A DNA stretch of 33,270 nucleotides from Bacillota bacterium (lineage in GTDB: Bacteria; Bacillota; Dethiobacteria; DTU022; UBA8154). The first letter of the stretch is position 1, and each line of letters begins with the position of its first letter. Made by a program: the position numbers and the translations under genes. Below the pieces are notes generated by a model. It was not told the origin of the DNA. It did no database searches and was given only the letters and a program-made list of their open reading frames with translations. Location of the stretch: contig JAAYFF010000052.1 in the NCBI GenBank assembly GCA_012728375.1, positions 1 to 33,270 on the forward strand, given 5' to 3'. This document shows positions 1 through 33,270 of this stretch, piece by piece.

Positions 1-137
1 GCCACCTTTAAGGCGTCCGCTTCATTGATGTCATTAATAACAACCGCGGCTCCGTTTTGGGCAAGTTTAGCCGCAATTCCTGCCCCTATTCCATTGCCTG
101 CTCCAGTGACGATGGCTATTCTTCCTGCAATGCCCAT
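1..137 (-). CDS. Short-chain dehydrogenase/reductase, N-terminal part (cut by window edge)
   Basis: The first 45 codons of a short-chain dehydrogenase/reductase are visible, running off the left edge. The ATG at 137 is preceded by GGGAGA about ten bases upstream. The start reads [18 protein letters not shown], which carries the TGxxxGxG dinucleotide-binding glycine motif of the Rossmann fold at residues 11-18. It continues through an alanine-rich helix and a VVINDIN strand whose Asp at the strand end usually indicates NAD(H) preference. The catalytic Ser-Tyr-Lys triad lies outside the window, so the substrate cannot be judged. A terminator separates it from the surface-protein genes upstream, so it likely starts its own transcription unit. 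Confidence 0.85.
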
Positions 138-190
138 AGCTGATGTCTCCCAATCAAATCAAAAAAATAATCATACCAGAACCGCCGGTA

Positions 191-218
191 ATTTTATAAA
201 ATGGTATATACCAGTCAA
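191..218 (-). promoter_or_regulatory. Sigma-A-type promoter with palindromic operator candidate for the dehydrogenase gene
   Basis: On the minus strand TTGACT (213-218) is followed after 16 bases by TAAAAT (191-196). Between them lies the perfect 12-bp palindrome TGGTATATACCA (202-213), overlapping the -35 edge. The TGGT-N4-ACCA arrangement resembles GntR/FadR-type operators. The regulator is not in the window, so this is an inference from sequence alone. Confidence 0.45.
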
Positions 219-285
219 TTATTCTTCGACAAAATGCCTGGTTTATCCTCCCTTTGCCTTTGATGCCATGATACACGTTTTGTCT

Positions 286-323
286 AAAAACTTAAACGGG
301 AAAGCCGCCCGGCCTTCCCGTTT
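286..323 (-). terminator. Rho-independent terminator after the surface-protein operon
   Basis: Arms AAACGGGAA and TTCCCGTTT (294-302 and 315-323) pair perfectly. Inside them a G-U wobble (minus-strand reading) and a GCC/GGC pair enclose a 4-base loop. The minus-strand tail reads AAGTTTTT. The wobble exists only in the minus-strand transcript, which favours termination of the gene ending at 373. Confidence 0.8.
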
Positions 324-372
324 AATCTCAACCTTGGGAATGTATCGGTTTACATTTTTGCTATGGCTGCTG

Positions 373-1527
373 CTACTGATTCTTGAAGTTAGCTATTAAT
401 TTATCGCTTTCTTCATCAGCAATTAATGAGGCTGTTACCGTTACATCAGTGGAAAGATCCAAGCCTAAGCCTTGTAAATCAAGATCAATAAAGGTATACT
501 CATCTTCTGATGCTACAAAAGCCCCGAAACTTTCAGTTTCTCCTAAATGATCTTTGATCACCAACTTGACCCAGCCTGTAAATGTCTCTGCAAATGTAAT
601 TTTTACATCAACCTCACTGGAATCAGGAATAGAAACTTCTGTTATCCCTGCTGGAGTAATGTCTACACCTTCAACTTCTATTAAAGCGGGCGTTTCCGGC
701 TTACCACCCGGTGCAACCGGAACCGGCGGCTGACCGGCATTGGGTGGAGGATCTACCGGAAAAAAAGTTCTGTTCCCGGCCACAAACTCGGCGATGAGAA
801 AGGCGTCATATGCCGTTAAAATTGAGCCGGCAGAACCCGAAACCTTTCCGGCTGCGAGGACAAAATCATCGACAATTGAAAATTTACCGACTGCTGCACG
901 TAAAACATACATAACATCGCTGATGTCTACTTTATCGTCCCCGTTAATATCGCCATACGCACGATGCACTGTGATTATGCCGTAATAAGGTTTATTACCG
1001 ATATCGGCATAAGACATATTAGCATCTTCCACTAGTATCGACCCTGTTACATCATCCCCCGCAACGGTTGCAGCTTCTTCTACTGTTACGTGAAAATCCA
1101 ATGTTACTGGGACGGTTTTTTCTTCTGCTGTATGCTCAACAGTAATGTTAAATAATTGCCCGTCTTTCAGGTTCGCACAGTTAATGACACCGACATTGGC
1201 TTCTTTTTTATCGTCTGCAATTTGCTTATGCCACGTGGCTCCGGAAGGAAAATCCTTGCCTATTGATAAATCAGTTATTGTGACTTGTTTGGTTGGATCA
1301 CTAGAATTAACTTTAATATTCAGTCGCAGTGCTGCCATATTATTCGGAAAACCGCTGACAGTAATGGGCAGGGTAACTTCTTGGTTCAGTCTCCTGTCTC
1401 TGCCAACAGTAATAATTGCGGCGTCTGCTGTTGCCGGAAAAATGACCGAACAGGCAAAAAACGCCAGCATTAACGTCAACAACAGTCCTTTTTTCTGAAA
1501 GAAAGTTCTGCACTTCTTTTTATCCAT
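373..1527 (-). CDS. Exported cohesin-like/dockerin protein
   Basis: A 384-residue exported protein. Residues 1-37 form a signal peptide with a lysine-rich start, a hydrophobic core and a TADAA cleavage region. Residues 38-185 read as a cohesin-like beta-sandwich. Residues 190-252 form a type I dockerin: the first calcium loop is intact (DINGDDKVDISD, 193-204), while the second (227-241) has Gly/Ser in place of the Asp ligands and is degenerate. A Pro-rich linker (256-280) leads to a C-terminal beta domain I do not recognise. The ATG start has GAGGAGG 13 bases upstream. It is the last gene of a four-gene set, directly before a strong terminator. Dockerins bind cohesins, and two upstream genes encode cohesin-like modules, so assembly between these proteins is plausible but inferred. 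Confidence 0.8.
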   Translation of the reverse strand: MDKKKCRTFFQKKGLLLTLMLAFFACSVIFPATADAAIITVGRDRRLNQEVTLPITVSGFPNNMAALRLNIKVNSSDPTKQVTITDLSIGKDFPSGATWHKQIADDKKEANVGVINCANLKDGQLFNITVEHTAEEKTVPVTLDFHVTVEEAATVAGDDVTGSILVEDANMSYADIGNKPYYGIITVHRAYGDINGDDKVDISDVMYVLRAAVGKFSIVDDFVLAAGKVSGSAGSILTAYDAFLIAEFVAGNRTFFPVDPPPNAGQPPVPVAPGGKPETPALIEVEGVDITPAGITEVSIPDSSEVDVKITFAETFTGWVKLVIKDHLGETESFGAFVASEDEYTFIDLDLQGLGLDLSTDVTVTASLIADEESDKLIANFKNQ

Positions 1528-1608
1528 ACAGCTACAACATCCTCCTCAATAAAATATTTAAAGCTGAAGCTCAAGTAATTTCATAATCAGCTCGTTGCAA
1601 AATTCTTT

Positions 1609-2586
1609 TCAGTTAGGCAGAACAGTTACAGTACACACGGCAACATATTCACCTTCCTCCGTAGTGGCGGTAATGACTGTGTTTCCTTCCTTCAGGGGAG
1701 CCACAACCCCCCGCCCGACGGCATTTTTATGCACCGATGCAACGCCCGCGTTGCTGGATTTCCAGGTAATATTTTTGTTTGTGGCTGTTTCCGGGCTTAT
1801 ATACGCGGTTAAAACCGCAGGCCTCCCCCCTGCCACCAGCGTCAAGGTAGAGGTATTAAAGGAAATCCCCGTTACAGGAATATGGGCCTGTTTTACCGTT
1901 ACCTTGCAGGTATCCACAAAATTGCCCTCCTCTGTGGCGGCAATAATAATGGCAGTCCCCGGGTTAACGGCGGAGACAACTGCTTCAGTATCGCTTGATT
2001 TGGACACTCCGGCAACGGAAGGAAAAGTGGAACTCCATACAATATTCTTATTAACGGCATTTTCCGGAAACACTTCAGCGGCAATCGTCTCTGCTTCACC
2101 CTGTTCCAAAATCAGCTCCCTCGTCTCCAGGGCAATCCCGCTGACCGAAGCCAGGGATATACTGATCACCTGCTGCCGGGCATCCCAATCAACCTGCGAG
2201 CCCAGGCTTTCGGCAAAAAACCACGCGGGAACCATGGTCGTTCCGTTAATGAGGCGGGGCGCCACGTTTAAAATAACCTTCTCATCGTTGACTATGGCCA
2301 TTCCGTTTTCCAACTGCAGCTCAACTTTAATGCTGCCCCTGGAAGCGGAAACCGTGTTAGTTTTTTTATCCCAGTAAATGGATGCGCCCAGAAATTCATA
2401 GATGGGCCGGAAAGGAAGGAAAGTGGTTTCACCAACGCGGACCGGCGGCTGCGGCAAGGAAAGAAATTTCTCGTTGATCTTCACCCTGATGCCCGCTCCC
2501 GCCAAGGCTGCAGCAGGAAAAATCAGCGCGCTCGTTATCAGCAGCACCATTGAAAAAATGAGCAGCACTCTGAAATACTTTTTCAT
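1609..2586 (-). CDS. Exported stalk-domain protein with two Big_2 domains
   Basis: A 325-residue exported protein. Residues 1-30 are a signal peptide ending AALAGA. Residues 31-148 form a copper amine oxidase N-terminal-like (stalk) domain, recognised by VGETTFLPFRPIYEFLGA and INGTTMVPAWFFAESLG, each followed by a W/D-rich strand. Two bacterial Ig-like (Big_2) repeats follow, at about 150-235 and 240-323, each with the pattern VxGI..., a core NKNIxWxS and a closing ATTEEGxxVxxCxVTV. These domains are typical of cell-surface stalks and not of an oxidase; no metal site is expected. The ATG is preceded by AGGAGGATCCCT. It is the third gene of the surface operon. Confidence 0.85.
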   Translation of the reverse strand: MKKYFRVLLIFSMVLLITSALIFPAAALAGAGIRVKINEKFLSLPQPPVRVGETTFLPFRPIYEFLGASIYWDKKTNTVSASRGSIKVELQLENGMAIVNDEKVILNVAPRLINGTTMVPAWFFAESLGSQVDWDARQQVISISLASVSGIALETRELILEQGEAETIAAEVFPENAVNKNIVWSSTFPSVAGVSKSSDTEAVVSAVNPGTAIIIAATEEGNFVDTCKVTVKQAHIPVTGISFNTSTLTLVAGGRPAVLTAYISPETATNKNITWKSSNAGVASVHKNAVGRGVVAPLKEGNTVITATTEEGEYVAVCTVTVLPN

Positions 2587-2650
2587 AGGGATCCTCCTAA
2601 AATACTGAACTTTCCTTTACGAAAATTCCCAAATAAAAAGTTGAAAATAT

Positions 2651-3541
2651 TTAAAAGCGTATTATATCAATGCTCCTGCTTGCCTCATCCCACAAAGTAT
2701 CAGCTCCCAGGATAGCGCTGATAAAGCGTAGGGGTACAAAGGTCGTGCCCTTTACTATAACCGCGGCACAGTCAAGCTCTTCTTCAACCCCGTTCACCAG
2801 CGCGGAAGGAGTATTGATAGTAAGCAAAATAACCTGCCGGTTATCTTCGATCCTGACCTGATTTGTCTCCTGCAGCCAGGATACCTTTGCCCCGAAGTGC
2901 TCGCCGACAAACCGGACCGGGACCATGGTCCGCCCTTCCTTAAGAAAAGGTGCGGCGTTAAGGGTCACCTGGCTTCCGTTCACCAGTGCTTCGGCGCTGC
3001 CGATCTGCAGATGTATTTTACCTGCAAGATCTCCGCTTGCCGACTCCTCTCCCTTAACCCTGAAGGGAAGAAAACTTCCGTCAGCCCTTATCAGCTCTAC
3101 TTTAGTAAAATGTAACGTCAGGGGCTGCTCCTTTTCCCCCAGAAAGGTTATCTTAAGTAAAAGTCCGTCCGCGCCCTTTTTGCCTGCTCCAACAGGATCA
3201 ACCCAGGCAATTTTAATAACCCCCGCTTCCTTCAGGTTCGACTCTAACAAAACACCTTCCGGCAGCTCCTCCGCAGAGACGTCCTTGGCATTAAAAAGCG
3301 CGGGGTCATAAGCAAGCTCCAGATGCCCCGCAGCCAGGTCTCCCGGATTGTTGTAAAGGAATATTCCGGCTGTAACCGAATTGTGCCCCCTTTCCTCTAA
3401 AACCGCTGTTTCGATCTCCACAGGATTTTCAGCACAATTCCCGGCCTCCGGAAATGCTGCCGCGGGAAAGAATAATACGAAGGCCAAAATTAGGCGAAGC
3501 ATCCTGCTGCTGCGCACACCTTTTATTTTTTTTGCCTGCAT
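2651..3541 (-). CDS. Exported cohesin/stalk-domain protein
   Basis: A 296-residue exported protein. I place the start at the ATG at 3541 because a perfect GGAGGTGA (3547-3554) lies five bases upstream. A GTG three codons earlier is embedded in that ribosome site and would have none of its own. A signal peptide ends near the NCAEN segment (about residue 38). A cohesin-type beta-sandwich follows (about 40-175: GHLELAYDPALF, then a LLLKITFLG strand). Two stalk (copper amine oxidase N-terminal-like) repeats complete the protein, with KEGRTMVPVRFVGEHFGA and VKGTTFVPLRFISAILGA. The ribosome site overlaps the stop of the upstream cohesin gene, indicating translational coupling. The combination suggests a wall- or stalk-borne receptor for a dockerin partner; the partner is inferred. 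Confidence 0.85.
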   Translation of the reverse strand: MQAKKIKGVRSSRMLRLILAFVLFFPAAAFPEAGNCAENPVEIETAVLEERGHNSVTAGIFLYNNPGDLAAGHLELAYDPALFNAKDVSAEELPEGVLLESNLKEAGVIKIAWVDPVGAGKKGADGLLLKITFLGEKEQPLTLHFTKVELIRADGSFLPFRVKGEESASGDLAGKIHLQIGSAEALVNGSQVTLNAAPFLKEGRTMVPVRFVGEHFGAKVSWLQETNQVRIEDNRQVILLTINTPSALVNGVEEELDCAAVIVKGTTFVPLRFISAILGADTLWDEASRSIDIIRF

Positions 3542-3546
3542 CCAGC

Positions 3547-4731
3547 TCACCTCCGTCCCGGCATTTTATAAACAGTAAGAAAATATTTATCTGAAGACTT
3601 CCCGGAGGAGTTCACATAAAATGAGATCTCATTTGTACCGGAAGTCAGGGGAATTGATTTTACAATAGAGGGGGAATGCCTGGTATTGTTGATATAAAGG
3701 GTATCCCCCGAGGCATTTAAACTGACCAGTAAATTTATCGAGTTGATACTGCTGTCTATAACCATCGTATAGGGCATATTCTCAGGGCCAAGAATCACTT
3801 CCATGCTTCCCTGGGTTATCCTCAAACTTTTAAATGTAACCCGGTCGTAGTACCCGTAAGCGCTCCCGGAGCCATCGTAAAGATAGGGCACCTGGTAATT
3901 CTCATCAATAACCCAAAGGGTAAAGGCTTTTTCCGCCCACTCGCCATTATTGGTCACCCTGAGGGTAAAATCATATTTCCCGACGCTTCCCGGCGTGCCG
4001 GAAATGTTCCCGCTGCTGCCCAGGGTCAACCCCGGCGGCAGGCTTCCGCTTTTTCTTTCCCAGGTATAGTTGTTGCCCGTTCCGCCGGTTGCTGCAAGTG
4101 AACAGCTGTAATAGGTGCCCCTATAGGCATAAGGAAGGGTAGATGCTGTGCTGATGCTCACATTGCCCGATGAAGACCCTCCTGAGGGAGAGCCGTTTCC
4201 ACCCGAAGGAGATGAAGACCCTCCTGAGGGAGAGCCGCTTCCGCCCGTAGAAATTGTTCCGGAAACATTATTGCTGCTAATTTTATCGGCAAAAGTATTA
4301 ACGAGCACCAGATCTTTCAGCTCAAGGGTTGTGCTCCCGGACGATTTGACCTGAAAAGCAATGCGGCACAGGACACCGTTTTCCTTAATTTCATCAAAAC
4401 TGCCCCCTACAACCCTGATCCTGCCGTTTGCAGCATCTTTCAAGTTTTTCGTAAATATCCCTGGCGGCAGCACGTTCCCGGCAGTCACATCGATGGCCTC
4501 CACAATCTGCGGATCGTATTCGAGGTCAAACTGAAACCCGGCTGCCCCGGAGGGATTTGTAATGCTCACAGCTACCTCCACCGTGCTGTTGACTTTGGCA
4601 TCGCTGATAGAGTCAATGCTGACAGTTGCCTGGGCTTGAACTGCCCGGGGAAGCAAAAATCCCTGAAGAAAAAAAAGTGCCAGGATGAAAAGAATAATTT
4701 GCAATGTCCTGCGGTGCAGTGTTTCAGCCAT
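3547..4731 (-). CDS. Exported cohesin-domain protein with Ser/Gly linker and Ig-like domain
   Basis: A 394-residue exported protein and the first gene of the surface operon. Residues 1-35 are a signal peptide (long hydrophobic core, AVQAQA). Residues 36-160 form a cohesin module (AGFQFDLEYDPQIVEAIDV, then a GRIRVVGG strand and LCRIAFQV). Residues 163-189 are a Gly/Ser/Pro linker encoded by a short direct repeat. Residues 191-273 look like a putative Ig (He_PIG) domain with LPPGLTLGSSGNISGTPGS. The C-terminal 110 residues form a cadherin-like beta-sandwich-type domain (tentative). The ATG has GGAGGTGA four bases upstream. A sigma-D-type promoter candidate lies 90 bases upstream. No transmembrane anchor or LPXTG motif is visible, so attachment to the cell is unexplained. 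Confidence 0.85.
   Translation of the reverse strand: MAETLHRRTLQIILFILALFFLQGFLLPRAVQAQATVSIDSISDAKVNSTVEVAVSITNPSGAAGFQFDLEYDPQIVEAIDVTAGNVLPPGIFTKNLKDAANGRIRVVGGSFDEIKENGVLCRIAFQVKSSGSTTLELKDLVLVNTFADKISSNNVSGTISTGGSGSPSGGSSSPSGGNGSPSGGSSSGNVSISTASTLPYAYRGTYYSCSLAATGGTGNNYTWERKSGSLPPGLTLGSSGNISGTPGSVGKYDFTLRVTNNGEWAEKAFTLWVIDENYQVPYLYDGSGSAYGYYDRVTFKSLRITQGSMEVILGPENMPYTMVIDSSINSINLLVSLNASGDTLYINNTRHSPSIVKSIPLTSGTNEISFYVNSSGKSSDKYFLTVYKMPGRR
4169..4237. repeat. 27-bp direct repeat encoding the Ser/Gly/Pro linker
   Basis: A 27-base sequence at 4169-4195 recurs exactly at 4211-4237, a 42-base (14-codon) period. It encodes the repeated GGSSS/SPSGG-type linker of the cohesin-domain protein. 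Such in-frame repeats can change copy number by slippage and so alter linker length. Confidence 0.8.
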
Positions 4732-4818
4732 TTACTCACCTCCTTCTACGCACCGTTCATGAAAGACCTTAACTTCTTCCGCATTTTTAAAGCATGCGGC
4801 AGCATTTCCCTAAAATAT

Positions 4819-4845
4819 TTATCGGCTGATTGTAAGGCTGGTAAA
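4819..4845 (-). promoter_or_regulatory. Sigma-D (FliA)-type promoter candidate for the surface-protein operon
   Basis: On the minus strand GCCGATAA (4819-4826) matches the sigma-28 -10 consensus exactly. TTTA (4842-4845) lies 15 bases upstream; the consensus there is TAAA, so the -35 element is imperfect. The predicted start is near 4812, about 80 bases before the first surface gene. The same TTTA-N15-GCCGATAAATA arrangement occurs before flgF. Confidence 0.5.
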
Positions 4846-4849
4846 GCCC

Positions 4850-4881
4850 GGAAGCGCAAAAAAAGGCACGCAAAGCGCTCC
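4850..4881. other. Hairpin in the leader between mfd and the surface operon
   Basis: GGAAGCGC (4850-4857) can pair with GCGCTCC (4875-4881), with one bulged base and a 17-base loop containing an A-tract. No U-tract follows on either strand, so it is not a standard terminator. It lies within the 299-base gap 4732-5030, upstream of the sigma-D-type site. Apart from promoter candidates, I see nothing else in that gap. Confidence 0.35.
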
Positions 4882-5003
4882 TTTCTAAATTGTCTCAATT
4901 TCATAACATTTGCGGGTAGACAGAAATTTTAAAATATTTATTAACCATACCCGTTTAAGAACGAAATAAGGGAGCGGGAAAAAACTAATCCACAGCAGCG
5001 GAA

Positions 5004-5034
5004 ATTATACCGGAAAACTTGATTTAAGTTTCAA
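5004..5034 (-). promoter_or_regulatory. Possible sigma-A promoter at the end of mfd
   Basis: TATAAT (5004-5009, minus strand) is a perfect -10 hexamer. TTGAAA (5029-5034) overlaps the mfd stop codon and lies 19 bases upstream, a longer spacer than usual. If used, it would give the surface operon a leader of about 265 bases. Confidence 0.3.
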
Positions 5035-8000
5035 CTTACTTCCTCCAAAACCTTGATGATAAACTTGAGGTATTGCTTTTCCTCCCGGGGAAGAGATTTC
5101 AAGCGCAGCGAGATTTGTTTTCCTGCATGGAGAGAAATATTGCGGCGGTAGCGGCTGACCAGCCCCCAGAGCTGTTTGGTCTCGATGTTTTTATCTGCTC
5201 GAAAGCGGACGAGGATCTGCTCCTTTTGCTGCTCAATGCTGTCAATGCCTTTTTCCCGGGCAAGCTGCTTGAGGCGCATAACCAGGATCAGGTTTTCCAC
5301 CGGAGGCTGCAGACGGCCGTAGCGATCCCTTAACTCGCTGATCATATCTTTTAATTCTTCTTTACTTTCCAGCGTGGCAATACGCCGGTAAAGCTCGATT
5401 TTTTGCTGTTGATTGGGCACATAGGATGAAGGCAGGAATGCATTGACCTGAAGATCGATGCGCGGTGCCGCCTCCTTGACTGTCACGGGCTCGCTTTTCC
5501 CCTTCATGGTTTCAATAGCCTGTTCCAGAAGAGAACAATACAGTTCATAACCCACAGCCATCATAAACCCGTGCTGCTCCGGCCCGAGGATATTTCCCGC
5601 GCCCCTTATCTCCATATCCCGCAGGGCAATCTTAAAACCGGATCCCAGCTGGGTAAACTCCTTGATAGCCTGCAGCCTTTTAACCGCGTCCTCGGTCATA
5701 ACTTTATCTTTGCGGTAGGTAAGGTAGCAATATGCCAGCCTGTTGGAACGCCCTACCCGCCCGCGCAGCTGGTACAATTGGGCCAGTCCGAAAAAGTCGG
5801 CGTCATAGACCACCATGGTATTTACATTGGGTATATCCAACCCGGCTTCCACAATGGTCGTACAGAGCAGGATATCGTATTTTCCCTGCATAAATTCGTG
5901 CATGATCTTTTCCAGCTTATGCTCGGGCATCTGTCCGTGTCCAACGGCGATGCGGGCTTCAGGAAGAAGTTCCTGAAGTTTCTGGGCCCATTTCTCAATG
6001 GTCTGGATACGGTTGTAAATAAAATAGACCTGCCCTCCCCGGTTAAGCTCCCGCTGAATCGCTTCTTTAATCATATTGTGAGAGTATTCTACAACGTATG
6101 TTTGCACCGGATAGCGGTTTTCCGGCGGGGTATCGATAACGCTGAGATCCCTGGCTCCGGAAAGAGCCATATGCATAGTCCTGGGGATTGGAGTGGCGGT
6201 CATGCTGAGAACATCCACATCCTGGCGCATCATCTTCAATTTTTCCTTTTGACGAACGCCGAAACGGTGCTCTTCGTCAATAATGAGAAGGCCCAGATCA
6301 TGGAAGGAGATATCTTTGGAGATGAGGCGGTGAGTCCCGATAACTATGTCGACAACGCCTGCTTTTAAGGCTTTAATAACCTCCCTTTGCTCTTTGGGGC
6401 TGCGAAACCGGCTCAGCAGGTCAATCTTGACGGGGAACCCCTTGAAACGCTCCATAAAATTCTCGTAATGCTGTTGGGCAAGTATTGTCGTCGGGACGAG
6501 AAAAGCCACCTGCTTCCCGTCCATGACCGCTTTAAAAGCCGCGCGCAAGGCCACCTCCGTTTTCCCGTACCCCACATCGCCGCAGAGAAGCCGGTCCATG
6601 GGGATGGGTTTTTCCATATCCCGCTTTACTTCTTCGATAGCGCGCAGCTGATCCGGCGTTTCTTCATAAGGAAAGCGGTCTTCGAAATCTTTTTGCCAGA
6701 CATGATCAGGGGAAAAAGCAAAACCCTTTGTTGCTTCCCGGGCAGCATAAAGGGAAAGAAGTTCTCTGGCCAGTTCCTGCACCGACGCCTTGACTCTGTT
6801 TTTTACCCTGGCCCATTCCTGGCCTCCCAGGGAATGAATCCGCGGCGCGCTTCCCTCTCCTCCGGTATAGCGCTGGAGGAGATCCATCTGCTCAACGGGA
6901 AGGTAAAGCCTGTCTTCCCCGGCATATTTGATATAAAGGTAATCCCTGGTTACTCCATCCACATCCAGGGTGCGCATGCCCATATAACGCCCTATCCCGT
7001 GCTGCTCATGGACAACCAGGTCCCCTGTCTTCAGTTCCTGAAAATCCCTCAGCGCGCCCTTCCCCCTGGTTCTGGTCCAGGTTTTCTGCTTTCTGCGGCC
7101 GGGAATGATCTCCTTGTCTACCAGGACGACCAGGTTCAGAGAAGGGAAGAGAAACCCCCTTTCCAGGTTTCCTTTAATGATCATCAGGCGTTTGTCCACC
7201 CGGCGCTGCAACCTAGCCCTTTCCCGGGGTAAAACTACAGATAAGCGTTTTTTCTTCTCCTTCTGCTTTTGTTCCGGATTTTGCTCCAGCGCGGCCTCCA
7301 TTTCCGTTGTCGCCAGTTTAAGCAGGTCCTCCCCGCGCTTTCCGGCAAAACACACGGGAAAATCGTGATCTTTCAGCAGCCTCTCTATCTCTTTCGCCCG
7401 TTCTTCCCCTTCGCACATGATAAATATTTCGTATCCTTCGTCCCACCAGCCCCTGACCTCTTCCTTGAACAGCTCCAGGCGCCCCATAAAGGAAGGTACC
7501 GGCCGCGCCGGAATATTGACAGTACCTGTAACCCTTACCAGCGGAAGTCTGCGGGAAAAAGTAGTTAAAGCCAGAATATTTAAAGCCGCGTTTTCAAAAA
7601 TCTCTTTTATATCCAGGGACACTTCCACCTGTCCGGGCAATATTTCCCCCTGGAGGAGCAGCCCGGCCCGGTATTCGTGAATTTCTTTCTGCAGCGACTC
7701 CGCCGCGGCAAGGGTACTGTCCGGCTCGTCCCAGAAAAGCGTCCCTTCCTCGGGAAAATAATCTAAAAGTCCGGCAGTCTCAGGATAAAAATAAGAAATA
7801 TATTGTTCCAGTCCCTCGCACTGCCCTTCATTTTCCAGTTTTACAAACCGTTCCTCCACCCTGGCCCTCAGCCTGTCGGCAGCTTCTTCCTGCCCCTTTC
7901 CCTGCAATTGCGCGGCAATTTCCCCAAACTCTTTCAACAAAGCCGCTTTCCCTCTATTTATCGCCTCGGAAGTTAAAATAACTTCCTGTGCGGGGAAAAC

Positions 8001-8669
8001 GGTTAATCCGGAAATAAGCTCCAGGGACCGCTGGCTCTCAGGATCAAAATAGCGCAGGGATTCCACTTCCTCATCAAAAAAGGAGATGCGTACCGGCCAT
8101 GGTGTGTGGTAAGGGAAAATATCTACAATATCTCCCCTGACCCCAAAAGAACCTTCAGTTTCCACCAGGTCGCATCTTTCATAGCCCATTTCAACTAATT
8201 TTTGTAAGAAAGCTTCCCGCTCTATCCTAATATCCGGCTGAAGTTTAATAAAGCTTGCCTTCCAGATCTTGGCCGGAAGCAGTTTGCCGAGCAAAGCAGC
8301 AACAGGCGCGACAACAAGAATTTTTTTCCCCAAAGCCAACCTTTCCAGAACTTTAATCCGCTGTTGGGGAATCTCCTTGCTTGTGGTCAGAATTTCTCCG
8401 GCATAAAAAAAATCCCTTGCCGGAAAAAGAAAAGTTTCCCCTGCGGGAAGAAAGCCGCTGATTTCCTCATAAATTTTTTCAGCACGGGACATATCTGCAG
8501 TGAGCACCAGCGAGGCAGAAGGCGAGGAAGCGTAGAGGGCAGCAATAAAAAAACTTCGCTGCGATCCTTCCATCCCCGTTACCAATCGAACGCTGGGGCC
8601 GGAAAGGGATTTTTGCAAAGCGAGGAAAGAAGGATCGTCATGCCATTTTTTTAGCAAGTAATGAGGCAA
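5031..8669 (-). CDS. mfd: Transcription-repair coupling factor Mfd
   Basis: A 1212-residue, full-length Mfd, the translocase that removes stalled RNA polymerase at DNA lesions and recruits UvrA. Visible parts: UvrB-homology N-terminus (about 1-350); CarD-like RNA-polymerase-interaction domain at about 540-605 (LKTGDLVVHEQHGIGRY...); SF2 translocase with Walker A GDVGYGKTE near 697, DEEH near 797, SMTATPIPRT near 820 and motif VI QLRGRVGRS near 968; and the C-terminal TRCF domain. The start is TTG, with GGGGAGG eleven bases upstream; no in-frame ATG occurs until residue 33. It follows fin as in Bacillus (prs-ctc-pth-fin-mfd). SpoVT, which follows mfd there, is replaced here by surface-protein genes. 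Confidence 0.97.
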   Translation of the reverse strand: MPHYLLKKWHDDPSFLALQKSLSGPSVRLVTGMEGSQRSFFIAALYASSPSASLVLTADMSRAEKIYEEISGFLPAGETFLFPARDFFYAGEILTTSKEIPQQRIKVLERLALGKKILVVAPVAALLGKLLPAKIWKASFIKLQPDIRIEREAFLQKLVEMGYERCDLVETEGSFGVRGDIVDIFPYHTPWPVRISFFDEEVESLRYFDPESQRSLELISGLTVFPAQEVILTSEAINRGKAALLKEFGEIAAQLQGKGQEEAADRLRARVEERFVKLENEGQCEGLEQYISYFYPETAGLLDYFPEEGTLFWDEPDSTLAAAESLQKEIHEYRAGLLLQGEILPGQVEVSLDIKEIFENAALNILALTTFSRRLPLVRVTGTVNIPARPVPSFMGRLELFKEEVRGWWDEGYEIFIMCEGEERAKEIERLLKDHDFPVCFAGKRGEDLLKLATTEMEAALEQNPEQKQKEKKKRLSVVLPRERARLQRRVDKRLMIIKGNLERGFLFPSLNLVVLVDKEIIPGRRKQKTWTRTRGKGALRDFQELKTGDLVVHEQHGIGRYMGMRTLDVDGVTRDYLYIKYAGEDRLYLPVEQMDLLQRYTGGEGSAPRIHSLGGQEWARVKNRVKASVQELARELLSLYAAREATKGFAFSPDHVWQKDFEDRFPYEETPDQLRAIEEVKRDMEKPIPMDRLLCGDVGYGKTEVALRAAFKAVMDGKQVAFLVPTTILAQQHYENFMERFKGFPVKIDLLSRFRSPKEQREVIKALKAGVVDIVIGTHRLISKDISFHDLGLLIIDEEHRFGVRQKEKLKMMRQDVDVLSMTATPIPRTMHMALSGARDLSVIDTPPENRYPVQTYVVEYSHNMIKEAIQRELNRGGQVYFIYNRIQTIEKWAQKLQELLPEARIAVGHGQMPEHKLEKIMHEFMQGKYDILLCTTIVEAGLDIPNVNTMVVYDADFFGLAQLYQLRGRVGRSNRLAYCYLTYRKDKVMTEDAVKRLQAIKEFTQLGSGFKIALRDMEIRGAGNILGPEQHGFMMAVGYELYCSLLEQAIETMKGKSEPVTVKEAAPRIDLQVNAFLPSSYVPNQQQKIELYRRIATLESKEELKDMISELRDRYGRLQPPVENLILVMRLKQLAREKGIDSIEQQKEQILVRFRADKNIETKQLWGLVSRYRRNISLHAGKQISLRLKSLPREEKQYLKFIIKVLEEVS

Positions 8670-8763
8670 TATTCAAAAAACCTCCCCTGTAAAAATAAAT
8701 CCTCCAGCGAAACAAACTGGTGGACGAGGTTAAATTTCCTGCAATATGTGTTTTTTTTCACAA

Positions 8764-8985
8764 TCAAAAAACAGAACTCTCTTCCCCTTCCGGAAAAATT
8801 TTATCGGAAAAGCAATGAGAGCAAATTGTATACAGAAGCAAACCCTGTTTCTCATTATACTTAATTATATCTTCCTTCTCCTGGAGCGTCAACGCATTTA
8901 GCCCCAATTTTTCAGGGTCAACTTCCTTAATCTCCACAGTTTCCTGGGGAAGCCCGCAAATATCACAGATATAAGTAACTTTCAA
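8764..8985 (-). CDS. fin: Anti-sigma-F factor Fin
   Basis: A 73-residue homologue of Fin (YabK), a small forespore protein that inhibits sigma-F to help the switch to sigma-G. Two CxxC pairs, CDIC near the N-terminus and CSHC near residue 57, form a zinc-ribbon-like site as expected for the family. I choose the TTG at 8985 and not the GTG at 8994: AAGGGGTG then becomes the ribosome site with six bases of spacing, and the first Cys falls six residues after the start, as I recall it in B. subtilis Fin. Its position between pth and mfd is the conserved Bacillus order. A promoter candidate at 9068-9096, just after the pth terminator, probably drives fin-mfd; no clear sigma-F site was seen. Confidence 0.88.
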   Translation of the reverse strand: MKVTYICDICGLPQETVEIKEVDPEKLGLNALTLQEKEDIIKYNEKQGLLLYTICSHCFSDKIFPEGEESSVF

Positions 8986-9067
8986 TCTTTGCACCCCTTA
9001 TGCGTACCCGGCTTGGAAAGCATTCGTGCGGCACCTGTATAATATATTCTGGCAGCGGCTGAAGAAA

Positions 9068-9096
9068 ATTATACCGGTTGGTCGCCGAAAAGACAA
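9068..9096 (-). promoter_or_regulatory. Sigma-A-type promoter for fin-mfd
   Basis: TTGTCT (9091-9096) and a perfect TATAAT (9068-9073) are separated by exactly 17 bases on the minus strand. The -35 element begins in the last bases of the U-tract of the pth terminator, so termination and initiation elements are interlocked. The predicted start is about 75 bases before fin. Confidence 0.55.
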
Positions 9097-9121
9097 AAAA
9101 AAGAGGCTCCTTTGCAGCCCC
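9095..9121 (-). terminator. Rho-independent terminator after pth
   Basis: On the minus strand GGGGCT (9116-9121) pairs with AGCCTC (9103-9108) around a 7-base loop. Eight uninterrupted Us follow (9095-9102). It starts six bases after the pth stop and separates prs-rplY-pth from fin-mfd. Confidence 0.8.
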
Positions 9122-9127
9122 TTCTTT

Positions 9128-9718
9128 TCAGGGATTTTTGCCATTAAATCTGTTCATGGCTTCCCCAATACCTTTATGGATAAAAATCTCCGCAGCATCT
9201 GCCGCAGCGCGCACGGCCTTCAGAATTAAAGGCTTTTCATCCGGTTTAAAGGGAGAAAGAACATAAGAAATAACCTGCTGCTCCCTGACTTCCGTGCTTT
9301 CCTGCCCTTCGTTCCTTCCGATACCAAGACGCAGGCGGGGAAATCGTTCACTTCCGAGATGGGCAATAATCGAGCTAACCCCCTTGTGCCCTCCGCTTCC
9401 GCCGGCGGGGCGTAGGCGTATTTTCCCCGTGGGAAGATCCATATCATCGTAAATGATGAGCAAATTTTCCCGGGCAATGGAAAAATAGCGAAGGAGTCCG
9501 GCTACTGCGACGCCGCTTCTATTCATAAATGTCAGGGGCTTGGCCAGTATCAAGCTCGTCCCTGCCAGGGCAGTCCGGACATAACAGGCTTCAAACCCAA
9601 CGTTATTCAGGCTGCTTCCGCACCGGGAGGCCAGCTCATCAATAACCAGAAAACCGGCATTGTGCCGGGTATACACATATTCTGGACCCGGATTCCCCAG
9701 ACCGACCAATAAAAACAT
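9128..9718 (-). CDS. pth: Peptidyl-tRNA hydrolase
   Basis: A 196-residue Pth that cleaves peptidyl-tRNA dropped from ribosomes, recycling tRNA. The family signature is complete: GLGNPG at 6-11 with Asn9; the catalytic His19 in TRHNAG; FMNRSG with Asn66; YDDMDLP at 90-96 supplying the acidic partner; and a GGSGGHKG segment near 104-111. Length is normal. The ATG has GGAGG eight bases upstream. It lies downstream of rplY and immediately before a terminator, in the conserved Bacillus order. Confidence 0.97.
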   Translation of the reverse strand: MFLLVGLGNPGPEYVYTRHNAGFLVIDELASRCGSSLNNVGFEACYVRTALAGTSLILAKPLTFMNRSGVAVAGLLRYFSIARENLLIIYDDMDLPTGKIRLRPAGGSGGHKGVSSIIAHLGSERFPRLRLGIGRNEGQESTEVREQQVISYVLSPFKPDEKPLILKAVRAAADAAEIFIHKGIGEAMNRFNGKNP

Positions 9719-9780
9719 GGATAAACCTCCATTGCCGTTTTTTCCGACCGGCGGCCTCTGCCCTGGCAGTGACTGTAAGA

Positions 9781-10422
9781 TTATTCTTCTCCTTCTTTTT
9801 CCGGCTGTTCAGCTGCTTCACCGGCATCTTCCGCTTCCGCGGGCACTTCTTCCACTTGGGAAGTTATCACCGAGGCAATAATCATATCGGCTTCTTCTAC
9901 CAGCTCCACCCCTTCAGGCAGATTTAAAGAAGCAACTGTAAGGACATCGCCAACTTTCATTTCTTCAACAGGGACATCAATAAAATTGGGAATATCGCTT
10001 GGAAGACATTTGACCGCAATCTCCCTGAGCTGGATTTGGAAAACCCCGCCGTCTTTAATACCTTCCGGCTCTCCGATAAAATTCAGCGGCACTGACACCT
10101 CCAGCTTTTCATCCAGAGAAATACGGAGGAAGTCAACATGCAGAAGTAAATCTTTCTGCACCGGATGCCTGTGCAAATCTTTGATCATCACCGTCTCAAC
10201 GGATGACCCATTTCCTCCCTTTATCTGAAGGTCCAGGATAACGTTGCTACCAGCTGAAGCAGCAAGAACCTTCCTCAGAGATTGCCCACTTAAGAATACT
10301 GATACAGCATCAGCTTTACGGCCGTAGATTACAGCGGGGACATACCCCTTTTCCCTCAGCTTTTTTTTACTTCCCTTCGACTCTTTAATTCTAGGCAATG
10401 CTTCAATTTTTACTCGTTCCAT
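9781..10422 (-). CDS. rplY: Ribosomal protein bL25 (Ctc/TL5 type)
   Basis: A 213-residue long-form bL25, which binds 5S rRNA in the large subunit. The N-terminal 5S-binding domain (about 1-90: MERVKIEALPR, GYVPAVIYG, then the HRHPVQKDLLLHVDF segment) is followed by the TL5/Ctc beta-domain and an acidic Glu/Ala-rich tail. I choose the ATG at 10422 because MERVKIEA is the usual family start. A GTG ten codons upstream sits inside the GAGGAGGTG ribosome site and cannot use it. That leaves 27 bases between ribosome site and ATG, 14 of which can fold into a GC-rich hairpin (10427-10440). In Bacillus the homologue is stress-induced; no sigma-B site was evident here. Confidence 0.93.
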   Translation of the reverse strand: MERVKIEALPRIKESKGSKKKLREKGYVPAVIYGRKADAVSVFLSGQSLRKVLAASAGSNVILDLQIKGGNGSSVETVMIKDLHRHPVQKDLLLHVDFLRISLDEKLEVSVPLNFIGEPEGIKDGGVFQIQLREIAVKCLPSDIPNFIDVPVEEMKVGDVLTVASLNLPEGVELVEEADMIIASVITSQVEEVPAEAEDAGEAAEQPEKEGEE

Positions 10423-10426
10423 AGAC

Positions 10427-10440
10427 GCCCGGCTCCGGGC
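10427..10440 (-). promoter_or_regulatory. GC-rich hairpin between ribosome site and start codon of rplY
   Basis: The minus-strand sequence GCCCGG-AG-CCGGGC is a perfect inverted repeat placed between GAGGAGGTG (10450-10458) and the ATG at 10422. Folding would shorten the effective spacing from 27 to about 13 bases. A role in setting rplY translation is inference. Confidence 0.5.
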
Positions 10441-10516
10441 CGGGTAAAACACCTCCTCTAAATTGGCAGATCCGGCGCTTCATCTTCCGAGCAGTTACGC
10501 GAGACGATTCCGCCGC

Positions 10517-10586
10517 CTACCTACTACCCACTACCCACTACCTACTACCCACTACCCACTACCTACTACCCACTACCCACTACCTA
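10517..10586. repeat. Heptanucleotide tandem repeat array (10 units) between prs and rplY
   Basis: Ten consecutive 7-bp units of CTACCYA (plus strand; TRGGTAG on the minus strand) occur, ordered as a 21-bp super-repeat of one CTACCTA and two CTACCCA. The array starts inside the prs stop codon (TAG at 10584-10586). A second array of the same type lies at 25277-25388. Confidence 0.95.
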
Positions 10587-11528
10587 TTCAAACAGTTCGC
10601 TTACCGACATTTCTCCATGTACGCGCTTGATAGCATCGCCGATCAGGCCTGCCACGGACAGCACGGTAATCTTTTCCATTTTAAGAGAATTTCGCAAAGG
10701 GATGGTATCGGTGACAACCAGCTCCCGGATCTCAGAATTTTGAATCCGCGTTTTCGCCGGTCCGGAAAGGACAGGGTGTGTACAGCAGGCATAGACTGAG
10801 ATGGCACCCCTTTTCAGCAGTTCTTCCGCCCCCTGGACAATAGTTCCCCCGGTGTCGATCAGATCGTCGATCATGATCGCTTCCCTTCCCTCCACATCGC
10901 CGATAATATTCATCACTTCAGCCTCATTGGGTGCGGGTCGCCTTTTATCGATAATTGCCAGAGGCATACCGAGCCGGGCTGCCAGATCCCGGGCCCTGGT
11001 TACTCCTCCCAGATCCGGAGCAACGACCACGCCCTTCTGGATCTCCTTTTTTTTCATGTAACGGGCCAGTATAGGGATACCCAGGAGGTGATCCACCGGG
11101 ATGTCAAAAAACCCCTGGATCTGCCCTGCGTGAAGATCCATGCACATGACCCTTTCCGCTCCGGCCCGGGAAATTAAATCAGCAACCAGCTTAGCCGTAA
11201 TAGGGTCGCGGGCTTTCATTTTCCGATCTTGGCGGGCATAACCGTAATAAGGGATAACCGCGTTAATTCTCCCGGCAGATGCCCTCTTAAGGGCATCAAT
11301 AAAAATAAGCAGCTCCAAAAGATGATCATTAACAGGATTACAGAGGGACTGTATAACAAAAACATCCTTTCCCCGAACGCTTTCCCCGATAGAAACAGCG
11401 GTTTCTCCATCGCTGAACCGGGTTATTTCGGAAAGTCCCAGGGGAATACCGATAAATGCAGCAACATTCTCAGCAAGATCTCTGTTTGAGGTTCCTGTAA
11501 AAATTTTTATTCCTTTTTTCGACGCCAA
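10584..11528 (-). CDS. prs: Ribose-phosphate pyrophosphokinase (PRPP synthase)
   Basis: A 314-residue class I PRPP synthase that makes PRPP from ribose-5-phosphate and ATP for purine, pyrimidine, NAD, His and Trp synthesis. Visible: the ATP-binding segment with [10 protein letters not shown] (94-103), the metal-binding [18 protein letters not shown] (131-148), the flexible catalytic loop with DKRRP near 194, and the PRPP-binding loop DDLIDTGGT (221-229). The start is TTG with AGGAGG seven bases upstream. The TAG stop falls within the heptamer repeat. It follows glmU as in Bacillus. Its product feeds the nicotinate phosphoribosyltransferase encoded nearby. Confidence 0.96.
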
Positions 11529-11618
11529 GGCTTATCCTCCTAATAATGGTTCTCCCACATCTTTTTTGGAGAAGATCACCAAAAGGTTTGATTTCTCTAC
11601 AAAGTTCATTTTTTCCTG

Positions 11619-12995
11619 CTATTTCTCTTCTTTATTTCCAAGGAATTTCCTGGCAAGGCCGTCCCTGTTCTCCTGCCTGCTGCGGGAAATAGAAAGAGCA
11701 TCAGCCGGCACATTTCTGGTGATAGTTGACCCGGCACCGATAAAAGCGCCCTTGCCAACCGTCAGGGGAGCCACCAGGTTACTGTTACAACCGATAAATG
11801 CCCCTTCTTCAATCACAGTCCGGTGTTTCTTTTTCCCGTCGTAATTGACGACAATACAACCGGCACCCATGTTTACACCTGATCCTATATTTGCGTCCCC
11901 CACATAACTGAGATGGGGAACCTTGCTTCCCCGGCCGATACTGCTGTTTTTTACTTCGACAAAATCCCCGATTTTTACCCCGGGACCAATTAGGCTCCCC
12001 GGGCGGATATTGGCGAAGGGGCCGACCTGAGCGCCCTCAGAAAGCCGGCTTTCCATGACAACGGACTGTCTGCAGACCACACCGGATTCCACCACGGTGT
12101 CCACCAGATGTGAGCCCGGCCCGAGACGGCATCCTTCTCCAACTTTCGTCTCCCCTTCAAGAATTGTCTGCGGGTATATAACTGTGTCCCTGGCCACTTC
12201 CACGCCTGCATCAATATACACGGAAGCCGGATCAATCATGGCCACGCCGGAGCGCATCAGTTTTTCATTAATCCTCCTCCGCATCACCGCTGCTGCCTCG
12301 GACAGCTGGACATGATCATTTATTCCCAGGGCAAAGCTTGGCTCCCCGGCTCGGTAGCCTTCTACCTGCAACCCCGCTCCCAGCAGCATGGGGATCAAGT
12401 CTGTCAGGTAGTATTCCCCTTTTTGAGAATTAATGGGCAAATTGGGAAGCAGCTTTTTTAACGGGCCCAGATCAAAACAATAGCTGCCCGTATTTATTTC
12501 CCGCACAGCCTTTTGTTTCTCGTCCGCATCCAGCTCTTCGACAATTTTTTCTACCCTGCCGGAGGGATCCCGGATAACCCGGCCGTATCCTGCAGGGTCT
12601 TCCAAAACCGCGGTAAGAACTGTCGCCGCGGCCTTGTTCTTACGGTGATGGGTAATGAGCCCGCCTAAAGTTGTTCCTTCCAGCAGGGGAGTATCGCCGC
12701 AAAGCACCAGAACTTCCCCCTGGTCCGGAAGGTAAGGCAATGCTTTTTGCAGGGCATGTCCCGTTCCCAACTGCCGATCCTGTCGGACATAAAGATATTT
12801 TTCCCCAAAATAGTCCCTTACCTGTTCTTCACCAAAACCGGTAACAATAACCTGTTTGTCCGTTACCTCCTGCGCGGCTGCCAAAACATGCCATAAAAGA
12901 GGTTTGCCGCATAAGCGGTGCAGGACTTTAGGCAACGAAGAGTTCATGCGCGTTCCCGCCCCTGCGGCTAAAATTACAGCCCAGGGTTTTTCCAT
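11619..12995 (-). CDS. glmU: Bifunctional UDP-GlcNAc pyrophosphorylase/GlcN-1-P acetyltransferase
   Basis: A 458-residue full-length GlmU, making UDP-N-acetylglucosamine for peptidoglycan and wall polymers. The N-terminal uridylyltransferase (1-230) has LAAGAGTRM at 9-17, PKVLH and CGDTPLL. The C-terminal left-handed beta-helix (250-450) has hexapeptide repeats, and the acetyl-CoA-site region reads VNYDGKKKHRT. The ATG lies one base after the stop of the upstream nucleotidyltransferase gene, and its ribosome site (GGGGAGGAG) is inside that gene's last codons, so the two are translationally coupled. Confidence 0.97.
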   Translation of the reverse strand: MEKPWAVILAAGAGTRMNSSLPKVLHRLCGKPLLWHVLAAAQEVTDKQVIVTGFGEEQVRDYFGEKYLYVRQDRQLGTGHALQKALPYLPDQGEVLVLCGDTPLLEGTTLGGLITHHRKNKAAATVLTAVLEDPAGYGRVIRDPSGRVEKIVEELDADEKQKAVREINTGSYCFDLGPLKKLLPNLPINSQKGEYYLTDLIPMLLGAGLQVEGYRAGEPSFALGINDHVQLSEAAAVMRRRINEKLMRSGVAMIDPASVYIDAGVEVARDTVIYPQTILEGETKVGEGCRLGPGSHLVDTVVESGVVCRQSVVMESRLSEGAQVGPFANIRPGSLIGPGVKIGDFVEVKNSSIGRGSKVPHLSYVGDANIGSGVNMGAGCIVVNYDGKKKHRTVIEEGAFIGCNSNLVAPLTVGKGAFIGAGSTITRNVPADALSISRSRQENRDGLARKFLGNKEEK

Positions 12996-12996
12996 C

Positions 12997-13773
12997 TTAT
13001 TCTCCTCCCCCCTTGTTTAAAGCATACATTTTTCGGCGAATTATTTCCAAATCCGAAGGCTTATCCACATCAAAACCTATTTCCGGGTAGGAGCTGATCA
13101 CCGCCTTGGCTTTGATCTGCAATAGGTTTGAAGCCCGTTCTTCCAGTTGGGAAAGAGATAAACGCTTCATCAGCAAGCCGAAAACAAACCCTGTCCCCAG
13201 AAGGGAAGCCATCTTAACAGGGTTTTTCCTGCATTCTAAAAATTTTTCTACACTGGGAGCTAAAGGCTCGATATGAGCGGGGTTAACCAGAAAAAGGTTT
13301 CCTCCTGTAAAAGTGCCCTCCTTCAGAATAATAAATGTCCGTTTTTCCCCCGGAAACATCTTCTCGCTTTCTTCCTTGGCAACAATAGGATAATAAAAAT
13401 CATAATCTAAAGGAAGGCACTGCCGGATAAAATCCGTGACTGAAGCGGTAGATAACAGGGGAGTATCTGAGGAGCTGATCAGCAGGTAATTTTTCGTCCC
13501 CAAAAACCTGGCGGCCAGGACCAGGTTGCCCATCAGCGAATTGCTCTCGGGAAGGATCTCCACGGGGTACTCCCCCTTTAAAAACGATAATTCTTTTTCC
13601 GGCCCCACCAGAACGATCTTGTTGATCTCGTCTATCTGCCGGAAAACATCCAGAACGGTACGGACCATTTCCTTCCCGCCTATTTTTAAAAGTGCCTTAT
13701 TGGCAACCCCTTCCTGACGGGCCAGTTCATTTTTTTCCCCACCGGCCAGAATCACACAATCAAACATTTGCAT
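12997..13773 (-). CDS. MobA-like NTP transferase domain protein
   Basis: A 258-residue nucleotidyltransferase of the MobA/GlmU-like superfamily. The N-terminus reads MQMFDCVILAGGEKNE and is followed by KALLKIGGKEMVRTVL. This gives the nucleotide-binding loop and a lysine, but not the full GxGTRM signature: AGGEKNELARQ replaces it. SSSDTPLL near residue 100 supplies the metal-binding Asp. The C-terminus (FDVDKPSDLEII) is typical of MobA-like enzymes. I place the start at 13773, with AAGG nearby; 13767 or 13797 are possible. It lies where Bacillus has purR-yabJ-spoVG, between ispE and glmU, and is coupled to glmU. The sugar or cofactor substrate cannot be told from sequence. Confidence 0.8.
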   Translation of the reverse strand: MQMFDCVILAGGEKNELARQEGVANKALLKIGGKEMVRTVLDVFRQIDEINKIVLVGPEKELSFLKGEYPVEILPESNSLMGNLVLAARFLGTKNYLLISSSDTPLLSTASVTDFIRQCLPLDYDFYYPIVAKEESEKMFPGEKRTFIILKEGTFTGGNLFLVNPAHIEPLAPSVEKFLECRKNPVKMASLLGTGFVFGLLMKRLSLSQLEERASNLLQIKAKAVISSYPEIGFDVDKPSDLEIIRRKMYALNKGGGE

Positions 13774-13813
13774 CACGCCTTTTTTGTTGCCGTGCATTAT
13801 ATGCTTTCAACAT

Positions 13814-14686
13814 CTAAGAAGTTCCTTTAGTCTCCGTTAAAATGGTACTGTAACCTTTGTCCGCCAGCTCCCGGCAAGCCTCTGCAAGCTTCTCTTCATC
13901 GTATGAAAGGGCGAAAACGGTCGGCCCGCTTCCTGACAGCAGGGCAGTGAAACCATAATTTTTTCTTAATTTCTCTTTTAAAAGCAAAATTTTATGATCA
14001 AGAGAAAAAGCTGCTTCTTCCAGGTCATTGATCAGCAAATCCGGCAATCGAGAAAGCAGGCTTTCCTCCCTTTCCTCTTCCAAAGCCTTGACAAGTTCCC
14101 TTGTTTTATTCTTCCCAGCTTGTTTACCCGGAACCAGAGCGCCGTAAACCCGGCCCGCGGAAAGCATAAGATTTGCCGGAGATACCAGCAAAACCTTTGC
14201 CCGCGGAAGCGGAGGCAGAGGCCTTATTTGTTCACCCCGGCCCGTGGCCAGGGCTGTCCCGCCGCACAAAAAAAATGAAACATCAGAGCCCAAATCCGCG
14301 GCCATCTTGAAAAGCAATTCTTTCTTCAAGGGTACGCCCCAGAGAATTTGCAGACCCTTTAAAACAGCGGCCGCATTGCTGCTTCCGCCGCCAAGTCCGG
14401 CGGCTATGGGGATCCTTTTATGGAGTCTTATTTGAACTCCTCGCCCGGGGGCATATTCCTGAAAGCAGACAGCAGCTTTAAAGGCAAGGTTTCCCTGATC
14501 CGCAGGCAGGAGGGGATGATCACAAAAAAGCTCGATTCTCCCGTCCGGCAGCTCCTCAAGGTAAAGGCTGTCGGCAAGCTCAAGTTCCTGCAAAACGGTT
14601 TCTATCTGGTGAAAACCGTCGGGTCGCCGGTAAAGGACCTCCAGGGTCAGGTTGATTTTAGCATGAGACAATAATTCAAGACCCAT
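13814..14686 (-). CDS. ispE: 4-diphosphocytidyl-2-C-methyl-D-erythritol kinase
   Basis: A 290-residue IspE, the GHMP-family kinase that phosphorylates CDP-methylerythritol in the MEP isoprenoid pathway. Visible: SHAKINLTLEVL with the catalytic Lys10, RPDGFHQIETV, the ATP loop PIAAGLGGGSSNAA (93-106), the catalytic Asp in LGSDVSFFL and the C-terminal LLSGSGPTVFAL. The ATG is one base after the preceding stop and lacks a ribosome site, so it is probably translated by coupling to the nicotinate phosphoribosyltransferase gene. In Bacillus sspF directly precedes ispE; here the phosphoribosyltransferase is inserted between them. Confidence 0.96.
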   Translation of the reverse strand: MGLELLSHAKINLTLEVLYRRPDGFHQIETVLQELELADSLYLEELPDGRIELFCDHPLLPADQGNLAFKAAVCFQEYAPGRGVQIRLHKRIPIAAGLGGGSSNAAAVLKGLQILWGVPLKKELLFKMAADLGSDVSFFLCGGTALATGRGEQIRPLPPLPRAKVLLVSPANLMLSAGRVYGALVPGKQAGKNKTRELVKALEEEREESLLSRLPDLLINDLEEAAFSLDHKILLLKEKLRKNYGFTALLSGSGPTVFALSYDEEKLAEACRELADKGYSTILTETKGTS

Positions 14687-14687
14687 T

Positions 14688-15722
14688 TTAATAATAACGC
14701 ACCAGCCGCGGGTTGGGGGTAATCCCGGGTATACGGCCTCTCTTGGCCAAAGGACGGCCGTCTATTACTTTCAAATCCATTGTCATATCAATAGGATGGG
14801 CTGAAGAAATATAACTGCCGACACCAAAGGCATCAGCACCGGCTGCGGACAAAGCGGCAATTCGTTCCGGGTTTACACCTCCCGAAACAAAAATTTTCAC
14901 CTTGTGAAAACCTTTTTGATCAAGGCGAGCCCTGATTTCCTGAACCAGGCCCTGGGTAACGCCGCCCCTTTCCCCGGGAGTATCCAGCCTCACGCCATCC
15001 AGCCGGTCCCCTAAGGCTTCCGCTACCCTGAGGGTTTCCTCAGCTTCATCCTTAAACGTATCCACTAAAATTATGCGCGGCGAACCTTCAGGCATCACCT
15101 GGTCATAAAGAAGAGCCGTCTTTACCGTATCTCCCATGATAAGAACCGCAGCATGGGGAACGGTCCCGATCGGCTCCCTGCCGAGAAGTTTAGCTCCAAG
15201 AATACAACTGCAATTATCCGCACCCCCGATAATAGACGCCCTCTCCATCACGGGCGCAACAGCCGGATGGAGATGGCGCGCCCCAAAACAATAAACGGGT
15301 TTTTGCCCGGCGGCTTTTTTACACTCCCAAGCTGCCGTAGCCCACCCGCTTGAACTGGCCAGTATTCCAAGGAGCGCTGTCTCGTACATGGCAAATTCAT
15401 CATAGGGGCCGTCAATGCGCATAACAACTTCCTTGGCCTTTATTTCCTCTCCTTCGGGCACGGCCCAGAGGGAAACCTTCTTCCCCTGCAGCAAACGAAC
15501 AGCCTCTTCGGTTCCGCAGAGTATACCGGACCTGGTGGTAAAAATTTCCGCCACCACGGGAGTATTTTCTCGGCCGGCATGAGATAAAAGTTCCCGGGTG
15601 CGTACAAAATAAAGGTCGGAAGTTGCCCCCTTAATTATTTCTTCATGGGTTGCGCTGTTAAATACTCGTCCCTCTTGTACCTTAAAGTTTTTAACATCTC
15701 TGACAGTCTTCAGCTCTTCCAT
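14688..15722 (-). CDS. pncB: Nicotinate phosphoribosyltransferase
   Basis: A 344-residue nicotinate phosphoribosyltransferase (NAD salvage: nicotinate + PRPP to NaMN), of the short form found in archaea and some Firmicutes. Visible: FVRTRELLSHAG near the N-terminus, CFGARHLHPAV carrying the family's histidine region, GTVPHAAVLIMGD, LVDTFKDEAEE, VRLDTPGERGG and the PRPP-binding FVSGGVNPERIAAL, followed by FGVGSYIS. I choose the ATG at 15722, which has GGAGGGA eight bases upstream; an upstream ATG at 15758 has no ribosome site. A C-terminal PNPRLVRYY is typical. It lies between sspF and ispE, an unusual place. Confidence 0.9.
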   Translation of the reverse strand: MEELKTVRDVKNFKVQEGRVFNSATHEEIIKGATSDLYFVRTRELLSHAGRENTPVVAEIFTTRSGILCGTEEAVRLLQGKKVSLWAVPEGEEIKAKEVVMRIDGPYDEFAMYETALLGILASSSGWATAAWECKKAAGQKPVYCFGARHLHPAVAPVMERASIIGGADNCSCILGAKLLGREPIGTVPHAAVLIMGDTVKTALLYDQVMPEGSPRIILVDTFKDEAEETLRVAEALGDRLDGVRLDTPGERGGVTQGLVQEIRARLDQKGFHKVKIFVSGGVNPERIAALSAAGADAFGVGSYISSAHPIDMTMDLKVIDGRPLAKRGRIPGITPNPRLVRYY

Positions 15723-15881
15723 ATATTTTTTCCCTCCGAACCCAATACCATAGATCACCGGCCCGTTAAAAATCCGAAAGTTTCAAGCTGTTCCAGACCG
15801 GAGTAAGGCTTCCTTGAAGTATTCTGCATCATTTTATAAAATCCTTTTTGCGAATAAATTAAACTGACTTAAGTATAGTAA

Positions 15882-15907
15882 AGGGTATACCTTTAAAGGT
15901 ATACCCT
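15882..15907 (-). terminator. Perfect 26-bp palindrome acting as sspF terminator
   Basis: AGGGTATACC-TTTAAA-GGTATACCCT is a perfect palindrome seven bases after the sspF stop, giving a 10-bp stem with a 6-base loop. The minus-strand tail TTTACTATACTT is only moderately U-rich. The symmetric GGTATACC arms could also bind a dimeric regulator of the downstream nicotinate phosphoribosyltransferase gene. Confidence 0.6.
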
Positions 15908-15914
15908 GCCTCCG

Positions 15915-16100
15915 CTAACGTCTTGGAGAGGAGACTGTCCGTTCCGCCCTTTCGATGGCCTTTCTTACCAAGTTTCCGCAATTTCGGGAGGTAACTTCTC
16001 CAAATCCTTCCCTGCGGACTGTTTCGCCAATACCCAGTTCTTCTGCCAGCTCGTATTTGAGAGCTTCGGACATTACACCGGGACGTCTACGACGAGGCAT
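15915..16100 (-). CDS. sspF: Small acid-soluble spore protein, alpha/beta type (SspF)
   Basis: A 61-residue DNA-binding spore protein. The arrangement RRRRPGVMSEALKYELAEEL closely follows B. subtilis SspF as I recall it (RRRGVMS, then a KYELA helix). A second helix-forming segment, GNLVRKAIERAE, follows after GFGEVTSR. Such proteins coat and protect spore DNA. The ATG is preceded by TTGAGGG. It heads the sspF-ispE-glmU-prs neighbourhood, as in Bacillus, and ends in a palindromic terminator. I could not find a convincing sigma-G promoter in the 113-base gap upstream. Confidence 0.9.
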   Translation of the reverse strand: MPRRRRPGVMSEALKYELAEELGIGETVRREGFGEVTSRNCGNLVRKAIERAERTVSSPRR

Positions 16101-16213
16101 AAACCCTCAACTCCCTTAACAGTATTCGCGAAGGCTTTAATATTTTATGTGAAAATGTCAGAAATATAGATGTTATTTTTATCTTCATCCGGCATAAAAA
16201 AGGAATAGAAAGG

Positions 16214-16999
16214 TCATTCTTTTTGATAAATGGTATTATAGCTCTTGGTCAGCCCAAATCTGGCCGGGTTGTTGATATATTCCGCAGAACCGATCACCAG
16301 GAAACCGCCCCTTTTCAGGACTTCGGAAAAACGCCCAAGGAGAAACTCCTGTGTCTCCTGTTTAAAATAAATAAAAACATTGCGGCAAAGGATCATGTGA
16401 CAATCCGGATAGGGAGGGTCAGTAAGAAGATTATGGTGTTTAAAAGTAACGGTTCTTTTGATTTCAGGAATTATGTGATAATCTTCCCCTTCAACTAAAA
16501 AATATTTATGGATAATTTCTTTCCGGGTTTTACCAAGCTGCTTGAGGAAATAGCTCCCTTTTTCAGCTATCTGTAAGGCCTGTTCATCTATGTCGCTGGC
16601 AATAATCTTAACCCTGTCAAGGGCTTTTAACATGTCCATTGCTATAGCCACGCTATAAGGCTCCGCACCGATGGAGCAGCCGGCACTCCAAATCTTGAGC
16701 GCACCTTGTTCCTTTTTTAATAGTTCGACAAAGATTTCCTCCTGCAGATGTTTATATACTTTTTCGTCGCGAAAGAATTCAGAAGTATTGATGGTCAGGT
16801 AATTTAAAAAAGCCTTCATGGCCGGCGGCGAGCCGGACAGATAGTCGAAAAAAAGCCTAAAATCAGGCTTATTTTTCCTCTGCATAAACTGCTTGATACG
16901 CCGCTCCATCTGTTTATCCTTGTACCTGTCCAGGTCCAGGCCGGTTTTTTTGTAAAAAGCAGCTTTAAAGAGACCATAATCCCAAGTATTCGGAGGCAA
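16214..16999 (-). CDS. cheR: Chemotaxis protein methyltransferase CheR
   Basis: A 261-residue CheR that methylates glutamates of chemoreceptors with S-adenosylmethionine. The N-terminal helical domain contains NTSEFFRDEKVY (71-82). The methyltransferase domain has the SAM-binding WSAGCSIGAEPYS (104-116), ASDIDEQALQIAEKG and LCRNVFIYF. Length is normal. The start is TTG with AAGGAGAG upstream, inside the 3' end of the cheB remnant. It is the last gene of the flagellar/chemotaxis operon. With CheB broken just upstream, its methylation would need another demethylating enzyme elsewhere. Confidence 0.96.
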   Translation of the reverse strand: MPPNTWDYGLFKAAFYKKTGLDLDRYKDKQMERRIKQFMQRKNKPDFRLFFDYLSGSPPAMKAFLNYLTINTSEFFRDEKVYKHLQEEIFVELLKKEQGALKIWSAGCSIGAEPYSVAIAMDMLKALDRVKIIASDIDEQALQIAEKGSYFLKQLGKTRKEIIHKYFLVEGEDYHIIPEIKRTVTFKHHNLLTDPPYPDCHMILCRNVFIYFKQETQEFLLGRFSEVLKRGGFLVIGSAEYINNPARFGLTKSYNTIYQKE

Positions 17000-17001
17000 A
17001 G

Positions 17002-17214
17002 CTATCTCTCCTTCCCGTGTTCCCGGCTGAGCAGGTGCATAACGCTGCTGGCAATTTTATCCAGCGGAGCAATTTTATCGGCGGCACCTTTTTTTATTGC
17101 CGCCAGGGGCATACTGCTGATAACTGCAGTGGAGGGGTCCTGAACGATTGTTCTACCGCCATTTCTTTTTATCTGCGCCATTCCTTCAGCAATTTCCTCC
17201 CACATCCTGTCCAA
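17002..17214 (-). pseudogene. cheB: CheB methylesterase remnant (C-terminal fragment)
   Basis: Only about the last 60 residues of CheB are present (GMAQIKRNGGRTIVQD..., SSMPLAAIKKGAADKIAPL); a complete CheB has about 350. The receiver domain and the catalytic Ser and His regions are absent, and the usual GMGxDGAxG catalytic-Asp motif is replaced by MWEEIAEG. The first ten residues of this frame come from DNA that, in another frame, encodes the CheD C-terminus. The TTG or ATG start here is therefore fortuitous, and the gene is the right half of a deletion junction at about 17187-17192. The TAG stop lies just before cheR. It may be translated, but it cannot be an active methylesterase. Confidence 0.85.
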
Positions 17215-17235
17215 GAATTGGTATTCCCAATTCTT
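17213..17235. repeat. Inverted repeat between cheD stop and cheB remnant
   Basis: AAGAATTGG and CCAATTCTT form perfect 9-bp arms around TATTC. It starts directly after the cheD stop. The same bases encode KELGIPILG of the ancestral CheD C-terminus, so the symmetry may be a coding coincidence. No U-tract follows. Confidence 0.6.
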
Positions 17236-17598
17236 TTAGCTTACTGATGACTGCAGCAATATTTTTTCTCCAATGCTGATACCTTTTTTTTGAAAATTGA
17301 AAAGCTGGCTGCCTCCGGCAATCTTTGCCCGGAGGTTTTTTCTTTCAGCACCCAAACTTTCCATTTTACCGATCAAAAGGGGAATGGCTGTATCTGCAAA
17401 TTTTGCTTTATTAAAGGACTCATTCTTGTTTTGCAGCTTACTGTCGGCAAGAAGAATATGCGCCAGCCCACCTACCTTATTTACAGAATCATACAAGGCA
17501 ATCCCCACGCATGAACCCAAGCCGACTGTCACAATAACTCCTTCATTTTTTTTAACAGCCAGATCGGCAATTTTTACTTTGATGGTGTTATCTTCCAT
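17236..17598 (-). CDS. cheD: Chemoreceptor glutamine deamidase CheD, frameshifted C-terminus
   Basis: A 120-residue CheD; the family usually has about 155-165. CheD deamidates receptor glutamines and is a partner of CheC. The catalytic Cys30 (GLGSCVGI) and His47 (GGLAHILL) are intact, as are AKIAGGSQLF and the GISIGEK strand. After codon 112 the zero frame ends in ILLQSSVS. The -1 frame continues the expected CheD sequence NIAAVISKLKELGIPILGQD and on through VGGNC, up to a TGA at 17186-17188. The break lies at a run of six As (17262-17267). The last 20-30 residues of the family are absent in any frame, lost in the junction with cheB. It could be a sequencing indel, a real mutation or slippage. 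The start ATG is four bases after the cheC stop. Confidence 0.85.
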   Translation of the reverse strand: MEDNTIKVKIADLAVKKNEGVIVTVGLGSCVGIALYDSVNKVGGLAHILLADSKLQNKNESFNKAKFADTAIPLLIGKMESLGAERKNLRAKIAGGSQLFNFQKKGISIGEKILLQSSVS

Positions 17599-17602
17599 AT
17601 GA

Positions 17603-18208
17603 TTACCTGAGCCCTAAAATCGAAAATATTTTCTCCAAGGCACCGCCATCGGGGAGAATGAGAATATTTCCATCTATCCGGCTTTCCATGGTTCTGATCG
17701 TCGTCCGCAGGAGAACCACTTCATCGTCAATGAGCTGATTTTCAGCCATTACGGTAGATATGATTGCACCGGACATATCCACGGCAATTTGCGGAGGGGA
17801 CGGGAGAAGGTTAAGTCCCGTCATCAGAGAAACCGCATTTAAATAAGATCCCGTCAGAATATTCCCAACCTCGATAAGCACCGAAATGCCCATCTGGTCC
17901 AATCCCCCTTTTGTCCCCGGTATCAAATTTGTAATAAGGTTGGCCGCGCTGTCCAGGGAGAGAACAAAAAGAACGGTCAAATCAACATCCCCCGCAGCTT
18001 TAATATATACTCCTGCCACGGGGATCTCCTCTTCCCCCAGCGACTCCGGGGCATCCTGGAGAGGAACCAGTGTAGCCACGGGAATATCCATATTAATCTT
18101 CTCTTCTCCTAACAACTGGGAAAGAGAAGTCACCGCGTTCCCAATACCAATATTGGCCAGCTCTTTTAAAGCATCAAGCATGTTGTCATCAATTTTAAAT
18201 GCATGCAA
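17603..18208 (-). CDS. cheC: CheY-P phosphatase CheC
   Basis: A 201-residue CheC that dephosphorylates CheY-P and binds CheD. Both phosphatase motifs, (D/S)-x3-E-x2-N, are intact: D12-E16-N19 in LDALKELANIGIGNA and S109-E113-N116 in SVLIEVGNILTG. There is no FliN domain, so it is a soluble CheC, unlike the three-fold CheC-FliN fusion in the same operon. The start is TTG with GAGGTGAC seven bases upstream. It lies between cheY and cheD, close to both. Confidence 0.95.
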   Translation of the reverse strand: MHAFKIDDNMLDALKELANIGIGNAVTSLSQLLGEEKINMDIPVATLVPLQDAPESLGEEEIPVAGVYIKAAGDVDLTVLFVLSLDSAANLITNLIPGTKGGLDQMGISVLIEVGNILTGSYLNAVSLMTGLNLLPSPPQIAVDMSGAIISTVMAENQLIDDEVVLLRTTIRTMESRIDGNILILPDGGALEKIFSILGLR

Positions 18209-18242
18209 AAAGTGTCACCTCGAATCCTGAAGCTCTTTTTTG

Positions 18243-18608
18243 CTAACCAATAACTTTTTGCAGAGCTTCGACAATTCGATCGGGCTGGAACGGTTTGACG
18301 ATAAAATCCTTTGCTCCTGAATTCAATGCTTCAATGACCAAGGCTTTCTGGCCCATTGCGCTGACCACAACAATTTTGGCGTCCGGATCTTTTTCCATAA
18401 TCTTTTTTATGGCCGTAATACCATCCATATTGGGCATGGTAATATCCATGGTCACAAGATCGGGCTTGATGATCATATACTGTTCTACGGCCTGCACCCC
18501 ATCCTCGGCTTCACCGGCTATTTCATACCCGTTCTTTACCAAAATATTGCGTAAAGTCATCCGCATAAAGGCAATATCATCAGTGATTAAAATTCTCTTT
18601 CCCAACAT
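18243..18608 (-). CDS. cheY: Chemotaxis response regulator CheY
   Basis: A 121-residue single-domain receiver. The acidic pair Asp10/Asp11 (ITDD), phosphorylation site Asp55 (TMDITMP), Ser83 (VVSAMG) and Lys105 (VKPF) are all present. I place the start at the ATG at 18608, which has GGGAGGG just upstream and gives a normal N-terminus (MLGKRILITDD). This start lies within the last codons of cheA (29-base overlap), so the two are translationally coupled. CheY-P should bind FliM and the FliY-like switch protein, and be dephosphorylated by CheC-type domains. Confidence 0.95.
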   Translation of the reverse strand: MLGKRILITDDIAFMRMTLRNILVKNGYEIAGEAEDGVQAVEQYMIIKPDLVTMDITMPNMDGITAIKKIMEKDPDAKIVVVSAMGQKALVIEALNSGAKDFIVKPFQPDRIVEALQKVIG

Positions 18609-20709
18609 TAACCCTCCCATCTTCAAGCAATCCGGCAATATCTAAAATAAGAGTCACCCTCCCGTCTCCCAGTACTGTTGCTCCGGCAACCCCTTTGATA
18701 TCATTAATAAAACTGCTCAGGGATTTGATGACAACCTCCTGCTGCCCCATAAGTTCATCGACTATGAAGCCGGCTTTTTTCTCCCCTGCCTGAACAACCA
18801 CTACGGGATACACCTCCTGTTCCTCAAAAAAACCCATGCCGAGTTCTTCTTTTAAACAGTAAAGCGGCAGGACCTCTTCCCTTAACGTAATAACCTTGCC
18901 CTGCTGTATGGTTCTTATCTCGTGAGGTTCGACAAAAAGATTCTCCCGGATCGCCTCAATAGGAATAGCAAATACTTCTTCTCCGGCTCTCACCATTAAT
19001 GTCCTGATAATCGCCAGGGTCAAAGGCAATCTTAGAATAAACTTAGATCCCTTTCCCTGCTCACTTTTAACTTCCACAGTACCGTTTAAAGCTTCTATGG
19101 ATGTTTTCACCACATCCATGCCCACACCCCGCCCTGAAATATCCGTCACTTCCGCAGATGTGCTGAAGCCGCTGCGAAAAATCAAGCGGATTGCTTCATC
19201 GGCTTCCATTACTTCGGCCTCTTCGCGTGTAATTATATTTTTCTGGACAGCCTTTTCTTTCACCTTTTCAGGGTCAATACCAGAGCCGTCATCTTCCACG
19301 CTCACCACAACATGGCTCCCCTCGTGATGCGCCTCCAGATGTATTGTCCCGACCGGTCTTTTCCCTTTTCTTTTTCTTTCTTCCTCATCCTCGATCCCGT
19401 GGTCAACAGCATTCCGCAACAAGTGGACCAGAGGATCCCCGATCTGGTTCACGATGGTGCGATCCAGTTCTGTTTCCTCTCCGGAAATAATTAATTCTAT
19501 TTCCTTTCCCCTCTCCTGGCTCAGATCCCGCACCATCCGCGGGAAACGATCAAACACCTGCTTGATGGGAACCATGCGCAAGGTCATAACTGCGCTCTGA
19601 AGTTCCGTTGTTACCCGCTCCAGCTGCTCCAGCGAAGCTTCCAAATTTTCATTTTTAAATTGCTTTCCCAGTTCCAGCACTCTGGTACGGTTAATAATCA
19701 ATTCTCCCACAAGATTGACAAGGGCATCGAGTTTCGCTGTCTCTACCCGGACCGTTTTTTCAGAGGAGCGGTTTAAAGAAGGCTGCACCTTTTTGGCAAC
19801 CTGCGATGAAACCGCGCCGCCTTGGTCGCCGTTTCTTTTTTCCCGGGCATTTGCCCCGGCCGTACCTTGCGCTTCTTGTAGTGGGGGTGCGGCTTTTTCG
19901 CTCCCGTCTTCCAGGAAGAGGGAAGATATTATTACTTTTTCAACCTCTGCAATTCCTTTAATACTTTTTTCCAGCTCATTAATATCAAGATCCGGTTTTC
20001 CCAATAACAAAAAAGAAAAATCCCGGTCAAATTTTTCTTCCTCCATAGCCTGCATGGACGGGTATGTTTTAACGATCTCTCCATGCTTCTCGATCACTTT
20101 ATAGACCATATAAGAGCGAACGGATTTTAATAATGAACCTTCCCGCAACCACACATTAATGTGATAGGAATTCTCGCCCCTGGAAGCAGCATCCTTAAGC
20201 ATTTCCTTTTCAAATTCGTTGAGTTCAGCTTTAATAAACGCATCTTTGGCCGCGGCATCCCGTTCGGTTTCCTGATCTTCCGGACTGTTTTCCCCGTCAA
20301 TCCCTTTTTCCAGAGGGCGGGATTCTTCCTTGCCGGCACTTTCATACCATCCCTGGAGTTTCTTTTCCAGAGCCTGAACATCGGAGGAAAAATTTTTCTG
20401 ATTATCCAGGTCGTTAATCATTACCTGGACCAGATCAACCGCCTCAAACAGCAAGTTTACAAGGTCTGTCCCCACGGAAATTTCTCCGGAGCGAAGCTTG
20501 TCCAGAAGATTTTCCATCTCATGAGTCAGCTTCATAATTAACTCATACCCCATGGTACCGGACATTCCTTTTAAGCTGTGGGCAGCCCTGAACATCTCTG
20601 TGAGGTTTTCCGTTGCAGTTGGGTCCTTCTCCAACTCCAACATGCAGTCCGTCATATTTTGTAAATATTCCTGCGCTTCTGCCAGAAAAAGATCTCTATA
20701 CTCTTCCAT
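18580..20709 (-). CDS. cheA: Chemotaxis histidine kinase CheA
   Basis: A 709-residue CheA. Domains in order: P1 (Hpt) with phosphorylated His44 in AAHSLKGMSGTMG; a Glu/Lys-rich linker; P2 response-regulator-binding domain at about 170-262; P3 dimerisation with VETAKLDALVNLVGELIINR; P4 kinase with N-box HLLRNAVDHGIED, G1 VEDDGSGIDPEK and F/G2 boxes SGFSTSAEVTDISGRGVGMD; and a P5 CheW-like domain to the C-terminus. It phosphorylates CheY in receptor arrays with CheW. The ATG follows a G-rich ribosome site. It lies 55 bases after cheW. Confidence 0.97.
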   Translation of the reverse strand: MEEYRDLFLAEAQEYLQNMTDCMLELEKDPTATENLTEMFRAAHSLKGMSGTMGYELIMKLTHEMENLLDKLRSGEISVGTDLVNLLFEAVDLVQVMINDLDNQKNFSSDVQALEKKLQGWYESAGKEESRPLEKGIDGENSPEDQETERDAAAKDAFIKAELNEFEKEMLKDAASRGENSYHINVWLREGSLLKSVRSYMVYKVIEKHGEIVKTYPSMQAMEEEKFDRDFSFLLLGKPDLDINELEKSIKGIAEVEKVIISSLFLEDGSEKAAPPLQEAQGTAGANAREKRNGDQGGAVSSQVAKKVQPSLNRSSEKTVRVETAKLDALVNLVGELIINRTRVLELGKQFKNENLEASLEQLERVTTELQSAVMTLRMVPIKQVFDRFPRMVRDLSQERGKEIELIISGEETELDRTIVNQIGDPLVHLLRNAVDHGIEDEEERKRKGKRPVGTIHLEAHHEGSHVVVSVEDDGSGIDPEKVKEKAVQKNIITREEAEVMEADEAIRLIFRSGFSTSAEVTDISGRGVGMDVVKTSIEALNGTVEVKSEQGKGSKFILRLPLTLAIIRTLMVRAGEEVFAIPIEAIRENLFVEPHEIRTIQQGKVITLREEVLPLYCLKEELGMGFFEEQEVYPVVVVQAGEKKAGFIVDELMGQQEVVIKSLSSFINDIKGVAGATVLGDGRVTLILDIAGLLEDGRVNVGKENFNH

Positions 20710-20764
20710 ACCCCTCCCCCTTTCTTGCCGGGCCGGATTGTTTGCACAACCAACAATTGCTCGA

Positions 20765-21247
20765 TTATTTGCTGAGCGTGACCTCTTCCAGAGATATAAT
20801 TTCTTCTGTCGTCAGAATCCTCTCCAGATTGAGAATGATCAGCAGCCGCTCCTCCACTTTGCCGACTCCCTTAATAAGATCTGTACGGGTACCGGCAATT
20901 CTGGCCGGAGGAGGCTGGATCGCCGAAGAGGAAAAACGCAAAACTTCTGTTACCGAATCGACAATCAAGCCCACGTTGCTGTCCTGGATCTCCACAATAA
21001 TAATCCGCGTCTGCTCGCTTCTTTCTCCCTCGGGAAGCTCAAAGCGCTTTCTAAGGTCGACAACGGGTATTACCTCACCCCGTAGGTTAATTAACCCTTC
21101 AATATAATGGGCTGATTGGGGAAGGGGAGTAACCCGGGTCATCTTCAAAACTTCCCTCACCTGATGAATATCCACTGCAAACTCTTCTTTTTCGAGCTTG
21201 AATGCTACCATCTGAACTTCCGCTACAGCTTCATTATTACTGGCCAA
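20765..21247 (-). CDS. cheW: Chemotaxis coupling protein CheW
   Basis: A 160-residue CheW that links receptors to CheA. The family pattern is clear: FAVDIHQVREVLKM, the GLINLRGEVIPVVDLRKRF core, IIIVEIQDSNVGLIVDSVTEVL and a final GVGKVEERLLIILNLERIL. The start is TTG with AGGAGTG seven bases upstream. It lies 19 bases after the CheC-FliN fusion gene, which places it in the same transcript. Confidence 0.96.
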   Translation of the reverse strand: MASNNEAVAEVQMVAFKLEKEEFAVDIHQVREVLKMTRVTPLPQSAHYIEGLINLRGEVIPVVDLRKRFELPEGERSEQTRIIIVEIQDSNVGLIVDSVTEVLRFSSSAIQPPPARIAGTRTDLIKGVGKVEERLLIILNLERILTTEEIISLEEVTLSK

Positions 21248-21266
21248 TTTTTTTCACTCCTAAACT

Positions 21267-23681
21267 TTAATACTTGGGACGGACTATCTCCGTAATTTTA
21301 ACCCCGAACTGACCGTTCACCAGAACCACCTCTCCCGTGGCTACCAGCCGTTCATGGGCAAACAGCTCCACAGGTTCGCCTAAAAACCGGTTTAGGCCGA
21401 TAATTTCTCCCGGCAGCAGGGAAAATACTCTTTTCAACGGCATTCTGGCCTTGCCCAGTACTGCCCGGATCTCCAGGGGAATATCTTTAATAAGGTTTAG
21501 CTTGGCGTACTCCTCATCCGATAGCTGTTTGGCTGCTGCCCCTCCGGGAAATGACACAACCGCCGCCTGTTCTTCCCCGGCAAAAATAGGAACTTCCTCT
21601 TCTTCGCGGGCAGGTTCATCAGGAGGCGCAGGTGTTTCGTCAACCTCGCTTACTTCATGGTCTTGGACCGGCTCCGGATGCTCCGGCACCTCTTGACCGG
21701 TAAAGGCAGAAAGAAGAAAAGAGGTAATCTCACTGGCAAAATCCAGAGGTATCAGCTGCAAAAGAGTGCTGTCAATGAGGCCTTCCACCTCCATCCGGAA
21801 AGCAACCTGTACCAGGGGCATATTCTCATCAAAGTGCAAAGTGCCCAGTTGTGATTCATCGTTAAGCTTCGTATAAAGGATCTCCGGTGGGGAAATATCG
21901 ATCATGCGGTCCAAAAAATCGGACATAGCCGTAGCAGCAGAACCCATCATCTGGTTCATGGCCTCACTGATCGCGGAAATTTCCAGTTCATTGAGTTCCT
22001 GCGGCCGCTCGGGGGGTTCCATCCCCATCATCAAACCGATGATGACCAGTGCATCCTCTTGATTAATAATGAGGATATTATTTCCGTCCAATCCCTTAAC
22101 ATAATTGACCATAACAACAAGGCAGGGAACCGGATAGCTTAAGCTGACCTCCTTCATGGTTGTCAGGGTTACCTGCGGCGCGGTGATATTAACTTTTTTG
22201 TTGATTAACTCGGATAGAGCCGTAGCGGAAGCGCCGAGGGAAATATTTCCCACTTCCGCCAGGGCATCTTTTTGCATTTCGCTTAAGCTTTCTCCGGAAC
22301 CTTCCGGTGCGGGAGCAACTGGAGCAGCGTCATAGGCAGGCAAGCCAAAGTCCTGGATCTCCCCGTCGTCCCCTGCCATATTCTGTAAAAGAAAGGAGGA
22401 AATTTCCTTGGCAAATGGGAAAGGAATTATTTGAATCAGCCGGCTCTGCAGAAGATCGCCTATAGTTAGCTGAAAAGATATTTGCAAAACCGGTTCCGAA
22501 GGATCTATTTGGTTAACCTGTATTATTTCTTTGTCAAGATCGGCACGAAGTAAACGGGGCGGGGAAATATCGATCTTGCGGTCTAAAAATTGGGACATAG
22601 CCGTAGCAGCAGAACCCATCATCTGGTTCATGGCCTCGCTGACCGCGCTCATTTCCATCTCCCCAACTGTCCGGGGGGCATCCTCAGCGGGAAGCCCGAG
22701 CATTAAACCGGCAATCAGCGCTGCATCTTCTTCTTTGAGGATAAGAATACTTTCTCCCTGCAGCCCCTCCTGGTAATTAATCCTGGCAATAACGCTGGAA
22801 AGCGGGTACTGTTCCCCAAGTTTTTCCATCGTCGTCAGGGAAAGCTTTGGAGTTGTAATCTGCACCCGCTGATCGACCAGCTGGGATAGAGCTGTTGCTG
22901 ATGATCCCAGGGATATGTTTCCGATTTCAGCCAGGGTATCTTTTTCCAGTTCGTTTAAAAAATCATCCAGTGAAGGTAAATTTGCCGCCGGAGCGGCAAA
23001 GTCTCCCTCCGGATTTAAAAGTGCTTCCAATTCCGGAGGCGGGCCCTCTTTCGCTGAATCATTTTGAACAGTGGACTCCTCATCGTCTATATCTATCCCC
23101 AACCCTTTCATCAACGGCGTTAAAATATTCTGAAGAAAAAAGCGGGGAAAAAGCTGTATTAGATTTATGCTCTCATCCGGTTCAATCTCCAGAAGAAAAG
23201 TAAAAATTACCCAGCGCTCCTCCTCCGCAAACCCAAGGGCACCGAAATCCCTGTCCGCTGTAGCAAGGAGTTCTACTGACGTGTCCGGTACCTGGGCAAT
23301 ACCAAGAAAGGTTGCCAGAGAAGCCGCATAAGAGCCCATGAGAATGCTCATGGCTTCGCCAACGGCTTCCATCCCTGGAACACCCGCATCTTGAGCTGTA
23401 CTTTCCCTTTCCTCCGGCATTAAACCGGCCAGAAAGGCAGCATCCCGCTCCTTAAGCAAAAGGAAGCAGGTCCCTTCAAGGCTGTTCTTGAAATCGACAC
23501 GCGTCAGAACCGCACCACTATTGTAGCGTTCCTGCAAAGCCGCAGTTGTCATTTCCTCAATTTCCGGAGGGGAGAGGCGGGCAACCCTCTTCAGCAAACT
23601 GAAAAGAGCCGTTACAGCAGAGCCCATGGAGACATTGCTAAGTTCCAATAAGACATCTTTTTCCACGGGCTTTAATTCCAT
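21267..23681 (-). CDS. FliY-like switch protein with three CheC domains and a FliN domain
   Basis: An 804-residue fusion; B. subtilis FliY (one CheC-like region plus FliN) has about 380. Three CheC modules lie at about 1-200, 240-440 and 465-665, and a SpoA/FliN domain at 725-804 (LNLIKDIPLEI..., PGEIIGLNRFLGEPVEL, GQFGVKITEIV). Phosphatase motifs (D/S-x3-E-x2-N): module 1 D9-E13-N16, with a defective second site E105-E109-S112 (Asn replaced by Ser); module 2 D248-E252-N255 and S345-E349-N352; module 3 D472-E476-N479 and S569-E573-N576. Pro/Glu-rich linkers separate the modules. It should sit in the C-ring through its FliN domain and hydrolyse CheY-P there. The ATG has GGAGGAA upstream. A separate FliN is encoded next to it. 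Confidence 0.92.
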   Translation of the reverse strand: MELKPVEKDVLLELSNVSMGSAVTALFSLLKRVARLSPPEIEEMTTAALQERYNSGAVLTRVDFKNSLEGTCFLLLKERDAAFLAGLMPEERESTAQDAGVPGMEAVGEAMSILMGSYAASLATFLGIAQVPDTSVELLATADRDFGALGFAEEERWVIFTFLLEIEPDESINLIQLFPRFFLQNILTPLMKGLGIDIDDEESTVQNDSAKEGPPPELEALLNPEGDFAAPAANLPSLDDFLNELEKDTLAEIGNISLGSSATALSQLVDQRVQITTPKLSLTTMEKLGEQYPLSSVIARINYQEGLQGESILILKEEDAALIAGLMLGLPAEDAPRTVGEMEMSAVSEAMNQMMGSAATAMSQFLDRKIDISPPRLLRADLDKEIIQVNQIDPSEPVLQISFQLTIGDLLQSRLIQIIPFPFAKEISSFLLQNMAGDDGEIQDFGLPAYDAAPVAPAPEGSGESLSEMQKDALAEVGNISLGASATALSELINKKVNITAPQVTLTTMKEVSLSYPVPCLVVMVNYVKGLDGNNILIINQEDALVIIGLMMGMEPPERPQELNELEISAISEAMNQMMGSAATAMSDFLDRMIDISPPEILYTKLNDESQLGTLHFDENMPLVQVAFRMEVEGLIDSTLLQLIPLDFASEITSFLLSAFTGQEVPEHPEPVQDHEVSEVDETPAPPDEPAREEEEVPIFAGEEQAAVVSFPGGAAAKQLSDEEYAKLNLIKDIPLEIRAVLGKARMPLKRVFSLLPGEIIGLNRFLGEPVELFAHERLVATGEVVLVNGQFGVKITEIVRPKY
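21921..22637. repeat. 45-bp exact direct repeat within the CheC-CheC-FliN gene
   Basis: The 45 bases at 21921-21965 recur without mismatch at 22593-22637, 672 bases (224 codons) apart. They encode the second phosphatase helix (EAMNQMMGSAATAMS) of modules 3 and 2. The surrounding modules are much less alike at the DNA level, so strong constraint or local gene conversion is implied. Confidence 0.9.
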
Positions 23682-23858
23682 TGTCTATTCCTCCACGGCG
23701 TTATTGTTTTCATCTTTTACTGAAATCGTATGGTCTTTACTATTTCAACTATAAAACCAAAAAACCAGCATCTGAGGAAAAATTCGGCATAAAAAAATAA
23801 AATCCTGCAAAACCGCGTAAAATGTCGCAATAAGAATATAAAATAAAAACTTCAGTTC

Positions 23859-24251
23859 TTATCCTAGTTTGCGAACCCGCTCGATTGGATTAATAATATG
23901 CGTAATCTTAATGCCGAAATTCTCATCGACGATAACAACTTCTCCCTGGGCGATAAGCTTATTATTAATGAGAACATCGACCGGCTCGTTGATAAACCGG
24001 TCCAGTTCGAGAACAGTTCCCGGGCCGATCTTCCTGGTCTCTTTCAAATTTTTCACGCTTTTCCCCAGTTGGACGGAAAGCGTCAGGGGAAAATCCATAA
24101 TCAGCTCCAGATTTGGCGAAAAATCCGCGGCAAGATCGGGGTCGCTTCTCTTTCCCTGGACATTTTTTTCACCCTGAGGGCTTGAGAAAGCTTCATCTTT
24201 AATACCCAGAAGAGCGTTAATCTCATCCTGTGTTAAAAAATTATCCGCCAC
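23859..24251 (-). CDS. fliN: Flagellar motor switch protein FliN
   Basis: A 130-residue stand-alone FliN. The N-terminus LTQDEINALL resembles the FliM/FliN-type switch-complex motif. The SpoA domain (about 50-125) has the pattern LIMDFPLTLSVQLGKS, PGTVLELDRFINEPVDV and ENFGIKITHI. It forms the lower C-ring with FliM. The start is GTG with GGAGG upstream and overlaps the fliM stop by 11 bases. A 177-base gap after it, before the CheC-FliN fusion gene, contains only A/T-rich sequence with no clear promoter or terminator. Confidence 0.95.
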   Translation of the reverse strand: MADNFLTQDEINALLGIKDEAFSSPQGEKNVQGKRSDPDLAADFSPNLELIMDFPLTLSVQLGKSVKNLKETRKIGPGTVLELDRFINEPVDVLINNKLIAQGEVVIVDENFGIKITHIINPIERVRKLG

Positions 24252-25239
24252 TTTCCGCTTCCTCCTTTCTCACCCAATCCGTTATTTGTATAGCCAGATG
24301 CTGGCCCACTGCACCCGGCTGTCCTTTAAATAAAAGCTGATTTTCAACGAGGATATCCAGGTCTTCGCCCTCGGATTGGGAAAATTGAATAATATCTCCC
24401 TCCCGGAAGTGCAGAAAATCATCCAGTGTAACGGTAGTACGGCCAAGAATTGCGCTCAGTTCGACCTCGATCTCCCCCACCTGCTCCAGAACGGCCTTTT
24501 CATAAAACTGGGAAGACTGCCGTGTTGCCTGTTTAAACCAGTACTGGGAAGTCAGCCTGGGAATAATTTTTTCCAAGGTAATATAGGGGAAACAAAGATT
24601 AATCAATCCTTCATTCTCTTTGATGTGAGTAGTGAAAGTAAGAAGGATCACTGTTTCCGTGGAGGCAAACATCTGGTTAAACTGCGGGTTAACATCCATG
24701 GCTTCCACCCGGGGATTTAATGTAACCACATCCTCCCAGGAATAGCGGAGGTTGTCCAGCAGGTGGCTATTGATCTGTTTCATAACACTAATTTCAATAT
24801 CCGTAAATTCCCGGATATATTTGGGAACCTGTCCGGTGCCGCCAAAAATAATATCTATAATTGGAAAAACAAAGGAAGAATTGGTTTCCAGCAGGGAGCT
24901 TCCCATATCGTCGCCCATTTTAAAGACTGTGACCAGAGTGGGAACAGGAAGTGAAAAAACAAACTCTTCGTACGTAACCTGACTTACGGAAGCCAGCTGG
25001 ATTTGAACCGGAACCCTGAGATATGCGGAAAGAAAACTAGCCAGGCTCCTGGCATAGTTTTCATGAAGAAACTGCAGGGTGCGGATCTGCTCCTTGGAAA
25101 ATTTGCTGGGGCGGCGAAAGTCATAAGTTCGATACTCGGAAAGTTCTTCTTCTTCTTTCTCTTCTGCAGTAATTCCCCCGCTGCTGAGAGCGCTAATCAA
25201 AGAATCAATTTCAGATTGAGTAAGAACATCTTTGCCCAA
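24241..25239 (-). CDS. fliM: Flagellar motor switch protein FliM
   Basis: A 332-residue FliM. The N-terminal LTQSEIDSLISAL is the CheY-P-binding EIDxLI motif. The middle CheC-like domain lacks phosphatase residues and contains IIDIIFGGTGQVP; the C-terminal SpoA domain contains LDDFLHFREGDII. I choose the TTG at 25239 over the GTG at 25248. GGGGGTGG then lies five bases upstream, and the EID motif falls at the position I recall in B. subtilis FliM. Upstream is a heptamer repeat array at the end of flgG; downstream it overlaps fliN. Confidence 0.93.
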   Translation of the reverse strand: MGKDVLTQSEIDSLISALSSGGITAEEKEEEELSEYRTYDFRRPSKFSKEQIRTLQFLHENYARSLASFLSAYLRVPVQIQLASVSQVTYEEFVFSLPVPTLVTVFKMGDDMGSSLLETNSSFVFPIIDIIFGGTGQVPKYIREFTDIEISVMKQINSHLLDNLRYSWEDVVTLNPRVEAMDVNPQFNQMFASTETVILLTFTTHIKENEGLINLCFPYITLEKIIPRLTSQYWFKQATRQSSQFYEKAVLEQVGEIEVELSAILGRTTVTLDDFLHFREGDIIQFSQSEGEDLDILVENQLLFKGQPGAVGQHLAIQITDWVRKEEAESGG

Positions 25240-25276
25240 TTCTTCCACCCCCTGTTGATCATATTTATACCTTTTT

Positions 25277-25388
25277 CTACTACCTACTACCTACTATCCA
25301 CTATCTACTACCTACTACCTACTATCCACTATCTACTACCTACTATCCACTATCTACTACCTACTACCTACTTTCTACTTTACACTTT
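25277..25388. repeat. Heptanucleotide tandem repeat array (about 16 units) between flgG and fliM
   Basis: About 16 units of 7 bp, mainly CTACTAC, CTACTAT and CCACTAT, run from the flgG stop codon (25387-25389) towards fliM. The units nearest flgG are diverged (CTACTTT, ACACTTT). They belong to the same family as the CTACCYA array at 10517-10586: same period, same TAG-containing minus strand, same position against a stop codon. Confidence 0.95.
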
Positions 25389-26226
25389 ACGACTGCATAT
25401 TCAGGGTGAGAGCCCATAGTTCATCTGCCGTAGTCAACGTGCGGGAAGAAGACTGCAGCGCCCTTTGTCCCCTAATAAGCCCAGTTATTTCCTGTGCAAG
25501 ATCCACGTTGGAATTTTCCAGATAATATTGCTGCAAAGTGCCAAAACCGTTTTCCCCGGGTATACCTGCTGCAGGCGGTCCGCTTGTTTCCGACGGAACA
25601 AAAAGGTTTTCGCCTGCGTTTAAAAGGCTCTCAGGATTAATAAAGCGGTAAAGTTGAATTTCCCCCAGCTTAATCATTCCGCCGGCAAGCTCTTCTTCAT
25701 CCCTGAAGAGGATTTCTCCCCCTCCCTCCGGATAAGGGCGGGCAAGGACAGCCCCGTCAGGAGATATGCTCAAGGTAGATAAATCAATTTCATTTTCTCG
25801 CTCCCGCAAATTTAAAACCGGGTCAAGGCGAATTCCTCCGGGAAGGGTCAGATTGCCCTCTGCATCCAGGGAAAAATTCCCGCCCCTTGTATAGGCATAA
25901 CTTCCATCCGGGCGAATAACGCGGAAAAAACCTTCCCCCATGATCGCCAGGTCCAGGGACCTCCCCGTATAAGCCGGGCTGCCCTGTTCCAGAAGATGTG
26001 CAGTACTAACTACAGCAGTGCCCCTTCCGCTCCGGGGAGGTACCGCGGGGTTGCCCGCCCTGGGAAGACGCCTTTGGGCAATCTCCCTGTAGGTAAGTTC
26101 CTGAAAGGAAACCTGTTTCCCTTTAAAGGCAACGGTATTGACATTGGCAATATTGTGGGCGGTTACATCCAGCAACTGCTGATGAGCTCGTATCCCCGAA
26201 TAGCACTGGCCAATGGCTTTCAGCAT
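25387..26226 (-). CDS. flgG: Flagellar basal-body rod protein, FlgG/FlhP-like
   Basis: A 279-residue rod/hook-family protein. The N-terminus has the family motif LDVTAHNIANVNTVAFKGK; the central part carries SLDLAIMGEGFFRV and AYTRGGNFSLDAEGNL; the C-terminus has LENSNVDLAQEITGLIRGQRALQ. It would form part of the distal rod, exported by the flagellar apparatus without a signal peptide. The ATG has AGGAGG nine bases upstream. It lies 36 bases after a paralogue; the tandem pair corresponds to flhO-flhP in Bacillus. FlgG versus FlgF assignment is not certain. Confidence 0.85.
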   Translation of the reverse strand: MLKAIGQCYSGIRAHQQLLDVTAHNIANVNTVAFKGKQVSFQELTYREIAQRRLPRAGNPAVPPRSGRGTAVVSTAHLLEQGSPAYTGRSLDLAIMGEGFFRVIRPDGSYAYTRGGNFSLDAEGNLTLPGGIRLDPVLNLRERENEIDLSTLSISPDGAVLARPYPEGGGEILFRDEEELAGGMIKLGEIQLYRFINPESLLNAGENLFVPSETSGPPAAGIPGENGFGTLQQYYLENSNVDLAQEITGLIRGQRALQSSSRTLTTADELWALTLNMQS

Positions 26227-26262
26227 CTTTGCCTGCCTCCTGTTTTTTCATTTAATTGAGAG

Positions 26263-27024
26263 TTAACTGAGAGTACCCAGATCATTTGCCGCTCTGGAAA
26301 GCATCCGATCATAAACCTGGGCAATTTTCTGGGCTGCTTCATAACAACGCCGCACCTTTACCAGGTCGGTCATCTGCCTGGTCAAATCAGCATTGGATTC
26401 TTCAAGGGCGCCCTGAAAAATCGTCCCGGCATCAGCGACCTGGTAAGCCGCATCCTCGGGGGCTCTAAAAAGGTTGTAACCGTCTTTCCACAGCAGTTCC
26501 TCATTGTCAAAAACCACAACCAAAATCCGGTCCACCAGCTGACCATCCTGGTAAATATTCCCCGACCTGTCGATCTGTGGATCTTCCATACCGAGCGTTA
26601 TTGCTCCCCCTTCCCCGAGGACCGGAAAGCCTTGGGCATTAACCAGAGTTCCGTCCGCGCTTAATTGCAGGTGCCCATCCCTGGTATAAGCAGGACCCTG
26701 AGGGGTATCCACAACAAAAAAACCCCGTTCCTGAAGAGCGATATCCAGAGGCCTCCCGGTAAGCCTAAGCGCGCCGGGAAGATGAATAACAACCGTTTCT
26801 TCAACAGCGATATTTTCTGCGGCAATACCGATAGGTCCGTAAAGGGCCGCCCCTTTCCCCCCCGTTTTTTCCGTCCTGTAAAGGAGCACCTCGGGAAAAG
26901 TTCTGAGCACAACTTCGCTCCTTTTATAGCCTGGCGTATTAAGATTAGAAAGATTATTGCCGATGTTTTCTAAGCGCACCTGGTTTACCAGCATGGAACC
27001 GGCCGCGTTATAAAGCCCTCTCAT
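26263..27024 (-). CDS. flgF: Flagellar basal-body rod protein, FlgF/FlhO-like
   Basis: A 253-residue rod/hook-family protein. It begins MRGLYNAAGSML and has the family motif NIGNNLSNLNTPGYKRSEV, then RPLDIALQERGFFVVDTPQG with AYTRDGHLQL, and ends with LEESNADLTRQMTDLVKVRRCYEAAQKI. The RTFPEVLL segment is reminiscent of FlhO. The ATG has AGGTGAG upstream. A sigma-D-type promoter candidate lies 40 bases upstream (27064-27090), as expected for this late gene pair. Exact rod position is inferred. Confidence 0.85.
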   Translation of the reverse strand: MRGLYNAAGSMLVNQVRLENIGNNLSNLNTPGYKRSEVVLRTFPEVLLYRTEKTGGKGAALYGPIGIAAENIAVEETVVIHLPGALRLTGRPLDIALQERGFFVVDTPQGPAYTRDGHLQLSADGTLVNAQGFPVLGEGGAITLGMEDPQIDRSGNIYQDGQLVDRILVVVFDNEELLWKDGYNLFRAPEDAAYQVADAGTIFQGALEESNADLTRQMTDLVKVRRCYEAAQKIAQVYDRMLSRAANDLGTLS

Positions 27025-27063
27025 AAACTCACCTGTCTTCCCATAAACTAGTCGTCTTCTTAT

Positions 27064-27090
27064 TTATCGGCACTATTTATTGAAGTTAAA
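27064..27090 (-). promoter_or_regulatory. Sigma-D (FliA)-type promoter candidate for flgF-flgG
   Basis: On the minus strand a perfect GCCGATAA (27064-27071) has TTTA (27087-27090) 15 bases upstream, where TAAA is the consensus. The predicted start is about 33 bases before the flgF ATG. It lies in the 83-base gap after the swrB-like gene, inside a long operon, and would give extra FliA-dependent expression of the genes downstream. Confidence 0.55.
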
Positions 27091-27107
27091 CACATAGGAA
27101 TATCCTT

Positions 27108-27575
27108 TCAAGAATCGAGATTACTGCCCGCAACCCAAGAAGGTTTTTTTCCCAGAGAAAGAATAAGCTCCACCTCCCCGCGCCCCAAGTTTAAGCGCTG
27201 GGCAATCTCGTCCGCGGAAAACCCCTCCTTGGTGAGGCTGGCGATTTCCGCAAAGCGGTCAGAGGTATTAAAGCCTTCCTTCTGTTCCGGATTGACAAGA
27301 AAAGAAGACGCGGAAATTGCTTTTTCCCTTTTAGCTGCCAGCAAATCCTGCAATTGCGCGTCCATGCGCTGCATTTTTGCGCTGAGATTTTCCACTTTTT
27401 GGTGCAGTTCATGAAGCATAACGCGGGTATCAGTACGCATGGAACGGTTTTCCAGATTAAGAAGGCGCAGGAAAAAAGTTTCCAGGGGGGGATGTTTCCT
27501 GGAAAACCATCCCGCGATGAAAAAACCTGCCACACACCCCAAAATAAAACCGAGCCATACCAGATTGTATCCCAT
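27108..27575 (-). CDS. SwrB-like membrane-anchored flagellar assembly protein
   Basis: A 155-residue protein with one N-terminal membrane segment (about residues 6-25: LVWLGFILGCVAGFFIAGW), a coiled-coil region (50-90: LHQKVENLSAKMQRMDAQLQ) and a C-terminal helix-turn-helix-like segment (LTKEGFSADEIAQRLNLGRGEVELIL). This architecture and the position just after fliA match SwrB of Bacillus, which promotes basal-body maturation. Sequence similarity is weak by eye, so function is inferred from context. I choose the ATG at 27575, with AAGGTGA seven bases upstream; a GTG directly before it is possible. Confidence 0.7.
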   Translation of the reverse strand: MGYNLVWLGFILGCVAGFFIAGWFSRKHPPLETFFLRLLNLENRSMRTDTRVMLHELHQKVENLSAKMQRMDAQLQDLLAAKREKAISASSFLVNPEQKEGFNTSDRFAEIASLTKEGFSADEIAQRLNLGRGEVELILSLGKKPSWVAGSNLDS

Positions 27576-27606
27576 CACTGCTTCACCTTTGCTTTTCTTA
27601 ATGCAA

Positions 27607-28374
27607 TTATGAATTTAAAAACCCGCTTTTTTGCAAGTTATCCCTCAAAAGGCGCAAAGTCCGGGCATGGATCTGCGAAACACGGGCTGTAGATACCTTT
27701 AAAACCCGGCCTATCTCTTTGAGAGTCAGCTCTTCTTTATAATAAAGGGCCAGAACCAGCTTCTCCCTTTCGGGCAACTCTTCAATAGCCCGCGCCAGAG
27801 CATCTCTCCACTCCTGTTTTTCAATCTTTTCCTCCGGGCCTATAAACGGCCCCCCGTCGGCGGGGATAATGTCTTCCCGTTGTTCTCCGGAATGGCCTGA
27901 GGGAGGGAAAAGAAGAGACTCCAGAGAAACCAGAGAATAGCTGTTCAGCTGGGAATATACCTGTTCAACAGCTTCCGCGGACCACTGCAGTTCAGCTGCC
28001 ACTTCCGCAATGGACGGCTCCCGGCCCAAACGGTGGCTTAATTTCTGTTCGGTCTCCTGGAGATCCCGAAGCCTTTTGTAAAGTGAACGGGGAGACCAGC
28101 TCAGTTTTCTCAGCTCATCCAGCATAGCTCCGCGGATACGCCAGGTGGCAAAAGTCTTAAATCCTGCTTCAAAGGTGGGATTATACCTCTCCAGGGCTTC
28201 CAGCAAGCCGATCACTCCGCTGGCAATAAGGTCGTCTTCATCCACCTGAGGCGGCAGGCCCAAGGAAAGCCGCCCCGCCACCTGTTTCACCAGTGGAAGG
28301 TGCTCCTGAATAAGAATATCCCTCGCCTCTTTATCCCTGGTTTGGAGATATTTTTGCCAGAGTTCCTCCGTCAA
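27607..28374 (-). CDS. fliA: Flagellar/motility sigma factor FliA (sigma-D)
   Basis: A 255-residue sigma-28 factor that directs transcription of late flagellar and chemotaxis genes. Visible: region 2 (DDLIASGVIGLLEALERYN, then FATWRIRGAMLDELR), region 3 (LGREPSIAEVAAELQW) and region 4 (LPEREKLVLALYYKEELTLK, with the SQIHARTLRLLR helix). The open frame extends 47 codons upstream, overlapping flhG. I place the start at the TTG at 28374 because AGGAGGAG lies five bases before it and the length then matches SigD. Two GCCGATAA promoter candidates in this window are likely targets. No anti-sigma factor (FlgM) is present here. Confidence 0.94.
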   Translation of the reverse strand: MTEELWQKYLQTRDKEARDILIQEHLPLVKQVAGRLSLGLPPQVDEDDLIASGVIGLLEALERYNPTFEAGFKTFATWRIRGAMLDELRKLSWSPRSLYKRLRDLQETEQKLSHRLGREPSIAEVAAELQWSAEAVEQVYSQLNSYSLVSLESLLFPPSGHSGEQREDIIPADGGPFIGPEEKIEKQEWRDALARAIEELPEREKLVLALYYKEELTLKEIGRVLKVSTARVSQIHARTLRLLRDNLQKSGFLNS

Positions 28375-28411
28375 TCTAGCTCCTCCTAACACATTTTTCT
28401 CCCTTGACCCC

Positions 28412-29302
28412 TTAGCCCCCGCTGCCTGTATTCCAAATGGTAAAAAGACGGCGTAAAAATCTCTCTCCTTTTTTCGCGGCGGGCCCTTCCTCTCCATAAA
28501 GAAGGCGGCGGGCAATTTCCCTGGTCAACATAGTTGCGCGGGAACGGGGAAATTGAAGAGCATAAGGATAACAGTTCAGAACAGCTCTATGCACATATTG
28601 ATCAAATTCAATACTCCCCAGGTAGTTAATATCAATACTTAAAAAATTGCGGCAAACATTGCTGATGCGCCGGTAAATAGCCTCCCCGTCCCTGGCATGG
28701 CGAACCATATTGATCACTATGTTGACCTTAGGTTTGAGGCGGTAATTGTTCACAACCTTAATAATCCCGTAAGCATTAGTTATCGCTGTCGGTTCAGGAG
28801 TAGTTACCAGGACCAGATCATCTGCAGAAGCCACAAAGCTAAGAACATCCCGGGAAAGACCGGCAGCACAATCCACAAGGAGTATGTTTTCCTCCCGGTC
28901 CAGGTATGAAAGCCTGGAAATGAGCTTTTCCCGCTGCTGGCTATCCAGATTGACGATATCAGGCAGACATGACCCCCCGGGCAGCACTTCGACGTTGTGC
29001 GGACCCTGCAGCAGGACGTCCTGCAAATCTTTTTGCCCCTGAATAACATCAATCAGAGTATAAACCGGTTTTAAATTCAAAAGAATATCTGTATTTGCCA
29101 TCCCCAAATCCGTATCGAGGATGACAATCTTATGGCCGAGCTGACCCATGATGATCGCCATATTGACAACGAGATTGGTTTTCCCGACGCCGCCTTTGCC
29201 GCTAGCAACGGTGATAACTCGTGAACCCTTTCCTTTTGCGGCAACCTTTGTTGAGTTGCGCTTCCGGATTATTGCCCGCAACCGCTCAGCTTGATCAGCC
29301 AT
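28412..29302 (-). CDS. flhG: Flagellar number regulator FlhG (MinD-like ATPase)
   Basis: A 296-residue MinD/ParA-family ATPase that controls flagellar number and position and activates FlhF. The N-terminal DQAERLR (3-9) is the FlhF-activating motif. The deviant Walker A SGKGGVGKT ends at 42; ILDTDLGMANTD and LLVDCAAGLSRDVL are the other nucleotide motifs. A basic amphipathic C-terminus (LLYGEEGPAAKKGERFLRRLF) could bind membrane. Its ATG shares one base with the flhF stop (TGATG), so translation is coupled. Confidence 0.95.
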   Translation of the reverse strand: MADQAERLRAIIRKRNSTKVAAKGKGSRVITVASGKGGVGKTNLVVNMAIIMGQLGHKIVILDTDLGMANTDILLNLKPVYTLIDVIQGQKDLQDVLLQGPHNVEVLPGGSCLPDIVNLDSQQREKLISRLSYLDREENILLVDCAAGLSRDVLSFVASADDLVLVTTPEPTAITNAYGIIKVVNNYRLKPKVNIVINMVRHARDGEAIYRRISNVCRNFLSIDINYLGSIEFDQYVHRAVLNCYPYALQFPRSRATMLTREIARRLLYGEEGPAAKKGERFLRRLFTIWNTGSGG

Positions 29303-30387
29303 CAGTCTTCCTCCCCCAGGATTAACGAGCTCATCATCTCCACATCAGCTAGACAAATGTCATCGGGAACACTTTGTCCGGTGGTCAGGTAAATTACCGG
29401 CATATTCGTTAAAAAGGTGCCGTTGAGAAGCGCTCCGTAGGAATTGGTTTCGTCAAGTTTGGTAAAAATAAGGCGGTTGAAAGCCAAACTCTTAAAATTT
29501 TCGCTGATCAACTGCAAATCCTGCCATTTGGTCGTGGCGCTCATAACCAAAAATATTTCACAGGAGGGCAGCTTTTGAATATATCCGGCCAGCTCCTGGA
29601 TATGGGCCGGGTTAAGGGTACTTCTGCCGGCAGTATCGATCAGGATTCGCTGGCAACCGCTAAACTTTTCCACGGCTGTGCGCAGCTCCTTCGGGGTTAT
29701 GACGACCTCCAGGGGAAGGCCCGTAATATCGGAATAAGTGCGCATCTGCTCCACAGCCCCGATGCGGTAGTGGTCAACAGTGATGATCCCTACCCTCTCA
29801 CCCTGGTAAAGGGCATAGCGCGCCGCCAGTTTGGCCAGGGTCGTTGTTTTGCCCACGCCTGTGGGGCCTACAAAAACTTGAATCTGCGCTCCTTTTTCCG
29901 GGGCGGTCTTCAGCCTCTTGCGAAGTTTTTTCCGCAATATCAGAGCGGCAATTTCATCGGAAAGCTGGACCTCTTCCTGCAGCTTACCGGCAATCTCCTG
30001 CACCAACTCCTCCACAAGCGGGGGATAAACGTCCTGTTTTTCCAGGTGTAGACGCCAGCGTTCCAATTCCGGCCTGATTTTCTCCGCTCCGGGTAAAACG
30101 GCTTGCCGTGATACCAGCTGATTGATATTGCTGCGCAGTTCTCCCAGCATTTCCTGGACCTTTACCTCAAAATCCGAGCGGACAGGTGCCTCCTTCCTGC
30201 TGTTGCCGTTTTTTACCCTGTCCACAGCAACGGTAATTTCCAGCCGGCGCGGCTGGAAAAAACCAAAGAGGCCCCGCCCTGCGCGCACTTTCCGGCTTTG
30301 TAGAATAACCGCTTCAGGCCCCAGCTCTTCCCTGATGCGGTGCATACCCTCCTTCATGTCCTGAACATAATACTTCTTAATCAGCAC
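29302..30387 (-). CDS. flhF: Flagellar biosynthesis GTPase FlhF
   Basis: A 361-residue SRP-family GTPase that places flagella. A basic N-terminal B domain (MLIKKYYVQDMKEGMHRIREELG) is followed by a helical N domain (about 105-160) and the G domain: G1 GPTGVGKTTT (174-183), DHYRIGAVEQ, G3 DTAGRS (251-256) and TKLDE (309-313). The start is GTG and overlaps the flhA stop by 11 bases; only a weak ribosome site is seen, so coupling to flhA is likely. Confidence 0.95.
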   Translation of the reverse strand: MLIKKYYVQDMKEGMHRIREELGPEAVILQSRKVRAGRGLFGFFQPRRLEITVAVDRVKNGNSRKEAPVRSDFEVKVQEMLGELRSNINQLVSRQAVLPGAEKIRPELERWRLHLEKQDVYPPLVEELVQEIAGKLQEEVQLSDEIAALILRKKLRKRLKTAPEKGAQIQVFVGPTGVGKTTTLAKLAARYALYQGERVGIITVDHYRIGAVEQMRTYSDITGLPLEVVITPKELRTAVEKFSGCQRILIDTAGRSTLNPAHIQELAGYIQKLPSCEIFLVMSATTKWQDLQLISENFKSLAFNRLIFTKLDETNSYGALLNGTFLTNMPVIYLTTGQSVPDDICLADVEMMSSLILGEED

Positions 30388-32458
30388 TTTCTTTTAACAC
30401 CCCCACTGATTCCACTTCAATTTGAGGTAGTATTTCGTGGAGAGAAAGAACCGGAAGGTCCGGCAGAATACGTTCCACCATCCGGCGGAAAGGCATGCGA
30501 ATTCGCGGCGAAGCCAGGACAACCGGTGAAAGACCCCGCCGGCGAAGATTCTCCACCAGATTTGAAACACCGTGCACTATCCGCTGTGAAACTTCCGGCG
30601 GCAAAACAGGGTAAGTACCGTAGAGCGTCTGCTGCAGGGACTCACTGATACGTTTTTCCAGGCCGGGATCAATGGTAATAACGGAAAGTTTGTTGTTTTC
30701 CGCATAACGGGTACTAATGGAACGTGCCAAGGCCCTTCTGACATATTCCGTCAGCATATCGGTATCTTTTGTCGTCTGGGCATAGTCGGCCAGGGTTTCC
30801 AGGATAGTGAGAAGATCCTGCAAGGGAACATTCTCCCTCAGGAGGTTTTGTAAAACTTTCTGGATTTCCCCAATGCTCATCAGCTCGGGGATCAGCTCGT
30901 CCACTACGGCAGGCCTGCTCTCCTTGACCAGATCAACCATTTCCTTGACCTCCTGACGCCCTAAAAGTTCATGGGCATGTGAGCGTATGACCTCTGAAAG
31001 GTGCGTAATCAACACCGTAGCTACGTCAACAACGGTACATCCTTTCATCTCTGCTTCTTCCCTCTGCGCCGGGGATATCCACACAGCCGGCAAATTAAAG
31101 GTAGGTTCTTTTGTGGGAATTCCTCCCAGCTCCTCGGGGAGAACCCCCTCCGGATTGAGGGCCAAGAGGTACCCGGGCCGCAAGTCTCCTTGGGAGATCT
31201 CGCTCCCCTTTAATTTTATGACATACGAATTGGGAGGCATTTGCAGGTTATCCCGTATGCGGATCGGCCTGATAATCATCCCCAACTCCGCGGCCAGGCG
31301 CCGCCGTGCCGCTGTAATACGGCGCAGCAAATCACCCTCTTCTCCCTTTTCCGTAAGAGAGACGAGATTATAACCGATTTCGATCTCCACCATATCCGCT
31401 CTGACCAGGCCCCTTATATCCTCCTCAGGCGGGGGAACTTCCTCATCTTCCGGCTCTACGGCCTCTTCCTCCCTTCTTATCACCCTGTCTTCTTTTTGGA
31501 GGAGGTAGGCACCAAAACCGCAGGCAGAGGCAAGAACAAAAAACGGCCAAAAGGGCAAACCCGGCACAATACCCAGTATGAGCAGGATCAGCGCGGCAAC
31601 GCCCAGGACCTTGGGGAAATGGAAAAACTGGGAGGTAAAATCTGCGCCAAAGCCCTCCTCGGCAGTTGAGCGGGTCACCAGCAAACCCGCGGCAGTAGAG
31701 ACAAGCAGGGCGGGGATCTGGGCAACCAGCCCGTCGCCGACGGTAAGAATGATATAAGTCTGGGCAGCCGTGGCAAAATCCATCGACATTTGCACCATGC
31801 CGACGGCCAGACCGCCGAAAATATTAATCAGCACGATCACAATCCCCGCGATAGCATCCCCGCGGACGAATTTGCTGGCACCATCCATTGCGCCATAGAA
31901 ATCCGCTTCCCGCTGTAGCTTTTTCCTTCTCTCCCGCGCCTCGGCCTCATCGATCAGGCCCGCGTTCAAGTCCGCATCAATACTCATCTGCTTGCCGGGC
32001 ATGGCATCCAGGGTGAAACGGGCAGCCACCTCGGCAATCCGTCCGGCACCGTTGGTAATAACCACAAATTGCACAACCGTGATAATAATAAAGATAATCA
32101 ACCCGACCACATAATTGCCGCCGACAACGAATTGCCCGAAAGCCTCGATCACATCCCCTGCTTCGGCCCGGGTCAGGATGAGACGGGTTGAAGAAATATT
32201 CAGGGCCAGGCGAAAAAGCGTCGTCAGCAGAAGAACCGAGGGGAAAGTAGAAAGCTGAAGGATTTCTGTAATAAAAAGGGTAACCAGAATGATGATCAGA
32301 GCAAGGGAAATATTAACAACCAGCAAAATATCCAAAATGGCGGGCTCGATCGGAATAATAATGATTCCCACCAGAAAGACAAAAACAATGGCCACAAGAA
32401 CGTCCATGTTTTTTAATACGCCCTTTACCGTTGACCGGTAAAAAGTGGAAGCAGGCAT
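30377..32458 (-). CDS. flhA: Flagellar type III export gate protein FlhA
   Basis: A 693-residue FlhA, the proton-driven export gate. About eight membrane segments fill residues 18-320. The FHIPEP-family signature DAMPGKQMSIDADLNAG (151-167) is intact, and the conserved Asp201 (RGDAIAG) follows. A Glu/Pro-rich linker (about 330-350) leads to the cytosolic substrate-binding domain, with ISTRYAENNKLSVITIDPGLE near 585. The ATG has GAGGGA upstream. It heads the operon in this window; flhB and other upstream flagellar genes do not appear, and a transposase gene lies instead at that side. Confidence 0.97.
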   Translation of the reverse strand: MPASTFYRSTVKGVLKNMDVLVAIVFVFLVGIIIIPIEPAILDILLVVNISLALIIILVTLFITEILQLSTFPSVLLLTTLFRLALNISSTRLILTRAEAGDVIEAFGQFVVGGNYVVGLIIFIIITVVQFVVITNGAGRIAEVAARFTLDAMPGKQMSIDADLNAGLIDEAEARERRKKLQREADFYGAMDGASKFVRGDAIAGIVIVLINIFGGLAVGMVQMSMDFATAAQTYIILTVGDGLVAQIPALLVSTAAGLLVTRSTAEEGFGADFTSQFFHFPKVLGVAALILLILGIVPGLPFWPFFVLASACGFGAYLLQKEDRVIRREEEAVEPEDEEVPPPEEDIRGLVRADMVEIEIGYNLVSLTEKGEEGDLLRRITAARRRLAAELGMIIRPIRIRDNLQMPPNSYVIKLKGSEISQGDLRPGYLLALNPEGVLPEELGGIPTKEPTFNLPAVWISPAQREEAEMKGCTVVDVATVLITHLSEVIRSHAHELLGRQEVKEMVDLVKESRPAVVDELIPELMSIGEIQKVLQNLLRENVPLQDLLTILETLADYAQTTKDTDMLTEYVRRALARSISTRYAENNKLSVITIDPGLEKRISESLQQTLYGTYPVLPPEVSQRIVHGVSNLVENLRRRGLSPVVLASPRIRMPFRRMVERILPDLPVLSLHEILPQIEVESVGVLKESAD

Positions 32459-32467
32459 TTGCGTCCC

Positions 32468-32497
32468 TCATTCCGGAGAAAAATCCTTTTCCTCCAT
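32468..32497 (-). CDS. Possible nine-residue leader peptide before flhA
   Basis: An ATG at 32497, with AAAGGA five to six bases upstream, opens a nine-codon frame (MEEKDFSPE). Its TGA (32468-32470) overlaps the flhA ribosome site GAGGGA, ten bases before the flhA ATG. Such spacing would allow coupling. There is no evidence beyond position and ribosome site. Confidence 0.3.
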   Translation of the reverse strand: MEEKDFSPE

Positions 32498-32508
32498 AAT
32501 TATCCTTT

Positions 32509-32537
32509 ATTCTATCATTTAATTTATTCTTCAACAA
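32509..32537 (-). promoter_or_regulatory. Sigma-A-type promoter candidate for the flhA operon
   Basis: TTGTTG (32532-32537) and TAGAAT (32509-32514) are separated by 17 bases on the minus strand. The -10 matches the consensus at five of six positions, the -35 at three. If used, the operon can be transcribed despite the neighbouring insertion element. Confidence 0.4.
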
Positions 32538-32599
32538 CATTTTTACACTACTTTTTTTGCGTTAGTTTGACAACTGAATAAAAAACGAAAACTTACAAA

Positions 32600-32636
32600 C
32601 CCTTGCAGCACAATGCTTCAAGGGCATATTTTTTTT
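32600..32636 (+). terminator. Plus-strand terminator upstream of the transposase gene
   Basis: CCCTTG-C-AGCA pairs with TGCT-T-CAAGGG around a CAA loop (32600-32624), with one internal mismatch. On the plus strand CATA and eight Ts follow. No plus-strand gene lies upstream within the window. It may shield the transposase gene from outside transcription or be a remnant of an interrupted unit. The left end of the element was not identified. Confidence 0.65.
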
Positions 32637-32681
32637 AATTTTTTATCTTAAAAATGTATAGGAAAGTATAGGATTTTATGG

Positions 32682-32687
32682 TATAAT
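32682..32687 (+). promoter_or_regulatory. Extended -10 promoter of the transposase gene
   Basis: A perfect TATAAT is preceded by TGG, giving an extended -10 element. No good -35 is visible. It lies about 30 bases before the TTG start. The repeated motif TATAGGA lies just upstream (32668-32672 region). Confidence 0.45.
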
Positions 32688-32715
32688 ATAACTACAATTA
32701 CGGAGGTGACTAAAT

Positions 32716-33270
32716 TTGAATCTAAAACAATCTGTCAGGAAAAATGGCAGAGTTTATCTTTCTATTGAAAAAAGTTATCGTGATAAGGCAGGTAAGCCCA
32801 GGGCTAAAACTGTTCAATCGTTAGGTTATCTAGATGTTTTGGAGAAGAAATACGATGACCCTATTGCCCATTTTAAAGAAGTTGCGCGCAAGATGACCGA
32901 AGATGAAAACTTAAAACGAAAGGTAACCTTGTCCATCAATATGGACGAAAAGCTTTCCCCAGAAACAGATGACAGGAAAAACTTCGGCTATGCCGCGATC
33001 TTGAAGATCTACCATGAACTTGGATTGCATCGCTTTTTCAACAACCGGGCGCGCAATGAAAGCTTCAAGTTCAACACCAATTCCATTATGATACTGCTTG
33101 TCATCTCCAGGCTGCTATCGCCCGGCTCCAAAAAGAAGGCCTTCGAGGAGAAGGGCCGCTATTTTGAGCGCTTCAATTTTTCACTGGCAGATGTGTACCG
33201 CGCTCTTTCACACTATGCGAAGATCGCCAAAGGGCTCCAGCGGTTTCTGCATGAAAGTATCACAGAAAAA
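32716..33270 (+). mobile_element. IS1634-type transposase, N-terminal part (cut by window edge)
   Basis: An open frame of 185 codons runs to the window end. The TTG start has a strong GGAGGTGAC five bases upstream. The protein begins MNLKQSVRKNGRVYLSIEKS and continues with KPRAKTVQSLGYLD, FGYAAILKIYHELGLHRFF and SIMILLVISRLLSPGSKKKA. This pattern is typical of the N-terminal part of IS1634-family (IS4 superfamily) transposases; the DDE catalytic residues lie beyond the window. It is the only long plus-strand gene here and is adjacent to the promoter end of flhA. Terminal inverted repeats could not be defined. Confidence 0.8.

Follow-up and report, generated by a model that had tools for sequence, protein, structure and literature searches.

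The cohesin operon and its leader

The window, meaning the whole stretch of 33,270 nucleotides analyzed in this study, contains four minus-strand genes (4731 to 373) between a leader that follows mfd and a strong intrinsic terminator with a 15-pair stem (292-325, minus strand), which was located by terminator scan at the end of the operon. The first gene (3547-4731) encodes cohesin A, a protein of 394 amino acids with an N-terminus that resembles a signal peptide by eye and with Cohesin, He_PIG and Cadherin-like domains in Pfam. It overlaps by four bases the second gene (2651-3550), which encodes a second cohesin protein of 299 amino acids with Pfam Cohesin and Cu_amine_oxidN1 domains. Gene 3 (1609-2586) encodes 325 amino acids with Cu_amine_oxidN1 and Big_2 domains (Pfam), and gene 4 (373-1527) encodes 384 amino acids with a putatively cohesin-like N-terminal half and a weak type I dockerin match by profile.

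This operon (cohesin operon A) had been labeled a cohesin/dockerin operon in an earlier reading made from the sequence only. The cohesin half of the label stands, since two of the proteins scored 53.8 and 26.0 bits against Cohesin PF00963 (cut-off 24.1). In addition, residues 33-165 adopt a cohesin fold in the structure model of cohesin A (mean pLDDT 70), with a Z score of 19.3 over 130 residues and an rmsd of 1.7. The dockerin half must be qualified. Gene 4 scored 16.3 bits against Dockerin type I PF00404 (E 0.012) and did not reach the cut-off of 22.9, and a profile of two orthologues matched a solved dockerin with an E value of 0.0022. By these profile matches the gene 4 product is dockerin-like, not a filed PF00404 member. 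A structure model of this 384-residue product was unusable (pLDDT 42). Domain scans of the four proteins identified no glycoside hydrolase or other enzyme domain.

The leader of the operon occupies 299 bp of the minus strand between mfd, which ends at 5031, and the first cohesin gene. The sequence-only reading placed TTTA-N15-GCCGATAA at 4819-4845 (minus strand), and the motif was present there when the bases were rechecked. Its -35 element is TTTA (4842-4845) and its -10 element is GCCGATAA (4826-4819), which matches the GCCGATAW of sigma-28 promoters. The spacer is 15 bases, as in two related genomes of the same genus (G003 and G004) and in agreement with the approximately 15 bases of sigma-28 promoters. 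Transcription is predicted to start at 4811-4813, about 6 bp past the -10 octamer, based on the E. coli aer promoter (PMC2859248). The ATG of cohesin A (4731) is located 87 bp downstream of the site and is preceded by a ribosome-binding site, AAGGAGG (4739-4745). Between mfd and the promoter, RNA folding identified a terminator-like hairpin followed by seven T (4858-4884); the folding energy of -10.1 kcal/mol applies to a 41-base stretch that also includes a second small hairpin. The hairpin at 4858-4884 is absent from the list that a simple terminator scanner produced for the window. A hairpin with ten T is found at the same place in the G004 leader and none at the corresponding place in the G003 leader. 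The window scan with Rfam gave no riboswitch match in the 299-bp leader.

Exact copies of TTTA-N15-GCCGATAA occur in the 2,378,699-base genome only in the cohesin leader and before flgF. At least two such sites with at most one mismatch were found in 2 of 100 shuffled windows. With a promoter matrix built from the flagellar promoters of other genomes, the expected number of scores of at least 17.7 was 0.09 per resampled window, or approximately 0.0002 for a single-strand scan of a 300-bp leader. The octamer GCCGATAA by itself is common, with six copies in the window, and GCCGATAW was counted 315 times in the genome versus 187 times for the reversed control. Thus, the -10 element by itself proves little. 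A copy of GCCGATAA before cheR (17075-17082) was considered as a third site and rejected, as it has no good -35 element and scores 6.4.

Flagellar genes and the flgF promoter

The window also encodes the motility sigma factor FliA (27607-28515, minus strand), a FliA/WhiG family member that scored 247.8 bits against TIGR02479 (cut-off 189.6). Profiles identified flgF and flgG (25387-27024, minus strand), which encode rod/hook-type proteins, and flhA, flhF and chemotaxis genes were read by eye. FlgM is encoded elsewhere in the genome. An 804-residue FliY/CheC-like protein (21267-23681, minus strand) appears by eye to contain three similar repeats in one chain, and is presumably longer than usual for FliY.

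The sequence-only reading claimed the same promoter arrangement before flgF. It is indeed present at 27064-27090 (minus strand), 39 bp upstream of flgF, where motif match and matrix identify a sigma-D-type promoter of flgF-flgG that can be read as TTTA-N15-GCCGATAA or as TTAA-N14-GCCGATAA. The further claim that the two sites share TTTA is correct as to the letters, but the flgF sequence TTTAAC scores best as TTAA-N14, a reading that the cohesin sequence TTTACC cannot take.

The family promoter matrix

The matrix was constructed from 22 flagellar promoters, of flagellin (7), flgF (13) and flaG (2), and no cohesin gene was included. The -10 element was used to choose 19 of these sites; the other three (G004 flagellin and flaG of our genome and G003) were chosen by the TWWA pattern, so their -35 elements were preselected. 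Among 18 flgF leaders, 12 contained an exact GCCGATAW and two (G003 and G013) contained it with one mismatch, that of G013 being kept out of the matrix; GCCGATAW was missing from four, including the G008 leader, of which just 26 upstream bases are present. A flagellin site of G017 (L101) with TAAC at -35 was not counted as a match, and the promoter of a G020 flagellin gene (C217) was left out because it adjoins a cohesin operon.

The -35 positions of the 22 promoters are T (21 of 22), T or A (14 and 8), A or T (19 and 3) and A (21 of 22), the commonest form is TTAA, and the spacing from -35 to GCCGATA is 15 bases. When sites from our genome were removed from the matrix and both strands of the window were scored, the best positions were flgF (21.5) and the cohesin leader (17.8), followed by a score of 14.0. 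Likewise, of 28 window genes only flgF and cohesin A had strong sites in their leaders, and the best leader score of the other 26 was 6.4. The cohesin score of 17.8 is lower than all but one of the leave-one-out scores of the 22 training sites (median 22.1, minimum 14.0).

All three flagellar promoters with T at the third -35 position can be read as TTAA-N14, whereas the TTTA of cohesin operon A cannot be read as TTAA in any register, which sets it apart from all 22 flagellar promoters. Judged by this comparison, TTTA is the weak part of the cohesin A site, and the -35 of the family is TTAA or TAAA. In the aer promoter of E. coli, the equivalent A-to-T change at -35 is described as lowering activity from 223 to 26 units (PMC2859248), so the cohesin A promoter is possibly weak or dependent on assistance. 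The CTTTA and GAAG that are kept around the site could reflect such weakness or need for help, or common descent.

The motif in the genome and its relatives

The pattern TWWA-N15-GCCGATAW matched our genome eight times, versus four times for the reversed control. Three of the eight matches lie inside long genes on the opposite strand. The other five are intergenic, and all five precede flagellar or cohesin genes, which is the enrichment that the sequence-only reading had proposed to look for in a genome scan. The genes are flagellin (contig C23), flaG-fliD-fliS (C3), flgFG, a flagellin-like gene (C39) and the cohesin operon. The C3 operon was identified by matches to FlaG (E 1e-25), FliD_C (3e-46) and FliS (3e-40). 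The same promoter type thus precedes flagellin, flaG-fliD-fliS and flgFG in one genome, as in a late flagellar class. Over five genomes, the pattern matched 60 times versus 33 for the reversed pattern. Of the 23 matches that no long frame overlaps, 20 are followed by flagellar or cohesin-module genes; the remaining three are G003:C60, G004:C11 and a gene in G006 named AgrB-like by eye.

The motif was found at only 8 of 16 strong flagellin loci, at none of the six methyl-accepting chemotaxis protein (MCP) loci scanned in our genome and at none of the four flgM leaders scanned. The canonical TAAA-N15-GCCGATAW was rejected as a search pattern. Its one perfect match in the genome lies inside a gene on the opposite strand, which indicates that the B. 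subtilis consensus alone would miss the regulon, and with one mismatch it was uninformative (74 matches versus 55 for the control).

Two of the flagellin-type products are unusual in size or sequence. The C23 flagellin is large, approximately 785 residues (L205:1839-4193, plus strand), and open frames of flagellins in congeners reach 1693 residues. The C39 gene (L258:2019-2591, minus strand) has a perfect TTAA-N15-GCCGATAA upstream (G000:C39:61147-61173, minus strand) and encodes 190 residues without a significant Pfam match, the last 54 of which resemble the flagellin C-terminus (BLASTP E 0.001). This resemblance suggests that the product could be a minor filament protein of the flagellin type.

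Kinship in the genome collection places the window in the genus of G004. In orthologous cohesin A leaders, the site is exact in three of four species and one base off in the fourth (G020). The leaders of our genome, G004 and G003 have a mean column identity of 55%, and within them CTTTA, the TTTA-N15 arrangement and the 13-base block GCCGATAAATATT are invariant; CCGATAAATA is invariant in all four. The corresponding sequences in G020 are TCCGATAAATA, the -10 element TCCGATAA and the block TCCGATAAATACT with TTAA-N15. The gene directly upstream of the G020 cohesin operon encodes a flagellin and has a TTAA-N15-GCCGATAT promoter of its own. This flagellin gene (L065:3141-3998, minus strand; G020:C217) has a stop before its C-terminal part and is either a decaying gene or an assembly error.

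The motif is also found before cohesin B, a paralogue, in five of seven genomes (G000, which is our genome, G006, G018, G020 and G022). Cohesin B of G003 and of G004 is without the motif, although in G004 a decayed form, GTCGATAG, is present. Stand-alone homologues of gene 3 have the motif in G006, G018, G020 and G022, with scores from 18.3 to 20.8, and the one in G008 has GTCGATAA with a score of 14.3. The G018 and G022 leaders are nearly identical and so do not count as independent. In the leaders scanned, gene-3 copies inside operon A have no motif of their own, and it was not found at distant gene-3 homologues in G017, G001 and G020:C162. The gene-3 scan covered 12 of 16 homologue rows. 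The G003 copy abuts the end of its contig, and a site with one mismatch, located 373 bp upstream of the G014 homologue, was not counted. Among 21 other cohesin rows none reached a score of 14. The cohesin scan covered 30 of 39 rows and omitted both window rows, four repeats of an open frame or operon, G006:C60, G022:C364 and G009:C129. Two weak, distant cohesin homologues beyond the family (G069 and G085) also have no motif. Across these leaders, the motif follows this group of surface genes, whichever gene comes first.

The second cohesin operon

Cohesin B of our genome is encoded on contig C31 and is followed by an LRR-transglutaminase gene. Positions 1-141 of the window are identical to the end of this contig (G000:C31:1-141), an identity that most likely reflects an overlap in the assembly graph, with the two contigs as neighbors. 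In the orientation implied by the overlap, the C31 operon faces operon A, and the same face-to-face arrangement is found in G004. The cohesin B leader has GCCGATAA 36 bp before the start and TAAA at 16 bases. Should the contigs be truly adjacent, FliA-type promoters would bracket a convergent pair of surface operons. The protein encoded behind cohesin B (L204:788-3004, minus strand) has leucine-rich repeats and a transglutaminase core. It is predicted from gene order to share the FliA-type promoter of cohesin B, and it is possibly a cross-linking partner of the surface proteins.

Discussion

The site at 4819-4845 is very probably a promoter of sigma D (FliA, sigma-28) for a four-gene operon of the late flagellar class, and the cohesin B operon likewise has one; both are candidates identified by sequence. 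Sigma-D control of the operon, as the sequence-only reading had claimed, is supported by the specificity of the motif and by its conservation at flagellar and cohesin genes in relatives, from which, together with the gene context, we infer recognition by FliA and the timing of expression. RNA polymerase with FliA (27607-28515) would start about 6 bp after GCCGATAA, just past the mfd terminator, and the transcript would encode secreted cohesin, Cu_amine_oxidN1/Ig-like and dockerin-like proteins and end at 325-292. The operon would in this way join flagellin, flaG-fliD-fliS and flgFG in the late flagellar class. The second operon, with cohesin B and the LRR-transglutaminase, would have its own FliA-type promoter and face operon A. 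Since relatives have kept the flagellar-type signal, flagella and the surface coat are probably made together. The proteins may then assemble into a scaffold of cohesins and dockerins at the surface of motile cells, with a conceivable role in adhesion, motility or flagellar association.

Two other ways of reading the leader were considered. The first is that a housekeeping sigma-A promoter drives the operon, either TTGAAA-N19-TATAAT (5004-5034, minus strand) or TTTACC-N16-GATAAA, and that the FliA-like motif is incidental. The leader does contain a perfect TATAAT (5009-5004), and TTTACC-N16-GATAAA, which overlaps the motif, is by eye a possible weak sigma-A match. However, the TATAAT region was not seen in the aligned leaders of two congeners, its spacing from TTGAAA is 19 bp, and the terminator-like hairpin lies between it and the cohesin A gene. 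In addition, several genera retain the GCC of GCCGATAA upstream of cohesin A, of cohesin B and of gene 3, for which sigma A offers no explanation. For these reasons, control by sigma A is improbable.

The second, which we also regard as improbable, invokes either another factor of the sigma-28 type or FliA assisted by a dedicated activator, acting on a subclass of surface promoters (CTTTA-N15-GCCGATAAATA-N3/4-GAAG) distinct from the TTAA class of flagellar genes. In its favor, CTTTA with C, T or G as the next base is common to three of the cohesin A leaders and to the leaders of stand-alone gene 3 in G018, G020 and G022, most of them with ATAAATA and GAAG downstream, and TTTA without TTAA one base on occurs in none of the 22 flagellar promoters. 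However, cohesin B and the G006 gene-3 leader have ordinary TTAA or TAAA forms, and the common flanks may only reflect descent of one promoter.

A further proposal is that the convergent operons, bracketed by FliA-type promoters, encode an extracellular scaffold of the flagellar program, either a filament decoration or tether or a coat of the motile phase, with CTTTA-N15-GCCGATAAATA-N3/4-GAAG as its own promoter subclass tuned apart from flagellin. We consider this proposal speculative and rather unlikely.

The predicted control is similar to several known systems. First, sigma D of Bacillus subtilis is described as reading TAAA-N15-GCCGATAT and also serving autolysins (PMC5200910). Its regulon shares with ours the -10 element, the 15-base spacer, the flagellin target and non-flagellar cell-surface genes. 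In contrast to that description, the -35 element here is mostly TTAA or TAAA, with TTTA in the cohesin leaders, the surface genes encode cohesin proteins and not autolysins, and our six MCP loci have no motif. Secondly, expression of the adhesin gene cbpA and of CD0514 is reported to fall in a sigD mutant of Clostridioides difficile, in which surface proteins are also coupled to the motility sigma factor and SigD promoters are of the TAAA...CG type (PMC3865298). SigD regulation is measured there and predicted here, and the set of genes described in that report has no cohesin/dockerin genes. Third, syntrophic sulfate reducers and ANME archaea are described as having non-cellulosomal adhesins with cohesin and dockerin domains (PMC10553843). 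Like the proteins studied here, these adhesins are secreted and putatively adhesive and combine cohesin and dockerin with Ig-like and cadherin domains, but in that description they are not linked to a motility sigma factor. Also, Cu_amine_oxidN1 proteins are listed among surface proteins of Desulfotomaculum reducens (PMC4137172). Lastly, cellulosome scaffoldins share the cohesin fold, with the best Z score (19.3) to a Clostridium acetobutylicum cohesin, and the type I dockerin-like repeat; unlike scaffoldins, the four proteins carry Ig-like, cadherin-like and Cu_amine_oxidN1 domains and no glycoside hydrolase domain.

Cohesin-dockerin proteins outside cellulosomes are already known, and to our knowledge there is little to indicate when cells produce them or for what purpose. 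The predicted link to the motility sigma factor would give a condition for their expression, namely in motile cells and, if FlgM acts as usual, after hook completion. It would also widen the known set of surface proteins coupled to flagella. In the open-access literature searched, no title dealt with cohesin proteins under sigma-D control or with the sigma D of Dethiobacter, and we regard the operons as a well-supported predicted addition to a known kind of regulon. In addition, the matrix can serve as a model of sigma-D promoters in the Dethiobacter family and help to annotate further genes.

At the far end of the window, an open frame (32716-33270, plus strand) that is transposase-like by eye runs off the end of the sequence and is perhaps the reason that the contig ends there.

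Follow-up and report, generated by a model that had tools for sequence, protein, structure and literature searches.

The FliY family of flagellar switch proteins

At the flagellar motor, FliY links receiving a signal to destroying it. The FliY proteins of Bacillus subtilis and Thermotoga maritima (NCBIfam equivalog NF005995; PDB 4hyn) are encoded in flagellar operons and consist of one CheC-type module with E-x2-N sites followed by a SpoA domain, and the B. subtilis protein, which replaces FliN, carries its own N-terminal EIDALL peptide. This peptide is a CheY-P binding site, described as general to FliY of all motile bacteria (PMC9126983), and FlhG has been found to bind FliY in B. subtilis (PMC12826062). 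Members of the CheC/CheX/FliY family activate water by means of an Asn and an acidic side chain that they insert into the active site of the receiver (PMC3035606). Three other described proteins share parts of this architecture. T. maritima CheC (PDB 1xkr) has the module fold and motifs, and Halobacterium CheC3 has two tandem CheC domains (PMC3579733), but both lack a SpoA domain and neither is a switch component; the middle domain of FliM has a CheC-like fold followed by SpoA but no phosphatase motifs, and it binds FliG. In the two-module switch protein NF005275 (PRK06782; 516 aa), two CheC modules precede SpoA.

A FliY with three CheC-type modules

The window analyzed here, a stretch of 33,270 nucleotides, comes from an uncultured anaerobe of the class Dethiobacteria (Bacillota) whose genome, G000, is in 88 contigs. 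Its features relevant to this work are as follows.

21267..23681, minus strand: three-module FliY, 804 aa (ORF translation; NCBIfam equivalog NF005995)
23097..23681, minus strand: module 1 (M1), residues 1-195; CheC fold; E13/N16 intact, E109/S112 without the Asn
23346..23348, minus strand: codon AGC of Ser112, replacing the catalytic Asn of M1 site 2 (motif reading)
22374..22967, minus strand: module 2 (M2), residues 239-436; E252/N255 and E349/N352 intact
21699..22295, minus strand: module 3 (M3), residues 463-661; E476/N479 and E573/N576 intact; the best-conserved module
21276..21515, minus strand: SpoA/FliN domain, residues 723-802, predicted C-ring anchor (Pfam, module HMM)
24241..25248, minus strand: FliM with N-terminal VLTQSEIDSLIS, predicted docking peptide (Pfam, NCBIfam)
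23859..24251, minus strand: short 130-aa FliN; FLTQDEINALLG at the N-terminus, predicted docking peptide, and SpoA (Pfam, NCBIfam)
20765..21247, minus strand: CheW coupling protein, directly downstream of fliY (Pfam)
18580..20709, minus strand: CheA kinase (NCBIfam)
18243..18638, minus strand: CheY response regulator, presumed substrate (NCBIfam)
17603..18208, minus strand: CheC, both phosphatase sites intact (NCBIfam, motif reading, PF04509 scan)

The fliY frame starts with ATG, contains no internal stop, and lies between fliM and fliN upstream and cheW, cheA, cheY, and cheC downstream. Its product scored 657.8 bits against NF005995 (cut-off, 218). It scored below the cut-offs of both the curated CheC model NF041093 (181 versus 250 bits) and NF005275 (504 versus 681 bits); the latter aligns to M2, M3, and SpoA, with the third, N-terminal module as the difference. 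Pfam matched several CheC stretches, CheX, and FliMN_C (SpoA; PF01052, E = 2.3e-19), the last of which separates the protein from stand-alone CheC. A module HMM delimited three full modules (residues about 1-195, 239-436, and 463-661) ahead of SpoA (723-802). M2 and M3 are 50% identical, M1 and M2 33%, and M1 and M3 29%, with E-values of 1e-20 to 1e-70, far beyond chance. The initial annotation had described three CheC-type modules and a C-terminal SpoA/FliN domain in one 804-residue frame, with separate FliM, FliN, and CheC encoded nearby; the domain searches bear out both statements, and its tally of four CheC-type modules, CheC included, is correct.

Tandem repeats may be misassembled, and the fragmentation of this genome might raise the concern that the frame is an artifact of assembly or gene calling. 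The chance of this is negligible: the three modules have diverged from one another, with M2 and M3 only 69% identical in DNA, and a genome of the same genus (G001) encodes an 816-aa orthologue, 69% identical across residues 1-804, so the frame is not an assembly duplication. A three-module homologue of 821 aa in another genus of the same family (G006) also stands against an artifact, which these two relatives rule out.

An AlphaFold model of M1 (pLDDT, 86) matched T. maritima FliY 4hyn best (E = 8.9e-15), followed by CheC 1xkr and, lower down, FliM middle domains. The full-length model, aligned to 4hyn with 36% identity, shows the same fold three times plus SpoA, connected by low-confidence joints at residues 201-232, 441-462, and 671-720; with a pTM of 0.44, it gives no confident prediction of how the modules are placed or oriented relative to each other. 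The CheC fold is thus predicted throughout, M1 included.

Three modules are rare, two are not

Three modules in one frame were found in 3 of 98 genomes of the class, namely, G000, G001, and G006, whereas two-module FliYs are frequent there and present in several families. In an evenly drawn set of 398 species of the phylum, the module occurred in 276, with at least three matches only in G000; a second phylum search drew on the same phylum and is not independent of this draw. Among the matches listed for named genomes, obtained with few peptide patterns, L034-L040 were the best relatives, with two modules each, and the remaining matches had one. Fifty genomes of another phylum yielded only one-module FliYs and CheC, with no multi-module FliY. 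No description of a multi-module FliY was found in the literature searched, which did not extend to the principal structural study of FliY (Sircar 2013).

The claim that known FliYs carry one CheC-like region therefore holds in part: the three-module form is rare and, as far as the literature searched goes, undescribed, but two-module FliYs are common in the class and already modeled in NCBIfam as two CheC modules plus FliN. The class two-module proteins (e.g., L034, L038, L040, G048, and G076) resemble the present one in their tandem CheC modules, in lacking the EIDALL peptide, and in adjoining a short FliN that bears the peptide in most cases; they differ in having two modules, which arose mostly by independent duplications. 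Among the matches listed, the nearest relatives in the class derive from metagenomes of soda lakes and digesters and are labeled Syntrophomonadaceae, Clostridiales, or Firmicutes bacterium. The genome G081 encodes two FliYs on different contigs (L165 and L176); one has two modules and the other a single module, and each is accompanied by a FliN of its own.

Repeated gain and loss of modules

In trees of single modules, M1, M2, and M3 of the three three-module proteins formed position-specific groups. Module number is labile among close relatives: M2 and M3 are kept by G002 and G008, M1 and M3 by G014, G018, and G022, and only the M3 type by the single-module members of the family, to whose sole module M3 is orthologous. 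The N-terminus of the G002 protein, MEQGPMEREALSGED, resembles the M1 start, MELKPVEKDVLLELS, run straight into the M1-M2 linker, which suggests that G002 lost M1 by internal deletion. Separate events account for the duplications in family f3, whose 12 modules fall in one group, and in G087, whose two modules pair as sisters. A single ancestral duplication, with all nonterminal modules in one clade, was rejected (p-AU = 4.5e-60) after removal of long branches, this hypothesis having been named after the first tree. Altogether, the trees indicate that the CheC modules of FliY multiplied independently in several families of one class and that the three-module form is a rare end point of this recurrent trend.

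Catalytic sites of the modules

Of the six E-x2-N sites, five are intact and only the second site of M1 is not; this agrees with the motif reading of the initial annotation, and an independent PF04509 scan of the whole genome returned exactly five motif matches in this FliY, two in CheC, and none elsewhere. A CheX scan of the genome likewise matched only these two proteins, with no separate CheX gene found, which speaks against CheX as an additional phosphatase. Predicted sites number four in M2 and M3 together, with a further one in M1 and another two in CheC; the phosphatase sites per switch subunit would exceed those of a B. subtilis-type FliY.

The second-site Asn is lost in all six M1-type modules, replaced by Ser in G000 and by Gly in the other five, while the first Asn is kept in all six; in G014, the first Glu is lost as well. 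The M2-type modules of G006 and G008 lack the first Asn, and M3-type sites are intact in all copies examined. Among the multi-module FliYs examined, none lacks a fully intact module. In the two-module FliYs of G072, G073, and G120 (L158, L159, and L169, respectively), it is the second module, and not the first, that is degenerate and has lost its catalytic residues. M1 had been proposed to be binding only. Its history of second-site loss under purifying selection fits this idea, but with the first site intact, one active site may remain; M1 is semi-degenerate.

The extra modules might instead be mainly structural, widening or bracing the C-ring or binding another motor part, much as the FliYs of Campylobacter and Leptospira, which lack active sites, have a structural role (PMC6946799). 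The FliM middle domain, itself a noncatalytic CheC-like fold, the resemblance of M1 to it, and the lost site of M1-type modules would all fit. We regard this explanation as unlikely because all four sites are kept in M2 and M3 and because the long disordered linkers argue against rigid packing of the modules.

Selection on the modules

Between G000 and G001, dN/dS was 0.28 for M1, 0.12 for M2, and 0.09 for both M3 and SpoA, values that are rough given a dS of about 1. These ratios indicate purifying selection on all modules, relaxed yet still acting on M1.

The lability of module number between close relatives means that this number may be nearly neutral. Recombination would then duplicate modules and the extras would decay, a process under way in M1, while CheY-P kinetics barely shift. 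The several independent duplications, the degenerate extra-module sites (G000, G001, G006, G008, G014, G018, G022, G072, G073, and G120), and the dN/dS of M1, 2 to 3 times that of M2 and M3, are all in line with such drift. Against it, M1 dN/dS stays well under 1 (range, 0.13-0.28), the M1 type persists in two genera, and its predicted fold is kept. On balance, we give neutrality a substantial but minority chance.

The putative docking peptide lies on FliN and FliM

In this genome, FliM carries EIDSL and the short FliN FLTQDEINALLG, while the three-module FliY carries no such peptide. An EIDALL peptide on FliY is not part of the NCBIfam definition but is present in most FliYs of our sample; its absence makes the present protein a variant FliY and an exception to the generalization (PMC9126983) that EIDALL occurs on FliY in all motile bacteria. 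By regular expression, the peptide was missing from FliY at all 33 multi-module loci (a few genes enter this count twice), and a peptide-bearing FliN adjoined FliY at 30 of them; at one-module loci, FliY bore the peptide in 66 of 77 cases, and none of these 66 loci had a separate FliN. In this class, the putative CheY/FlhG-docking peptide is carried by FliM and by a short FliN encoded separately, and not by FliY. In a midpoint-rooted SpoA tree built on few columns, FliN and FliY of the class both fell among FliYs from other Bacillota and not with FliM, suggesting that the class FliN derives from a duplicated FliY-like gene that lost its CheC module. Pfam places FlhF-like (SRP54 GTPase) and FlhG-like (ParA family) genes in the window; given the FlhG-FliY binding in B. 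subtilis, the partner of the FliN/FliM peptide could be CheY-P, FlhG, or both.

We also considered that M1 serves as a CheY-P docking domain, compensating for the missing peptide. The peptide-less FliY and the retention of N16 and the fold alongside the lost second Asn are compatible with this role. Relatives with one or two modules have neither M1 nor a peptide on FliY, so that they need no docking site on this protein, and FliN supplies the peptide; we therefore consider such compensation improbable.

A proposed model for CheY-P hydrolysis at the motor

The reading that we find most probable is that of a C-ring-anchored FliY that hydrolyzes CheY-P and whose CheC module has been tripled, with M1 semi-degenerate and signal reading separated from signal erasure. 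The C-terminal SpoA domain would hold FliY in the switch, where the modules, on flexible linkers, would act on CheY-P at the motor. Activity is presumed for M3, adjoining the anchor, and for M2, each of which has two sites, although an intact motif need not mean an active site. M1 has kept one site and lost the catalytic Asn of the other; selection on it is weaker but real, and it would probably persist as a module that binds CheY-P, works slowly through its one site, or is structural. The EIDALL-type peptides of FliM and the separate short FliN would read the switching input and the phosphatase would reside on FliY, dividing reader and eraser, which B. subtilis FliY combines, between two SpoA proteins.

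The proposal that several modules per subunit speed CheY-P clearance is plausible; the effect of extra sites on CheY-P lifetime depends on the copy number, affinity, and activity of FliY, and that the extra modules exist to shorten this lifetime is at most a tentative suggestion. A more general scheme, which we hold to be doubtful, would extend the reader/eraser division to the whole class, with module number (1 to 3) tuning CheY-P lifetime and degenerate extras holding CheY-P. One-, two-, and three-module FliYs provide a natural dosage series for asking whether motor-localized CheY-P hydrolysis sets response speed, and the lineage is of interest for its repeated multiplication of phosphatase modules in FliY, with the putative docking peptide placed on a FliN of its own.

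Other genes in the window

CheD is the partner of CheC. In the window, cheD (17000-17598, minus strand) is shortened to 120 aa, with the rest of the CheD sequence in another frame; CheD is intact in the relative G002 (L115), and the frameshift is either real or an assembly error. Farther along, at 1609-4731 on the minus strand, adjoining proteins have copper-amine-oxidase-N, cohesin, Ig-like, and cadherin-like domains and may form a cell-surface cluster.
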